From Pelomonas caseinilytica (GTDB taxonomy: Bacteria; Pseudomonadota; Gammaproteobacteria; Burkholderiales; Burkholderiaceae_C), in contig NZ_JAJTWT010000004.1 in NCBI RefSeq assembly GCF_021353235.1, forward strand, positions 248,001 to 312,000: a stretch of 64,000 bases of DNA, read 5' to 3'. Below, in pieces: positions 1 to 64,000 of the stretch. The first letter of the stretch is position 1. The number at the start of each line of letters is the position of its first letter. The notes under the pieces are model-generated. The model did not search any database. It saw only the letters and a list, made by a program, of their open reading frames with translations, and was not told the origin of the DNA. The position numbers and the translations under genes were made by a program.

Positions 1-143
<143 letters not shown>

Positions 144-202
144 CCCCGAACGCGGTGGCGCAGCGGCGCCACCGCTCCCCACACCATCGCGGAGCGAACA
201 CC

Positions 203-1666
203 ATGAGCATGACGGTTGAAGAGCGCAAGGCCGCCAACAAGGCCTTGATCGATGAAGTCCTGAGGGCCTACCCGGACAAGATGGCCAAGCGCCGCGCCAA
301 GCACCTTGGCCAGTACGAGGAAGGCAAGCCGGACTGCGGCGTGAAGAGCAACATCAAGTCGCTGCCTGGCGTGATGACCATCCGCGGCTGCGCCTATGCG
401 GGCTCCAAGGGGGTGGTGTGGGGGCCCATCAAGGACATGATCCACATCAGCCACGGCCCGGTGGGCTGCGGCCAGTACAGCTGGGCCGCGCGGCGCAACT
501 ACTACATCGGCCTGACCGGCGTGGACAGCTTCGTGACCATGCAGTTCACGAGCGACTTCCAGGAAAAGGACATCGTCTTCGGCGGCGACAAGAAGCTCGA
601 CAAGATCATCGACGAGATCCAGGACCTGTTCCCGCTCAACAAGGGCATCAGCATCCAGAGCGAGTGCCCCATCGGCCTGATCGGCGACGACATCGAGGCC
701 GTGTCCAAGAGGAAGAGCAAGGAGCATGGCGACCACACCATCGTGCCGGTGCGCTGCGAAGGCTTCCGCGGCGTGAGCCAGTCGCTGGGCCACCACCTGG
801 CCAACGACGCCATCCGCGACTGGGTGTTCGACGGCACGACGAAGAAGGAGCACGCCTTCGAGTCGACGCCCTACGACGTCACCATCATCGGCGACTACAA
901 CATCGGCGGCGACGCCTGGAGCAGCCGCATCCTGCTGGAGGAGATCGGCCTGCGCGTGATCGCGCAGTGGTCGGGCGACGGCACCATCGCCGAGCTGGAG
1001 AACACGCCGCGGGCCAAGCTCAACCTCATCCACTGCTACCGGTCGATGAACTACATCAGCCGGCACATGGAGGAGAAGTACGGCATTCCCTGGGTCGAAT
1101 ACAACTTCTTCGGCCCGACCAAGATCGCTGAGAGCCTGCGCGAGATCGCCAGCCACTTCGACGACAGCATCAAGGCCAAGGCCGAGGCCGTCATCGCCAA
1201 GTACCAGCCGCTGGTGGACTCCGTCATCGCCAAATACAGGCCGCGCCTGCAGGACAAGACCGTGATGCTCTACGTGGGCGGCCTGCGCCCGCGCCACGTC
1301 ATCGGCGCCTACGAGGATCTCGGCATGAAGGTCGTCGGCACCGGCTACGAGTTCGGCCATAACGACGACTACCAGCGCACCACCCATTACATCGGCGACG
1401 CGACGCTGATCTACGACGACGTGACCGGCTACGAGTTCGAGAAGTTCGTCGAGAAGATCCAGCCCGACCTGATCGGCAGCGGCATCAAGGAGAAGTACGT
1501 CTTCCAGAAGATGGGCGTGCCCTTCCGCCAGATGCACAGCTGGGACTACAGCGGCCCGTACCACGGCTACGACGGCTTCGCCATCTTCGCCCGCGACATG
1601 GACATGGCCATCAGCTCCCCGATCTGGAAGCTGGCCAAGTCCGCGCCCTGGAAGACCGCCGCGTAA
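203..1666 (+). CDS. nifD: nitrogenase MoFe protein alpha chain NifD
   Basis: Alpha subunit of dinitrogenase (487 aa, typical length), which carries the FeMo-cofactor and shares the P-cluster with NifK. P-cluster cysteines are C63 (GCAYAGS), C89 (VGCGQYSW) and C155 ([13 protein letters not shown]). The FeMo-co ligands are C278 (HCYRSMNYI) and H445 ([17 protein letters not shown]), each exactly three residues later than in Azotobacter numbering. The ATG at 203 is chosen because GGAGCG lies a few bases upstream and MSMTVEERK begins the conserved protein; an upstream in-frame ATG at 155 would add 16 unconserved residues. A Mo-type rather than V- or Fe-only enzyme is indicated by length and neighbours. 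Confidence 0.98.
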
Positions 1667-1697
1667 AGAACCGACTCATCCCCGCCAGGAGAACACC

Positions 1698-3257
1698 ATG
1701 CCCCAGACCGCAGAAAAGGTCATCGACCACGAACTGCTGTTCCGCGAGCCGGAATACCAGAAGCTCTTCGCCGACAAGAAGGCCAACTTCGAGTTCAACC
1801 ATGCCGACGTGCGCATCGAGGAGATCCGCAACTGGACCAAGACGCCGGAGTACAAGGAAAAGAACTTCGCCCGCGAGGCGCTGACGGTGAACCCCGCCAA
1901 GGCCTGCCAGCCGCTGGGCGCGGTGTTCGTGGCCAACGGCTTCAACAAGACGCTGAGCTTCGTGCACGGCAGCCAGGGCTGCGTGGCCTACTACCGCAGC
2001 CACTTCAGCCGCCACTTCAAGGAGCCGACCTCCTGCGTCAGCTCGTCCATGACCGAGGACGCCGCCGTCTTCGGCGGGCTCAACAACATGGTGGACGGCC
2101 TGAGCAACGCCTACAGCCTCTACAAGCCCGACATGATCGCGGTCAGCACCACCTGCATGGCCGAGGTCATCGGCGACGACCTGAACGCCTTCATCAAGAC
2201 CGCCAAGGAGAAGGGCAGCGTGCCGGCCGAGTTCGACGTGCCCTTCGCCCACACGCCCGCCTTCGTCGGCAGCCACGTGACCGGCTACGACAACGCGCTG
2301 CTGGGCGTGCTGCAGCACTTCTGGGACGGCAAGGCCGGCACGGCGCCGGCGCTGCAACGCGTGCCCGACGACAGCATCAACTTCATCGGCGGCTTCGACG
2401 GCTTCGTCGTCGGCAACATGAAGGAGATCAAGCGCATCTTCAGCCTCTTCGGCGTGACGGTGAACGTGATCTGCGACCCGAGCGAAGTCTGGAACACGCC
2501 CACCGACGGCGAGTTCCGCATGTACCAGGGCGGCACGACCAAGGAGACCGTCGAGGCCGCGCTCAACGCCAAGGCCACCATCGTCTTCCAGGAGTTCTGC
2601 TGCGAGAAGACGGCCAAGTACATCGCCGAGAAGGGCCAGGAGGTCGTGCTGCTCAACGCCCCCGTGGGCGTGGCCGGCACCGACCGCTTCCTGATGGCCA
2701 TCAGCCGCCTGACCGGCAAGCCGGTGCCGGCCGAGCTGGAGAAGGAGCGCGGCCAGCTCGTGGACGCCATGGCCGACAGCCAGAGCCACCTGCACGGCAA
2801 GCGCTACGCCCTCTACGGCGATCCCGACCAGATGATCGGCTATGCCGAGTTCCTGCTGGAACTGGGTGCCGAGCCGGCCCACGTGCTGGCCACCAATGGC
2901 GGCGAAGAGTGGGCGAAGAAGGTGCAGGCCGTGTTCGACGCCTCGTCCTACGGCGCCGGCTGCAAGGTCTACCCCAAGCGCGACCTCTGGCACCTGCGCA
3001 GCCTGCTCTTCACCGAGCCGGTGGACTTCCTGATCGGCAACACCTATGGCAAATACCTGGAGCGCGACGCCGGCACGCCGCTGATCCGGGCGGTGTTCCC
3101 CATCTTCGACCGCCACCACTACCACCGCTTCCCCACCTGGGGCTACAACGGCGCCCTGTGGCTGTTCACGATGCTGCTGGACGAATTCTTCGAGACGCTG
3201 GACGCGAACACCATCGTGCCCGGCAAGACCGACTACTCCTACGACATCATCCGCTGA
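1698..3257 (+). CDS. nifK: nitrogenase MoFe protein beta chain NifK
   Basis: Beta subunit of the alpha2-beta2 MoFe protein (519 aa). P-cluster cysteines fall at C70 (AKACQPLG), C95 ([13 protein letters not shown]) and C153 ([12 protein letters not shown]), the same numbers as in Azotobacter vinelandii. The N-terminal extension of about 50 residues that wraps the alpha subunit is present. AGGAGAAC precedes the ATG, and nifD ends 31 bp upstream, so the two are co-transcribed. Nothing is truncated or unusual. Confidence 0.98.
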
Positions 3258-3280
3258 ACGTCCGGCGCCCGCGCGGCGAC

Positions 3281-3577
3281 ATGATCTTCGTCATCGAAGT
3301 CCCCGACCAGGCCGAACCCTCGGCCTGGTTCGCGTTCGACGTGGACGACCTGCTCGGCAAGATCGAATGCCGCGCACCGGGCCTGCTCGCGCTGCAGGAA
3401 CCGGGCGCGGCCACCGCGCCTGCGGCTGCGCGATGCCGCATCTTCTGGAACGAGGCCGAGGCCACCGCCGCCTTCGAGCGCGGGGACGACCCGCTGTGGC
3501 AGGGCCGCGGCTGGCGCGCCCGCCAGGCCCTGCGTGAGCAGCTCGTCGCGCTGGACGTGCTGGCGGACGACCTCTGA
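3281..3577 (+). CDS. small conserved-looking unknown protein downstream of nifK
   Basis: A 98-aa acidic protein starting MIFVIEVPD with an ATG 23 bp after the nifK stop and in the same direction. It has no cysteine pair, signal peptide or membrane segment. It contains a Trp-rich stretch (PLWQGRGWRARQAL) followed by a short helix ending in LADDL. I do not recognise a family; it is not NifT/FixU or CowN by sequence. Position suggests co-transcription with nifHDK and a role in nitrogenase maturation or protection, but that is inference only. Codon use matches the neighbours, which supports it being a real gene. Confidence 0.7.
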   Translation: MIFVIEVPDQAEPSAWFAFDVDDLLGKIECRAPGLLALQEPGAATAPAAARCRIFWNEAEATAAFERGDDPLWQGRGWRARQALREQLVALDVLADDL

Positions 3578-3648
3578 GCGAGGCAGCCGCCGGGGCCGGG
3601 AGGCCGGGCGAACCGCGCTGTCCGTGGCGCTTGGAGCCAGGCATACGG

Positions 3649-3673
3649 CCACAGAGACGCAGAGACACAGAGG
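3649..3673. repeat. CACAGAG-type intergenic repeat, degenerate copy
   Basis: Three tandem units of the pattern CACAGAG/CGCAGAG/CACAGAG begin at CCACAGAGACGC. They resemble the left arms of two complete inverted repeats elsewhere in the window (29214-29289 and 44260-44338). Only a short partial right arm (CTCCGTGTCTC, about 3691) is visible, so this copy is degenerate. It lies in the 282-bp gap between the gene at 3281 and nifE. Confidence 0.65.
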
Positions 3674-3809
3674 CAGCGGAATGAAGGCCCCTCCGTGTCT
3701 CCCAGGCGCGTCGTGTTTGTCGCAAACCCGCCAGCTCAGCGCACACCGGCCTCGGCCCCTGGCCTCTCCAAGTCCTTGATCCGACAGCGTTGCGGGACCT
3801 GCGCGGCCC

Positions 3810-3825
3810 TGGCATCGATCCTGCA
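3810..3825 (+). promoter_or_regulatory. sigma54 (-24/-12) promoter of nifE operon
   Basis: TGGCATCGATCCTGCA has GG (3811-3812), exactly ten bases, then GC (3823-3824), and matches TGGCACG-N4-TTGC closely. It lies 35 bp before the nifE start, a suitable distance for a sigma54 promoter. No perfect TGT-N10-ACA NifA site was found upstream; a degenerate TGT-N10-CCC occurs in the GTTTG-TCG-CAAAC inverted repeat near 3714-3729. Confidence 0.75.
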
Positions 3826-3859
3826 TTGAGCCTCTCGTCCGCCACTCCGGGAGGCCCCG

Positions 3860-5278
3860 ATGTCCGCCAGCCTGAACGCCAAGATCGCCGAGGTCTTCGA
3901 CGAGCCTGGCTGCGACGTCAACCAGGCCAAGAGCGCCAAGGAGCGCAAGAAGGGGTGCACCAAGCAGCTCACGCCCGGTGCCGCGGCCGGAGGCTGCGCC
4001 TTCGACGGCGCCAAGATCGCGCTGCAACCCATCGTGGACGTGGCCCACCTCGTGCACGGCCCCATCGCCTGCGAAGGCAACAGCTGGGACAACCGCCACA
4101 GCGCCAGCTCCGGCCCGCAGACCTACCGCACCGGCTTCACAACCGACATCAACGAGCTGGACGTGATCTACGGCGCCGAGAAGCGCCTGTTAAAAAGCAT
4201 CCGTGAGGTCATCGAGCGCCAGGACCCGGCGGCGGTGTTCGTCTACCAGACCTGCGTCACCGGCATGATCGGCGACGACATCGAGGCGGTGTGCAGGCGC
4301 GCCGCCGAGCGCTTCGGCAAGCCGGTGATCCCGGTCAACGCGCCGGGCTTCGCCGGCCCCAAGAACCTGGGCAACAAGCTCGGTGCCGAGGCGCTGCTGG
4401 ATCACGTCATCGGCACGGTGGAGCCCGAGGTCACGACGCCGACCGACATCAACATCATCGGCGAGTACAACCTCAGCGGCGAGCTCTGGCAGGTCAAGCC
4501 GCTGCTGGACGCCCTGGGCGTGCGCGTGCTGTCGTGCATCAGCGGCGACGGGCGCTACCGCGACATCGCCGGGGCCCACCGGGCGCGCGCCAACATGATG
4601 GTCTGCAGCAAGTCCATGATCAACGTGGCCACACGCATGCAGCAGCGCTGGGGCATCCCCTACTTCGAAGGCTCGTTCTACGGCATCAGCGACATGAGCA
4701 CGACGCTGCGCGAGATCGCGCGGCTGCTGGTGGCGCGCGGCGCGCCAGCCGACCTGGCCGACCGGGCCGAGGCGCTGATCGCCGCCGAGGAGGCGCGCGC
4801 CTGGGAGCGCATCCGCGCCTACCGCGAGCGGCTGTCGGGCAAGAAGGTGCTGCTCATCACCGGCGGCGTGAAGAGCTGGTCGGTCGTCTCGGCGCTGCAG
4901 GAGGCGGGGCTGGAGGTGGTGGGCACCAGCGTCAAGAAGAGCACCCGCGAGGACAAGGAGAAGATCCGCGAGCTGATGGGCGACGGCGCCGATGCCCACA
5001 TGATCGACGACCTGAGCCCGCGCGAGATGTACGCCATGCTCAAGGACGCCAAGGCCGACATCATGCTCAGCGGCGGGCGCAGCCAGTTCGTGGCTCTGAA
5101 GGCGCGCATGCCCTGGATGGACATCAACCAGGAGCGCCACCACGCCTTCGCCGGCTACGAGGGCATGGTGACCATGATCGCGGAGATCGACAAGGCCTTG
5201 TTCAACCCGGTGTGGCAGCAGGTGCGGACGCCGGCGCCATGGGAGACGCAAGCGGCCCTGCTGGGCGAGGCGGTGTGA
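3860..5278 (+). CDS. nifE: nitrogenase FeMo-co scaffold NifE
   Basis: NifE (472 aa) pairs with NifN to form the NifEN scaffold on which the FeMo-co precursor from NifB is converted to FeMo-co. It is a NifD homologue: cluster cysteines are visible in GAAAGGCAFDG, GPIACEGNSW and [16 protein letters not shown], matching the P-cluster-like sites of NifD. It lacks the NifD ligand pattern around the FeMo-co histidine, as expected. A sigma54 promoter sits just upstream. The nifN start overlaps the region one base after its stop, so the two are tightly coupled. Confidence 0.97.
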   Translation: MSASLNAKIAEVFDEPGCDVNQAKSAKERKKGCTKQLTPGAAAGGCAFDGAKIALQPIVDVAHLVHGPIACEGNSWDNRHSASSGPQTYRTGFTTDINELDVIYGAEKRLLKSIREVIERQDPAAVFVYQTCVTGMIGDDIEAVCRRAAERFGKPVIPVNAPGFAGPKNLGNKLGAEALLDHVIGTVEPEVTTPTDINIIGEYNLSGELWQVKPLLDALGVRVLSCISGDGRYRDIAGAHRARANMMVCSKSMINVATRMQQRWGIPYFEGSFYGISDMSTTLREIARLLVARGAPADLADRAEALIAAEEARAWERIRAYRERLSGKKVLLITGGVKSWSVVSALQEAGLEVVGTSVKKSTREDKEKIRELMGDGADAHMIDDLSPREMYAMLKDAKADIMLSGGRSQFVALKARMPWMDINQERHHAFAGYEGMVTMIAEIDKALFNPVWQQVRTPAPWETQAALLGEAV

Positions 5279-5279
5279 C

Positions 5280-6659
5280 ATGGCCCACGTCAGCGAATCC
5301 CGTAAGGCCTGCGCCGTCAATCCGCTCAAGATGAGCCAGCCGCTGGGCGCGGCCTACGCGTTCATGGGGCTCGCGTCCTGCATGCCCGTCATGCATGGCT
5401 CGCAAGGCTGCACCTCCTTCGGCCTGGTGGTGCTGGTGCGCCATTTCAAGGAAGCCATCCCGCTGCAGACCACCGCGATGAACGAGGCCACCACGGTGAT
5501 GGGTGGTTACGACAACATCGAGAAGGCGTTGCTCAACATCCGACAGCGCGCCAGGCCGGCGCTGATCGCCATCTGCTCGACGGGCCTGACCGAAACCCGC
5601 GGCGACGATGTCGAAGGCCACCTGAGGCTCATCCGCCAGCGCCACCCGGAGCTGGCCGACACGGAGATCGTCTACGTCTCCACGCCCGACTACGTCGGCG
5701 CTTTCCAGGACGGCTGGGCGCGAGCGGTCACGGCCCTCGTCTCCCAGCTGCCCGCACCGCAGGCCCCGCGCCGGGCCGGCCTCGTCAACGTGCTGCCCGG
5801 CAGCCACCTGACGCCCGGCGACCTGGAGGAAGTGCGCGACATGATCGAGGCCTTCGGGCTCACGCCGGTCTTCGTGCCCGACGTGTCGGGCTCGCTGGAC
5901 GGCCACATTCCCGAGGCCTGGCTGGGCACCACGCTCGGGGGCACGCCGCTGGCGGCGCTGCGCGAACTGGGCACGGCCGAGCACACCCTGGCGCTGGGCG
6001 AGCAGATGCGCCCCGCCGCGCTGGCGCTGCAGGCGCGCTGCGGCGTGCCGTTCACGGTGTTCGACCGACTCACCGGCCTTACCGCCACCGACGCCTTCGT
6101 CGCCCGGCTGGCCGAACTCTCCGGCCGCGCGGTGCCCGCCCGTTTGCGCCGCCAGCGCAGCCAGCTGGTGGACGCCATGCTCGACGGCCACTTCCACTTC
6201 GGCAACGTGCGCGTGGCGCTGGCCGCCGAGCCCGACCTGCTGTGGAGCGCCGGCAGCTTCCTGGCGGAGATGGGCGCCGAGCTGGCCGTGTGCGTCACCA
6301 CCACCCGCTCGCCGCTGCTCGAACGCATGCCCAGTGCCGAGGTGCTGGTCGGCGACCTGGAGGATTTCGAGCAATCGGCGCGCGCCGCCGGCTGCGAGCT
6401 GCTGATGACGCACTCGCACGGACGCCAGGCCGCCGAGCGCCTGGGCCTGCCGCTGTTCCGCATCGGGATCCCGATGTTCGACCGCATCGGCAACTCCCAC
6501 ATCTGCCACGCGGGCTACCGGGGCACGCGCAACTTCGTCTACGAGGTGGGCAACCTGCTGATGGCCCACGCGCCCCACCACGGCCCCGACGACTGGCCGC
6601 TGCCCGCCGCCTCGCTGGCCGCCGCGCAACCGGGCCGGCCCGCCACCGCCGGCGCCTGA
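5280..6659 (+). CDS. nifN: nitrogenase FeMo-co scaffold NifN
   Basis: NifN (459 aa) is the NifK-like partner of NifE in FeMo-co assembly. It starts directly at the region homologous to NifK residue 65 (NPLKMSQPLGAAYAFMG) and lacks the NifK N-terminal extension, as is normal. MHGSQGCTSFG and the downstream VRHFKEAIPL are family hallmarks. The ATG lies one base after the nifE TGA, so translation is coupled. The last 20 residues are Ala/Pro-rich and probably disordered. Confidence 0.96.
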   Translation: MAHVSESRKACAVNPLKMSQPLGAAYAFMGLASCMPVMHGSQGCTSFGLVVLVRHFKEAIPLQTTAMNEATTVMGGYDNIEKALLNIRQRARPALIAICSTGLTETRGDDVEGHLRLIRQRHPELADTEIVYVSTPDYVGAFQDGWARAVTALVSQLPAPQAPRRAGLVNVLPGSHLTPGDLEEVRDMIEAFGLTPVFVPDVSGSLDGHIPEAWLGTTLGGTPLAALRELGTAEHTLALGEQMRPAALALQARCGVPFTVFDRLTGLTATDAFVARLAELSGRAVPARLRRQRSQLVDAMLDGHFHFGNVRVALAAEPDLLWSAGSFLAEMGAELAVCVTTTRSPLLERMPSAEVLVGDLEDFEQSARAAGCELLMTHSHGRQAAERLGLPLFRIGIPMFDRIGNSHICHAGYRGTRNFVYEVGNLLMAHAPHHGPDDWPLPAASLAAAQPGRPATAGA

Positions 6660-6678
6660 ACACCCCCACGGAGATGCC

Positions 6679-7095
6679 ATGAAAGTCGCCTTCGCCACCC
6701 AGGACCAGCAGCGCGTCGACGCGCACTTCGGCTGGGCCAAGCACCTCGCCGTCTACGAGGTCTCGCCCTCGGGCTACCGCTTCCTGCAGGACTTCCCCTT
6801 CGGCGAAGACCTGGCGGAGGACGGCAACGAAGACAAGCTCTCGCCCAAGCTCGCCGCCATCCACGACTGCGCCATCGTCTACGTGGCCGCCATCGGCGGC
6901 TCGGCCGCGGCGCGCGTGGTGGCCAGCAAGATCCACCCGGTCAAGGTCACCCAGCCCGAGCCCATCCTGGACATCCTGGACAAACTGCAGGAGACCCTCG
7001 CCGGCATGCCGCCACCCTGGCTGCGCAAGGCGCTGCTCAAAGGCCAGGCGCGGGTCCACGACTTCGAGGAAGACGACGAGGTGAAGAATGACTGA
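6679..7095 (+). CDS. nifX: FeMo-co precursor carrier NifX
   Basis: NifX (138 aa) belongs to the NifX/NafY/NifB C-terminal dinitrogenase iron-molybdenum cofactor family. It binds NifB-co and the VK-cluster and ferries them to or from NifEN. The start [20 protein letters not shown] has the conserved D-x-HFG motif, and [13 protein letters not shown] forms the second conserved block. It lies 19 bp after nifN with GGAG at the start. It overlaps the next gene by 8 bp. Confidence 0.95.
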
Positions 7096-7546
7096 AGCCA
7101 CCGCCGAAGCGCTGGCCGACCCCTTCGTGCGCGAGCTGGTCAAGCAGTTGCGGGCACAGGACACCCACGGCAGTTGGGAGGGCAGGAGCGACGCACAGCT
7201 GCTGGAGCCCTTCATCGTGACCGCCGAGCAGCGCCGCGCCCTGCCCATCATGGGCGACCCCGACCCCGACACCCTGTGGCGGCTGGACCTCTTCCACAAC
7301 GCCGTGGGGCTGACCATCGAGCGGGCGACGCGATGCATGGTCTCGCCCATGATGAAGATGAGCCACGAGGGCTTCGGCCGCGCGGTGCTGACCACCGGCC
7401 GGCTCATCGTCGTCAACCGCTACCTGCGCGACGTGCACCGCTTCGGCTTCCCCAGCCTGGCCAAGCTCGCCGAGGCCGGCAACAAGCTGGTGAAGGAAGG
7501 CGTGGACCTGATCGAGAAGTACCCGGAGGTGGCCCACTATGGCTGA
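7088..7546 (+). CDS. NifX-associated nitrogen fixation protein (DUF269 family)
   Basis: A 152-aa soluble protein of the DUF269 family, found next to nifX in most Mo-nitrogenase clusters. Conserved features include [16 protein letters not shown] near the N-terminus, LPIMGDPDP, and the C-terminal [19 protein letters not shown] block. Its biochemical role is not established. The 8-bp overlap with nifX and the overlap with the next gene show a single translationally coupled unit. Confidence 0.93.
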
Positions 7547-7736
7547 CGTCGATACCCTGAAAGCCGAGCTGAAGAAGCTCAACGCCCGCGCCACCCAGGC
7601 CAAGATGGACCTGCACGACCTGAGCGAGGAGCTGCCGACGAACTGGGAGCGCATCCTGGACGTCGCCCAGGCCGCGCACGACGCGCATGCGGCCTTGATG
7701 GCGGCACGCCGCCAGCTCGCGGAGGCCGCGCCATGA
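7539..7736 (+). CDS. DUF683 (CCE_0567-type) nif-associated small protein
   Basis: A 65-aa all-alpha protein of the family typified by CCE_0567, which forms a two-helix coiled structure and always accompanies nifX/DUF269. The sequence shows two helical heptad segments ([22 protein letters not shown] and [16 protein letters not shown]). It overlaps the DUF269 gene upstream by 8 bp and fdxB downstream by 4 bp (ATGA). Its molecular role is unknown; context implies FeMo-co assembly or electron delivery to it. Confidence 0.9.
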
Positions 7737-8038
7737 GCGACTTCACCATCACCCTGCCCTCCGGCGCCAGTTGGACGCCGACCTTCGTGCAGGCCATCAA
7801 CGAGGACAAGTGCATAGGCTGCGGGCGGTGCTTTCGCGTCTGCCCGCGCGGCGTGCTGGAGCTCGTCGGCCTGGACGAAGACGGCGGGCGCATCGCGCTG
7901 GATCCCGACGGCGACGAGGAAGAGGAATACGAGAAGAAGGTGATGACCATCGCCCGCCAGGCGCTGTGCATCGGCTGCACGGCCTGCTCTCGGATCTGCC
8001 CCAAGAAGTGCTACACGCACGCGGCGGCCAGCGCCTGA
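7733..8038 (+). CDS. fdxB: ferredoxin III, nif-specific (FdxB)
   Basis: A 101-aa two-cluster ferredoxin of the nif-specific FdxB (ferredoxin III) type, likely delivering electrons to nitrogenase or to cofactor assembly. Two cluster motifs are visible: CIGCGRCFRVCPRG (about residues 24-37) and CIGCTACSRICPKKC (about residues 80-94), separated by an acidic insert rich in Asp and Glu that is characteristic of the family. Its ATG overlaps the previous stop (ATGA). The clusters are presumably [4Fe-4S]. Confidence 0.94.
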   Translation: MSDFTITLPSGASWTPTFVQAINEDKCIGCGRCFRVCPRGVLELVGLDEDGGRIALDPDGDEEEEYEKKVMTIARQALCIGCTACSRICPKKCYTHAAASA

Positions 8039-8049
8039 AGGGGCCTGAG

Positions 8050-8448
8050 GTGGGCGCGCGCGAACTGCACTTCCAGCTGCACCCCGCCGTGCACGAGCGC
8101 CGCCTCACGCGGGACGACGAGGTGGACGACCTGCTGGCCTTGCTGCGCGGCCACGCCGACCCCGCCGCCGGCACGGCCGCCGAGATCGACGCGGTCGCGC
8201 TCGCGGTCGCCCTGGCCAGCCTGGGCGACAACCACCTCTGGCAGGACCTGGGGCTGGGCTCGCGCAGCGAGCTTTCGGCGCTGATGCGCCACTGGTTCCC
8301 GGCCCTCGTCGAGAGGAACGTCGGCGACATGAAGTGGAAGAAGTTCCTCTACCGCCAGCTGTGCGTGCAGGCCGAGATCCTGATCTGCAAGTCGCCGAGC
8401 TGCGCGGTCTGCGCAGACCAGCCGCTTTGCTTCGGCCCCGAGAGCTGA
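8050..8448 (+). CDS. nifQ: molybdenum donor protein NifQ (short form)
   Basis: NifQ carries a Mo-Fe-S cluster and supplies molybdenum to NifEN during FeMo-co synthesis. The diagnostic C-x4-C-x2-C-x5-C motif is intact near the C-terminus (C113, C118, C121, C127; CKSPSCAVCADQPLCF). The GTG at 8050 is chosen because AAGGGG lies eight bases upstream, just after the fdxB stop. The 132-aa product is shorter than most NifQ proteins (about 165-200 aa), lacking much of the N-terminal part. It directly precedes the molybdate transporter genes. Confidence 0.9.
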   Translation: MGARELHFQLHPAVHERRLTRDDEVDDLLALLRGHADPAAGTAAEIDAVALAVALASLGDNHLWQDLGLGSRSELSALMRHWFPALVERNVGDMKWKKFLYRQLCVQAEILICKSPSCAVCADQPLCFGPES

Positions 8449-8502
8449 CGAACGTTCCGGACGGCTGGGCCGGGCGAATCGGGCCCGGCACTTGCTTGGC
8501 AT

Positions 8503-8526
8503 CGTTGTGTACGACGCCACATAACC
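8503..8526. promoter_or_regulatory. candidate ModE operator upstream of modA
   Basis: GTTGTGT and ACATAAC form an inverted repeat with an 8-bp spacer (six of seven positions pair), ending 12 bp before the modA ATG. Size and placement fit a ModE box, which represses modABC when molybdate is plentiful, and modE is the fourth gene of this operon. A GC-rich hairpin at 8469-8489 just upstream may end nifQ transcripts. Confidence 0.55.
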
Positions 8527-8537
8527 CCGGAACTGCC

Positions 8538-9290
8538 ATGAAGCCCATCCCCCGTGTCCTGTTTGTCGCATCCCTGACGCTCGCCGCGCTGGGTGCCCGC
8601 GCCGACGAGGTGCAGGTGGCCGTGGCCGCGAACTTCGCCGTGCCGCTGGCGCGTCTCGGCGAGGGCTTCACGGCCGCCACCGGCCACAGCCTCAGGATCT
8701 CGGCCGGCGCCACGGGCAAGTTCTACTCGCAGATCGTGGCCGGTGCACCCTTCGACGTGCTGATCGCCGCCGACGACGAGACGCCCAGGAAGCTGATCGC
8801 CGAGGGCCTGGCAGTCACGGGCAGCAACTTCACCTACGCCGTCGGCAAGCTGGTGCTGTGGAGCGCCCAACCCGGCCTGGTGGATGACCAGGGCGCCGTG
8901 CTGGCCGCGGGCAGGTTCGCCCACCTGGCCATCGCCAATCCCAAGGTCGCACCCTACGGCGCGGCGGGCATGGAGGTGCTCAAGGCCCGCGGCCTCGGTG
9001 AAGCCGTCGCGCCCAAGCTGGTCACGGCCGAAAGCATCGCCCAGGCCTACCAGTTCGTCAGCACGGGCAACGCGGAGCTGGGCTTCGTGGCGCTGTCGCA
9101 GGTCGCCGTGCCGGGCAAGCCGACGGTCGGCTCGTACTGGCTCGTGCCGTCCAACCTCTACGGCGAAATCCGCCAGGACGCGGTGCTGCTCAGGGCCGGC
9201 GCGAACAAGCCGGCCGCGGCTGCGCTGCTGGCCTACCTGAAGGGCGCCAAGGCCCGTGACATCATCAAGTCGTTCGGCTACGGACTCTGA
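8538..9290 (+). CDS. modA: molybdate ABC transporter substrate-binding protein ModA
   Basis: Periplasmic molybdate-binding protein (250 aa). A Sec signal peptide ends at about residue 23 (LGARA/DE). The mature start VQVAVAANFAVPL and the SAGATGKFYSQI, FDVLIAADDETP and TGNAELGFVALSQV blocks are ModA hallmarks; the oxyanion is held by Ser and Ala backbone contacts in the first two. The stop overlaps the modB start (TGATG). It follows nifQ by 89 bp and supplies Mo for FeMo-co. Confidence 0.95.
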   Translation: MKPIPRVLFVASLTLAALGARADEVQVAVAANFAVPLARLGEGFTAATGHSLRISAGATGKFYSQIVAGAPFDVLIAADDETPRKLIAEGLAVTGSNFTYAVGKLVLWSAQPGLVDDQGAVLAAGRFAHLAIANPKVAPYGAAGMEVLKARGLGEAVAPKLVTAESIAQAYQFVSTGNAELGFVALSQVAVPGKPTVGSYWLVPSNLYGEIRQDAVLLRAGANKPAAAALLAYLKGAKARDIIKSFGYGL

Positions 9291-9973
9291 TGACGCTGCC
9301 CGCCGACGACTGGGCCGCCGTTCGCCTGACCGCGCAACTCGCGGCACTGACGACCGCGTTGCTGCTGGTGGCCGGCACGCCGGTGGCCTGGTGGCTGGCG
9401 CGCACGCGTTCGGCGTTCAAGCCCGTGGTCGCCTCGCTGGTGGCGATGCCGCTGGTGCTGCCACCGTCGGTGCTGGGCTTCTACCTGCTGCTGCTGATGG
9501 GTCCGCAAGGGCCGGTGGGCCAGCTCACGCAGGCCCTGGGGCTGGGGCGGCTGCCCTTCACCTTCGGGGGGCTGGTGGTGGCCTCGGTGCTGTACTCCAT
9601 GCCCTTCGTCGTGCAGCCCCTGCAGCAGGCCTTCGAGGCCATTCCCGAGCGCACGCTGGAAGCGGCGGCCACGCTGCGCGCCGGCGCCTGGGATCGCTTC
9701 TTCACGGTGGCGCTGCCGCTGGCCAGGCCCGGGCTGCTGACGGCCAGTGTGCTCGGCTTCGCGCACACGGTGGGCGAGTTCGGCGTGGTGCTGATGATCG
9801 GCGGCAACATCCCCGGGCAGACGCGGGTGCTGTCGGTGGCCATCTACGGCCACGTCGAGGCCCTGGAGTTCGCCGACGCCCACCGGCTGGCCGCCGGCAT
9901 GGTGGCATTCGCGATGCTGGTGCTCGTCACGCTCCACGTGCTGAACCGGCCCGCGCGCAAGGGGGCCGCGTGA
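9290..9973 (+). CDS. modB: molybdate ABC transporter permease ModB
   Basis: Inner-membrane permease (227 aa) with about five hydrophobic segments. The cytoplasmic EAA loop that docks with ModC is visible as EAAATLRAGAWDRFFTVALPLARPG. The ATG overlaps the modA stop by one base and its own stop overlaps the modC GTG, so modABC are translated in a coupled way. Confidence 0.96.
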   Translation: MTLPADDWAAVRLTAQLAALTTALLLVAGTPVAWWLARTRSAFKPVVASLVAMPLVLPPSVLGFYLLLLMGPQGPVGQLTQALGLGRLPFTFGGLVVASVLYSMPFVVQPLQQAFEAIPERTLEAAATLRAGAWDRFFTVALPLARPGLLTASVLGFAHTVGEFGVVLMIGGNIPGQTRVLSVAIYGHVEALEFADAHRLAAGMVAFAMLVLVTLHVLNRPARKGAA

Positions 9974-11046
9974 TCCGCGCCGCGCTGCGCCTGCCCCGCG
10001 CGGGGTTCACCCTCGATGTGGACCTGACGCTGCCCGCCAGCGGCGTGAGCGCGCTGTTCGGCCCCTCGGGCTGCGGCAAGACGACCGTGCTGCGCGCCCT
10101 CGCCGGCCTGGAGCGTGCAGCCGGCCGTGTCGCACTGGGCGGCGAGGTCTGGCAGGACGACGCGCGGGGCCTCTTCCTGCCCACGCACCGCCGCGCCATC
10201 GGCTACGTCATCCAGGAGGCCGCGCTCTTCCCGCATCTGGACGTGCGCCGCAACCTGGACTTCGGCCGCCGCCGCATCGCCCCGGGCGAGCACCGCATCG
10301 AGCTGGACCAGGCCGTCGAGCTGCTGGGCATCGGCTCGCTGATGGGCCGCCGGCCGGACACCCTCTCCGGCGGCGAGCGGCAGCGCGTGGCCATCGCCCG
10401 GGCCCTGGCCACCAGCCCGCGCCTGCTGCTGATGGACGAGCCCCTGGCGGCCCTGGACGCCGCGCGCAAGGCCGAGGTCCTGCCCTACCTGGACCGCCTG
10501 CACCGCGAGCTGGGCATTCCCATCGTCTACGTCAGCCATGCCATCGACGAGGTCGCCCGGCTGGCCCACCACGTGGTGCTGCTGGAGGCCGGCCGCGTCG
10601 TGGCCGCCGGGCCGCTGGGCGACGTGATGGCGCGGCTGGACCTGCCCACCGCCCATGGCGAGGGCGCCGGCGTGGTGCTGGACGCCGTCATTGCCGAGCA
10701 CGACGCCCCCTGGCAACTGGCCCGGCTGAGCGTGGGCACGGCGGACTTCAGCGTCTGGGCACGCGACCTGGGCCTTCCCGTGGGGCGGGCGGTTCGCGTG
10801 CGTCTGCTGGCCCGCGACGTGAGCCTGACGCTGGCCGCCCAGACCGGCACCAGCATCGCCAACCAGTTGCACGGCACGGTCGAAGCGATCGCCGACGACG
10901 AGCATCCGTCGCTGGCGCTGGTGCGCGTTCGCGTCGGCACCAGCCCGGTGGTCGCGCGGCTGACACGCCGCTCGGCTGAAGGCCTCGGGCTGGAGGTGGG
11001 CCTGCCCGTCTGGGCGCAGGTCAAGTCCGTCGCGCTGATGGAATGA
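9970..11046 (+). CDS. modC: molybdate ABC transporter ATP-binding protein ModC
   Basis: ABC ATPase (358 aa) of the molybdate importer. Walker A is GPSGCGKTT, the signature is LSGGERQRVAIARAL, and Walker B is LLLMDEPLAALD. A C-terminal TOBE/Mop domain starts at about residue 290 (TSIANQLHGTVEAI). The GTG at 9970 is used because it overlaps the modB TGA (GTGA), fitting the coupled spacing of the operon. modE begins 4 bp after the stop. Confidence 0.95.
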   Translation: MIRAALRLPRAGFTLDVDLTLPASGVSALFGPSGCGKTTVLRALAGLERAAGRVALGGEVWQDDARGLFLPTHRRAIGYVIQEAALFPHLDVRRNLDFGRRRIAPGEHRIELDQAVELLGIGSLMGRRPDTLSGGERQRVAIARALATSPRLLLMDEPLAALDAARKAEVLPYLDRLHRELGIPIVYVSHAIDEVARLAHHVVLLEAGRVVAAGPLGDVMARLDLPTAHGEGAGVVLDAVIAEHDAPWQLARLSVGTADFSVWARDLGLPVGRAVRVRLLARDVSLTLAAQTGTSIANQLHGTVEAIADDEHPSLALVRVRVGTSPVVARLTRRSAEGLGLEVGLPVWAQVKSVALME

Positions 11047-11050
11047 ACGC

Positions 11051-11851
11051 ATGAAGCCCACGAGTGACGGCGCGCTGCTGACGGCGGAGTTGAAGATCGC
11101 CGGCCGCCTGGACGCGCGCTTCTTCGCGCTGCTGAAGGCCCTGCAGGACACCGGCTCCATCAACCGCGCCGCCCGCACGGCGGGCCTGAGCTACAAGGGG
11201 GCGTGGCTGCTGCTGGAGCAGGCCTGCAACCTCGCCAACGAGCCGCTGCTGCACACCGCCACCGGCGGCGCGGGCGGCGGCGGCACTCGCCTGACCGAAG
11301 CGGCCCTGGCGCTTCTGGCGGCCTGGCAAGACCTCCAGGCGGAGCACCGCGACTTCATCCAGGCGCAGGAAGCACGCCTGGCACAACTGCCGGCCCTGCA
11401 CGGGCTGATCCGAAGGATGTCCATGAAAACCACCGCACGAAACCAGTTCGCAGGCACCGTCGGTGCGGTCGAGGTCGGGCCGGTGTCGGCCCAGGTCACG
11501 ATCACGCTGGCCTCCGGCGTTGAGATCACCACCACCATGACGAGTGCCGCCGCCCAGCGTCTCGAGCTGGCCCCGGGCCAGGAGGCCCTGGCCCTCATCA
11601 AGGCCAGCGCCGTGGTGCTGGTGACCGACTTCGCCGGCTGGCAGCTCAGTGCCCGCAACCAGCTCCAGGGCACCCTCTCGCGCATCGAGCGCGGCGCGGT
11701 GTCATCGCTGGTGGTGCTGACGCTGCCGGGGGGCTCGGCCATCACGGCCAGCGTGACCAACGAGGGTGTCGAGGCCTTGGGGCTGAAGGTCGGCGTGCCG
11801 GCCACCGCCGTGTTCAAGGCCTCCGCCGTGATGGTCGCCACCCAGCCCTGA
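11051..11851 (+). CDS. modE: molybdate-responsive transcription regulator ModE
   Basis: ModE (266 aa) senses molybdate and controls mod and Mo-enzyme genes. The N-terminal LysR-like winged helix is visible at residues 10-110 (ALQDTGSINRAARTAGLSYKGAWLLLE). Two tandem Mop/TOBE domains follow (about 125-190 and 197-266), each opening with ARNQFAGTVGAVE or ARNQLQGTLSRIE. It is the last gene of modABCE. The inverted repeat at 8503-8526 is its likely operator. Confidence 0.95.
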   Translation: MKPTSDGALLTAELKIAGRLDARFFALLKALQDTGSINRAARTAGLSYKGAWLLLEQACNLANEPLLHTATGGAGGGGTRLTEAALALLAAWQDLQAEHRDFIQAQEARLAQLPALHGLIRRMSMKTTARNQFAGTVGAVEVGPVSAQVTITLASGVEITTTMTSAAAQRLELAPGQEALALIKASAVVLVTDFAGWQLSARNQLQGTLSRIERGAVSSLVVLTLPGGSAITASVTNEGVEALGLKVGVPATAVFKASAVMVATQP

Positions 11852-11868
11852 CGGCGCACGCGCGCCGC

Positions 11869-12240
11869 TCACAGGCCGAGTTGGGCTTCTGTCGCGGCAA
11901 GCCAGGTTTCATTGACGACCCGGGGCGCACAGCTGTCCAGGCGCTCGATGCGGTCCACGCTCATCAGCCATTGCCCCGACTGCAAGCGCCAGGCCGTGCG
12001 GCGCTCGTGGCGCACAGCCACCGTCAGCGGGAACTCGTCGATGTCGAAGGTGTCGACGCATGCCGTGTGGTCGTGGCGTACGAAACAGCGCCGTCCGCCG
12101 GCATCGAAACCGTTGAGCTTGCGGGCACAGGCCGCCTCGTCCACATGCGTGTCGAAGCGTGCCGGCACGACGACCGCGGCGCGGTAGGTTCCAGGCAGGC
12201 CCTGCGACCAGCCCGGGCGCGATGCGGCGCCTTCAGTCAT
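11869..12240 (-). CDS. unknown 123-aa protein, antisense to the nif/mod direction
   Basis: This gene lies between modE and iscS on the opposite strand. It encodes a soluble 123-aa protein with five cysteines (including ARKLN-preceding and RRCFVRHDHTAC) and a Trp-rich middle (TAWRLQSGQWLMSVDRIERLD). I recognise no family. Its ATG overlaps the stop of a 17-codon leader (ATGA), a typical translational-coupling arrangement, and a ModE-like inverted repeat lies about 30 bp before that leader. These signs favour a real gene, but coding status is not certain. Confidence 0.5.
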   Translation of the reverse strand: MTEGAASRPGWSQGLPGTYRAAVVVPARFDTHVDEAACARKLNGFDAGGRRCFVRHDHTACVDTFDIDEFPLTVAVRHERRTAWRLQSGQWLMSVDRIERLDSCAPRVVNETWLAATEAQLGL

Positions 12241-12290
12241 GACGCAACGGCGCGTCCAGGCGCCGTGAGGCGATAGTCAATCAGGGTCAT
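12237..12290 (-). CDS. 17-codon leader ORF, coupled to the 123-aa gene
   Basis: ATG at 12290 preceded by GGAGG (GTGGAGGCTCCG) opens the short frame MTLIDYRLTAPGRAVAS. Its TGA overlaps the ATG of the downstream 123-aa gene. It could be a leader peptide that sets translation of the next gene, or a chance frame. It is not similar to any protein I know. Confidence 0.35.
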   Translation of the reverse strand: MTLIDYRLTAPGRAVAS

Positions 12291-12320
12291 CGGAGCCTCC
12301 ACGGCGGTGGTCGAACGGCA

Positions 12321-12344
12321 CGTTATGTACAGAAATACCCAGCG
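12321..12344. promoter_or_regulatory. ModE-like inverted repeat
   Basis: CGTTATGTA and TACCCAGCG flank a 6-bp spacer; the left half matches a ModE half-site well, the right half imperfectly. It resembles the site before modA (CGTTGTGTA). It could control the leader/123-aa pair on the - strand or the iscS operon on the + strand. Confidence 0.35.
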
Positions 12345-12420
12345 CACGGCCTGATCGCAAATTGGATGCCAGCGCCGGCGCTCCTGGGAGCGCCTGGTCG
12401 AAGCCGCCGCGTGCGCCGCA

Positions 12421-12446
12421 GGCTTTGTCGGCGAGTCGACAAAGCC
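12421..12446. promoter_or_regulatory. NifA upstream activator site before iscS
   Basis: TGT-N10-ACA (12426-12441) is embedded in a perfect 10-bp inverted repeat, GGCTTTGTCG / CGACAAAGCC, with a 6-bp centre. It lies about 95 bp upstream of the sigma54 promoter, a normal distance for NifA acting through DNA looping. Confidence 0.8.
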
Positions 12447-12536
12447 GACATGCACGCGCTCTGCGGCGGGTTCGCCGCGGAGGGAGATGCGCCGCAATTG
12501 CCTGAATCCACTGGGCTTTCTCGGCGCCCGGCCGGC

Positions 12537-12553
12537 TGGCACGGTCCGTGCGA
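12537..12553 (+). promoter_or_regulatory. sigma54 (-24/-12) promoter of the nif-linked isc operon
   Basis: TGGCACGGTCCGTGCGA has GG and GC separated by exactly ten bases and a perfect TGGCACG -24 element. It decides the iscS start: the in-frame GTG at 12548 lies inside the promoter, so the ATG at 12590, about 37 bp further on, must be used. Confidence 0.82.
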
Positions 12554-12589
12554 TCAGCCAGCCCGAGCACAGGCAACGGAGCCCCGACC

Positions 12590-13810
12590 ATGGACCCGCA
12601 GGACAGCAAGCCGATCTACCTGGACTACGCCGCCACGACGCCCGTCGACCCGCGTGTGGCGCAGCAGATGGTGCCGTATCTGTACGAACAGTTCGGCAAC
12701 CCGGCCTCGCGCAGCCATGCCTTCGGCTGGGCCGCCGAGGAAGCGGTGGAGATCGCCCGCGAGAACGTCGCGCAGCTGATCGGCGCCGATCCGCGCGAGA
12801 TCGTCTGGACGAGCGGGGCCACCGAGTCCAACAACCTCGCCATCAAGGGCGTGGCGCAGTTCCACAAGGCCCGGGGCCGCCACCTCATCACGCTCAAGAC
12901 CGAGCACAAGGCGGTGCTCGACACGATGCGCGATCTGGAGCGCGAGGGCTTCGAGGTGAGCTACCTCGACGTCCAGCCGGACGGCCTGCTCGACCTCGGC
13001 GCGCTGGAGGCGGCCATCCGCCCGGACACCCTGCTGGTCTCGGTCATGTTCGTCAACAACGAGATCGGCGTCATCCAGGACATTGCCGCCATCGGCGCGC
13101 TGTGCCGCGCCCGCGGGGTGCTCCTGCACGTGGATGCGGCCCAGGCCACCGGCAAGGTGGTCATCGACCTGGACGCGCTGCCGGTGGACTTGATGAGCCT
13201 GTCCGCCCACAAGACCTACGGGCCCAAGGGCATCGGCGCGCTGTACGTGCGCCGCAAGCCGCGCGTGCGCATCGAGGCGCAGATGCATGGCGGCGGACAC
13301 GAACGCGGCATGCGCAGCGGCACGCTGGCCACGCACCAGATCGTCGGCATGGGTGCGGCCTACAGGCTCGCCCGCGAGACCATGGGCGCCGAGACCGAGC
13401 GCATCCGCAGCCTGCGCGACCGGCTGTGGGCCGGCTTGCGCACCATCCCCGAGGTGCGGCTCAACGGCCACGAGGAGCAGCGCGTGCCGCACAACCTCAA
13501 CGTCAGCTTCCAGTTCGTGGAGGGCGAGTCGCTGCTGATGGGCATGAAGGGCATGGCCGTGTCCTCCGGCTCGGCCTGCACCTCCGCCAGCCTGGAGCCG
13601 AGCTATGTGCTGCGCGCGCTGGGCCTGCCGGACGAGATCGCCCACAGCTCCATCCGCTTCTCCATCGGCCGCTTCACGACCGCGCAGGAGGTGGACCGCG
13701 CCATCGCGCAGGTCAGCGCCACGGTGGAGCGCCTGCGCACGCTGAGCCCGCTGTGGGACATGCATTGCGCCGGCATCGACCTTTCCACCATCGCGTGGGC
13801 AAGCCACTGA
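12590..13810 (+). CDS. iscS: cysteine desulfurase IscS (nif-regulated copy)
   Basis: PLP enzyme (406 aa) that removes sulfur from cysteine for Fe-S cluster assembly. The start [16 protein letters not shown], the PLP lysine in [10 protein letters not shown], and the mobile catalytic cysteine loop [21 protein letters not shown] are all present. The cysteine loop and full length are of the IscS type rather than classical NifS. It heads iscS-iscU-A-type-iscA-hscA-fdx behind a sigma54 promoter and NifA site, so it probably serves nitrogenase in place of NifS. Confidence 0.93.
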
Positions 13811-13826
13811 ACCGACGGAGCGCCAC

Positions 13827-14249
13827 ATGGCCTACAGCGAGAAAGTCATCGACCACTACGAGAGCCCCCGCAACGTGGGCAGCCTGGACGCGGCCGACGC
13901 CAGCGTGGGGACCGGCATGGTCGGCGCACCGGCCTGCGGCGACGTGATGAAGCTGCAGATCAAGGTCAACCCGGCCACGGGCGTGATCGAGGATGCGCGC
14001 TTCAAGACCTATGGCTGCGGCTCGGCCATCGCCTCCAGCTCCCTGGTGACGGAGTGGGTCAAAGGCAAGACGCTGGAGCAGGCGCTGTCCATCAAGAACA
14101 CGGCCATCGCCGAGGAGCTGGCGCTGCCGCCCGTCAAGATCCACTGCTCCATCCTGGCCGAGGACGCCATCAAGGCGGCCGTGTCCGACTACCGCAGCCG
14201 CCAGTCCGCCACCGTCGAGCAGCCCGCCTGCGCGCCGGCGTCCCACTGA
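13827..14249 (+). CDS. iscU: Fe-S scaffold IscU
   Basis: Scaffold protein (140 aa) on which IscS sulfur and iron form [2Fe-2S] and [4Fe-4S] clusters. The sequence follows canonical Isc[36 protein letters not shown], and [19 protein letters not shown] give the three ligand cysteines, and LPPVK is the HscA recognition motif. It lacks the central ferredoxin-like and C-terminal Nfu domains of NifU. A short Ala/Pro tail with one extra Cys follows. It lies 16 bp after iscS. Confidence 0.95.
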
Positions 14250-14275
14250 GCCTTCACGACCCCAAGGAGAACCCG

Positions 14276-14695
14276 ATGTCTTCATGCCAATCCCAGGGCC
14301 ACGGCGGCTCGACCTGCGCCACCTCCGCCCCGCTGGCCTCCCGCGAGTTCACGCTGCCCGAGGGCGTCGAGCCCATCCGCATCAGCAGCTCCGTGGTGGA
14401 CAAGGTCGCCGAGCTGCTGGCCGAGGAAGGCGACGCGTCGCTGCAGCTGCGCATCTTCGTGACGGGCGGCGGCTGCTCGGGCTTCCAGTACGGCTTCGCC
14501 TTCGACGACGAGCGCAAGGACGACGACCTGCGCATCACGCGCGGCCCCGTCAACGTGGTGGTGGACGCGATGAGCCTGCAGTACCTCGTGGGCGCCGAGA
14601 TCGACTACGAGGACAACCTCGAAGGCGCCCGCTTCGTCATCCGCAACCCCAACGCCGCCAGCACCTGTGGCTGCGGCAGCTCGTTCTCGGTTTAG
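14276..14695 (+). CDS. A-type Fe-S carrier, ErpA-like
   Basis: A 139-aa HesB/IscA-family carrier. The three cluster cysteines are visible as [11 protein letters not shown] and, near the end, [11 protein letters not shown]. Relative to ErpA it has a 30-residue N-terminal extension that contains two more cysteines and a His/Ser-rich stretch. AAGGAG precedes the ATG. The extension and tight clustering with iscA suggest a nitrogenase-specific delivery protein, by inference. Confidence 0.88.
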
Positions 14696-14704
14696 GAGAT
14701 CCTC

Positions 14705-15028
14705 ATGTCCATCTCGGTGACACCGAAGGCGGCGACGCAGATCCGCAAGGCGCTGGCCAAGCGCGGCGGCGGCATGGGCCTGCGCGTGGCGGTCAAGACC
14801 AGCGGGTGTTCCGGCTACGCCTATGCGCTGGAGTTCGCCGACGCGGCGGCGGCCGACGACCTCGCCTTCGAGAGCGAAGGCGTGCAGCTGCTGGTGGAGG
14901 CCCGCAGCCTGCCGCTGCTGGACGGCACGCAGCTGGACTGGGTGCGCGAGGGGCTGAACGAGGGCTTCAAGTTCAGCAATCCCAACGCCAGCGCCACCTG
15001 CGGCTGCGGCGAGTCCTTCGCCGTCTAG
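14705..15028 (+). CDS. iscA: A-type Fe-S carrier IscA
   Basis: IscA (107 aa) receives clusters from IscU and passes them to targets. Cysteines appear in [14 protein letters not shown] and [11 protein letters not shown], in normal IscA spacing. AGGAG lies before the ATG, 9 bp after the preceding carrier gene. Together with the ErpA-like gene it makes a tandem pair of A-type carriers, unlike the standard isc operon with one. Confidence 0.93.
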
Positions 15029-15041
15029 CCAGGAGCGGGCC

Positions 15042-16954
<1,913 letters not shown>

Positions 16955-16958
<4 letters not shown>

Positions 16959-17323
16959 TGAGCCCGGACGCCAAGCCCACGGCCCCGGCCACTCGCGTGC
17001 GCGTGCTGCCGCATCCGGACCTCTGCGCCGCCGGCCTGGAGTTCGAGGCTCGCGCCGGCCGCAAGCTGGTGGACGAACTGCTGGCACAGGGCATTGCCAT
17101 CGAACATGCCTGCGAGAAGGTCGGCGCCTGCGCCACCTGCCACGTGCACGTCCGCGAGGGCGGCGAACACCTCGCCGCGGCGGACGAAGACGAGGAAGAC
17201 CAGCTCGGCGACGCCTGGGGCCTGGACGCCCAGTCGCGCCTGTCCTGCTGCGTGCGCTTGAAGGGCCCGGAGCTGGTCATCGAGCTGCCGCGCTACACCA
17301 AGAACCACGCGCGGGAGGGGTGA
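16955..17323 (+). CDS. fdx: [2Fe-2S] ferredoxin Fdx (isc type)
   Basis: ISC-type [2Fe-2S] ferredoxin (122 aa), which supplies electrons to IscU cluster assembly. Ligands are in [16 protein letters not shown] (C-x5-C-x2-C) and the final cysteine in RLSCCVRL. An acidic patch ([16 protein letters not shown]) and the C-terminal [14 protein letters not shown] fit the family. The ATG at 16955 overlaps the hscA stop; an ATG three bases later is equally possible. It ends the operon, convergent with the next gene. Confidence 0.94.
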
Positions 17324-17371
17324 GGGGTGGCGTTGGCGGGGGGATGGGACGCGAGAGGCGCCCCAGTCGAT

Positions 17372-17827
17372 TCACCCAGCAGGCTCTTCGGGCGAGGGAG
17401 AGTCGTCAGGCGACAAGTACAACTTGACTCGGCTGGTCGTCCAGGTGGCCACACCCGTGCCGAAGAAGTCCGCGTCTTCGGTCCAAACCGGACAGTCCAA
17501 CATCAATGCACAGGCCAAAGCTGGCCAATCGTCGGCATCGCGTTCCCCGATGCGCGCGAGGGCGCGCTGCTCGAATGCCTGGTACAGCTCTGCATCCAGC
17601 GGGCGGACCACGGCCTCAAGTGCGCCGAGCGTGGCCAGGGCCACCGCGCCGTCGACACCTCGTTTCTCCAACAATCCCGGAAGGTACCTGCGCGCTTCGT
17701 CGAAGGCGGCGGCCGGAGCAAAAAAGCTCACGTCAGCCAGGGACTCCGCGATCAGCTCGCGCACACGCTGCCCGAGAACAGCGCGGATCAAGATGTTTGC
17801 ATCCAGGACGATCGCGCGCCGCTTCAT
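17372..17827 (-). CDS. PIN-domain ribonuclease toxin
   Basis: A 151-aa PIN-domain protein, the toxin half of a type II toxin-antitoxin pair. The first acidic residue is in IVLDANILIRAV, an Asp/Glu patch follows in the middle, and DADDWPALACAL plus WTEDADFF provide the remaining Mg2+-binding acids. It lies 7 bp downstream of its antitoxin, inside the nif cluster but on the opposite strand. Several non-optimal codons suggest a separate origin from the nif genes. Confidence 0.85.
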   Translation of the reverse strand: MKRRAIVLDANILIRAVLGQRVRELIAESLADVSFFAPAAAFDEARRYLPGLLEKRGVDGAVALATLGALEAVVRPLDAELYQAFEQRALARIGERDADDWPALACALMLDCPVWTEDADFFGTGVATWTTSRVKLYLSPDDSPSPEEPAG

Positions 17828-17834
17828 CGTCTGA

Positions 17835-18128
17835 TCACGCGCGTTTCGAACGGGCGACCGTCTTTGTTTGCAGCTTTGCGCCAGCCTTTCGTGCAGCCTT
17901 GAACTCCGATGCGACCTCGTCGACGTCGACCGCCCTGGCAGCCAGCAGGCGGTCCAGTTCAGCCGCGGCCTTCTTCAGGGCAACGACATCCGCTTCGGAC
18001 TGGCCATGCGTCGGGATGAAGTAGCCCACCGTCTGGCCATGCCGGGTGACCGCGACGGGCGTGTCCGACGCGATGAACTCGGCAAGCCCCGCGCGAAACT
18101 CGCGAATACCGACCCTTGCGCTTTCCAT
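17835..18128 (-). CDS. Phd/YefM-type antitoxin
   Basis: A 97-aa antitoxin. The N-terminal half (VGIREFRAGLAEFIASDTPVAVTRHGQTVGYFIP) is a classical Phd/YefM DNA-binding fold. The Lys/Arg/Ala-rich C-terminus would bind and mask the PIN toxin encoded 7 bp downstream. ATG at 18128 is chosen because the Phd fold begins there. A perfect 12-bp palindrome 44 bp upstream is a likely autoregulatory operator. Confidence 0.85.
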   Translation of the reverse strand: MESARVGIREFRAGLAEFIASDTPVAVTRHGQTVGYFIPTHGQSEADVVALKKAAAELDRLLAARAVDVDEVASEFKAARKAGAKLQTKTVARSKRA

Positions 18129-18171
18129 GTGGAACTCCACGCGCACCCTGCGCGCAGGGCATTGTGCATCA

Positions 18172-18183
18172 TTGTGTACACAA
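18172..18183. promoter_or_regulatory. perfect palindrome, probable antitoxin operator
   Basis: TTGTGTACACAA is a perfect 12-bp palindrome in the 171-bp gap between the antitoxin (-) and truD (+). A related CATTGTGCAT sits 10 bp to its left. Type II antitoxins bind such sites to repress their own operon. Confidence 0.5.
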
Positions 18184-18299
18184 CAACAAGAACGGAACGG
18201 AGCCGCGTCCCTTGACGTTCGCCCAGGCATGCGCGCGCGGGGAGAATCACCGGCCGGACAGCCCATCCCCGTCCAGCAGCCGTTGCCGCCAGACCCTTC

Positions 18300-19325
18300 A
18301 TGACCGACGCTCACTACACGACCTTGCCGCAATGGCCCAATGCTTATCCGGGCAGCGGCGCCAGCGCCACGCTGAAGCGCCTCAACGAGGATTTCATCGT
18401 GACGGAGCTGCCGTTGCAGCTGCCCTCCGGCGAGGGCGAACATCTCTGGCTGGACGTCGAGAAGAACGGGGCCAACACCGCCTTCGTCGCCCAGCGGCTG
18501 GCCGAGGCCGCCGGCGTGCAGGACAGGGACGTGGGCTATGCCGGCCTCAAGGACCGCTACGCCATCACCCGGCAGTGGTTCAGCATCTATCTGCCGAACG
18601 GGAAAGGAAAAGGCGAAACGCCCGACCTCACCCAGCTTCAGCACCCGGAGTTCAAGGTGCTGAGCCAGAGCCGCCACGTGAAGAAGCTGCGCCCCGGTGA
18701 CCTGCAGGGCAACCGGTTCCGCATCGTGCTGCGGGACGTGGCCGGCGACCGCGATGCCATCGAGGCCAACCTGAAGGCCGTGGCGTCGCAAGGCGTGCCC
18801 AACTACTTCGGCGCCCAGCGGTTCGGGCACGACGGCGGCAACGTCGAGCAGGGCCGGGCCATGCTGGCGCGCGAGATCCGTGTGCGCAACCCGAAGAAGA
18901 AGGGCATCTACCTGTCGGCGGTGCGCTCCTTCCTCTTCAATGAGGTGCTGGCGCTGCGGATCCGGCAGGGACTGTGGGGCAAGACCCTGCCCGGTGACGT
19001 GCTGGACGAGGCGGGCCGGCCCACCGGACCGCTGTGGGGGCGGGGCCGCGTGACCACCACCGATCAGGCCCAGGCCCTGGAAAACGGCGTGGCCGAGCGT
19101 CACGCCGCCTTGTGCGACGGCATGGAACACGCCGGCCTGGACCAGGAGCGCCGCGCCCTGGTGGCGAGTCCCGTGGACATGTCATGGGAATGGCCGCAAG
19201 CCGATCAACTCGTGCTCACCTTCTCCCTGCCCGCCGGCAACTACGCCACGTCCGTCCTGAACGAAATCCTCGCCACCACGGAGCCGGAGCGGCACACGGA
19301 GAGCGAGGCCGCGGCGGCCGACTGA
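18300..19325 (+). CDS. truD: tRNA pseudouridine(13) synthase TruD
   Basis: TruD (341 aa) converts uridine 13 of tRNA-Glu to pseudouridine. Conserved blocks include the early NEDFIVTELPL, EKNGANTAFVAQRLAE, the catalytic Asp motif GYAGLKDRYAITRQWFS, GVPNYFGAQRFGHDGGN, and the late FSLPAGNYATSVLNEIL. The gene is full length. It is a housekeeping gene lying between the nif-linked isc operon and nifV, an unusual position; a poor Shine-Dalgarno precedes the ATG. Confidence 0.95.
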   Translation: MTDAHYTTLPQWPNAYPGSGASATLKRLNEDFIVTELPLQLPSGEGEHLWLDVEKNGANTAFVAQRLAEAAGVQDRDVGYAGLKDRYAITRQWFSIYLPNGKGKGETPDLTQLQHPEFKVLSQSRHVKKLRPGDLQGNRFRIVLRDVAGDRDAIEANLKAVASQGVPNYFGAQRFGHDGGNVEQGRAMLAREIRVRNPKKKGIYLSAVRSFLFNEVLALRIRQGLWGKTLPGDVLDEAGRPTGPLWGRGRVTTTDQAQALENGVAERHAALCDGMEHAGLDQERRALVASPVDMSWEWPQADQLVLTFSLPAGNYATSVLNEILATTEPERHTESEAAAAD

Positions 19326-19379
19326 CGCGGCCCTCGTCGCCAAGACGATCCCGATGCGCCGCGCCATCGGCCGCCGGGC

Positions 19380-19395
19380 TGTCGTGAACCTCACA
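19380..19395. promoter_or_regulatory. NifA upstream activator site before nifV
   Basis: TGTCGTGAACCTCACA is a perfect TGT-N10-ACA site, 78 bp upstream of the sigma54 promoter of nifV, in the intergenic region after truD. Confidence 0.8.
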
Positions 19396-19473
19396 AAGCC
19401 CACAGTCGCCGGGGCCTGCGCCCGCGCGGCAAAAGTCGCGGCCTGACAAGGACTTGGGGGCCAGGGCCCGGGG

Positions 19474-19490
19474 TGGCATACGCCTTGCGA
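19474..19490 (+). promoter_or_regulatory. sigma54 (-24/-12) promoter of nifV-nifW-fixABCX
   Basis: TGGCATACGCCTTGCGA has GG-N10-GC spacing and a perfect TTGC -12 element. The start of transcription should fall near 19500, which rules out the earlier in-frame ATGs at 19454 and 19490 and fixes the nifV start at 19520. Confidence 0.85.
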
Positions 19491-19519
19491 TGGAAGGGCC
19501 GAGGAGCCTGCACATCGCC

Positions 19520-20680
19520 ATGACCGCCCCCATCTCCGACACCTGTCCCTACACGATCAACGACACCACCCTGCGTGACGGCGAGCAGACGGCGGGCGTG
19601 GCCTTCAGCGACGCCGAAAAGCTGGCCATCGCCCACGCGCTGGACGCGGCGGGCGTGCCGGAGATGGAGGTCGGCATCGCGGCCATGGGGGCGCAGGAGG
19701 TGGCGCTGATCCGGGACATCACCGGCTCCGTGTACCGGGCGCGCACCATGGTGTGGGCCCGCATGGCGGACGCGGACCTCACCGCCGCACTGACCTGCGG
19801 CGCCGACATCGTGCACATGGCGATCCCGGCGTCTGACCTGCAGATCGAGCGCAAGCTGCGCCGCGACCGCGCCTGGGTGCTGTCCACCGTGCGCCGCCTG
19901 GTGGACCGGGCGATCGACGCCGGCGCCACGGTGAGCGTGGGCTTCGAGGACGCCTCGCGCGCCGACCCCGCCTTCCTCGCCGAGATGGCCGGCGTGGCCC
20001 AACGGCACGGCGCGGTGCGCGTGCGGGTGGCCGACACCCTCGGCCTGCTCGACCCCTTCCAGACGCATACGCTGGTGGCCGGCCTGCGCCGCGAGGTGGA
20101 TCTCGACATCGAGATCCACGCCCACGACGACCTGGGCCTGGCCACCGCCAACACGCTCGCCGCCTTGCGCGCCGGCGCCACGCATGCCAGCACCACCGTC
20201 AACGGCCTGGGCGAGCGCGCGGGCAATGCGCCGCTGGAAGAGGTGGCCATGGCGGCCCGCCACCTCTACGCGATGGAATGCGGCATCGACACGACCCGGC
20301 TTCCGGCCATCTCGCGCCTGGTCGCACGGGCCTCGGGCCGGCCGGTGGCGCCGGGCAAGAGCATCGTGGGCGAAGCCGTCTTCACGCACGAATCGGGCAT
20401 CCACGTCGACGGGCTGCTGAAGGACCGCCGCAACTACGAGACCTTCAGGCCCGAGGAAGTGGGCGGGCACCACCGCCTCGTGCTGGGCAAGCACTCGGGC
20501 ACGCACGGCGTGCGCGAGGCCTATGCGCGCCTGGGGCTGGTGCCCGACGAGGCGCTGGTGCACGCCCTGCTGGCCTGCGTGCGTGAACACGTGATGCGCA
20601 CCAAGCGCGCGCCGGACGACGCCGACCTGATCCGCTTCTATACCGAATTGCTGCCCCGCATGGCAGCGCATGCCGCCTGA
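19520..20680 (+). CDS. nifV: homocitrate synthase NifV
   Basis: NifV (386 aa) condenses acetyl-CoA with 2-oxoglutarate to make homocitrate, the organic ligand of FeMo-co. The DRE-TIM motif [19 protein letters not shown], the metal-binding [17 protein letters not shown] and the C-terminal GKHSGTHGV typical of the homocitrate/isopropylmalate synthase family are all present. There is no LeuA allosteric regulatory domain, as expected. It heads nifV-nifW-fixABCX behind its own NifA/sigma54 promoter. Confidence 0.95.
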
Positions 20681-20706
20681 GCGAGCAACGCATGAAGGAG
20701 CTTCCG

Positions 20707-21048
20707 ATGCAAACCCTGTTGAACCGGCTCAAGGCGCTGTCCAGCGCCGAGGACTTCCTGAACTTCTTCGGCGTGCCCTTCGATGAGCGCGTGGTGCAGG
20801 TCAACCGGCTGCACATCCTCAAGCGCTACTTCCAGTACCTCAACCGCACGGAGGGCGTCGAGGGGCTCGGCGAGGTGGAGTTGTTCGCACGCTACCGCGA
20901 GCTGCTGATGCAGGCCTACGAGGACTTCGTGCACTCCAACGCCCAGCGGGAGAAGGTCTTCAAGGTGTTCCAGACCGGCGACGGCCAGCAGCATGTGCAG
21001 CTCAGCAGCCTGCGCGAGAGCCTGGCGGGCCGCCGCCGCGCCGCCTGA
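20707..21048 (+). CDS. nifW: nitrogenase-stabilising protein NifW
   Basis: NifW (113 aa) is thought to protect or stabilise the MoFe protein against oxygen. The start LLNRLKALSSAEDFLNFFGVPFD and VNRLHILKRYFQYL are the conserved family blocks. AAGGAG six bases before the ATG at 20707 decides this start; an in-frame ATG at 20692 lies upstream of that ribosome site. It is 26 bp after nifV and 21 bp before fixA. Confidence 0.95.
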   Translation: MQTLLNRLKALSSAEDFLNFFGVPFDERVVQVNRLHILKRYFQYLNRTEGVEGLGEVELFARYRELLMQAYEDFVHSNAQREKVFKVFQTGDGQQHVQLSSLRESLAGRRRAA

Positions 21049-21069
21049 CCCCGGCCCCAGGAGAGCGAC

Positions 21070-21921
21070 ATGCACATCGTCGTCTGCATCAAGCAGGTGC
21101 CGGATTCGGCGCAGATCCGCGTCCACCCCGTCACCAACACCATCATGCGCCAGGGAGTGCCAGCCATCGTCAACCCCTACGACCTCTTCGCGCTGGAGGA
21201 GGCCCTGCGCCTGAAGGACCAGTTCGGCGGCCGCGTGACCGTGCTGTGCATGGGCCCGCCGCAGGCGGAAGACGCGCTGCGCAAGTGCATCAGCTTCGGG
21301 GCCACCGACGCCATCCTCGTCACCGACCGCGCCTTCGCCGGTGCCGACACGCTGGCCACCAGCTACGCACTGGCGGCCGCCATCCGCAAGATCGGCCAGG
21401 AGCAGGCGGTGGACCTGGTGTTCACGGGCAAGCAGACCATCGACGGCGACACCGCGCAGGTCGGCCCCGGCGTGGCCAAGCGGCTGGGCCTGCAGTTGCT
21501 GACTTATGTGAGCCGCGTCGTGGAGGTGGACCTGGATGCGCGCCGCCTGGTGGTGGAGCGCCGGGCCGAAGGCGGCGTGCAGGTGCTGCAGACGCGGCTG
21601 CCCTCCCTCATCACGATGCTGGAGGGCACGAACGAGATGCGCTTCGCCAGCATGGACGACATGCTGCGCGCCGGCCGCTGCCCGGTGCGCAAGTGGAACA
21701 AGGAAGACGCCGGCATCGAGGACGTCACCAAGATCGGCCTGAAGGGCAGCCCGACCATCGTCAGCAAGGTGTTCGCCCCCAAGGCCCGCAGCCAGCGCGC
21801 CGAGATGCAGGAGGTGGGCGATGGCAGCGGCGTCAACGACGTCTGCCTGAACCTGCTGCAGAAGATCTTCACCACCCACCCGACGCTCGAACAAGAGACG
21901 GTGGACCGGCTGTCCGCATGA
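21070..21921 (+). CDS. fixA: electron transfer flavoprotein beta subunit FixA
   Basis: FixA (283 aa) is the ETF-beta subunit of the electron-bifurcating FixABCX complex, which oxidises NADH, reduces quinone, and makes low-potential electrons for nitrogenase. MHIVVCIKQVPDSAQIRV, FTGKQTIDGDTAQVGP, and the C-terminal TLEQETVDRLSA are family markers. GGAGAG precedes the ATG. A 210-bp repeat-bearing gap, unusual within a fix operon, separates it from fixB. Confidence 0.95.
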   Translation: MHIVVCIKQVPDSAQIRVHPVTNTIMRQGVPAIVNPYDLFALEEALRLKDQFGGRVTVLCMGPPQAEDALRKCISFGATDAILVTDRAFAGADTLATSYALAAAIRKIGQEQAVDLVFTGKQTIDGDTAQVGPGVAKRLGLQLLTYVSRVVEVDLDARRLVVERRAEGGVQVLQTRLPSLITMLEGTNEMRFASMDDMLRAGRCPVRKWNKEDAGIEDVTKIGLKGSPTIVSKVFAPKARSQRAEMQEVGDGSGVNDVCLNLLQKIFTTHPTLEQETVDRLSA

Positions 21922-21930
21922 GATGAAGCA

Positions 21931-22121
21931 GCCCCTCGCCCACCCTCGCATCGCTGAACGCGAGCGAGTCCGGTCGGTCCCCCGCGGGGACGGCGATGCT
22001 TGCGGCGTCGAGCCGCAAGCACATCGCCGGCGCGGGCCGGCTCGGGAGCGGCCCAGCGCTCGGCCCGCAATACATCGGTTTCACGCCCGCCGGGGTGGCG
22101 CCAAGCACCATGGACAACTGA
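21931..22121. repeat. dispersed hairpin repeat, copy 1 (between fixA and fixB)
   Basis: The core at 21992-22070 (79 bp) is the reverse complement of 54446-54524 with only three mismatches, and weaker similarity extends to the conserved ACCATGGA-AACTGA end at 22121. It contains two hairpins: GCGATGCTTGCGG/CCGCAAGCACATCGC and a second built on CGGGCCGG...CGGCCCG. It sits inside the fix operon, ending 10 bp before the fixB ATG and next to its GAGGAG ribosome site. Confidence 0.85.
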
Positions 22122-22131
22122 GGAGCACCGC

Positions 22132-23265
22132 ATGAGCCAATCCACCCCTCCCGCCGCACCGCCCATGGCTGCCGCCGCCGCGGCTGGTGCCGTGAAAACC
22201 GCCGGACGCAGCGGGCGCAACACCGAGCTGCCCGAGCACCTCAAGGCCTACAAGGGCGTGTGGGTGTTCGTCGAGCACGACCGCGGCCAGGTGCACGGCG
22301 TGAGCTGGGAGCTGATGGGCGAGGCCCGCAAGCTGGCCGACAAGCTGGGTGTCGACGTGAGCGGCGTGCTGCTGGGCGGTCCGGCCGACAGGCTGGACGA
22401 CTTCGCCCGCGAGGCCTACGCCTACGGGGCCGACCACTGCTACGTGATGCGCGACCCGGTGCTGCAGGGCTACCGCAACGAACCCTTCACCAAGGGCCTG
22501 ACCGACCTGGTCAACCGCTACCAGCCCGAGATCATGCTGCTGGGGGCCACGACGATGGGCCGCGACCTCGCCGGCAGCGTGGCCACCACCCTGGGCACGG
22601 GCCTGACGGCCGACTGCACCGAGCTGAACATCGACGGCCGCGCCCTGGCCGCAACGCGCCCGACCTTCGGCGGCAGCCTGCTGTGCACCATCATGACCCT
22701 GGCCTACCGGCCGCAGATGGCGACCATGCGCCCGCGCACCGCGCCCATGCCGCGGCGCGACGACACGCGCAGCGGCGGCATCACCGAGATGCCGCTGGGC
22801 ATGATCGAGACCGACATCGTCACCAAGCTGCTGGACTTCATCCCCGACACCACGCGCAACACGGTGAACCTGGCCTACGCCGACATCATCGTCACGGGCG
22901 GCAAGGGGCTGAAGAACGCCGACAACTTCAAGCTGGTGTGGGAGCTGGCGCGCACGCTGGGGGCCGAGGTAGGCGCCACGCGCGCCGTGACCCAGGCCGG
23001 CTGGTGCGAGGCCGAGCGCCAGGTGGGCCAGACGGGCAAGACGGTGCGGCCCAAGCTCTACATCGCCGCCGGCGTGAGCGGCGCCATCCAGCACCGCGTG
23101 GGCATGGAGAGCTCGGACGTCATCGTCGCGATCAACACCGACCCCAACGCACCCATCTTCGACTTCGCCCACCACGGCATCGTCGGCAACGCGATGCAGG
23201 TGCTGCCGGTGCTGACCCAGGCCTTCAGAACCCACCTCGACAAACGCATCCGCAAGGCAGCGTGA
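22132..23265 (+). CDS. fixB: electron transfer flavoprotein alpha subunit FixB
   Basis: FixB (377 aa) is the FAD-binding ETF-alpha subunit of FixABCX. The N-terminal 30 residues are Ala/Pro-rich, then [31 protein letters not shown] starts the ETF fold. The FAD-binding C-terminus shows [41 protein letters not shown] before the ATG at 22132 selects this start; the frame is open further upstream but that part is repeat sequence. Confidence 0.95.
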
Positions 23266-23278
23266 AAGGAGACGCCTC

Positions 23279-24586
23279 ATGAGCCAGGAAAAGTTCGATG
23301 CCATCGTCGTCGGTGCCGGCCCCTCGGGCAACACCGCCGCCTACACGCTGGCCAAGGCGGGTTTGAAGGTGCTGCAGATCGAGCGCGGCGAATACCCGGG
23401 CAGCAAGAACGTGCAGGGCGCCATCCTCTACGCCGACGCACTGGAGCGGGTCATCCCCGACTTCCGCGACGACGCACCGCTCGAACGCCACGTCATCGAG
23501 CAGCGCGTCTGGGTGCTGGACGACAACAGCTTCGTGGGTACCCACTACCGCAGCGACGACTACAACAAGCCGCCCTACAACCGCTACACCATCATCCGGG
23601 CGCAGTTCGACAAGTGGTTCAGCTCCAAGGTCCGGGAGGCGGGCGCGCTGCTGATCTGCGAGACCACGGTGGAGGAGCTGCTGATGGACGGCGAGCGCTG
23701 CATCGGCGTGCGCTGCGACCGCAAGGGCGGCGAGGTCTACGCCGACGTGGTGATCCTGGCCGACGGCGTCAACAGCACGCTGGCCCGCAAAGCGGGCTTC
23801 CATGGCGAACTCAAGGGCGAGAACGTGGCGCTGGCGGTGAAGGAGATCCTCTTCCTGCCGGAGGAGGTCATCCAGCAGCGCTTCAACATCGGCGAGGAGG
23901 AAGGCGTGGTCATCGAGATGATGGGCACGGTCACGGAAGGCATGGTGGGCACGGGCTTCCTGTACACCAACAAGGACTCGCTCACCATCGGCGTGGGCTG
24001 CATGCTGAGCGACTTCAAGAAGAACCCGGCCCGCACGACGCCCTATGCCCTGCTGGACAAGCTCAAGCGCCACCCCAGCATCGCGCCGCTGATCGAGGGC
24101 GGAGAGATGAAGGAGTACGCCGCCCACCTCATCCCCGAAGGCGGCTTCCACGCCGTGCCCAAGGTCTATGGCGAAGGCTGGATGATCGTCGGCGACTCCG
24201 GCGGCTTCGTGAATGCCGTGCACCGCGAGGGCAGCAACCTCGCGATGACCACCGGGCGGCTGGCGGCGGAGACCGTGATCGCCGCCAAGGCAGCCGGCCG
24301 GCCGCTCACCGCCAGGACGCTCAAGGCCTACAAGGACAGCCTGGACGAGAGCTTCGTCATGAAGGACCTGCACAAGTACCGCGACATGCCCCAGGTGCTG
24401 CACGACAGCCCGCAGTTCTTCACCACCTACCCGGCCCTGGTCAACCGCGCGGCCAAGACCATGTTCACGGTCGACGGCATCGACAAGAAGGCCAAGGAGC
24501 GCGCGATCTTCGGCAGCTTCAAGGCCGCACGCCGCTGGCGCGGCCTGCTGGGCGACGCCGTCAAGCTCTGGAGGGCCTTCAGATGA
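23279..24586 (+). CDS. fixC: FixC flavoprotein (ETF-quinone oxidoreductase-like)
   Basis: FixC (435 aa) is the FAD-containing quinone-reducing subunit of FixABCX, homologous to ETF:ubiquinone oxidoreductase. The FAD Rossmann motif is [22 protein letters not shown] at the N-terminus; [18 protein letters not shown] and [24 protein letters not shown] form the other dinucleotide-fold contacts. AAGGAG precedes the ATG, 13 bp after fixB. Confidence 0.96.
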
Positions 24587-24647
24587 CGGGCCCCGCCCCG
24601 ACGCGGCAGCGCCGCGCCCCCTGCAACGCCCTGCGTGAGGTCAAACC

Positions 24648-24947
24648 ATGAGCACGATCACGGTCAACGTGGAAGAGAAGCTGTTCCAGAACCGCTACCG
24701 GGTCGACCACGGCCGGCCGCACATCCGCATCAAGGACGCCGCCGTCTGCAGCAACGAGTGCCGGCAGCAAAGCTGCACCTACATCTGCCCCGCCTCCTGC
24801 TACAAGGCCGAGGGCAATGGCGGGGTGACCCTGATCACCGACGGCTGCCTGGAGTGCGGCAGTTGCCGCGTGATCTGCAGCGAGCACCTCAACGTCGCCT
24901 GGGAGTACCCGCGCGGCGGCCACGGCATCCTGTTCAAGTTCGGGTGA
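24648..24947 (+). CDS. fixX: ferredoxin-like protein FixX
   Basis: FixX (99 aa) is the ferredoxin subunit of FixABCX that hands low-potential electrons to flavodoxin or ferredoxin for nitrogenase. Cysteines occur in CSNECRQQSCTYICPASCYK and CLECGSCRVIC, the pattern of the FixX family; the C-terminus WEYPRGGHGILFKFG is strongly conserved. The gene lies 61 bp after fixC and ends the fix genes. Confidence 0.94.
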   Translation: MSTITVNVEEKLFQNRYRVDHGRPHIRIKDAAVCSNECRQQSCTYICPASCYKAEGNGGVTLITDGCLECGSCRVICSEHLNVAWEYPRGGHGILFKFG

Positions 24948-24953
24948 GCGGCC

Positions 24954-25046
24954 ATGGACGGTGTCGCGGCCTTGCAGCGCCCTGCGGTGACGCCGCAGCA
25001 CAAAGCGGCCATGTCGCACGAGCCGATGGCCGCCCGTGCCGCGTGA
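24954..25046 (+). CDS. possible 30-aa small ORF between fixX and nifA
   Basis: ATG 6 bp after the fixX stop opens a 30-codon frame (starting MDGVAALQRPAVTPQ, rich in Ala, Met and His). It has no recognisable domain and a weak ribosome site (GTGAGCGGCC). It could be a small protein co-translated with fixX or chance; its closeness to fixX is the only support. Confidence 0.25.
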   Translation: MDGVAALQRPAVTPQHKAAMSHEPMAARAA

Positions 25047-25065
25047 CGGCCGCCGGCCGCGGGCG

Positions 25066-25081
25066 TGGCGCGGTTCTTGCG
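25066..25081 (+). promoter_or_regulatory. sigma54 (-24/-12) promoter of nifA
   Basis: TGGCGCGGTTCTTGCG has GG and GC separated by ten bases and a perfect TTGC -12 element. It lies about 120 bp before the nifA start. No perfect TGT-N10-ACA site was found upstream in the 118-bp gap, so the activator could be NtrC or read-through may also contribute. Confidence 0.7.
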
Positions 25082-25199
25082 TTTTCCCTCATCGAGTGCG
25101 GAGCACGGGGGCCGACTGCCCCGCGCCGATGCATGGCCTCCAACGGCGGCGGGCCCATGCACCGGCGACGTGCCGAGCAGCCGATCAAGGAGGTGCGCG

Positions 25200-26891
<1,692 letters not shown>

Positions 26892-26946
26892 TCGCGCACT
26901 GCGCTCGAGCGAGACATCGCGCGGATGCCGGTGGCGCGCCGCCCGC

Positions 26947-27516
26947 TCAGCGACGAACGCGATAGCGAATGTGCGTGGCATCCGGCGTGTCGATCACCCG
27001 AACGATTTCCAGTTCAATCCGCGATGGCAATACGTCGAACAGCCGACGGCCGCCGCCGAACAGCACAGGAATCTGATGGATCTGCAGTTCGTCCAGCACA
27101 CCGGCCTCGAGCGCCCGCTGGGCTGTGTACGCGCCGAGCACCAGCGCGTTCAGATTGCCGGCGGCCGCCTTCGCCTGCGCCATCGCGCTCTCGATTCCGT
27201 CACGCACATACGTCACCAACGGGTAGTTCGCGACGGATGGGCCGGGCGGCCGGCGGCTGGGCACGAAGATGGGGACGCCGTGGTTGTCACCGCCCCAGTG
27301 ATCGATCTGCTCCACGGTACGCCGGCCCGCCAATATCGATCCAGGCCGGTTCCACTCGTCCCACAGTTCTCCGACGGCCCCTGACGGCCGGGAGAAGTCC
27401 CCATACCACTCGTGTAGCCGGTCGAAGGCGTCGCCTCCGGGGTTGCCGACTTCGTCGTTCGGACCCGCGATATATCCGTCGAGCGACATTGACATGAACA
27501 GTACCGATGCAGACAT
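26947..27516 (-). CDS. RibD C-terminal/DHFR-like reductase
   Basis: A 189-aa protein of the dihydrofolate reductase-like RibD C-terminal family. It starts VLFMSMSLDGYIAGPNDEVG, the characteristic N-terminal strand and substrate loop; ILAGRRTVEQIDHWGG and IPVLFGGGRRLFDVLPS are the cofactor and late conserved blocks. These proteins reduce folate- or pteridine-like or unknown substrates with NADPH. ATG at 27516 follows CCAGGAGAC. It converges with nifA, marking the end of the nif cluster. Confidence 0.85.
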   Translation of the reverse strand: MSASVLFMSMSLDGYIAGPNDEVGNPGGDAFDRLHEWYGDFSRPSGAVGELWDEWNRPGSILAGRRTVEQIDHWGGDNHGVPIFVPSRRPPGPSVANYPLVTYVRDGIESAMAQAKAAAGNLNALVLGAYTAQRALEAGVLDELQIHQIPVLFGGGRRLFDVLPSRIELEIVRVIDTPDATHIRYRVRR

Positions 27517-27801
27517 GGGCGTCTCCTGGCCCTCGAAACGATGGCCTATGCACCTACGACGAGCGATGTGAAGCAGGATCGACGTGAGCGCTTCAGTTTT
27601 TTGCCCGTGGTCCCTCGACGAATTCGGTCGATCATGATGTTGGGGTTCGCAGGCGCACCCCTGAGATTCCGGATTCGAGGTGCGGGGACAGACGGCGGTC
27701 CTGTGCCGCCGCTCCGCTGTCACGCCAAATTCGCCACCTCCTTCATTGACCCGCCTCGCCGCCCAGGCAAGATGGCGACCTCGACCGTCCGAAGGACCGC
27801 C

Positions 27802-28842
27802 ATGCGCCGCCTGCTCGTCACCACCTTGCTCGCTACCCCGTTGCTCGTCCAGGCCTGGGGGGCCGACGGCCACCAGACGGTGGGCGCCATCGCGGCCGGC
27901 CTCATCAAGGGCACGCCGGTCGAGGCTCGTGTCGCCGCGCTGCTCGGCGACATGCCGCTGCCGCTGGCGGCCATCTGGGCCGACTGCGCCAAGGGCATCT
28001 CGCCGGCCCAGCCCTACACCTATCCCACGCCCGGCAAATACGCCGAGTGCGCCGCGCTGGAAACGCCCGAACGCATCGCCGAGATGGCCGACTACGTCAG
28101 GCGCAACGACCGCCAGTGCAAGATCGGCATGGACGAGGACAGCTGCCACAAGCAGACGCATTACGCCGACGTGCCGCTGCAGCGCAGCCGCTACCTGCCG
28201 GGCTTCACCGGCACGCGGCCGGACGACGTCGTCGGCGCACTGCGCCAGGCCATCCTCGTGCTGCAGGGCCGGCCGACGACGGGCCAGCCGAACTACAAGT
28301 CCCAGCGGGAAGCGCTGCTGGTGCTGGCCCACCTGGTGGGCGACGTGCACCAGCCGCTGCACGTCGGCGCGGCCTATCTCGACGCTACCGGCCGGCGCGT
28401 CGACCCCGACAAGACCGGCTTCGATCCCGCGAGCTTCACCGTGGGCGGCAACAGCCTGTTCGTGGTGGCCGCGCCCAAGCCGGCCGCGGCGCAGCCCGAG
28501 CTGGCGGCGGCCTTCGGGCCGTTGAAGATGCATTCGCTGTGGGACGGCGTGCCCGACCGGCTCAAGCCCGGCCGTGTCGACGCCGCCTGGCTGGCGCAGG
28601 CGCGCAAGGTTCACGCCAACCGGGGCGACCCGGCCGACTGGCCCGCACGCTGGGCCACGCAGTCGCTGGAGGAGGCCGGCGTGGCCTTCGAGGGCCTGAG
28701 CTTCTCGCCCAAGGAGGGTTCGCACTGGAACGTCAGCCTGCCGGGCGGCTACAGCGCCAAGGCCGAGGCGATCAAGCGCGAGCAGCTGACGCTTGCTGGC
28801 GCGCGGCTGGCGGCGGTGCTGAAGGCGGTGTTCCCGAAGTAG
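27802..28842 (+). CDS. secreted S1/P1-type nuclease
   Basis: A 346-aa zinc-dependent nuclease of the S1/P1 family. A signal peptide ends at about VQA/W, exposing the N-terminal Trp whose amino group binds zinc in this family. Zinc ligands appear as WGADGHQTVG, CHKQTHYADVP, and LAHLVGDVHQPLHVG; MHSLWDGV is the last ligand region. It probably acts in the periplasm or outside the cell on single-stranded nucleic acids and 3' phosphates. The 285-bp gap to the divergent reductase gene shows no clear promoter motif. Confidence 0.9.
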   Translation: MRRLLVTTLLATPLLVQAWGADGHQTVGAIAAGLIKGTPVEARVAALLGDMPLPLAAIWADCAKGISPAQPYTYPTPGKYAECAALETPERIAEMADYVRRNDRQCKIGMDEDSCHKQTHYADVPLQRSRYLPGFTGTRPDDVVGALRQAILVLQGRPTTGQPNYKSQREALLVLAHLVGDVHQPLHVGAAYLDATGRRVDPDKTGFDPASFTVGGNSLFVVAAPKPAAAQPELAAAFGPLKMHSLWDGVPDRLKPGRVDAAWLAQARKVHANRGDPADWPARWATQSLEEAGVAFEGLSFSPKEGSHWNVSLPGGYSAKAEAIKREQLTLAGARLAAVLKAVFPK

Positions 28843-28884
28843 ACGTCCAAGCAAGCGCCGAAGCAGGCGCCGGGCGCCGTGGCC

Positions 28885-29811
<927 letters not shown>

Positions 29812-29815
<4 letters not shown>

Positions 29816-30363
29816 GGCGCCGGATTGTCCCCCCGGCGCAGCAGCCGGTAGTGCACGGCGCCGGCACGGCCCTCGCGCCAGACGGTGAATCCGGCCGGCG
29901 CGGCGATGTCGCGCGGCGCCTCGACGTAGATCAGGCCGCCCTCGGCCAGCAGCGGCGCGGCGGCCTGCAGGGCGGCGTCGAAGAGGTCGGCGGCGAACGG
30001 CGGGTCGAGCAGGATGAGGTCGAAGCGGCCAGGCGGCTGCGATCGCATCCAGGCCAGCGCGTCGGCGGTGTGGACGCTGACGGTGGTCGCCTTCAGCCGC
30101 TGGGCACTCGCGCGCAGGCCGGCCGCCAGCCGGGCGTCGCGTTCGACGAGCACGACTTCGGCCGCGTCGCGCGAGGCCGCCTCGAAGCCCAGGGCGCCGC
30201 TGCCGGCGAAGGCGTCGAGCACGCGCCAGCCGGTGAGCGCCTGGCCCAGCCAGTTGAACAAGGTCTCGCGGATGCGGTCGGACGTGGGGCGCAGGCCGGG
30301 TGCGTCGGGCACGGGCAGCTTGGAGCGCTTCCACTGCCCGCCGATGATGCGGACCTCGCCCAT
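29812..30363 (-). CDS. rsmD: 16S rRNA (guanine(966)-N2)-methyltransferase RsmD
   Basis: RsmD (183 aa) methylates G966 of 16S rRNA. RIIGGQWKRSKLPVPD at the N-terminus, the SAM-binding VLDAFAGSGALGFEAASR and the catalytic ILLDPPF are all clear. The gene starts one base after the hisF stop, so it is transcribed with the end of the histidine operon, and it overlaps coaD by 4 bp. Confidence 0.95.
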
Positions 30364-31143
30364 TCAGGTCCTGACGGGGATGCCCCGCGCGGCCATCAGG
30401 GCCTTGGCCTCGCCCACCGTGTGCTGGCCGAAGTGGAAGATGCTGGCGGCCAGCACCGCGTCGGCGCCGCCTTTCGTGATGCCGTCGGCCAGGTCGTCCA
30501 GCGTGCCCACGCCGCCGGAAGCGATGACGGGCACCGGCACGGCGTCGCTGACGGCACGGGTGAGTTCCAGGTCGAAGCCGCTCTTGGTGCCGTCGCGATC
30601 CATGCTGGTCAGCAGGATCTCGCCGGCCCCGAACTCCGCCATCTGGCGGGCCCAGGCCACGGCGTCGAGGCCGACGTTCTTGCGTCCGCCGTGGGTGTAG
30701 ACGTCCCAGCCGGGGCCGCGCGCGGCGAGGTCGTCGCCCTGGCGGCGCTTGGCGTCGATGGCGACGACGATGCACTGCGCGCCGTAGCGGTCGCTGGCGG
30801 CGCGGATGAGTTCGGGGTCGGCCACGGCCGCGGAGTTGAAGCTGACCTTGTCGGCGCCGGCATTGAGCAGCCGCCGCACGTCGGCCACCGAGCGCACGCC
30901 GCCGCCCACCGTCAGCGGGATGAAGACCTGGCTGGCAACGTCCTCGATGATGTGCAGGATGAGGTCGCGGCCGTCGCTGGTGGCGGTGATGTCGAGGAAG
31001 GTGATCTCGTCGGCACCCTGCTCGTTGTAGCGGGCGGCGATGTCCACCGGGTCGCCGGCATCGCGCAGGCCGACGAAGTTGACGCCCTTGACCACGCGGC
31101 CGGCGGTGACGTCGAGGCAGGGAATGATGCGTTTGGCGAGCAT
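30364..31143 (-). CDS. hisF: imidazole glycerol phosphate synthase cyclase subunit HisF
   Basis: HisF (259 aa) forms imidazole glycerol phosphate and AICAR from PRFAR and ammonia supplied by His[21 protein letters not shown] carries the catalytic Asp11, and [15 protein letters not shown] the second catalytic Asp. It is a complete (beta/alpha)8 barrel. It is 92 bp after hisA on the - strand. Confidence 0.97.
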
Positions 31144-31235
31144 GGCGGGCAGTCGGGAGGAGGCCGGATTATCCCGGGCGCGCCGGCACCGCCCGGCGGC
31201 GCCTGGCCGGCCGGGCGACGACGCGGGAAGCGCGC

Positions 31236-31985
31236 TCAGCTCGCGGCGGCGAGCAGCGCGTCGGCACGCGCCTGGGCGGCGGCGAAGTCGAGGGCGCCGG
31301 TGTAGATGGAGCGCCCGCAGATGACGCCTTCGACACCTTCGCTCTCGACGGCGCACAGCCGCTCGATGTCGGCGATGTCCGAGAGGCCGCCCGAGGCGAT
31401 GACAGGGATGGTCAAGGCCTGGGCCAGCTTGACGGTGGCGTCGATGTTGATGCCGGTGAGCATGCCGTCTCGGCCGATGTCGGTGTAGATGACGCCTTCG
31501 ACGCCATAGTCCTCGAACTTGCGGGCCAGGTCGACGACCTCGTGGCCGGTGAGCTTGCTCCAGCCGTCCGTCGCGACCTTGCCGTCCTTGGCGTCCAGCC
31601 CCACGATGATGTGGCCGCCGAAGGCGCTGCAGGCGTCCTTCAGGAAGCCCGGGCTCTTGACCGCCGCGGTGCCGATGATGACGTAGGAGAGACCGTCGTC
31701 CAGGTAGCGCTCGATGGTGTCGAGGTCACGGATGCCGCCGCCGAGCTGGATGGGGATCTCGTCGCCCACCTCCTGGATGATGGCCTTGATGGCCGGTTCG
31801 TTGACCGGCTTGCCCGCGAAGGCGCCGTTCAGGTCCACCAGGTGCAGGCGGCGGGCGCCGGCGTCGAGCCAGCGGCGCGCCATCGCGGCGGGGTCTTCGC
31901 CGAAGGTGGTGGAGTCGTTCATGTCGCCTTGCTTGAGGCGGACGCAGCGACCGTCTTTCAGGTCGATGGCAGGGATCAGCAGCAT
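31236..31985 (-). CDS. hisA: ProFAR isomerase HisA
   Basis: HisA (249 aa) isomerises ProFAR to PRFAR in histidine synthesis. [21 protein letters not shown] at the start and the phosphate-binding [13 protein letters not shown] and [11 protein letters not shown] are conserved. The start at 31985 is chosen at the family N-terminus; the frame runs further upstream without conservation. It follows hisH by 123 bp. Confidence 0.97.
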
Positions 31986-32108
31986 GGCTGGTGGCAGGGA
32001 CGCAAGAGGGTGGGAAAAAGGTGCGGCAAAGAGGCTGTGAGCCGTGCGCGAGTGCCCGAGCGGCGTCCGGGCGGAACGAGCGGGCATGAGGGCATGGCTC
32101 CCAGCCTC

Positions 32109-32756
32109 TCAGGGACTCCAGTGCAGGAAATTGCGGTACAGGGCGAGGCCCAGCGCAGCACTTTTCTCGGGGTGGAATTGGGTCGCAAAAATATTATCCC
32201 GGGCCACTGCACAGGTAAAGCGCAAGCCGTAGTCGGTTTCGCCGGCGGCGTGCTCGGGGGACCCGGTCGTCGCATAGAAGCTATGGACGAAGTAGAACCA
32301 GCTGTCGTCCGGGATGCCATCCCAAACTGGATGGGCACGCGACTGGTGCACGCGGTTCCAGCCCATCTGCGGGACCTTGTAGCGGCTGCCGTCCTCCTGC
32401 AGCCGGCCCTCGAGACGGAAGCGCTGCACCCGCCCCGGGATGAGGCCGAGGCCGGGCGTGTCCTGCTCCTCGCTGTGGTCGAGCAGCATCTGCATGCCCA
32501 CGCAAACGCCCAGCAGCGGCTTGGTGGCGGCGGCCTCGAGCACGGCCTCCTTGGCGCCCGAGGCGGCGAGCTCGGCCATGCAGTCGCGCATGGCGCCCTG
32601 GCCCGGCAGCACGACGCGCTCGGCGGCGCGGATGACGTCGGGGTCGGCCGTGATGGCCACGTCGAACCCGGTCCCGGCGGCCACGTGGATGACGGCCTGC
32701 GAGACCGAACGGAGGTTGCCCATGCCGTAGTCGACCACGGCCACGGTTCGCTTCAT
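32109..32756 (-). CDS. hisH: imidazole glycerol phosphate synthase glutaminase subunit HisH
   Basis: HisH (215 aa) is the class I glutaminase that feeds ammonia to HisF. The nucleophile is in [12 protein letters not shown], and the His-Glu of the triad in [11 protein letters not shown]. The ATG at 32756 begins [18 protein letters not shown], matching the family start. It follows hisB by one base. Confidence 0.97.
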
Positions 32757-32757
32757 G

Positions 32758-33345
32758 TCAGAGGCTGCCTTTGGTGGAAGGGATGACACCGGCCGAGCGC
32801 GGGTCGGGCGTCGTGGCCATGCGCAGGGCGCGGCCGAAGGCCTTGAAGATGGTCTCGGCCTGGTGGTGGGCGTTGTGGCCCTTGAGGTTGTCGACGTGCA
32901 CCGTGGCCAGCGCCAGGTTGGCGAAGCCCTGGAAGAACTCGTAGGTGAGCTGGGTGTCGAACTGGCCGATGCTGCCGGCCGTGAACTTCACGTCCATGTG
33001 CAGGCCCGGGCGGCCGGACAGGTCGATGACCACGCGCGACAGGGCCTCGTCCAGCGGCACGTAGCTGTGGCCGTAGCGCGTGAGGCCGGCCTTGTCGCCC
33101 ACGGCCTGCGCCACCGCCATGCCGAGGGTGATGCCGACGTCCTCGACGCTGTGGTGGCCGTCGATGTGCAGGTCACCCTCGCAGTGGATGTCGAGATCGA
33201 TCATGCCGTGGCGGGCGATCTGGTCGAGCATGTGGTCGAAGAAGCCGATGCCGGTGTGCAGCTTGGACTGGCCCGTGCCGTCGAGGTTGACGCGCACGGT
33301 GATGCGGGTCTCGCGGGTGTTGCGGGTGACTTCGGCGATTCTCAT
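32758..33345 (-). CDS. hisB: imidazoleglycerol-phosphate dehydratase HisB
   Basis: Monofunctional dehydratase (195 aa) for the sixth histidine step. The Mn-binding signature blocks [38 protein letters not shown] and [19 protein letters not shown] are intact. There is no histidinol-phosphate phosphatase domain, so it is the single-function form usual outside enterobacteria. Confidence 0.97.
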
Positions 33346-33353
33346 GGGGCGTC

Positions 33354-34421
33354 TCAGGCGAGGATGGCGTCGAGGGCGGCAAGCAGCGAATCGGTATCGG
33401 CCTCGGTGCCGACGCTGATGCGCAGGAAGGGCGCGATGCGCGCCGGGCGCTTGAAATGGCGCACCAGCACCTTGTGGCCGCGCAGCAGCGTCAGCAGTTC
33501 GGCGGCGTCGCGACCGGGGAAGCTCGCGAAGATGAAGTTGGCCGCCGAGGGCAGCACGACGGCGCCGCGGGCGCGCAGGGCCTCGCTCATGCGCTCGCGC
33601 GTGGCGACGACGCGCTCGAGCGTGCGCGCCAGCCAGGCCGTGTCGTCCAGGGCCGCCACGCTGCCAGCGATGGCCAGGCGGTCCAGCGGGTAGGAGTTGA
33701 AGCTGTCCTTCACCCGGGTCAAGGCCTCGATGAGCGGCGCCTGCCCGATGGCATAGCCGACGCGCAGCCCGGCCAGGGCGTGGGACTTGGACAGGGTGCG
33801 CACCACCAGCAGCTGCTCATGCTGCGCGACCAGGGGAATCGCGCTTTCGGCGCCGTACTCGGCATAGGCCTCGTCCACGACGACGACCGAGCCGGTGTTG
33901 GCCCGCAGCAGCCTTTCGACCTCGGCGCGCGGCATGGCCATGCCGGTCGGCGCGTTCGGGTTGGGAAAGATGATGCCGCCGTTGGGGCTGGCGGCCAGCA
34001 GGTCGTCGACGCGCAGGCTGAAGTCCTCGGCCAGCGCCACTTCGCGCGCCGCGATGCCGTAGAGCCTGGCGTAGACCGGATAGAAGCTGTAGCTGACGTC
34101 GGGGTAGAGCAGCGGCGATTCATGGCGCAGCAGCGCGTGGAAGGCGTGCGCCAGCACTTCGTCCGAGCCGTTGCCGACGAAGACCTGCTCGACCGGCACG
34201 CCGTGGTGGCGCGCAATCGCCTCCTTCAGCGCCCGGGCTTCAGGATCTGGATAGAGCCGCAGCGATTCCCCCACCGCTGCGGCGATCGCCTGCTGGGCTG
34301 ATTCGCTCGGCGGATAAGGGCATTCGTTGGTATTGAGCTTGACCAGCCCCTCGATGCGGGGCTGCTCGCCGGGGACGTAGGGTGTGAGGCCGTGGACGAC
34401 CTCGCTCCAGAAGCGGCTCAT
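33354..34421 (-). CDS. hisC: histidinol-phosphate aminotransferase HisC
   Basis: HisC (355 aa) is a PLP aminotransferase. [14 protein letters not shown] is the substrate-binding N-terminus, and the PLP lysine is in [14 protein letters not shown]. The ATG at 34421 begins [15 protein letters not shown], typical of the family. It overlaps the PIN toxin gene upstream by 4 bp and lies 8 bp before hisB. Confidence 0.96.
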
Positions 34422-34876
34422 GGGGTTTCGGGGGGCAGGTCGTCGAGCAGCTCGGGGCCGAGGACGAAGGGGTTGACGATGCGCAGCTTGTCGATGCGCT
34501 GGTCGTGCGGCAGGTCTTCGGTGAGGAACAGCGTGCAGCCCATTTGCTGGGCAGCGGCCACCATCAGGGCGTCCCTGTAGCTCAGGCCGTAGCGGCTCTC
34601 GACCGCCCAGGCCGATTCGACGGTGGGATGGTCGATCTGCCAGGGCTGCCACACCTGGTATCGACGTACCTCGGCGCGCGCGTCGCCGGCCGAGATGGCA
34701 CTGGAGAACTTGCGCCGCGCATTGGCGTAGAACTCGTTGAGGACCTGGGTACTCAGCCGCCCGCAGCGACGCTGCCAGCAGACCGCCAGCCACTGCCTTG
34801 CACCGTCCCGCTTGGCCGGCAGCTTGTCGTCCACAGCGTAAAGCAGGACATTGGTGTCGACGAAGACGGCACTCAC
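34418..34876 (-). CDS. PIN-domain ribonuclease toxin (VapC-like)
   Basis: A 152-aa VapC-type PIN toxin. [14 protein letters not shown] holds the first catalytic Asp, the EFYANARRK region a second acid, and [12 protein letters not shown] with LTEDLPHDQ the remaining acids. It overlaps its antitoxin by 4 bp and hisC by 4 bp, so the toxin-antitoxin pair is inserted within the his operon between hisD and hisC. Confidence 0.88.
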
Positions 34877-35127
34877 GGCTGATCCGCGCGACCGCGGAGG
34901 TAGGCGCGGTCATTGGCTTGTTCGCGCGTCAGGTAGGGCCCGGTGGACTTGCCCCAGCTGCGCCACTCCAGGGCCTCGCGCATGGCGCGCTCGTAAGCGT
35001 CGTCGTGCCGCATCTTGTCGGCGAGCATCTCGCCCACCAGCCGAGACACGCTGGTGTTGCGCTTGGCGGCTTCGATGCGCACCCAGTCGGCGACGGCGTC
35101 GTCCATGGAGACGGTGACGTTCTTCAT
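34873..35127 (-). CDS. ribbon-helix-helix (CopG-like) antitoxin
   Basis: An 84-aa antitoxin. [34 protein letters not shown] is a classical ribbon-helix-helix DNA-binding fold, followed by an acidic-basic C-terminal helix that should cap the toxin. ATG at 35127 is chosen because the RHH strand begins there. A 35-bp inverted repeat 11 bp upstream is the probable operator. Confidence 0.88.
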
Positions 35128-35137
35128 GGCCCGTAGA

Positions 35138-35172
35138 TTACACGAAGTTCGTGTTGCACGAACTTCGTGTAA
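35138..35172. promoter_or_regulatory. nested inverted repeat, probable RHH antitoxin operator
   Basis: Two 16-bp arms (beginning TTACACGAAG) around a TTG centre form a perfect 35-bp inverted repeat, and each arm is itself a near palindrome of CACGAA/TTCGTG. This gives four half-sites, suiting cooperative binding by two RHH dimers. It starts 11 bp before the antitoxin ATG. Confidence 0.75.
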
Positions 35173-35186
35173 TTCCAAGACGAGTT

Positions 35187-35807
35187 TCAGGCCTTGCGGC
35201 GGCGCATCCAGGCCAGGCCGCAAAGGCCAAGGCCGAGCAGGGCCGGCGTGGAGGGTTCGGGCACCTGGGCAACCAGGGACACATCGTCCAGGTTAGCACC
35301 CAGTGAATCGCTCGTGCCCAGCGACGCGAAGCGCAGGGAGTTGACGCCGGATTGAGCCGTCACGGTGAAGTGGTACTCGGTCCAGAGGTTGGCGTTGCCA
35401 CCCGCGGCAGCAATGGTTCCGGCCAGCGACTGGCCATTCCACAGCACACCCATGCCCGTGGTGGCGGCGGGCAGACCGACGCGCGGCGAATACCAGAAGC
35501 TGAGGTCGTAAGCGGCACCGCCGACGAGGTTGCCGAACACCTGCTCGATGGTGGTGTTGCCGTTGGTGTCCAGTTCGATGAAGTTTCGACCGCCATGGGC
35601 CGTGCCGATAACGTTGTCACGCACTTCGAAGCCAGTACCGGGGCCGCCGACGACCTGCCAGCCCTGGACGCTGGCGACGTTCATCCACACGCCGTTGGGA
35701 ACGGCGTTGGCCTCGAAGCTGCCGTTCACGACGAGATTGACGGGCGCCGCGTGAGCGGATGCGGCCAGGGCCAGGGGAGCCAGGGCGGCGAGAAGACGAT
35801 TGCGCAT
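35187..35807 (-). CDS. PEP-CTERM-anchored extracellular protein
   Basis: A 206-aa exported protein. The signal peptide ends at about SAHA/AP. The first domain (VNLVVNGSFEANAVP, GWQVVGGPG, NTTIEQVFGNL) resembles DUF642/carbohydrate-binding jelly-roll proteins. The C-terminus is a textbook PEP-CTERM sorting signal: VPEPSTPALLGLGLCGLAW plus MRRRKA. An exosortase elsewhere should process it; none is in the window. It lies between hisD and the toxin-antitoxin pair. Confidence 0.88.
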   Translation of the reverse strand: MRNRLLAALAPLALAASAHAAPVNLVVNGSFEANAVPNGVWMNVASVQGWQVVGGPGTGFEVRDNVIGTAHGGRNFIELDTNGNTTIEQVFGNLVGGAAYDLSFWYSPRVGLPAATTGMGVLWNGQSLAGTIAAAGGNANLWTEYHFTVTAQSGVNSLRFASLGTSDSLGANLDDVSLVAQVPEPSTPALLGLGLCGLAWMRRRKA

Positions 35808-35957
35808 GGATAAATGCTCTGCAGATTAGGGATGGCGAATTGTTGTCGCCGGCTGTAGGCATCTCCTGTGCGGAGTTCACGGATGGGCGGGCACCCCCCG
35901 CAACTGCGCGGGCCGATGGCGGGCCTCAGTCAGGGGGGGGCGGGGCGAAGCGCTGCT

Positions 35958-37274
35958 TCAGGCCCGGTCCGACAGACGCAGTTCGGCGGCCCGTGCATGG
36001 GCTTGCAGGCCCTCGCCGTGGGCCAGTGTCGAGGCGATGCCGCCCAGCACCTGCGCACCCGCTGCGCTGACCGCGATGAGGCTGCTGCGCTTCTGGAAGT
36101 CATAGACGCCCAGCGGCGAGGAGAAGCGCGCCGTGCCGGCAGTGGGCAGCACGTGGTTGGGGCCGGCGCAGTAGTCGCCCAGGCTTTCGCTCGTGAAGGC
36201 GCCCATGAAGATGGCGCCGGCATGGCGCAGCAGCGGCTCCCAGCGCTGCGGCTCGGCGGCGCTGATCTCCAGGTGCTCGGGCGCGATGCTGTTGCTGATC
36301 TCGCAGGCCTCCTCCATCGAGCGGGTGTGGATGAGGGCGCCGCGGCCTTCGAGCGAGGCGCGGACGATGGCCTCGCGCGGCAGGCTGGGCAGCAGCCTTT
36401 CCATGCTGGCCTGCACGGCGTCCAGGTAGGCGGCATCCGGGCACAGCAGGATGCTCTGGGCGAGCTGGTCGTGCTCGGCCTGGCTGAAGAGGTCCATGGC
36501 CACCCAGTCGGGCGGCGTCGTGCCGTCGGCGATGACGAGGATCTCGCTGGGCCCGGCGATCATGTCGATGCCCACCTGGCCGAAGACGTGCTTCTTGGCC
36601 GAGGCCACGTAGGCGTTGCCCGGGCCGGTGATCTTGTCCACGCGCGGCACGGTGGCCGTGCCGTAGGCCAGGGCCGCCACGGCCTGGGCGCCGCCGATGG
36701 CGAAGACGCGGTGCACGCCGGCCACGGCCGCCGCGGCCAGCACCAGCGGGTTGCGCACGCCGTCGGGCGTGGGCACGACCATGATGATTTCCTTCACCCC
36801 GGCCACCTGGGCGGGGATGGCGTTCATCAGCACGCTGCTGGGGTAGGCGGCCGTGCCGCCGGGCACGTAGAGGCCGACGCGGTCCAGCGGCGTGACCTTC
36901 TGGCCCAGCAGGTTGCCGTCCTCGTCGCGATAGCTCCAGGACAGGCCGCAGGCCTGCAGCTGGCGCTCGTGGTAGGCGCGCACGCGCCGGGCCGCGGCCT
37001 CCAGGGCCTCGCGCTGTGCGGGCAGGATGGCGGCCAGCGCCGCCTGCAGCTCGGTCTGGCCGATCTCGAGAGCCGCCATGCCGTCGACGCGCATGCGGTC
37101 GAAGCGGGCGGTGTACTCGAGCACGGCCGCGTCGCCGCGCCGTTGCACGTCGGCGAGGATCTCGGCGACCCGGCCCTCGATGGCCGAATCCGTCTCGGCC
37201 GACCAGTGGCGCAGCCGCGCGAACTCGGCATCGAAATCGGCGGCGGCGGTGGAAAGGCGGCGGACGAGTGTCAT
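35958..37274 (-). CDS. hisD: histidinol dehydrogenase HisD
   Basis: HisD (438 aa) oxidises histidinol to histidine in two NAD-dependent steps. [22 protein letters not shown] is the NAD/substrate region, [30 protein letters not shown] carries the conserved Gly/Lys segment, and the zinc ligand region is AEHDQLAQ. The start overlaps the hisG stop by 4 bp. Confidence 0.97.
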
Positions 37275-37945
37275 GCGGAGGTGGCCGGGCGCGCAGCCGC
37301 GGCGAAGGCGTCGATGAGGGGGCGCAGGGCCGCGCGCTTGAGCTTGAGCGCGGCCTGGTTGACGACGAGGCGGGAGGAGATGTCCATGATCCGCTCCACC
37401 TCGACCAGCTTGTTGGCGCGCAGCGTGCCGCCGGTGGACACCAGGTCGACGATGGCCTCGGCCAGGCCCGTCAGCGGGGCCAGTTCCATGGAGCCGTAGA
37501 GCTTGATGAGGTCCACGTGCACGCCCTTGTCGGCAAAGTGCTGGCGGGCGATCTCGGTGTACTTGGTGGCCACGCGGATGCGCGAGCCCTGCTTGACCGC
37601 GGTGGCGTAGTCGAAGTCGGCGCGCGTCGCAACGCTCATGCGGCAGCGGGCGATGCCCAGGTCCAGCGGCTGGTAGAGGCCGTGGGAGCCGCCCTGGGCC
37701 AGGGCCTGCTCATGCAGCACGTCGCGGCCGGCCACGCCGAGGTCGGCGCCGCCGTACTGCACGTAGGTGGGCACGTCGCTGGCGCGCACCAGCACCACGC
37801 GCACGCCGTCACGGTTGGTGGGCAGGATGAGCTTGCGCGAGGTCTCGGGGTCTTCCAGCACCTCGATGCCGGCGGCGCGCAGCAGCGGCAGGGTCTCCTC
37901 GAAGATGCGGCCCTTGGAGAGGGCGAGGGTCAGGCCGGCGCTCAT
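37271..37945 (-). CDS. hisG: ATP phosphoribosyltransferase HisG, short form
   Basis: HisG (224 aa) catalyses the first step of histidine synthesis. [18 protein letters not shown] at the start and [18 protein letters not shown] are the substrate-binding blocks. It lacks the C-terminal allosteric domain, so it is the HisG-S form, which by family knowledge needs the regulatory partner HisZ from elsewhere. ATG at 37945 overlaps the bolA stop (ATGA); a start 12 bp earlier is possible. Confidence 0.95.
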
Positions 37946-38184
37946 TGGGCGCTCCACTCATCGGGGGTCAGCGTCTTCATCGACAACGCGTGGATCTCCT
38001 CGCGCATGCGCTCGCCCAGGGCGGCGTAGACGCGCTGGTGGCGCTTGATGCGCGACAGCCCCGCGAACTCGGCCGACACGATGGTGGCGAAGAAATGGCG
38101 GCCGTCGCCCTCGACTTCCAGGTGCGCGCAGGGCAGGCCTGCGGCGATGAAATCGCGTACTTCGAGCGGGGTCGGGTCGGCCAT
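37942..38184 (-). CDS. BolA/IbaG family protein
   Basis: An 80-aa BolA-fold protein. [37 protein letters not shown] carries the conserved central helix-turn and RIKRHQ-VY motif, and [13 protein letters not shown] is the family end, closest to the IbaG-like branch. Such proteins bind [2Fe-2S] with monothiol glutaredoxins. It precedes hisG with a 4-bp overlap. A hairpin includes its start codon. A GTG at 38187 is an alternative start. Confidence 0.9.
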
Positions 38185-38211
38185 CACGGGTCCTCGGTGG
38201 AAACCCGTGAT
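38183..38211. promoter_or_regulatory. hairpin overlapping the bolA start
   Basis: ATCACGGGT and ACCCGTGAT form a perfect 9-bp stem with an 11-bp loop. On the - strand the right arm runs into the bolA ATG and the loop holds the GAGG ribosome site, so folding could limit bolA translation or act as a terminator for the ABC transporter genes upstream. A second small palindrome, CTAGGG-AGA-CCCTAG, lies at 38213-38227. Confidence 0.45.
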
Positions 38212-38223
38212 TCTAGGGAGACC

Positions 38224-38979
38224 CTAGGACCTGATCTTGTAGCCCTTCTTCAGCAGGGACAAAGCCAGCCCCGCCGTGACGACGAAGCTGCTCGCGACGA
38301 CGGCCAGGCTCAGCCACGGCGACACGTCACTGACGCCGAAGAAGCCGCGGCGGAAGCCGTCGATCATGTAGAAGAAGGGATTGAGGTGGCTCACGGCCTG
38401 CCAGAAGCCCGGCAGCGAGTGCACCGAGTAGAAGACGCCCGAGAGAAACGTCATCGGCATGATGATGAAGTTCTGGAAGGCGGCGAGCTGGTCGAACTTC
38501 TCGGCCCAGAGGCCCGCGATGAGGCCCAGCGTGCCCATCAGCCCGGCGCCCAGCACCGTGAAGGCCAGCACCCAGAGCAGGTTGTCCAGGCCCGGCGGAG
38601 CGAACCACGCCGTCACCAGCAACACGCCCAGGCCCACCGCCAGTCCGCGCACCACGGCCGCGCCCACGTAGGCCACGAACCAGGCCAGCGGCGACAGCGG
38701 CGTCAGCAGCAGGAAGACGAGGTTGCCGGTGATCTTGCTCTGGATCAGGCTGGACGAGCTGTTGGCGAAGGCGTTCTGCAGCACGCTCATCATCACGAGG
38801 CCCGGGATGAGGAACTGCGTGTAGCCCACCGTGTCGTAGACCTTGACGTGGTTCTCCAGCGTGTGGCCGAAGACCAGCAGGTACATGCAGGCCGTGAGCA
38901 CCGGCGCCGCGACGGTCTGGAAGCTGACCTTCCAGAAGCGCAGCACCTCCTTGTAGAAGAGGGTGGAGGCGCCGTTCAC
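38224..38979 (-). CDS. ABC-2 type transporter permease
   Basis: A 251-aa inner-membrane permease with six hydrophobic segments (for example TVAAPVLTACMYLLVFG and FIIMPMTFLSGVFYSVHSLPG). The late FLSGVFY-PGFWQAVSHLNPFFYMIDGFR block is typical of the YadH/NodJ group. The GTG at 38979 overlaps the ATPase stop (GTGA). With the next gene it forms a YadG/YadH-like exporter, commonly found upstream of bolA and the his genes in Betaproteobacteria. Confidence 0.92.
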   Translation of the reverse strand: MNGASTLFYKEVLRFWKVSFQTVAAPVLTACMYLLVFGHTLENHVKVYDTVGYTQFLIPGLVMMSVLQNAFANSSSSLIQSKITGNLVFLLLTPLSPLAWFVAYVGAAVVRGLAVGLGVLLVTAWFAPPGLDNLLWVLAFTVLGAGLMGTLGLIAGLWAEKFDQLAAFQNFIIMPMTFLSGVFYSVHSLPGFWQAVSHLNPFFYMIDGFRRGFFGVSDVSPWLSLAVVASSFVVTAGLALSLLKKGYKIRS

Positions 38980-39896
38980 TGGTGGGCTCCCTGCATGATC
39001 TCGATGAACACGTCCTCGAGGTCGGCGCGGCCGATCTCCAGGTCCTCGACGGGGCAGCCGACCTTGCGCAACTCGGCCAGGGTGGACTCCACCTCGGCGG
39101 CGTCGTGGGCCGTCACCTGCACGATGCGGCCGGTCACGCGGGCGCGGGCCGCGATCTCGGCCGGCAGCGTGGCGTCGGTCTTGAAGCGCAGCATGGTGTG
39201 GGCCGTGCCGGCCAGCAGCTGGGAGGTGCGGTCCAGGGCCACGAGACGACCGGCCTTGAGCATGCCGATGCGCTGGCACAGGGCCTCGGCCTCTTCGAGG
39301 TAGTGGGTGGTCAACAGCACCGTGTGGCCTTCGCGGTTGAGCCGGGCGATGAACTGCCACAGCGTCTGGCGCAGCTCCACGTCGACGCCGGCGGTGGGCT
39401 CGTCCAGCACGATGACGGGCGGGCGGTGCACCAGGGCCTGGGCCACCAGCACCCGGCGCTTCATGCCGCCGGAGAGCTGGCGCATGTTGGCATTGGCCTT
39501 GTCCGTGAGGCCGAGGTTGTGCAGCAGCTCGTCGATCCAGTCGTCGTTGTGCGCCACGCCGAAATAGCCGCTCTGGATGCGCAACGACTCGCGCACACTG
39601 AAGAAGGGGTCGAACACCAGTTCCTGCGGCACCACGCCCAGGGCCTTGCGGGCTGCCGCGTAGTCATCCACCACGTCGTGGCCCATGACGCGCACCCGGC
39701 CTTCGGTGGCGCGGGCCAGGCCGGCCAGCACGCTGATCAGCGTCGTCTTGCCGGCGCCGTTGGGGCCCAGCAGACCGAAGAACTCGCCGCAGGGGATGTC
39801 GAAGCTGACGCCGTCCAGCGCCCTGACCTGCCCTCCCCGGTATGTTTTCCTGACGTTCTCGAAGGAGATGGCGGGCGGGGAGGCGGCATGGGGCAT
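38976..39896 (-). CDS. ABC transporter ATP-binding protein (YadG-like)
   Basis: ABC ATPase (306 aa). Walker A is GPNGAGKTT, the signature LSGGMKRRVLVAQAL, and Walker B VIVLDEPTAGVD; a 70-residue C-terminal extension follows. It pairs with the ABC-2 permease encoded immediately downstream. Substrate is not evident. The 143-bp gap to divergent tetR includes a GC-rich CCCCCGCGGGGG hairpin. Confidence 0.94.
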   Translation of the reverse strand: MPHAASPPAISFENVRKTYRGGQVRALDGVSFDIPCGEFFGLLGPNGAGKTTLISVLAGLARATEGRVRVMGHDVVDDYAAARKALGVVPQELVFDPFFSVRESLRIQSGYFGVAHNDDWIDELLHNLGLTDKANANMRQLSGGMKRRVLVAQALVHRPPVIVLDEPTAGVDVELRQTLWQFIARLNREGHTVLLTTHYLEEAEALCQRIGMLKAGRLVALDRTSQLLAGTAHTMLRFKTDATLPAEIAARARVTGRIVQVTAHDAAEVESTLAELRKVGCPVEDLEIGRADLEDVFIEIMQGAHQ

Positions 39897-40039
39897 GGAG
39901 CGCGATTCTAAAAGTGGGCCCTCTGCGGCCGCTGATCGCTGACAGAATGACCCGATGAACTGTCTGCCCCCACGCTCACTGCGTTCGCTGCCCCCCGCGG
40001 GGGCGCGTCAGTCGCTCCGGGCGGCCGCGCGCTCCTGAC

Positions 40040-40717
40040 ATGCCCACGCCCAAACGCCCCCGCCGCACCGCCGAGCGCATCCTGGAGGTGACGCTGGATC
40101 TCTTCAACGCCTTCGGCGAGCCCAACGTGTCGACGACGCTGATCTCGGCCGAGCTCAAGATCAGTCCGGGCAATCTCTACTACCACTACCCCGCCAAGGA
40201 CGAGCTGGTCAACGCCCTCTTCGGCCGCTACGAGGCCGAGCTCAACGCGTTGCTGGCCGCCGCCGACAACGTGCGCAACGTGGAGGACGCCTGGCTCTTC
40301 TTCCACATGCTCTTCGAGCTGATCTGGAAATACCGCTTCCTCTACCGCGACCTGAACGACCTGCTCTTCAAGAACCGCCGCCTGGAGACCCACTTCCAGA
40401 GCCTGCTGGCGGCCAAGGAGCAGGCGATGCGGCATGTGCTGTCGGGGCTGCACCTGGGCGGCGCCCTGAAGATGGAGCTGCGCGACGCCGCCCCGACGGC
40501 CAACGCCATGGTGGTGGTCGTCAGCTACTGGCTGAGCTACGAATACGTGCGCGACCCGCGGCACGCCCTGGAGCCCGACCGCGCCGGGGCCGCCCTGATG
40601 CGCGGGGCCTTCCATGCGCTGAGCCTGCTGCTACCCTACCTCGAGCCCGCGTCGCGCGACCATCTCTTCAAGCTCGCGGGCCAATACCAAGCCCAAGCCC
40701 AAGCACAACAACCCTGA
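40040..40717 (+). CDS. TetR/AcrR family transcription regulator
   Basis: A 225-aa TetR-family regulator. The helix-turn-helix is RILEVTLDLFNAFGEPNVSTTLISAELKISPGNLYYHYPAKDELVNAL (about residues 12-60). The C-terminal ligand domain is Leu/Phe-rich; WLFFHMLFELIWKYRFLYRDLNDLL is typical of a large subgroup in Betaproteobacteria. The last residues, QYQAQAQAQQP, come from a short DNA repeat. It is divergent from the ABC transporter and followed by a TPR gene 14 bp later. Confidence 0.92.
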   Translation: MPTPKRPRRTAERILEVTLDLFNAFGEPNVSTTLISAELKISPGNLYYHYPAKDELVNALFGRYEAELNALLAAADNVRNVEDAWLFFHMLFELIWKYRFLYRDLNDLLFKNRRLETHFQSLLAAKEQAMRHVLSGLHLGGALKMELRDAAPTANAMVVVVSYWLSYEYVRDPRHALEPDRAGAALMRGAFHALSLLLPYLEPASRDHLFKLAGQYQAQAQAQQP

Positions 40718-40731
40718 AGGAGACGACAGCG

Positions 40732-41505
40732 ATGGCCAAGTGGACCGCCTTTCCCTACGACAACAGCGCCTTTGTCTACACGTCGGCCACGCTGAAGAAG
40801 CATTGGGCGCGGCTGCATGCCGGCGACGCCGAACCGCTGCCCAAGGACGCCGACGTGCTGCAGGCCTGGATCCATTTCCATGCCGGCGACTTCCAGGCCG
40901 CCTACGACGCCGGCCTGGCCGCGGGCGGCGCCGGCATCACCGTCGCGAACAAGGCCCAGGGCATCTACGCCAACTACCTCGAGAAGAAGGAGAAGGTGAA
41001 GCTGGAGATGTTCCTGGAGATCGCCGAGCGGGCCGAAGCCCAGCAGGCCGAGGAGCCCAAGAACCCCAACGCCTGGTACTGGCAGGCCTACGCCCTGGGC
41101 CGCTACGGCCAGGGCATCAGCGTGGCCAAGGCGCTGGCCCAGGGCCTGGGCAGCAAGGTGAAGACGGCGCTGGAGACCACCATCAAGCTCGCGCCCAAGC
41201 ATGCCGACGCCCACATCGCCCTGGGCGCCTTCCATGCCGAGGTCATCGACAAGGTCGGCAAGCTGCTCGGCAAGACCCAGGGCGCCGACGCTGCCACCGG
41301 CCTGAAGATGTTCGAGCAGGCCTTGAAGCTCAACCCCGGCAGCGCCATCGCCATGATCGAGCGGGCCAACGGCCTCGTCATGCTCGAAGGCGACAAGCGC
41401 ATGAAGGAAGCCGAGAAGCTCTATGCCGATGCCGCCGCCTGCGAGGCCATGGACGCGATGGAGCTGCTCGACATCGAGCTGGCGCGGGAAGAGCTGGAGG
41501 ACTGA
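40732..41505 (+). CDS. tetratricopeptide-repeat protein
   Basis: A 257-aa soluble protein with TPR-like helices: DVLQAWIHFHAGDFQAAYDAGL, NPNAWYWQAYALGRYGQGISVAKAL and a final pair around PGSAIAMIERANGLVMLEGDKRMKEAEKLYADAAA. It has no signal peptide. AAGGAG precedes the ATG and it follows the TetR gene by 14 bp, so the two are likely one unit. A specific partner is not known. Confidence 0.82.
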   Translation: MAKWTAFPYDNSAFVYTSATLKKHWARLHAGDAEPLPKDADVLQAWIHFHAGDFQAAYDAGLAAGGAGITVANKAQGIYANYLEKKEKVKLEMFLEIAERAEAQQAEEPKNPNAWYWQAYALGRYGQGISVAKALAQGLGSKVKTALETTIKLAPKHADAHIALGAFHAEVIDKVGKLLGKTQGADAATGLKMFEQALKLNPGSAIAMIERANGLVMLEGDKRMKEAEKLYADAAACEAMDAMELLDIELAREELED

Positions 41506-41649
41506 AGCGGGAAGCCGTGGAAACCCCGAGGCGCCGGGCCGTTCGTGACGCATGTCACGGCCGCAGCACCCGTGCCTCCGGGGGTGCAAGTCCGCGCGCC
41601 GAGTCGTAAGCTTCGCTCCCATCACCCACCCCTCCGACGAGACCGCGCC

Positions 41650-41988
41650 ATGAAGTTCCTGATCCCCGCCATCGCCGCCGTGACCGCGTTCGCCGCCCAG
41701 GCCGGCAACAACGCCACGCCCGAGCAGGCCGAGCTGCGTGCCGAGTGCGCCAAGAGCTACAGCGATACCAGCAGCATCTCGACGCCCGTGGCGGCCAACG
41801 AGTACCAGTTCGTCTACGCCAACGGCAAGTACAAGGGCGAGGCCAAGCCCGGCCGCCTGCTGCCCTGCACCGCGCAGCAGTACGCCGCCTACCTCGACAA
41901 GGCCGACCCCGCCAAGGTGATGGCCGCCTACCCGACGGCCGCCGGCCGCCCCACCGCCAAGAAGAAGGTCGAGCCCTTCCGCCTCTGA
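41650..41988 (+). CDS. small secreted protein, paralogue A
   Basis: A 112-aa protein with a signal peptide (MKFLIPAIAAVTAFAAQA/G) and a mature domain with two cysteines (AECAKSY and PCTAQQYAAYLDKADPAKVM). It shares the cysteine spacing, AAYLDKADPA and AYPTAAGRPTAKK tail with the gene at 42119, so the two are a tandem duplication. Function unknown. A strong terminator follows. Confidence 0.78.
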   Translation: MKFLIPAIAAVTAFAAQAGNNATPEQAELRAECAKSYSDTSSISTPVAANEYQFVYANGKYKGEAKPGRLLPCTAQQYAAYLDKADPAKVMAAYPTAAGRPTAKKKVEPFRL

Positions 41989-42026
41989 CCGTTTCAGCCG
42001 GTCACCGAAAAAAGCCTGTTCACAGA

Positions 42027-42058
42027 CAAAAGGCGCTCCTCGGAGCGCCTTTTGTTTT
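42027..42058 (+). terminator. rho-independent terminator
   Basis: CAAAAGGCGCTCC and GGAGCGCCTTTTG pair perfectly over 13 bp around a TC turn, followed by TTTTG. It lies 39 bp after the stop of the first small secreted gene and separates the two paralogues. Confidence 0.85.
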
Positions 42059-42118
42059 GCGCTCGCGGCATCGGCAGCCTAATCTTGTGATTACACGCAC
42101 CCTTCAAGGAGCATCGCC

Positions 42119-42466
42119 ATGAAGACCTGGATCACCGCCCTCGCCTGCCTGGCCGCCTCGGGCACCGCCCTGGCCGCCGACGACGCCGGCATGGACAAGG
42201 CCCGGGCCGAGCTGCGTGCCGGCTGTGCCCAGAGCTACGCCAGCTTCATCGCCCATCAACCGGCGGGCAATGCGTCCGAATACCGGGGCGACAAGTCCCC
42301 CGGCGACACCACCCACTACGGCGACGCCAAGCCCTGCACCGAAGAGCAGCTGGCCGCCTACCTCGACAAGGCCGACCCCGCCCTGGTGATGCGCGCCTAC
42401 CCGAGCGCCGCCGGCCGGCCCAAGGCCAAGAAGCCGGCGACGGCCGCTTCCGGCTCCGGCCGCTAG
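42119..42466 (+). CDS. small secreted protein, paralogue B
   Basis: A 115-aa protein with a signal peptide (ending GTALA/AD) and the same pattern as paralogue A: ELRAGCAQSY, PCTEEQLAAYLDKADPALVM and AYPSAAGRPKAKK, giving two conserved cysteines likely to form a disulfide in the periplasm. A Ser/Gly-rich tail follows. Function unknown. AAGGAG precedes the ATG, and the stop overlaps that of the convergent acyltransferase gene. Confidence 0.78.
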   Translation: MKTWITALACLAASGTALAADDAGMDKARAELRAGCAQSYASFIAHQPAGNASEYRGDKSPGDTTHYGDAKPCTEEQLAAYLDKADPALVMRAYPSAAGRPKAKKPATAASGSGR

Positions 42467-43899
42467 GCGTCTGCCCAGGGGAGCATCAACGACAGCAGCA
42501 GCAGCTTCTCGAACTCCGGCGCGAAGTTGGCGACGATGGCCTCGGGGTCGGGGCACAGGCCGCGGTCGGTGATGAGGCCGAACTGCACGCGGCCGGCATA
42601 GGTGAGGATGCTCACGCCCATGCCGATGTCGCCCGACTGCGGCACCCAGAACATCACCTTCTCCACCGTCGAGCCGCAGAACTTCAGCGGTTCGGCCGGC
42701 CCCGGCACGTTGGTCATGACGGCCGTCGCCTTCCTGGCGAAGATGTTGAGCATGGCGTGCTGCACCGGCTTGATCAGCAGGCCCGCCACCGACAGCAGGC
42801 CGAAGGCCATCACCGGCTGGAAGCTGCCCTTGAGTTCGCTCATGCGCGCCCGCACCGCGAACAGCCGCTCGATGGGGTTGGCGATGCCGATGGGTAGCAC
42901 CAGCGGCACCAGGCCGAAGCGGTTGCCGAGCTGCCAGGCGTCTTCCAGCGGACGCAGGTTGACGGGCACCATGGCGCGGATCTCCTTGCCGGCGGGGTCC
43001 TCGCCTCTGTCGGCGAGGTAGCGTCCGATGGCGCCGGCCGCGCAGGCCAGCAGCACGTCGTTGATGGAGGCGCCCAAGGCCTTGCCCACGGCCTTGACCT
43101 CGTCGAGGGCGAGGCTGTCGTCCCAGGCCACCGTCTTGGCCGCGCCCGGCTTGCCCTTGAGCCGCGTGTGGGAGTCGTCGGGCATGAGGGCGAAGGCGGC
43201 CACGTCGGACACCGCCTGGTAGCCCATGCGCGCCATCTCCAGCGACGAGTCCACCGGCGTGGCGCCCCCCATGACCGCGTCCACGCCCCGCGCCATGCCC
43301 TTGCCCGTCATGCCAATGGCCTTGAGGGTCATGCTGGTCATGGGCCGCAGGAAGGCGTCGAGCAGCCAGTCGCCCTCATGGGCCTCCTGGCCCTCGGGCC
43401 CGGCGGCCCGGTCGGGCGGCGCCTTGCCGCCATCGGTGATGGACAGCATGACGGCGATCAGCGCGATGCCGTCGGCGATGCAATGGTGGATGCGGCAGAT
43501 CAGGGCGCTGGAGCCGTCGCCCATGTCCTCGATGAGCTGCATCTGCCACAGCGGGTGATCGTGGTCCAGCGGCTGGGAGCACAGCTCGGCCACGCGCTCG
43601 CGCAGAACCTGCTCGCGGCTCTCGCCGGGCAGCGGCAGCGGCACTTCGGCCACCACGTGGCGGGCGATGTCGAACTGCCGGTCGGCCACCCATTGGGCCC
43701 CGAGCAGCGCATCCTCGACGACCTTCTGCCTGAACCGCGGGTACTTCAGCAGCCGCTCGGCCACGCGCTCGCGCAGTGCCGCCAGCGTGATGCGCGGCCG
43801 GATGGACCAGACGCCGACGATCATCATCAGGTTGGCCTCGGTGTCCATGCGCAGCCAGGCGGTGTCCACCTTGGACATGCGTTCGCTGGTGTGGGCCAA
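42463..43899 (-). CDS. wax ester synthase/diacylglycerol acyltransferase (WS/DGAT)
   Basis: A WS/DGAT-family acyltransferase (478 aa from this start), making storage wax esters or triacylglycerol from acyl-CoA. The catalytic motif is IHHCIADGIALI (HHxxxDG); the PLW block (HPLWQMQLIEDM) and the later NDVLLACAAGAIGRYL and MTNVPGPAEPLKFCG motifs match the family. GAGGAG five bases before a TTG at 43899 selects this start; GTG at 43962 and ATG at 43878 are alternatives. It sits next to an acyl-CoA-binding protein gene. Confidence 0.88.
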   Translation of the reverse strand: MAHTSERMSKVDTAWLRMDTEANLMMIVGVWSIRPRITLAALRERVAERLLKYPRFRQKVVEDALLGAQWVADRQFDIARHVVAEVPLPLPGESREQVLRERVAELCSQPLDHDHPLWQMQLIEDMGDGSSALICRIHHCIADGIALIAVMLSITDGGKAPPDRAAGPEGQEAHEGDWLLDAFLRPMTSMTLKAIGMTGKGMARGVDAVMGGATPVDSSLEMARMGYQAVSDVAAFALMPDDSHTRLKGKPGAAKTVAWDDSLALDEVKAVGKALGASINDVLLACAAGAIGRYLADRGEDPAGKEIRAMVPVNLRPLEDAWQLGNRFGLVPLVLPIGIANPIERLFAVRARMSELKGSFQPVMAFGLLSVAGLLIKPVQHAMLNIFARKATAVMTNVPGPAEPLKFCGSTVEKVMFWVPQSGDIGMGVSILTYAGRVQFGLITDRGLCPDPEAIVANFAPEFEKLLLLSLMLPWADA

Positions 43900-43997
43900 G
43901 TCGGTCTCCTCGAGGTGTTGTTCTGGCGGCCTAAACTCCCGGCGCCGCCGGTCGATTGTCACCAGATCGGCGCCCCTGATTCAGCCTGGAGAACCCC

Positions 43998-44249
43998 GTG
44001 AGCCTGAAAGACCAGTTCGAAGCCGCCGTCGCCGAATCGAAGAACCTGCCGGAGCGGCCCGACAACATGACGCTGCTGAAGATCTACGCCCTGTTCAAGC
44101 AGGCCAGCAGCGGCGACGTGGACGGCAAGCGCCCCGGCTTCACCGACATGGTCGGCCGCGCCAAGTGGGACGCCTGGAACGAACTCAAGGGCACCTCGTC
44201 CGAGGACGCGATGCAGCAGTACATCGACCTCATCGAATCATTGAAGTAG
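43998..44249 (+). CDS. acyl-CoA-binding protein
   Basis: An 83-aa four-helix ACBP. The start LKDQFEAAVAESKNLPERPDN, the binding residues in LKIYALFKQASSGDV and AKWDAWNELKGTSSEDAMQQYIDLIESL are all canonical. It starts with GTG after GGAGAACC. It is divergent from the WS/DGAT gene, with 98 bp between them, suggesting shared control of acyl-CoA pools and storage lipid. Confidence 0.93.
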   Translation: MSLKDQFEAAVAESKNLPERPDNMTLLKIYALFKQASSGDVDGKRPGFTDMVGRAKWDAWNELKGTSSEDAMQQYIDLIESLK

Positions 44250-44259
44250 AGCCCCAAAG

Positions 44260-44338
44260 GCAACCACAGAGTCACAGAGGCACAGAGCCAACACGGAGAA
44301 GACCGCCTCTCTCTGTGTCTCTGTGCCTCTGTGGTTGC
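44260..44338. repeat. CACAGAG-type inverted repeat (complete copy)
   Basis: The left arm GCAACCACAGAGTCACAGAG and following unit pair with a right arm ending in CTGTGCCTCTGTGGTTGC across about 20 bp. Each arm has three CACAGAG units. It lies between the convergent ACBP and PHA-protein genes, where a transcript hairpin could act as a terminator. Confidence 0.85.
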
Positions 44339-44416
44339 ATTTCCGCCTTCTTGGCATGCACAGCAGCGGCGCGCGGCGCCAAGGATGACTGACATCCTGC
44401 GCCCAAGCAGCCGGCC

Positions 44417-44740
44417 TCAGCCCGCCTTCTTCTTCGACGGCGCCTTTTTCGGGGCGGCCAGCAGCGCGTCGAGTTCCTTCTCGATCTCGGTCTCGATGGT
44501 CTTCTTGAAGGCGCCGAGCAGGAAGCCGAGGTGGGCGACCAGCTCGAAGTGGTCGGGTGCCACGGTCAGCTCGCCCTTCACGCCGCTGCGCGTGAACTCC
44601 ACGGTGTCGCTGAACTCGCCCTCGAGCACCGTGCATTCCATGTCGAACTTGCCCTCGACCTGCTCGGCCCATTTCCAGGCGATCTCGCGGGCCTTGGCCA
44701 GGCCGAGGTCATGGTCGCGATGAATGCGGATCTCCGCCAT
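44417..44740 (-). CDS. polyhydroxyalkanoic acid system family protein
   Basis: A 107-aa protein of the PHA_gran_rgn family, associated with polyhydroxyalkanoate granules. EIRIHRDHDLGLAKAREIAWKWAEQVEGKFDM and TVEFTRSGVKGELTVAPDHFELVAHLGFLLGAFK match the family; a Lys/Ala-rich tail (APKKAPSKKKAG) follows. ATG at 44740 begins the conserved region after GGAGAG. Role in granule binding or regulation is family-based. Confidence 0.9.
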   Translation of the reverse strand: MAEIRIHRDHDLGLAKAREIAWKWAEQVEGKFDMECTVLEGEFSDTVEFTRSGVKGELTVAPDHFELVAHLGFLLGAFKKTIETEIEKELDALLAAPKKAPSKKKAG

Positions 44741-44871
44741 CGATGGCTCTCCTTGTTGGCTGCGCCGCACTCTACGCGAGAAGGCCCGGCCGCGGCGCGA
44801 ACACCGCGGTTGCGCGCATACTGCGCCTCGCAGAGCGGGCGCCAAACCCGCCGGACCAGGGAGGATGATCC

Positions 44872-45651
44872 ATGCGCCTTGTCGACCCCGACCCGCACGC
44901 CCTCGACCCGCATTCGCTCGACCCGCTCACCGAAGGCCTGCGGCATTTCGGCGCCGCCGAGCCCGACCACGAGCAGGCGGTGTACTGGTTTCGCGTCGCG
45001 GCGGACTCGGGCAGCACCGAGGGGCTGGCCATGCTGGCCCTGTGCCAGCTCGAAGGCCTGGGCCTGCCGCGCGACGCCGGCCAGGCCCGCGAACGCCTGG
45101 AGCGGGCCGCCGCCGAGGGCAGCCTGACCGCCCGTTTCCATCTCGCCCGCGCCCTGCTCGCCGGCTGGGGCGGCGCCCCCGATGCCGCCCGCGGCGTGGC
45201 CCTCTACACGGCCGCCGCGGCCCTGGGCCATGCCGACGCCACCTTCAACCTCGCCAGTTGCCTGGACGCCGGCTGGGGCTGCCAGCCCGACCGGCTCGCC
45301 GCCAAGGCCCTCTACCTGCGCGCCCGCGCCCTGGGCAGCCCGCTGAAGCCGCCGGGCCTGCGCGTGCGCCAGCGCGAGCTGGAGGCGGTGCGCGACCTGG
45401 CGCGGCGCTTCGAGCGGGGCAGCGACCTCGCCCACGTCGTCGAAGAGCGCCAGCACGAGATCGCCCTGATGCTCGAACTCGCCCACCACCCGCGGCGCCG
45501 GCGCCGCTTCCACGCCCGCCGCCGCCGCCTGCTGCGCGCAGCCAGCTTCACCGCCGTCGTCGCCGGCCTCGCCGCCGCCCTGGCCGGCTGGTTCGGCTGG
45601 CGCGGCGGCACTCCGCTGGCGCATGATGCCGGCCCCACGTCCATCGCATGA
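44872..45651 (+). CDS. Sel1-repeat protein with C-terminal membrane anchor
   Basis: A 259-aa protein. Sel1-like repeats occur at about residues 35-165 (for example AVYWFRVAADSGSTEGLAMLALCQL, ARERLERAAAEGSLTARFHLARALLAG, ATFNLASCLDAGWG). An Arg-rich patch (RRRRRFHARRRRLLR) precedes one transmembrane segment near the end. It thus probably faces the cytoplasm, anchored by its tail. Function is not evident. Confidence 0.85.
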   Translation: MRLVDPDPHALDPHSLDPLTEGLRHFGAAEPDHEQAVYWFRVAADSGSTEGLAMLALCQLEGLGLPRDAGQARERLERAAAEGSLTARFHLARALLAGWGGAPDAARGVALYTAAAALGHADATFNLASCLDAGWGCQPDRLAAKALYLRARALGSPLKPPGLRVRQRELEAVRDLARRFERGSDLAHVVEERQHEIALMLELAHHPRRRRRFHARRRRLLRAASFTAVVAGLAAALAGWFGWRGGTPLAHDAGPTSIA

Positions 45652-45660
45652 CAGGCATCA

Positions 45661-45712
45661 GCCCCTCGCCCATCGCGGGCCGGCTTGGGGGCGGCCCGGC
45701 GCTCGGCCCGCC
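45661..45712. repeat. dispersed hairpin repeat, truncated copy 3
   Basis: This resembles the ends of copy 1: GCCCCTCGCCCA is followed directly by the CGCGGGCCGGCT...GCTCGGCCCGC hairpin, with the first hairpin of the full repeat deleted. It lies just before the aldo/keto reductase gene. Confidence 0.65.
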
Positions 45713-45738
45713 AAGAATCACCCAACAGAAGCGACCTC

Positions 45739-46698
45739 ATGTTTTCTCTGCCCCTGAACGCCCACTTCACCGACGTCGGCCCCCTCGTCTACGGCTGCAT
45801 GGCCCTGGGCGGCGACTGGGGCGGCGGCCCGGTCTCGGAAGCCGATGTCGCCCACGCCCATGCGGCGGTCGAAGCGGCCCTGGACATCGGCATCAAGCTC
45901 TTCGACCACGCCGACATCTACCGCCGCGGCAAGGCCGAGGCCGTCTTCGGCGAGCTGATCAGGCGCGACGCCGGCCTGCGCGGGCGGATCCGGCTGCAGA
46001 GCAAATGCGGCATCCGCTTCGCCGACGACGCGGCGCCGGGGCGTTATGACCTCAGCGCCGAGCACATCGAGAAGAGCGTGGACGGCACGCTGCAGCGCCT
46101 CGGGGTCGACCGCATCGACATCCTGCTGCTGCACCGGCCCGACCCGCTGATGCAGCCGGCCGAAGTCGCCCGCGCCTTCGGCCGCCTCAAGGCCACCGGC
46201 AAGGTAGCCCACCTCGGCGTGTCCAACATGCATGCCGGCCAGATGGCCTGGCTGCAATCGACGCTGGCCGAGCCCCTGGTGGCCAACCAGCTGGAGATCA
46301 GCCTGGCCAAGCTCGACGCCCTCGACGCCGGCACCACCTTCAACGACCCGCAGGCTGCCGCCCGCCCCGGCGCCATGGCCTGGGCCGGCACGCTGGAGTA
46401 CGCCCAGCGGCATGGCGTGCAGCTCCAGGCCTGGGGCTCGCTGGCGCAAGGCCGTTTCAACGACCCGGCCGCATCAGCCGCCGCCAGGGCCGTCCACGAA
46501 GTCGCCGAGGCCCACCGCACGACGCCGAACGCCGTGCTGCTGGCCTGGCTGCTGCGCCACCCGGCGGGCATCCAGCCGGTCATCGGCAGCGGCAACCCCG
46601 AACGCATCCATGCGTGTGCCGATGCGACCCGGATCGCGCTGAGCCGGGAGGAGTGGTATCGGCTGTATGTGGCCGCGCGCGGTCAGTCGCTGCCCTGA
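45739..46698 (+). CDS. aldo/keto reductase (YdhF-like)
   Basis: A 319-aa NADPH-dependent aldo/keto reductase. The catalytic tetrad is visible: Asp and Tyr in LFDHADIYRRGK, Lys in RLQSKCGIR, and His in ILLLHRPDPL. The cofactor-binding region is HPAGIQPVIGSGNPERI. It is closest to the YdhF group by overall pattern. The start at 45739 is chosen at the conserved beginning. Substrate unknown. Confidence 0.92.
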   Translation: MFSLPLNAHFTDVGPLVYGCMALGGDWGGGPVSEADVAHAHAAVEAALDIGIKLFDHADIYRRGKAEAVFGELIRRDAGLRGRIRLQSKCGIRFADDAAPGRYDLSAEHIEKSVDGTLQRLGVDRIDILLLHRPDPLMQPAEVARAFGRLKATGKVAHLGVSNMHAGQMAWLQSTLAEPLVANQLEISLAKLDALDAGTTFNDPQAAARPGAMAWAGTLEYAQRHGVQLQAWGSLAQGRFNDPAASAAARAVHEVAEAHRTTPNAVLLAWLLRHPAGIQPVIGSGNPERIHACADATRIALSREEWYRLYVAARGQSLP

Positions 46699-46774
46699 GC
46701 CGTTGGCGGGCTGGCCGCTGCTCAGTGATTGAAGCTTGGCTCACAATGGAGCCTCTCGCCAGGAAAGAAAAGCC

Positions 46775-47029
46775 ATGACGACGCTGGAAATCAAGCTTGA
46801 TCTGCCCGACCGGCTGGTCCGGGACGCGACGGCCGCCGGCCTTCTGACGCCCAAAGCATTGCGCGAGATGGTCAAGGATGCCATGCAGCGTCGCGCTGCA
46901 CAGGCGCTGCTGGCGGGAGCACAGCGAGCAAGCGCGGCCGGAAGCAAGCCGCTGTCGATGAAGGCGCTGCAGAGCGAAATCAACGCGGTGCGCCGCGAGC
47001 GCAAGGCGAAGAGCGTCAAGGCGGCATGA
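46775..47029 (+). CDS. putative antitoxin paired with PIN toxin
   Basis: An 84-aa protein starting MTTLEIKLDLPDRLVRDATAAGLLTPKALREMVKDAMQRRAA, a short beta-strand and helices suggestive of a DNA-binding/antitoxin module, then a basic tail with many Lys/Arg. AGGAAAG precedes the ATG at 46775. It overlaps the PIN toxin by 4 bp. Confidence 0.75.
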   Translation: MTTLEIKLDLPDRLVRDATAAGLLTPKALREMVKDAMQRRAAQALLAGAQRASAAGSKPLSMKALQSEINAVRRERKAKSVKAA

Positions 47030-47460
47030 AGCGTCGGCCTCGTTGGGTCGTCGACACCAACGTGGTCGTCTCGGCGCTGCTGTGGCGAGGCACCCCGGGG
47101 CGCCTGATCGAGTTGGCCGTGGAGGAGCAGGCCGTGCAGCTATTCACCAGCCGGGCACTGCTGGCTGAACTCGCCGCGACTCTGGTAAAGAAAAAGCTGA
47201 CCAAGTACGTCGCCGCAACGGGCATGACTGCCGACCAGTTGCTGGCCAACTACCGGCTCGTCGCAACGACAGTGGCGGTGCGAAACCTCGACGTTCGGGT
47301 GTCACGCGACGTCGATGACGACGACGTGCTGGCCTGTGCCATGGCGGCTCACGCCGATCTGATCGTGTCCGGCGATGAGGACTTGCTCGTGCTCAAGGCG
47401 TTCGCTGGCGTGCCTATCGTCACGGTGGCTCAAGCCATCAAGTCGAGGCAATCAGGATGA
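47026..47460 (+). CDS. PIN-domain toxin (putative toxin component family)
   Basis: A 144-aa PIN-domain protein. WVVDTNVVVSALLWRGTPGRL holds the first Asp; LLAELAATLVKKKL, DVDDDDVLACAMAAHADLIVSGDEDLLVL provide the other acidic residues. It matches the family annotated as putative toxin-antitoxin toxin component. ATG overlaps the antitoxin stop. It converges with the GNAT gene. Confidence 0.85.
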   Translation: MKRRPRWVVDTNVVVSALLWRGTPGRLIELAVEEQAVQLFTSRALLAELAATLVKKKLTKYVAATGMTADQLLANYRLVATTVAVRNLDVRVSRDVDDDDVLACAMAAHADLIVSGDEDLLVLKAFAGVPIVTVAQAIKSRQSG

Positions 47461-47476
47461 CAGCCTCGGCGAGTTG

Positions 47477-48007
47477 TCAGCGCACTTCCCCCAGCAATGG
47501 CTGCCTCGGATGCAGCCGCGCCATGGCGATCACGTCCTCGTAGGCGCCGTTGCGCATCGCGTAGGCGCGCAGCCGCCCCTCGGGCGCGAAGCCGTGGCGC
47601 TCGTAGAGCCGGATGGCCCGCTGGTTGTCGTGGAAGACGGTCAGCTCGATGCGCAGCACCTGCGCCCAGTTGTCCGCATAGTCCAGCAGCGCCGCCATCA
47701 GGGCATTGCCGACGCCCTGCCCTTGCGACGAGGCGGACACGGAGATGCCCAGCATCATGGCGTGGCGGCGGCGCAGCTGGGCGCTGACGGGATGCAGGCC
47801 GGCGCTGCCGACCACCTTGCCGTCGAGTTCGGCGACCAGCATCAGGTCGGCCGAGCCGGCCGCGGGCGGCGTGTTCAGGCGCTGCTGCCACAGCTCCACG
47901 TTGGCGTAGGGCAGTTGCAGCAGGCCGGGAAAGACGTCGGGTTCGGCCAGTTGTTCCGCCAGGGCGGCGGCGTCAGCGGGCCGGGCGCGGCGCAGGATCA
48001 GGTTCAT
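47477..48007 (-). CDS. GNAT-family N-acetyltransferase
   Basis: A 176-aa GNAT acetyltransferase. LGISVSASSQGQGVGNALMAALLDYADNW is the acetyl-CoA-binding motif A (Q/RxxGxG/A), and ELTVFHDNQRAIRLYERHGFAPEGRLRAYAMRNGAYEDVIAMARL is the C-terminal block. It is similar to L-PhN acetyltransferase/YhhY-type proteins. The start follows GGGAGG and lies 35 bp inside the end of the upstream aminopeptidase gene. Confidence 0.9.
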   Translation of the reverse strand: MNLILRRARPADAAALAEQLAEPDVFPGLLQLPYANVELWQQRLNTPPAAGSADLMLVAELDGKVVGSAGLHPVSAQLRRRHAMMLGISVSASSQGQGVGNALMAALLDYADNWAQVLRIELTVFHDNQRAIRLYERHGFAPEGRLRAYAMRNGAYEDVIAMARLHPRQPLLGEVR

Positions 48008-49022
48008 CGGGACCTCCCAGGCTGCGCAATGTAGCGCGCCGCTCGGCAGGCGCCAGCGGCTTGAGGCCCTCCACGGCCGCATGGAAGCGCGGCCAGTCGC
48101 GCCCTTCGCGCTCGAACAGGCGCAGGAAGGCCGGCACGAGGTCGTCGTAGGCCGAGAGGATGGCGAAGCTCGCGTTGTTGGCGCGCTGGAACCAGGCCTC
48201 GTAGCCGGGCGCCTCGTCGCGGGCGCGCGCGCGCAGGTCGGCCATCACGGCGGCCTTGCCCTCGGCGCGGCGCTCGGGCGAGCCGGCATAGACGGCAGCG
48301 AGCCGCTCGCGCCCGGCCCGCGCGAAGGCGAGGAAGCGGGCGCGTCGCGCACGGCCGCCCTCGAAGGCAGCGAGGGCTTCGGGCTTGCCGGCCAGCCAGG
48401 CCCGCGCGCCGAGCAGTTCGACGGCGCTGGCGTAGGCCTCGTTGAAGCCGGTGTCGTCGCTGACGTAGACGCGCTGGTGGGCCAGCTCGTGGAAGATCAT
48501 GGCCGCCAGCTCGCCTTCCGGGTAGCGGATGAAGGTGTTGAGCAGCGGGTCGCCGCCCAGCCAGCGGCTCCAGCCGAGACTGGAGTACGCCGGGATGGCC
48601 TGCACCTGCACCTCCCAGCCCTCGGCCTTGAGCTCGTCGGCGTGGCGCCTCGCCTCGCCGGCGTCGAACCAGCCCTGGTAGCCGGCGCAGCCCATGATGG
48701 GATAGCACCAGGTCTTGAGCCTGAAGCCGAACTCGGGCGCGGCGACGATGTTCCAGACGACGGCCGCGCGGCCGAGATCGGCGTAGCGGCGATAGCTGTT
48801 GTTGTCGGGCAGGGCGAGGCGGGCGGTGGCGAAGTCGCGCATCTGCTGCGAGAGCCTGAGCCGCTCGGCAAGGTCGGCCGGCGTGCCCGGGTCGGCCAGC
48901 CAGTCGTCCACCGGCCTGGCCGCGCGCATGATGGCCAGGTGGCCGCCCGCCGCCTGGCCCCAATGGCCGACGGCGCTGCAGCCGCTCAGGAAGAGCGTCA
49001 GCAACAGCAGCAGGCGTCGCAA
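47973..49022 (-). CDS. lipoprotein aminopeptidase (PF10023-type)
   Basis: A 349-aa lipoprotein. A signal peptide ends in the lipobox LFLSGC. The metalloprotease motif HELAHQRVYVSDDTGFNEAYASAVE (HExxH plus downstream E) lies near residue 182, typical of the putative aminopeptidase family. The TTG at 49022 is the only start that retains the signal peptide; it follows the oxidoreductase stop by 2 bp. The end overlaps the GNAT gene by 35 bp. Confidence 0.82.
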   Translation of the reverse strand: MRRLLLLLTLFLSGCSAVGHWGQAAGGHLAIMRAARPVDDWLADPGTPADLAERLRLSQQMRDFATARLALPDNNSYRRYADLGRAAVVWNIVAAPEFGFRLKTWCYPIMGCAGYQGWFDAGEARRHADELKAEGWEVQVQAIPAYSSLGWSRWLGGDPLLNTFIRYPEGELAAMIFHELAHQRVYVSDDTGFNEAYASAVELLGARAWLAGKPEALAAFEGGRARRARFLAFARAGRERLAAVYAGSPERRAEGKAAVMADLRARARDEAPGYEAWFQRANNASFAILSAYDDLVPAFLRLFEREGRDWPRFHAAVEGLKPLAPAERRATLRSLGGPDEPDPAPRPAR

Positions 49023-49024
49023 GG

Positions 49025-51043
49025 TCAGGCCGCTTCGATCTGCACCAGGCAGTCGTAGAAGGCCGGCGCGTTGCCCATGTCGGTGAGGCGCTGATGCGTC
49101 ACCTCGTTGACGTTGGTGCCCTGCACCCCGAGCTTGCGCCACCACACGCCCAGGCCGTTGACCACGCCGGGCCGCGCCCGCGGGCTGACCTTGAGGCGGG
49201 CCACGTAGCGGCCGCGGTCGTTGTAGGCCGCCACCAGGCTGCCGTCGGCCAGGCCACGGGCGGCGGCATCGGCGGCATGCATCTCGATCAGCGGCTCGCC
49301 TTCGATGTCGCGCAGGCTCTTCACGTTGACGAAGCTGCTGTTCAGGAAGTTGCGCGCCGGCGGCGAGATCATGGCCAGCGGATAGCGCGCGGCCAGCTCG
49401 GGCGCGCTCTGCACGCTCTCGTAGTTGGGCACGAAGTCGGCGCCCGCCGCCTGGGCGCGGCCGTTGGGCGTGCGGAAACCGCCCTCGGCGAAGGGCGCCT
49501 CGGGGATGGGCAGGGGCTGCCAGCCCTGGGTGCGCAGCAGGCCGAGGTCGATCTCGGCCGTGAAGGCCTGGGCCACCAGCTCCTCGTCGGTCTCGCGCAG
49601 GGCCGGGTGGTCCAGCCCGAGTGCCGCGGCCAGCTCGCGGAAGATCTGGCTGTTGGGCTTGGCCTCGCCCAGCGGCGCGATGGCGGGCTGGTTCATCAGC
49701 ACGTCGGTGTGGCCGTAGGCGGTGTGCACGTCCAGGTGCTCGAGCTGGGTGGTGGCCGGCAGCACGTAGTCGGCCAGGTCGGCGGTGTCGGTCATGAAGT
49801 GCTCGAGCACGACGGTGAAGAGATCCTCGCGCTGGAAGCCCCTGACCACCTTGGGCGACTCGGGCGCCACCGCCACCGGGTTGCTGTTGTAGACGACGAG
49901 GGCCTCGATGCGCGGCCCGAACGCCGGCGAGGCCTCGGCCAGCAGCGCGTCGCCGATGGTGCTCATGTTGACCATGCGCGGCTGGCGGCCGGCGAGCAGG
50001 TCGGGGCGCTCCAGCTCGGGGTTCTTGTAGGGCGCGAACCAGCCCGAGGACGACAGCAGCACGCCGCCGCTCGGGTGCCGCCAGGCCCCTGTCAGGCAGG
50101 GCAGCAGCGCGATCAGCCGCACCGCGTTGCCGCCGCCGCGCACGCGCTGCAGGCCGTAGTTCATGCGGATGGCGGCAGGCTTGAGGGCGGCGTAGTCGCG
50201 CGCCAGCCCGCGCACCTCGTCGGCCGTGATGCCGCAGACCTCGGCGACGCGCTCGGGCGGCCAGTCCAGGGCCTTGCCGCGCAGCTCGGGCCAGCCGTCG
50301 ACGTGGCGCTCGATGTAGTCGTGGTCCAGCCAGTCGTTGCGGATGAGTTCGTGCATCAGGCCCAGGGCCAGGGCGCCGTCCGTCCCGGGCAGCAGCGCGA
50401 TGTGCTGGTGGCATTTGTCGGCCGTCTCCGTCTTGCGGGGGTCGATGCAGACGAGCTTGGCCCCTTCCCGCCTGGCCTGGTTGGCATAGGTCCAGAAGTG
50501 GAGGTTGGAGGCGATGCTGTTGCTGCCCCAGATGACGATGAGCTTCGCACCCGCGAAGTGGCGGGTGTGCATGCCGAGCTTGTGGCCGTAGGTGGCCGCC
50601 AGGGCCGTGCCGCCGGCCGAGGCGCAGATGGTGCGGTCCAGCCGCGCGGCGCCGAGGGCGTTCCAGAGCCTGCCGGCCATGGCCTCGCCCTGGATCAGGC
50701 CCATGGTGCCGGCATAGCTGTAGGGCTGGATGGCCTGGGGGTCTCGGGCGGCGATGTCCTTGAGCCGCGCGGCGATGTCGGCCAGGGCCTCGGCCCAGCT
50801 CACCTGCACGAAGCGCGGCGCCTCGGTCTTACGGCCGACGCGCTTGAGGGGATGCAGCACGCGCTCGGGGTGGTAGGTGCGCTCGGGATAACGCGACACC
50901 TTGGTGCACAGGGCGCCGTGCGTGCTGGGATGCTCGGCCCGGCCCTGGACCTTGACGACGCGTTCGTTCTCGACGGTCACCTGCAGGGCGCAGGTGTCAG
51001 GGCAGTCGTGAGGGCAGGCGCCGTAGACGGTGCGGGTGGTCAT
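49025..51043 (-). CDS. molybdopterin-containing oxidoreductase, formate dehydrogenase-like
   Basis: A 672-aa bis-MGD oxidoreductase of the formate dehydrogenase/DMSO reductase superfamily. The N-terminal [4Fe-4S] motif CPHDCPDTCALQV...HGALCTKV is intact. IWGSNSIASNLHFW, YGHTDVLMNQPAI and the C-terminal NDRGRYVARLKVSPRARPGVV (molydopterin-binding fold) follow. No Tat signal is visible, so it appears cytoplasmic. The redox partner and substrate are not clear from neighbours. Confidence 0.9.
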   Translation of the reverse strand: MTTRTVYGACPHDCPDTCALQVTVENERVVKVQGRAEHPSTHGALCTKVSRYPERTYHPERVLHPLKRVGRKTEAPRFVQVSWAEALADIAARLKDIAARDPQAIQPYSYAGTMGLIQGEAMAGRLWNALGAARLDRTICASAGGTALAATYGHKLGMHTRHFAGAKLIVIWGSNSIASNLHFWTYANQARREGAKLVCIDPRKTETADKCHQHIALLPGTDGALALGLMHELIRNDWLDHDYIERHVDGWPELRGKALDWPPERVAEVCGITADEVRGLARDYAALKPAAIRMNYGLQRVRGGGNAVRLIALLPCLTGAWRHPSGGVLLSSSGWFAPYKNPELERPDLLAGRQPRMVNMSTIGDALLAEASPAFGPRIEALVVYNSNPVAVAPESPKVVRGFQREDLFTVVLEHFMTDTADLADYVLPATTQLEHLDVHTAYGHTDVLMNQPAIAPLGEAKPNSQIFRELAAALGLDHPALRETDEELVAQAFTAEIDLGLLRTQGWQPLPIPEAPFAEGGFRTPNGRAQAAGADFVPNYESVQSAPELAARYPLAMISPPARNFLNSSFVNVKSLRDIEGEPLIEMHAADAAARGLADGSLVAAYNDRGRYVARLKVSPRARPGVVNGLGVWWRKLGVQGTNVNEVTHQRLTDMGNAPAFYDCLVQIEAA

Positions 51044-51101
51044 GGTGTTGCGGCGGTCGGATCGGACAGCGCCGATTGTCGCCACTCGGCGGGAAGACCC
51101 T

Positions 51102-52493
51102 TCAGACCGCGGGCAAGGTGAGGCGCGCGATGCAGCCGTGCGGCGCGGCGGGCAGCAGCTCGGCGCTGCCGCCATGGCGCTCCGCGATCTCGCGCACGAT
51201 GGCCAGGCCCAGGCCACAGCCTTCGCCCTGCGTCGAGCCCCGCACGAAGCGCTCGAAGGCGCGCTCGCGCAGCTCGGGCGCGAGGCCGGGGCCGTTGTCC
51301 TCGACGTCCAGCCAGATGTCGTCCCCCGCCCGGCGCACCCGGACGGTCACGGTCGCGCCCCGGCCCGCGTAGCGCAGGGCGTTGTCGATGAGGTTGACCA
51401 GGGCCTCGCGAAGCAGCAGCGCCACCCCCTGCGCATGCAGGGGCCCGAGGCCGATGTCGGCGCCGAGGTCGCAGCCGGCGGCCAGGGCACGCGGCACCCA
51501 CTCGGCCGTGACGTCGTGCACCAGTTGGCCGCAGTCCACGTCGGCCCAGCCCTGGGCGGCAACGGCCTCGGGGTCGGTGCGGGCCAGCACCAGCAGTTGC
51601 GACACCAGGCGCGCGCCGCGCACGGCGCTCTCGTGCACGCGTTCCAGGCGCTGGCGCAGCGCCGGGTCAGCCGTGGCGTCGACGGCCTGCAGGGCCAGCT
51701 CCGTCTGGCTCTTGAGGCCGGCCAGCGGCGTGCGCAGCTGGTGGGCCGCGTCGCTGATGAAGCGGCGCTGCACGGCAAGGTTCTGCTGCACCTGGCCGAG
51801 CAGCTCGTTGACGGCACCGGCCAGCGCCTTCACCTCGGGCGGCGCGGACTGCAGCTGCACGGGGTCGAGGGCGTCGGCGCGGCGGCCTTCCATCTGGCTC
51901 TGCAGCTCGGCCAACGGACGCAGGCCGCGGCGGATGCCGGCCCACACGCCCATGCTCATCAGCGCGATGAGGACGGACAGCGGCAAGGCCGTGTCCAGCA
52001 GCATGCGCCGCGCCAGCAGCTCGCGCGGCGCGCTGGAGCGGGCCACCTGCACGCGCAGGGCCGAGTCGGCGGCGCCGGCCGCGGCCAGGTGCAGGTCCAG
52101 CGAGACCACGCGCATGGGCTCGGGCACCGTCGCGTCGTAGAACACCGGCTCGCCCACCGCGGCCGCACGCGGCGGCTCGGGCAGCCGCATGTCGCCGAGC
52201 AGGAGCTGGCCGGGCGGCGAACTGACGCGGTAGGTGACGCGGTCCTGCGGGTCGGCGGTCAGGATGTCCTGGGCCGAGCGCGGCAGGTCGATGAAGATGC
52301 CGGTGGCCGTCGGCTTGATCTGGCGGGCCAGGGCCCGGGCGGCCTGCAGCAGGCTCTCGTCCACCAGCTCGTCGGCGTGGCGGCTGGCGAGGCGGTAGGC
52401 ACCGAAGGCAGCCACCAGCCACAGCACCACCTGGGGCAGCAGCAGCCACAGCAGCAGCTGCCGGTGCAGGGAGCGCCCGGCCGGCGGGCTCAC
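51102..52493 (-). CDS. sensor histidine kinase (TctE-like)
   Basis: A 463-aa membrane sensor kinase. TM1 is LLLWLLLPQVVLWLVAAFGAY; a periplasmic 2CSK-type sensor domain follows, and TM2 is around LSVLIALMSMGVWAGI. The phospho-accepting His is in SDAAHQLRTPLAGL, and the ATP-binding N and G boxes are LIDNALRYAG, VEDNGPGLA and GCGLGLAIV. GTG at 52493 overlaps the response regulator stop. It resembles TctE/QseC kinases of organic-acid or sugar sensing. Confidence 0.92.
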   Translation of the reverse strand: MSPPAGRSLHRQLLLWLLLPQVVLWLVAAFGAYRLASRHADELVDESLLQAARALARQIKPTATGIFIDLPRSAQDILTADPQDRVTYRVSSPPGQLLLGDMRLPEPPRAAAVGEPVFYDATVPEPMRVVSLDLHLAAAGAADSALRVQVARSSAPRELLARRMLLDTALPLSVLIALMSMGVWAGIRRGLRPLAELQSQMEGRRADALDPVQLQSAPPEVKALAGAVNELLGQVQQNLAVQRRFISDAAHQLRTPLAGLKSQTELALQAVDATADPALRQRLERVHESAVRGARLVSQLLVLARTDPEAVAAQGWADVDCGQLVHDVTAEWVPRALAAGCDLGADIGLGPLHAQGVALLLREALVNLIDNALRYAGRGATVTVRVRRAGDDIWLDVEDNGPGLAPELRERAFERFVRGSTQGEGCGLGLAIVREIAERHGGSAELLPAAPHGCIARLTLPAV

Positions 52494-53161
52494 GATGCCG
52501 ACGAGGCCGCCTCGAGCAGGTAGCCCAGGCCGCGCACCGTGCGCACCGCCAGGCCCGAGCCTTCCAGCTTCTTGCGCAGGCGGTGGATGTAGACCTCGAT
52601 GGAGCCGCCGCCCGTGCCGTCGTCGCTGTCCCAGGCCTGCAGGATCTGCGGCTTGGTGACGACGCGGTCGCGCTCGGTGACCAGCAGATCGAGCAGGGCC
52701 CATTCGCGCGGGCTGAGCTCCAGGGCCTCGCCGGCTACGCTGGCGCGGCGGGCGGCGCGGTCCAGGCTGAGGCGGCGCAGCTGCTGGGCCTGCGAAGCCG
52801 GCCGGCTGCGCCGCATCAGGGCATGCAGCCGGGCCTCCAGCTCGGGAAAGTCGAAGGGCTTGGTGAGGTAGTCGTCGGCCCCGGCCTGCAGGCCGGCGAC
52901 GCGGTGCTCCAGCGCGTCGAGCGCCGTCAGCACCAGGATGGGCAGGGTGCGGCCCGCCTCGCGCACGCGCTTGAGCACGGTGAGGCCGTCGACCAGGGGC
53001 AGGCCGAGGTCGAGGATGGCGACGTCGAAGTCCTGCTTGCGCAGCAGGTATTCGGCGACCGCCCCGTTCTCGGCCCACTCGACCTTGAACGAGGCGTTCA
53101 GCAACTGCTGCTGCAGCGCGTCGGCCAGCAGGGTGTCGTCTTCGGCTAGCAGCACGTTCAT
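52490..53161 (-). CDS. OmpR-family response regulator (TctD-like)
   Basis: A 223-aa response regulator. The receiver domain has NVLLAEDDTLLAD, the phospho-Asp in VAILDLGLPLVDGL, and Lys in DYLTKPFDFPEL; the winged helix is SPREWALLDLLVTERDRVVTKPQIL...VYIHRLRKKL. It overlaps its kinase. ATG at 53161 starts the receiver; an extra ten codons upstream are possible. It is divergent from the ABC ATPase at 53267, 105 bp away. Confidence 0.93.
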   Translation of the reverse strand: MNVLLAEDDTLLADALQQQLLNASFKVEWAENGAVAEYLLRKQDFDVAILDLGLPLVDGLTVLKRVREAGRTLPILVLTALDALEHRVAGLQAGADDYLTKPFDFPELEARLHALMRRSRPASQAQQLRRLSLDRAARRASVAGEALELSPREWALLDLLVTERDRVVTKPQILQAWDSDDGTGGGSIEVYIHRLRKKLEGSGLAVRTVRGLGYLLEAASSAS

Positions 53162-53266
53162 GGGAACCACTGTAGTCTCGGCCGGCCTCATGGTTAATCC
53201 GCTTTTAAGTTTATTAATTGCCGGTAATCATGCGCGCGACAGCACACGACTCCGCAGGAGACCGCC
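53162..53266. promoter_or_regulatory. AT-rich divergent promoter region
   Basis: The 105 bp between the response regulator (-) and the ABC ATPase (+) include the most AT-rich stretch nearby, GGTTAATCCGCTTTTAAG then TTTATTAATTGCC. This could hold divergent promoters or a response regulator site. No clear direct repeat was identified. Confidence 0.4.
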
Positions 53267-54340
<1,074 letters not shown>

Positions 54341-54395
54341 TCCGGGCCGGCGCGGGGCCTCGATGGCGCCCCGCCCGGCCGGCAGGCGGGCCTCT

Positions 54396-54586
54396 TCAGT
54401 TCTCCATGGTGCTGCGCGCCACCCGCAGCCGAGGAAACAGGGTATTTGCGGGCCGAGCGCTGGGCCGCTCCCGAGCCGGCCCGCGCTGGCGATGTGCTTG
54501 CGGCTCGATACCGCAAGCATCGCCGCCCCCTCGGGGGGCGGACCAGACCCGCGCCGCGTTCAGCGCGCGGGGTTGGGCCGGGGGCT
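54396..54586. repeat. dispersed hairpin repeat, copy 2
   Basis: This is the reverse complement of copy 1: the core at 54446-54524 matches 21992-22070 with three mismatches in 79. The whole 250-bp gap between the convergent ABC ATPase and GH16 genes is mostly this element. It includes both hairpins and the conserved CCATGGAGAACTGA-type end (as TCAGTTCTCCATGG). Confidence 0.85.
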
Positions 54587-54594
54587 GTCTTACT

Positions 54595-55497
54595 TCAGTT
54601 TTCCTTGTAGACCCTCACCCAGTCCACCTTCATCTGCGCCGGGAAGACGGTGTTGGCGTCCGGCGAGCCGGGCCAGTCGCCGCCGATGGCGAGGTTGAGG
54701 ATGACGAAGAAGGGCTTCTCGAAGACCCAGTTGGCGCCCGCCGGCAGCGAGGCCGGCGTGAGGCGGTGGTAGTCCTTGCCGTCGACCTGCCAGATGATCT
54801 CGTTGGGGCGCTTGATGATGGTGTAGGTGTGGAAGTCGGCCGACACCGCCGAGCCCAGGTCGTAGGGCTTGTTGATGCCCTGGGCGCCCGAGTAGCCGGG
54901 GCCGTGCAGGGTGCCGTAGACGGTGTTGGGCGTCTTGCCGACGAATTCCATGATGTCGATCTCGCCCGAGTTGGGCCAGCCGGCCGTGGCGAGGTCGGTG
55001 CCCAGGGCCCAGAAGGCCGGCCAGATGCCGGCGCCGGCCGGCAGCTTCATGCGCGCCTCGACCTTGCCGTAGGTGAAGCCGACCTTGCCGTTGGTGTGGA
55101 TGCGGGCCGAGGTGTAGGGGCAGGGCGAGCCGTTCCAGCAGGGGCCGGGGTTGCTGGCCTTCTCCGCGGTGATGACGAGCATGCCGTTGCCGTCGGTCTG
55201 GGCGTTGCGGGCGCTGGAGGTGTAGTACTCCAGCTCGTGGTTGCCCCAGCCGCTGTTCTCGGCGTTGCCGAGGTCGTAGTTCCAGTTGGCGGCATTGGGC
55301 ACGGCACCGGCGGCGCCGTCGAACTCGTCGCTCCAGACGAGGGTCCAGCTGTTCGACGGCGCCGGGGTCGAGGCCGCAGGGGCCGGGGCCGGCGCGGCCG
55401 TGGCGGAGCCGCCACCGCCACCGCAGGCGGTCAGCACGGCGGCGAAGGCAGGCAGCAGGCCTCGCCAGGGGCGGGGTGGGCGGGCGATGTCGTTCAT
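54595..55497 (-). CDS. lipoprotein GH16 beta-glucanase
   Basis: A 300-aa GH16 enzyme, probably endo-beta-1,3-glucanase (laminarinase). It has a lipobox signal (AAVLTACGG) and an Ala/Pro linker. The catalytic block is WPNSGEIDIMEFVGKTPN (nucleophile and acid/base Glu). VWSDEFDGAAG begins the fold, and PFFVILNLAIGGDWPG with MKVDWVRVYKEN end it. It is the last gene of the binding-protein, permease and GH1 operon. Confidence 0.93.
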   Translation of the reverse strand: MNDIARPPRPWRGLLPAFAAVLTACGGGGGSATAAPAPAPAASTPAPSNSWTLVWSDEFDGAAGAVPNAANWNYDLGNAENSGWGNHELEYYTSSARNAQTDGNGMLVITAEKASNPGPCWNGSPCPYTSARIHTNGKVGFTYGKVEARMKLPAGAGIWPAFWALGTDLATAGWPNSGEIDIMEFVGKTPNTVYGTLHGPGYSGAQGINKPYDLGSAVSADFHTYTIIKRPNEIIWQVDGKDYHRLTPASLPAGANWVFEKPFFVILNLAIGGDWPGSPDANTVFPAQMKVDWVRVYKEN

Positions 55498-55531
55498 GCG
55501 GTGGTCTCCATGGTCGTTGGATGAGGTGGGC

Positions 55532-56869
55532 TCAGCCGCGCCAGGCGCGGATGAAGTCGCGGTACCAGTCGGCGCTGGCCTTGGGCGTGCGGGCGAGGGT
55601 GGCGTAGTCGACGTGGACGATGCCGAAGCGCTTCTCGTAGCCACTGGCCCATTCGAAGTTGTCCATCAGGCTCCACACCATATAGCCTGCCATCGGCACG
55701 CCCTGGCGCAGGGCGGCGGCCACGGCGGCGATGTGGTCGCGCAGGTAGGCGGTGCGGTCGGCGTCCTGCACGCGACCGTCGACGACGGCCTCGTCCTTGA
55801 AGGCCGCGCCGTTCTCGGTGATGTAGACCGGCGGCAGGCCGGGGTAGTCGCGGTGCAGCAGCAGCAGCAGGTCGGTCAGGCCCTCGGGGTAGACCTCCCA
55901 GCCCATGTCAGTGATGGGCAGGCCGCGGTCGCCAGCCTTCCATTCCTGGCCATCCGCCGAGACGACGGAGCGGGTGTAGTAGTTGACGCCGAGGTAGTCC
56001 ATGGGCTGGGCGATCGATCGCATGTCGCCGGGCTCGACGACGGGCGCGTCCGCGCCGAGCTCGGCCATGACCTCGTCGGGATAGGCGCCCTTGAACAGCG
56101 GGTCGGCATACCAGCGCCGGCCGCGGGCGTCGGCCATGCGGGCGGCGGCGATGTCCTCGGGCATGGCGGTGGCCGGCATGCAGGACGAGAGGTTGAGCAC
56201 GATGCCCAGGCGGCTCTTGGCGCCGTCGGCCCGCAGCGCCTGCAGGGCCAGGCCGTGGCTGAGCAGCAGGTGATGGCAGACCTGCGTGGCGATCTTGCGG
56301 CTCTTGATGCCCGGAGCGAAGTTGCCCTGCTCATGGCCCAGCACGGCGACGACCCAGGGCTCGTTGTGCGTGGTGATGCCGTCCAGCCGGTCGCCCAGGC
56401 GGGCCTGCACGTGGCGGGCGTAGTCGACGAAGCGGTGCACGGTGTCGCGGTCGTTCCAGCCGCCGCGGTCCTGCAGGCCCTGCGGCAGGTCCCAGTGGTT
56501 GAGCGTGGCGAAGGCGCGGATGCCGCGGCGCTGGAGGCCGTCGACGAGGCGCTCGTAGAAATCCAGGCCCTTCGGGTTCCAGTCGCCATGGCCCAGCGGC
56601 TGCACGCGCGGCCAGGCGATGGAGAAGCGGTAGCAGTCGACGCCGAGCGAGGCGATGAGGTCGAGGTCGGCGTCCAGGCGGTGGTAGTGGTCGCAGGCGA
56701 CGTCGCCATTGCTCGCGTCGGCGATGGCGCCGGGCTGGCGGCAGAAGCGGTCCCAGATCGACTCGCCCTTGCCGTCCTCGCGGGCGGCGCCTTCGATCTG
56801 GAAGCTGCTGGTGGCCACGCCCCAGACGAAATCGGGAGGGAACTGGCGATGCAGGGGAGCTTGGGACAT
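55532..56869 (-). CDS. GH1 beta-glucosidase
   Basis: A 445-aa cytoplasmic GH1 beta-glucosidase. FPPDFVWGVATSSFQIEGAAREDGKGESIWDRF is the family N-terminus; the acid/base Glu is in TTHNEPWVVA and the nucleophile in YITENGAAF. It has no signal peptide. It would split imported glucan oligosaccharides into glucose. It is 13 bp after the second permease gene. Confidence 0.95.
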   Translation of the reverse strand: MSQAPLHRQFPPDFVWGVATSSFQIEGAAREDGKGESIWDRFCRQPGAIADASNGDVACDHYHRLDADLDLIASLGVDCYRFSIAWPRVQPLGHGDWNPKGLDFYERLVDGLQRRGIRAFATLNHWDLPQGLQDRGGWNDRDTVHRFVDYARHVQARLGDRLDGITTHNEPWVVAVLGHEQGNFAPGIKSRKIATQVCHHLLLSHGLALQALRADGAKSRLGIVLNLSSCMPATAMPEDIAAARMADARGRRWYADPLFKGAYPDEVMAELGADAPVVEPGDMRSIAQPMDYLGVNYYTRSVVSADGQEWKAGDRGLPITDMGWEVYPEGLTDLLLLLHRDYPGLPPVYITENGAAFKDEAVVDGRVQDADRTAYLRDHIAAVAAALRQGVPMAGYMVWSLMDNFEWASGYEKRFGIVHVDYATLARTPKASADWYRDFIRAWRG

Positions 56870-56882
56870 GGGAAGGTCGTTG

Positions 56883-57701
56883 TTATTTGACGGCGCCGGC
56901 CGTGAGGCCCGCGATCAGTTGGCGCGAGGAGATGACGAAGAGGACGAGCAGGGGCAGCGTGGCGATGGCCGAGCCGGCCATCAGCGCCCCCCATTCCGTG
57001 CTGGTGGTGCTGAAGAGGCTGCGCAGGGCCAGCGGCAGCGTGTAGTTCTCGGCCGAGCGCATGACGATCAGCGGGTTCATGAAGTTGTTCCATGAACTGA
57101 TGAAGGTGATGAGGCCGAGCGTGCCCAGGGCGGGCTTCATCAGCGGCAGGGCGATGCGCCAGTAGATGCCCAGTTCGCTGGCGCCGTCGATGCGCGCCGC
57201 GTTGAGCAGCTCCCGCGGCACGGTCGAGGCGGCGAACTGGCGCATCAGGAAGATGCCGAAGGCGCTGGCGGCGCCCGGCAGGTACAGCGCCCGGTGGGTG
57301 TCGATCCAGCCCAGGGCGTCCATGACCATGAAGCTCGGGATCATGTTCATGAAACTGGGCACCATCATGGTGGCCATCACCAGGGCGAAGAGGGCCTTCT
57401 TGAAGCGGAACTCCAGCATCGCGAAGGCATAGCCCGCCATGGAGCAGAACAGCAGCGTCAGCGCCGTGGACATCAGGCCGACGTAGAGGCTCCAGCCGAC
57501 GTTCTTCCAGAACGGCAGCCGCGTCGTCAGCACCTTGATGTTGTTCAGCAGCTCGCCGCTGAACCACAGCGGCGGCGGCACGTTGAAGATGTCCGTGCGC
57601 GACTGGGTGGCGAACACGAACATGAAGTAGAAGGGCGCGAGCATGATGAGCGCGCCGACGGCGACGATGGCATAGGCCGCGAACCGGGGCAGCGTCTTCA
57701 T
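56883..57701 (-). CDS. sugar ABC transporter permease (MalG type)
   Basis: A 272-aa inner-membrane permease with six transmembrane segments. The EAA loop that contacts the ATPase is ELLNAARIDGASELGIYWRIALPLMKPALGT. PFYFMFVFATQSRTDIF at the start is usual for the MalG-type subunit. It overlaps the first permease by 4 bp. Confidence 0.94.
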   Translation of the reverse strand: MKTLPRFAAYAIVAVGALIMLAPFYFMFVFATQSRTDIFNVPPPLWFSGELLNNIKVLTTRLPFWKNVGWSLYVGLMSTALTLLFCSMAGYAFAMLEFRFKKALFALVMATMMVPSFMNMIPSFMVMDALGWIDTHRALYLPGAASAFGIFLMRQFAASTVPRELLNAARIDGASELGIYWRIALPLMKPALGTLGLITFISSWNNFMNPLIVMRSAENYTLPLALRSLFSTTSTEWGALMAGSAIATLPLLVLFVISSRQLIAGLTAGAVK

Positions 57702-58594
57702 GCCTGCACCTGCCGGTCGGCGAAGGCCTTGTTCGTGAGCCAGGTCAGCAAGGCGATGAGGCCGAACATGATCCAGGCCAGGGCGCTGGCGCCGCCGAAG
57801 TCGCTGAAGTCGAAGGCCAGGCGGTAGAGGTAGATGGCCACGGTCATGGCCTGCTGGTCGGCGCCGCCCTTGCCGTTGGTGAGGATGAAGGGCTCCTCGA
57901 AGAGCTGCAGGCCGCCGATGATGGACAGCGTCACGCCGAAGAGGATCATGGGCTTGAGCGCGGGTAGCGTGATGCGCCGGAACTGCTGCCAGGCCCCCGC
58001 GCCGTCGAGCCGCGCCGCCTGGTAGAGGTCGTGCGGGATGGTCTGCAGGGCGGCCAGGTAGAGCACGAGGTTGAAACCCACGTAGCGCCAGAACACGATG
58101 AGGGCCACGGCGGGTTTGATGGCCTCGGGCGAGCGCATCCAGTTGATGTGCTCGATGCCGAAGAGGGCATGCAGGGCCTGGTTGACCAGGCCGTAGTCCG
58201 TCGAGAACAGCGAGCCGAACAACATGGCGATGGCGACGGTGGAGGTGATGTAGGGCAGGAAGTAGGCGCCCGAGAAGAGGCCGCGCCAGCAGCCGAAGGA
58301 CTGGTGCAGGAAGACGGCCAGCGGCAGGGCCACGAGGTGCTGCGGCAGGCCTGAGGCCACGGCGAGCCACAGCGTGTTGCGCAGGGCCTTCCAGAACCAG
58401 CCGTCGGTCAGCGCGAACACGAAGTTCGACAGGCCGACGAACTTCATCGACTCGATGCCGCTGGTGGGCTCCCAGGACTGGAAGGCCAGCCAGGCTGAGA
58501 ACACGAGCGGGAACAGGCCGAAGACGGCGAAGAGGATGAGGAAGGGGCTGACCAGGAGGTAGGGGGCCCAGCGGCTGGGGATGCGCAGGGTCAT
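57698..58594 (-). CDS. sugar ABC transporter permease (MalF type)
   Basis: A 298-aa permease with six transmembrane segments. The EAA loop is DLYQAARLDGAGAWQQFRRITLPALKPMI. ATG at 58594 follows GAGGAG. It is encoded after an 802-bp gap from the binding-protein gene; this gap is filled by a long palindrome. Confidence 0.94.
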   Translation of the reverse strand: MTLRIPSRWAPYLLVSPFLILFAVFGLFPLVFSAWLAFQSWEPTSGIESMKFVGLSNFVFALTDGWFWKALRNTLWLAVASGLPQHLVALPLAVFLHQSFGCWRGLFSGAYFLPYITSTVAIAMLFGSLFSTDYGLVNQALHALFGIEHINWMRSPEAIKPAVALIVFWRYVGFNLVLYLAALQTIPHDLYQAARLDGAGAWQQFRRITLPALKPMILFGVTLSIIGGLQLFEEPFILTNGKGGADQQAMTVAIYLYRLAFDFSDFGGASALAWIMFGLIALLTWLTNKAFADRQVQA

Positions 58595-58705
58595 GTGCTC
58601 TCCTCGACTGGTGGGACGGGGTGGTCGGTTGCTTTTGCGGGGCGCCTGATCGCTCGAGGTGGGAAGTCCGAGCGGGTTGCTCTTGCGTGCAGCGTCTTGT
58701 TGCGA

Positions 58706-59347
58706 AGGCCCATGCCGGGAGTTCGCCCCGGCGGGCGACCTACTTTCTGGCCCGCCAGAAAGTAGGCAAAGAGCGGCCCCTGCAAAACCGCCCCTTCGGG
58801 GTGCCCTGCGTGCCTTGCCGCTTGCAAGCGGCAAGTCCCTCGGCAGGCGTCGCGCAGTGCGCAGGCACTGCACTCGGTCCTGCCTCGGTGCGTCGAAGCC
58901 CGGGGCCGCGCCCAACTCGCTTCGTTCACTGCGCTCACTACGCTCAGACAAAGGGGCGCGAAGTCAGTTGTTGAAGCGCGCTGCGCGCGCGCCCCGGGCT
59001 CCTGCGCTTCTCGGCGGTTTAGAAGGGGAAGCCCCAAACAGCCGAAACAGCCAACAGCCAAACGCGCCAGCCGGCTGGTGCCGGCTGTTCCTTCACTCCC
59101 CCTTTGAGCCCGCCGAGGAGCGCAGCACCTTGAGGCCGCGCGCGCAGCGCGCTTCAACAACTGACTCCGCGCAACTGTCTGAGCGCAGCGTAGCGAAGCG
59201 AGTTTTGCGCGGCGCCTCAAGGTGCGAGCACCGCAGGGAACCCCGCCGCGCAGCGGCGGGGCGGGCGGTTCGGGGGCGACTTTTTGCCTACTTTTTGGTC
59301 GCCCAAAAAGTAGGTCGCCCGCCGGGGCGAACTCCCGGCATGGGCCT
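58706..59347. repeat. 642-bp composite inverted repeat within transporter operon
   Basis: The gap from 58595 to 59396 has no convincing gene. Perfect 41-bp outer arms (58706-58746 and 59307-59347) and perfect 30-bp inner arms (58962-58991 and 59138-59167) are joined by imperfectly complementary stretches, and shorter hairpins such as ACTTTCTGGCCCGCCAGAAAGT and CTACTTTTTGG/CCCAAAAAGTAG decorate each side. On RNA from the - strand it would fold into a large hairpin between the binding-protein and permease coding parts, as seen for smaller REP elements in maltose-type operons. Short frames in it have no family resemblance. Confidence 0.85.
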
Positions 59348-59396
59348 CGCCACCAAACCGCAGACCGCAAAGGCACCCCGCCAACGAACATTCCCA

Positions 59397-60668
59397 TCAC
59401 CGGTTCGCCCTATGAACCAGCAACGCCTGCGCATCCGCCAACGCCTGCTCGATCGGCTTGCCGTACTCCAGCACGTTGTCGAGTTCGGCATTGACCACCT
59501 CGTCGGCGAACTTGTGCTGCTTGTGCATCCTCACGACCGGGATGCGCCGTGCCGCGTCGCGCCAAAGCAGGCGTGCACGCTGGCCGCCGAGGAAGGGCAC
59601 GGGCTGGTCGAAGAAGGGGTCGTCCTGGGCCGCCAGGAGCGCCGGGAAGGCATCCTGGGAGCGGAAGGCTTCGAGCTGGCGCTGGCGGTCCAGCGTCAGC
59701 TCCTGGATGAGCTGCCAGGCGAGCGCCTTGCGCTCCGGCGCCGAACGGCGCGGGATGGCGTAGTAGGTGCCGCCGTAGGAGCAGTAGGTGCCCTCGGGCA
59801 ACTGGGCCACCCGCCACTTGCCGGCCGTGCCCGGCGCCACCCAGTTGGCCATCTGGCCGGCCATCCAGCCGCCCGACATCTCGGTGGCCAGGCGCCCGCG
59901 CTTGAGCATCTCCGCCCAGTCGTTGAACCAGACCTCGACACGCGCGTCCAGGCCCTGGCGGCGCACCTGGCGCGCCAGCTCGAAGGCACGCACGAAGCGC
60001 GGCGAGGTCACCTGGGGCCGGCCCTCGCGGTCGAAGAACTGGCTCTCCCCCGGCGGCGTGCCGGCCCGCACGATGATGTCCTTGAGCAGGCGCACGTCAC
60101 CGATCAGGTAGGCGCCGGCCCTGGCCTTGAGCTGGGCGCCGGCGGCGACATAGTCCTCCCAAGACCGCGTCAGGTCGGCCTCCTTCAGACCGGCCTGGGC
60201 GAGCAGGTCCACGCGGTAGAACAGCGAGCCGGGGCCCACGTCGGTCGGCATGGCAACGATGCGCCCCTCGCGGTTGCGCGCCGTCTCGATGGCGAACGGG
60301 ACGAAGCGGTCCTTGAAGCGCTCGGCGCCGAAGGGCTCGGCCGACAGGTCCTCCAGGCCCGACCCCAGCGAGAAGCGGCCGAGGTAGCTGGTCTCCAGCG
60401 CGATGACGTCGGGCAGGTGGCCCGAGGTGGAGAGCGCGGTCGTCATCGCCGTGTGATGGTCGTCGTACTGGCGGCTGATGACCTGGGTGCGCACACCGGG
60501 ATGGCGCTGGCTCCAGCCCTTGAGCACGTCGCGGGCGATGACGTCCACCAGCGGGAAGGCCGCCACGGTCAACGGCGCGGGCTCCGAGGCGCAGGCCAGC
60601 CCGGCCGTACCGCCCGCAGCGGCGGCGGCCAGCAGTTGGCGGCGGGAGATAAACGGCGTGTCGTGCAT
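59397..60668 (-). CDS. sugar ABC transporter substrate-binding protein
   Basis: A 423-aa extracellular solute-binding protein of the sugar type. A Tat-like signal (SRRQLLAAAAAGGTAGLACA) precedes the mature domain; DVIALETSYLGRFS, IVAMPTDVGPGSLFYRVDLL and SYGGTYYAIPRRS match the family. It heads the - strand operon of permeases, GH1 and GH16. A perfect LacI-type palindrome two bases upstream of the ATG at 60668 leaves no room for a normal ribosome site, so the message may be leaderless or start further upstream (TTG at 60725). Confidence 0.9.
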   Translation of the reverse strand: MHDTPFISRRQLLAAAAAGGTAGLACASEPAPLTVAAFPLVDVIARDVLKGWSQRHPGVRTQVISRQYDDHHTAMTTALSTSGHLPDVIALETSYLGRFSLGSGLEDLSAEPFGAERFKDRFVPFAIETARNREGRIVAMPTDVGPGSLFYRVDLLAQAGLKEADLTRSWEDYVAAGAQLKARAGAYLIGDVRLLKDIIVRAGTPPGESQFFDREGRPQVTSPRFVRAFELARQVRRQGLDARVEVWFNDWAEMLKRGRLATEMSGGWMAGQMANWVAPGTAGKWRVAQLPEGTYCSYGGTYYAIPRRSAPERKALAWQLIQELTLDRQRQLEAFRSQDAFPALLAAQDDPFFDQPVPFLGGQRARLLWRDAARRIPVVRMHKQHKFADEVVNAELDNVLEYGKPIEQALADAQALLVHRANR

Positions 60669-60670
60669 GT

Positions 60671-60686
60671 TTGAAAGCGCTTTCAA
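60671..60686. promoter_or_regulatory. LacI-family operator
   Basis: TTGAAAGCGCTTTCAA is a perfect 16-bp palindrome typical of LacI-family regulators of sugar genes. It overlaps the start region of the binding-protein gene. The same site (15 of 16 bp) occurs at 62948-62963 before the second GH16 gene. Confidence 0.85.
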
Positions 60687-61009
60687 GATTGTGCAGTGAT
60701 GCCATGGCCGGCCCCAGCCGAACAAACCCTAGGCCGGCCCTCGGGAGGCGAGCTGCGGGAGGGCGGCCGGCGACGACGCCTCCCTAGAACCCCGTGCGGG
60801 CAACGTTTTGTCACCCTTGCTCCGGGTTTCCACCGGTGACGGTTCGGGCGCGGTTTCGCAAAGTGGTATTCAAGAGGTGATAGCAGTCTCAAACTGGAGT
60901 AATACCAGTTAGAACCAGCTCACGAGCCTGCATGGAGAGGCAGGTCAGCCGCCGGACGGGCCATGCCCGTCCTTCCCAACGTGCCCATGGCCATGCATAG
61001 GACAACCCC
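60687..61009. other. intergenic region upstream of GH18 gene
   Basis: No gene is seen in this stretch. Two inverted repeats lie near its right end: TGGTATT (60864) with AATACCA (60901), and AACTGG (60892) with CCAGTT (60905). They are candidate sites for a GntR-type or other sugar regulator before the GH18 gene. The remainder is GC-rich with no clear motif. Confidence 0.4.
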
Positions 61010-62731
61010 ATGAAGCAGCCCTCCACCGCCATCCCGTCGCACCAGTTGCGCCGCCTCGCCGCCATCACCGCGGCAGCCTTCGCGCTGACCGCCGCAGCCC
61101 ACGCCCAGACCTACCCCGCGTGGGCGCCCGACGTCTACTACACGGCCGGCACGGTCGTGAGCTACAACGGCCACCTCTACAGGGCCCTGGTCAACCAGAC
61201 CGACTACGCCTCGACCGGCTGGAACCCGACCAACACCTCGCTGTGGACCGACCTCGGGGCCACGTCGGGGCCTGCGCCTTCGCCAGCCCCGACGCCCGCG
61301 CCCACCCCGGCACCCACGCCGGCGCCCTCGCCCGCACCCGCTCCGAGCGGCAGCTGCGCGCCGGCCTGGGTCAGCACCAAGGCCTATGGCGGCGGCGAGA
61401 TCGCCAGCGAGGGCAGCACCAACTACAAGGCGAACTGGTGGACCCAAGGCAACGACCCCGCCACCAACAACGGCCCCTCGGGCAGCGGCCAGCCCTGGAC
61501 GTCGCAAGGCGCCTGCTCGGCCTCGCCGAGCCCCAGCCCTTCGCCATCACCTTCCCCTTCGCCATCACCTTCCCCTTCGCCTTCGCCGTCCCCGAGCCCC
61601 GCCCCCGCACCCGGCCTCAGCGACCCCAATGCCAAGTCGGCCACCCAGGCCGGCCGGGCCTACACGGTCTACTACCCGAGCTGGAGCGACAACTGGTTCG
61701 ACGCCACCGGCAAGACCCTGGACCAGGTCTTCCAGGCCAGTAACTTCGCGCGCATCCCGGCCAACTACACCCACGTGGTGGCGGCCTTCGCGCAGCCGAA
61801 TTTCAGCTGGGGCGGCATGGCGGCCAACAACTGGTCGGGCACGGGCATCAACTTCAACGGCCGGCCGTCGGACATCAAGGCGGCCATCGACGTGCTGCAC
61901 GCCCGCAACATCAAGGTCATCCTGGCCGTGGGCGGCGCCACCTACAACAGCTGGAGCACCTTGTCGGCCGAAGGCCACGCCGGCAGCGGACCGACCATCA
62001 CCGCGCTGGCCAACGTCATGAAGGACGTGGGCTTCGACGGCCTGGACGTGGACTTCGAGATCGAGGGCCTGGACGCCTATGCCGGCGCCGTGAAGGCCAT
62101 GCGCAAGGCGGTCGACCTGGCCGGCGGCGGGCGCATCCTCACGGTGGCCGCCTGGTCCACCGGCGCGGACTGCACCGGCGCCACGCAGAACGACCCGCAG
62201 TGCGCCGGCGTGGGCGTGAGCTACTGGGGCGGCAAGGCGGGCCTGGAGCGCCAGCTCGTCAGTGCCTACCCGACGCTGGCCGGCGCCTTCAACATCGTCA
62301 ACATCATGAGCTACGACGCGCGCTACGAGCACTACGACGGCGTGACCGCGTGGAACCAGTACCGCAAGCTCTTCCCGAGCGGCACCATCGTCTCCATCGG
62401 CTTCGAGACGGCCCCCGAAGGCTGGGCCGGCGGCCAACTGGTGGTGAACAACGGCGATGCCCAATGCACCGGCTCGGTCATCCTGCAGAACAGCTACGGC
62501 GCCAACGTCAACCAGCCCTATTCGGTGGAGCGCTACCTGAACGCCGTCACCGGCAGCACCCTGGCCAACCGCAACCCGCGTGACGGCGCCATGCTGTGGC
62601 AGGCGTTGAAGACGGCCTCCGGCAGTTGCGGCAGCGCGCCGCTGGCCACCCCGGGCAGCATCGGCAGGAAGGCCGCGGGCAGCCTGGGCCTGGTGGACGA
62701 CCCCGCGCTGCAGAACGCGCCCTGGAAGTAG
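61010..62731 (+). CDS. secreted chitin-binding GH18 chitinase
   Basis: A 573-aa secreted enzyme. Signal peptide to about residue 32 (AAAHA/Q). Two CBM5/12 chitin-binding modules (about 34-82 and 116-168; for example AWAPDVYYTAGTVVSYNGHLY) are joined by Pro-Thr/Ala and Ser-Pro linkers to a GH18 catalytic domain (about 215-560). The catalytic motif is GFDGLDVDFEIEG (DxxDxDxE), with substrate-binding NIMSYDARYEHYDG. It should cleave chitin or related beta-1,4-linked glycans outside the cell. Confidence 0.93.
   Translation: MKQPSTAIPSHQLRRLAAITAAAFALTAAAHAQTYPAWAPDVYYTAGTVVSYNGHLYRALVNQTDYASTGWNPTNTSLWTDLGATSGPAPSPAPTPAPTPAPTPAPSPAPAPSGSCAPAWVSTKAYGGGEIASEGSTNYKANWWTQGNDPATNNGPSGSGQPWTSQGACSASPSPSPSPSPSPSPSPSPSPSPSPSPAPAPGLSDPNAKSATQAGRAYTVYYPSWSDNWFDATGKTLDQVFQASNFARIPANYTHVVAAFAQPNFSWGGMAANNWSGTGINFNGRPSDIKAAIDVLHARNIKVILAVGGATYNSWSTLSAEGHAGSGPTITALANVMKDVGFDGLDVDFEIEGLDAYAGAVKAMRKAVDLAGGGRILTVAAWSTGADCTGATQNDPQCAGVGVSYWGGKAGLERQLVSAYPTLAGAFNIVNIMSYDARYEHYDGVTAWNQYRKLFPSGTIVSIGFETAPEGWAGGQLVVNNGDAQCTGSVILQNSYGANVNQPYSVERYLNAVTGSTLANRNPRDGAMLWQALKTASGSCGSAPLATPGSIGRKAAGSLGLVDDPALQNAPWK
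61528..61608 (+). repeat. Ser-Pro linker minisatellite
   Basis: An 18-bp unit CCTTCGCCATCACCTTCC repeats, coding Ser-Pro pairs in the interdomain linker of the GH18 enzyme. The array of about 14 Ser-Pro dipeptides may expand or contract by slippage. A Pro-Thr-Pro-Ala repeat is present further upstream (61270-61330). Confidence 0.8.
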
Positions 62732-62749
62732 GCCCACGGCACTCCCCCG

Positions 62750-62789
62750 CACCGCCGCCGTCCCGCCTCCGCGGAAGCCGGCGGCGGTG
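62750..62789 (+). terminator. possible terminator hairpin after GH18
   Basis: CACCGCCGCCG and CGGCGGCGGTG form a perfect 11-bp stem 18 bp after the stop. There is no T-run, so termination is uncertain. Confidence 0.4.
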
Positions 62790-62947
62790 TAACCGAGTTC
62801 TCCTGGCCGCCGAGGCCCGAGGGCGCGACGACCGCGCCCGCCACGTGGCAGCAACGTCCCCGCCCCTGCGGGTCCACCCGTCCCTCCGTTAGGGCACAGG
62901 CCGGTGTTGCCACGTGGCCGGTCGTCCGCCTAAATTTTCGCCGCGCA

Positions 62948-62963
62948 CTGAAAGCGCTTTCAA
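62948..62963. promoter_or_regulatory. LacI-family operator before second GH16 gene
   Basis: CTGAAAGCGCTTTCAA differs by one base from the operator at 60671-60686. It lies 55 bp before the GH16 start, so one LacI-type regulator probably co-controls uptake and extracellular glucanase. Confidence 0.8.
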
Positions 62964-63017
62964 GTTGCCGACACAGGCAGCAAGCCCCCCCACCACAGCT
63001 GGAGACACCTCATAAAA

Positions 63018-64000
63018 TTGCTTCCCTCCTTCATCCGGCCCCTGCTGGCCGGCTTGCTGGCCGTCACGGCTGGCCTCGCCCAGGCCCAGGGCTGGCAGCT
63101 CGTCTGGAGCGACGAGTTCGACGGCAGCATCGGCCCCGACTGGGTCTTCGAGACCGGTGCCGGCGGCTGGGGCAACAACGAACTGCAGTACTACCGCCGC
63201 GAGAACGCCACCATCGAGAACAACGCCCTCGTCATCACGGCCAGGCGCGAGGACTTCGGCGGTGCGGCCTACACCTCGGCGCGCATGAAGACCCAGGGGC
63301 TCAAGACCTTCAAGTACGGCCGCATGGAAGCGCGCATGAAGCTGCCGGCCTTCCTGGGTGCCTGGCCGGCGTTCTGGATGCTCGGCGCCAACCTGCCGCA
63401 GGTGGGCTGGCCGGCCTCCGGCGAGATCGACGTGATGGAACACGTCAACGACGAGAACAAGGTCTACGGCACCATCCACTGGCAGGACAACAACGGCCAG
63501 TACGCCCAGTACGGCGGCAACACGGCCGCCACGGTGACGGACTGGCACGTCTACGCCGTCGAGTGGGACCCGAGCGCCATCCGCTGGTACGTGGACGGCA
63601 CCAAGTACCACGAGGCCAACATCGCCGGCGGCATCAACGGCACCGAGGAGTTCCAGAAGGACTTCTTCCTGCTGCTGAACTTCGCCATCGGCGGCAACTG
63701 GCCGGGCTTCAACGTCAACACCGCCGCGCTGCCGGCCAAGATGTATGTCGACTACGTGCGCGTCTATGCACCGGCCGGCAGCGGCGTGGCCACCGTCTAC
63801 CAGGACTGCAACTACGCCGGCTACGCGGCCGCCCTGCCCGAGGGCAGCTACACGCTCGCCCAACTGCAGGCCCGCGGCGTGCGGGACAACGACCTGTCGT
63901 CGCTGCGCGTCGCCGCCGGCTACCAGGTGCAGCTCTTCGACGGCGACAACTTCAGCGGCGCCAGCGTCGTGCGCACGGCCGACACCGGCTGCCTGGTCGA
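63018..64000 (+). CDS. secreted GH16 glucanase with C-terminal crystallin-like domain, 3' end missing
   Basis: A secreted GH16 enzyme cut by the window end (327 codons seen). The likely TTG start at 63018 gives a signal peptide ending GLAQA/Q; GGAGA lies 13 bp upstream, a loose fit. The catalytic motif is PASGEIDVMEHVND. The C-terminal part (YQDCNYAGYAAALPEGSY, NDLSSLRVAAGYQVQLF) resembles beta/gamma-crystallin repeats. It is probably a beta-1,3-glucanase working with the lipoprotein GH16 and the importer. Confidence 0.9.
   Translation, partial: MLPSFIRPLLAGLLAVTAGLAQAQGWQLVWSDEFDGSIGPDWVFETGAGGWGNNELQYYRRENATIENNALVITARREDFGGAAYTSARMKTQGLKTFKYGRMEARMKLPAFLGAWPAFWMLGANLPQVGWPASGEIDVMEHVNDENKVYGTIHWQDNNGQYAQYGGNTAATVTDWHVYAVEWDPSAIRWYVDGTKYHEANIAGGINGTEEFQKDFFLLLNFAIGGNWPGFNVNTAALPAKMYVDYVRVYAPAGSGVATVYQDCNYAGYAAALPEGSYTLAQLQARGVRDNDLSSLRVAAGYQVQLFDGDNFSGASVVRTADTGCLV

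Follow-up and report, generated by a model that had tools for sequence, protein, structure and literature searches.

The described repeats closest to the element reported here are the BoxC/PIT triplex repeats and the REP/REPIN dimers. BoxC, PIT and TM_ECO carry on one strand a pyrimidine strand, a loop, a purine strand, a short spacer and a second purine strand, an order shared by the conserved ends of our element (hereafter heads), and like the element they are intergenic, patchy in copy number between relatives, and sometimes present as inverted pairs (PMC4666352). H. influenzae is named among the genomes with intrastrand triplex motifs; evidence for such triplexes in cells is described there as largely in vitro data, with no in vivo footprint reported for the G/C-rich relative motif (PMC4666352). 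GTAG REPs, REP dimers and REPINs resemble the element in being intergenic palindromes with GTAG beside a hairpin, in forming inverted dimers, and in being presumed to move in trans (PMC3733652).

The window, the whole 64,000-nucleotide stretch of Pelomonas caseinilytica DNA that was analyzed, contains a nested palindrome between a solute-binding protein gene and two permease genes. The initial annotation had described perfect outer arms of 41 bp and perfect inner arms of 30 bp, and both proved exact: the outer arms (58706-58746 and 59307-59347) are exact reverse complements that extend neither way, the inner arms (58962-58991 and 59137-59166) are an exact inverted match, and a repeat search listed 11 inverted pairs, one of 109 nt (82%) and one of 39 nt (95%) among them. 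A chance origin of the arms is excluded, because a 37-base arm stretch, allowing up to three mismatches, occurs only at its two places in the window and not at all in 100 shuffles, and because the RNA folding z-score of the palindrome is -28 (20 shuffles). The placement between binding-protein and permease genes was likewise confirmed, by open reading frames (ORFs) matching PF01547 and PF00528, all on the - strand; downstream of the element lie the two permease genes and a family 1 glycosidase, also all on the - strand. Comparison of the flanks of copies showed that end-like sequence extends past the 41-bp arms, with GGTTGCTTTTGC-type ends at 58627 and 58674. Rfam gave no matches in the window, and its seven matches in six loci were all below gathering score. 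Adjoining the sugar operon, window positions 61010-62731 encode a family 18 glycosidase with a CBM5/12 module. The features of the locus are as follows.

56883-57707, - strand: second permease gene (PF00528)
57698-58594, - strand: first permease gene, downstream of the element (PF00528)
58627-58705, + strand: end-like sequence outside the arm, holding two GGTTGCTTTTGC-like ends (58627-58638 and 58674-58686) that may be nested; candidate element end, from flank comparison
58706-59347, no strand: palindromic element core, two convergent heads and a center; one of 16 copies
58714-58732, + strand: left head, hairpin 1 (GCCGGG..CCCGGC)
58739-58766, + strand: left head, hairpin 2 (CCTACTTTCTGG/CCAGAAAGTAGG)
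58767-58776, + strand: left head, mirror purine tract CAAAGA, a candidate third strand, with GCGG, which is complementary to the loop region of hairpin 2
58811-58892, no strand: extra module of ~80 bp (element positions 106-187), outside the matches of most other copies
58962-58991, + strand: left inner arm, 30 bp, exact
59137-59166, - strand: right inner arm, 30 bp, exact
59274-59286, - strand: right head, mirror purine tract CAAAAA, with GTCGCCC as complement of the loop GGGCGAC
59287-59314, - strand: right head, hairpin 2 (CCTACTTTTTGG/CCAAAAAGTAGG)
59321-59339, - strand: right head, hairpin 1
59397-60725, - strand: solute-binding protein gene, upstream of the element (longest ORF, candidate start; PF01547, PF13416)

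The palindrome is one copy of a dispersed and probably mobile repeat. Searching its own genome (5.98 Mb, 40 contigs) for further copies, as the initial annotation had proposed, gave 68 local matches that resolved into 16 dispersed copies, and matches were present in all 20 genomes of the genus that were searched, in one only at E 2e-4 and in another at best 5e-11. Two heads were paired by script in 15 of the 16 copies, and the outer hairpins lie 428-662 bp apart (536-587 bp in 12 copies, 626 bp in the window copy). Most copies match element positions 188-642 and a piece of 1-105, and one (L002) covers the extra module at 106-187. Subsequent comparisons used 14 copies, leaving aside L008, with no second head at the stringency of the script, and L016, with no recognizable center. 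Averaged over the 75-nt arms of these 14, left and right were 85% identical when they came from one copy and 86% when they came from different copies (4083 of 5000 permutations as high), and like arms of different copies averaged ~91%. Arms within a copy being no more alike than arms of different copies, the long palindrome was ruled out as a conserved object. Conservation lies in each head, and the long palindrome results from two related heads in facing orientation. Another palindrome family, unrelated to this one (CACAGAGGCACAGAG..CTCTGTG), with 322 overlapping pattern matches in the genome and members in 12 of the 20 genus genomes, occupies two junctions (in G001 and G008) that are filled by the large element in other species.

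Alignment of 57 heads gave a usual order of hairpin 1 with a TCG-bearing loop, GGCGACC, hairpin 2 (TACTTT-variable-AAAGTA), GGC, a purine tract and a final stretch that in most of these heads is complementary to the hairpin-2 loop; on the reverse strand GTAGG adjoins hairpin 1. The purine tract is the purine strand of the hairpin-2 stem read backwards. Over 127 distinct heads this mirror rule held at 381 of 394 pyrimidine-tract positions, against a mean of 0.71 and a maximum of 0.756 in 500 shuffles, and the tract scored 0.98 as a mirror copy and 0.73 as a direct copy. The two sides vary together: at the first tract position C occurs with G in 107 heads and T with A in 19, with one departure, and tract lengths are correlated (Spearman 0.83). 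Pairing with the loop averaged 4.39 nt in 66 pairs (shuffled 3.12, maximum 3.53 in 300 shuffles) and 4.45 in 127 pairs (shuffled 3.51, maximum 3.67 in 200 shuffles), two overlapping data sets for which, as for the mirror rule, the shuffles ignore relatedness among heads that are related and in many cases from one genus. The same genome also carries 37 heads of another type, of the form TAACTTT...AAAGTNACCAAA, in 17 convergent pairs of 426-458 bp (places L263-L274 represent this sister family of ~430 bp). These too obey the mirror rule, at 62 of 63 positions against a shuffled 0.69 (maximum 0.84), in 14 distinct heads that have roughly six stems among them, nine heads being from this genome (12 fetched of the 37 places) and five from other loci, and the outer ends of two such copies resemble those of the first family. 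Watson-Crick pairing gives no reason to expect a mirror relation, and R.R-Y triads require one. Both head types hold the three consecutive same-strand, R.R-Y-capable tracts of an intrastrand triplex, with mirror matches of 381/394 and 62/63, and in their natural variants the match between third-strand purines and stem is preserved, which ordinary base pairing leaves unexplained. Each head is accordingly predicted to form a purine-motif intrastrand triplex with a pseudoknot, and the heads look constrained. A possible resemblance of ACCTACTTTCT to the 3' end of 16S rRNA was considered and dropped.

Close relatives carry the window junction both with and without the element. Loci for this junction were examined in 17 of the 20 genus genomes, the other three having only distant permeases (35% identity or less), and 15 of the 17 are from close relatives, this genome counted. 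Among these 15 the element is present in six (G000, G004, G005, G006, G017 and G010, the last on a contig that ends inside the element and shows only the permease side), eight have an empty junction with a gap of 2 or -1 bp, the binding-protein stop overlapping the permease start, and in one (G001) the junction holds a CACAGAGG palindrome unrelated to the element; of the two relatives further off, one has a 13 bp gap and the other an overlap. Fourteen further flank pairs were searched in five relatives, and the nine with flanks close together or filled were inspected, leaving L004, L005, L008, L009 and L015. Eight of these nine had the genes about -25 to +15 bp apart in some relative; at the ninth, one relative had the CACAGAGG palindrome and two had the element. 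Proteins named at other copy sites (10 in all) include two ExbD-like proteins, cobA, cobD and an oligopeptide-type permease, and at one site an ABC ATPase beside a periplasmic binding protein. Judged from sequence, the certain effect in the operon is that the stop/start overlap present in relatives is lost: the element parts the binding-protein stop from the permease start, which would remove any translational coupling. The filled and empty junctions of close relatives are natural pairs for the effect of such an insertion on an operon.

On the gene tree the junction changes between filled and empty four times, at least three of them forced by well-supported forks, and the two states do not cluster (144 of 500 shuffles as low). 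The elements themselves group by genome: in a tree of 30 elements, which leaves 18 of 27 inner branches open and has an unsettled bootstrap and two long branches, the own-genome label changed four times against a shuffled mean of 10.2 (none of 500 shuffles as low). In 11 of 11 comparisons at five shared junctions, the copy in this genome was nearer to another copy of this genome than to the copy at the same junction elsewhere. Junction sharing together with genome-wise grouping means either repeated insertion at favored sites or old insertions homogenized between copies. Target-site duplication was not above control over 22 junction pairs (own 4.18, others 4.07; 632 of 2000 permutations as high), and a GATGAGC duplication that looked convincing at one junction was rejected on the same comparison; one junction shows GATGA in two species. 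A decayed mobile element had been suggested at the outset. The mobile part of that description is largely supported, by the 16 copies, the empty sites and the grouping by genome; decay is not supported, as the heads look constrained.

The distribution of heads is patchy, from Burkholderiales to Pasteurellaceae and Clostridia. The exact head motif occurred in at least 113 stretches over GTDB genomes, and the 80 loci among the matches listed were mostly from Burkholderiales and Rhodocyclaceae, with others from Pasteurellaceae, Pseudomonas, Lysobacter, Aliagarivorans, Oscillospiraceae and other Clostridia, many of them in metagenome bins, where contigs may be misassigned. Most of these 80 listed loci show one strict head, and all 16 strict pairs within 700 bp converge. 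The exact motif was found in 2 of 274 genomes of the class, this genome included, and a looser motif in 10 of 120 genomes of the family, including this genome and one of its genus; both counts are lower bounds, because heads with another spacer exist. Searches of E. coli and of phages with the element gave no match, the head motif was present in two IMG/VR contigs, and partial matches occurred in two plasmid records, or three with the Haemophilus element. In the center of two Pasteurellaceae copies (L106:1960-2660 and L138:2340-3050) are AAGTGCGGT-like sequences, which resemble DNA uptake signals. In a Pelomonas bin (L195:950-3450) and a Rhodocyclaceae bin (L085:4668-6492) two heads flank 1.6-1.75 kb with ORFs (217 aa with RNAYAHG, 87 aa and 123 aa; 374 aa) for which Pfam gave no significant family; the arrangement looks as though genes had moved into the center of the element. 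Around the 80 listed loci, inspection by eye of the larger of 141 ORF clusters revealed no recognizable shared neighbor protein: the largest cluster is made up of reading frames of the element itself, 94 of its 122 ORFs overlapping a head, and the second largest resembles ABC-transporter ORFs, 10 of 26 within 450 bp of a head. No transposase-bearing parent transposon with shared ends was seen, and a literature search by sequence string and topic, judged on titles and abstract openings, returned no recognizable account of the element.

The account that we favor, with moderate confidence, is that of a dispersed, non-autonomous two-head repeat with triplex-folding heads, which would be moved in trans and settle at tight gene junctions. 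A head that becomes single-stranded, on the lagging strand, during repair or in an extruded cruciform, would fold into a hairpin for which the downstream purine tract would serve as the third strand of an R.R-Y triplex, and pairing of the next few bases with the hairpin loop would lock the triplex. We infer that an enzyme encoded elsewhere would recognize such folded ends and move or copy the element, which may often land or survive at tight junctions, where coding sequence is left unbroken; a polarity or dosage effect in the operon is possible but would be secondary. More tentatively, and with rather less than even confidence, the heads may mark a class of mobile repeats that spans Proteobacteria and Clostridia and has folded single-stranded triplex-pseudoknots as its recognized ends, read by an enzyme yet to be found. 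If so, the mirror covariation would count as evolutionary evidence both for the formation of purine-motif triplexes in living bacteria and for their importance there. The repeat family is a handle for finding the spreading enzyme.

The element might instead act as RNA, its hairpins attenuating transcription or protecting the upstream mRNA so that more binding protein than permease is made, much as the initial annotation had envisaged. The very stable fold (z -28), five terminator-like sites against 1.2 (sd 1.2) in shuffles, the location of 12 of the 16 copies between co-directional genes (by a simple codon-usage gene call) and the transporter genes at several other junctions would all suit such a role. 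No sigma-70-like promoter was found in the gap between the binding-protein and permease genes. However, the other copies lie at unrelated junctions, with three of the 16 convergent and one divergent, so the repeat has no specific tie to binding-protein dosage; of the 11 co-directional copies with an orientable center seven run with transcription and four against; and the operon is kept without the element in 8 of 15 relatives. PIT motifs, moreover, are described as lacking promoter and terminator activity, and a role at the DNA level is favored because RNA is reported to be unable to form purine-motif triplexes (PMC4666352). We therefore consider an RNA role unlikely. Replication stalling, another early suggestion, is compatible with a sequence predicted to form triplexes, and by analogy with BoxC and TM_ECO the element could chiefly be an obstacle to replication or recombination, a stretch of non-B DNA that has persisted by accident and makes its surroundings less stable. 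Triplex-type heads in a long palindrome, the patchy gain and loss at this junction and the reported link of such motifs to instability (PMC4666352) agree with this, but an obstacle alone would leave unexplained both the dispersal of near-complete copies with shared ends and the conservation of head details across phyla, and as the main explanation it seems improbable.

Movement by a resident RAYT (Y1) transposase, as an ordinary REPIN or BIME, would account for two inverted GTAG-bearing heads in a genome that has three matches to the RAYT family PF01797. This link, which had been raised from the sequence at the outset, was not upheld: no head lies within 1.5 kb of the three RAYT loci of this genome, and among the 31 of 40 genus matches examined only two have a head within that distance, a single one on one side. 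RAYT was set aside as the mobilizer, since heads do not flank the loci examined in this genome and the genus, and with a size, loop pairing and mirror tract that are not REP features in the account at hand (PMC3733652), the REPIN/BIME reading is weakened to the point of being quite doubtful. The trans-mobilized two-head repeat remains our preferred reading.

Unlike BoxC, PIT and TM_ECO, the element has heads in which the loop pairs with downstream sequence and which a second hairpin and a fixed GGCGACC/GGC context accompany, and its heads enclose, as a pair, a unit of >500 bp. TM_ECO is G/C-rich and 37 nt long, whereas the heads have A-rich tracts, and they conform only in part to the ITxF loop limit of 1-6 nt (PMC4666352). 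TM_ECO itself, with the pattern CCCTCNCCC N3-6 GGGNGAGGG N3 GGGNGAGGG, was rejected as an identity, the aligned heads carrying CTTTCT/AGAAAG-type tracts. Like MITEs the element is short and dispersed, with inverted ends and no evident gene, but target-site duplication did not rise above control, and no parent transposon was found among the sequences searched. From REPs and REPINs it differs in being a far longer unit with few copies and no RAYT flanked by heads, and in the loop pairing and mirror tract of the head, which do not figure in the account of those repeats consulted here (PMC3733652); the main text of that source does not contain Variovorax, Haemophilus, Burkholderiales, Roseateles, Leptothrix or Cupriavidus as such, and species may appear in it under abbreviated names. 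It shares with REPINs GTAG next to a hairpin and the inverted dimer, all 16 strict pairs among the matches listed being convergent, and departs from them in that, at the loci examined, the repeat does not flank a RAYT gene. Judged by sequence, the head is thus of the intrastrand-triplex kind, and the whole, RAYT flanking apart, is REPIN-like in plan.
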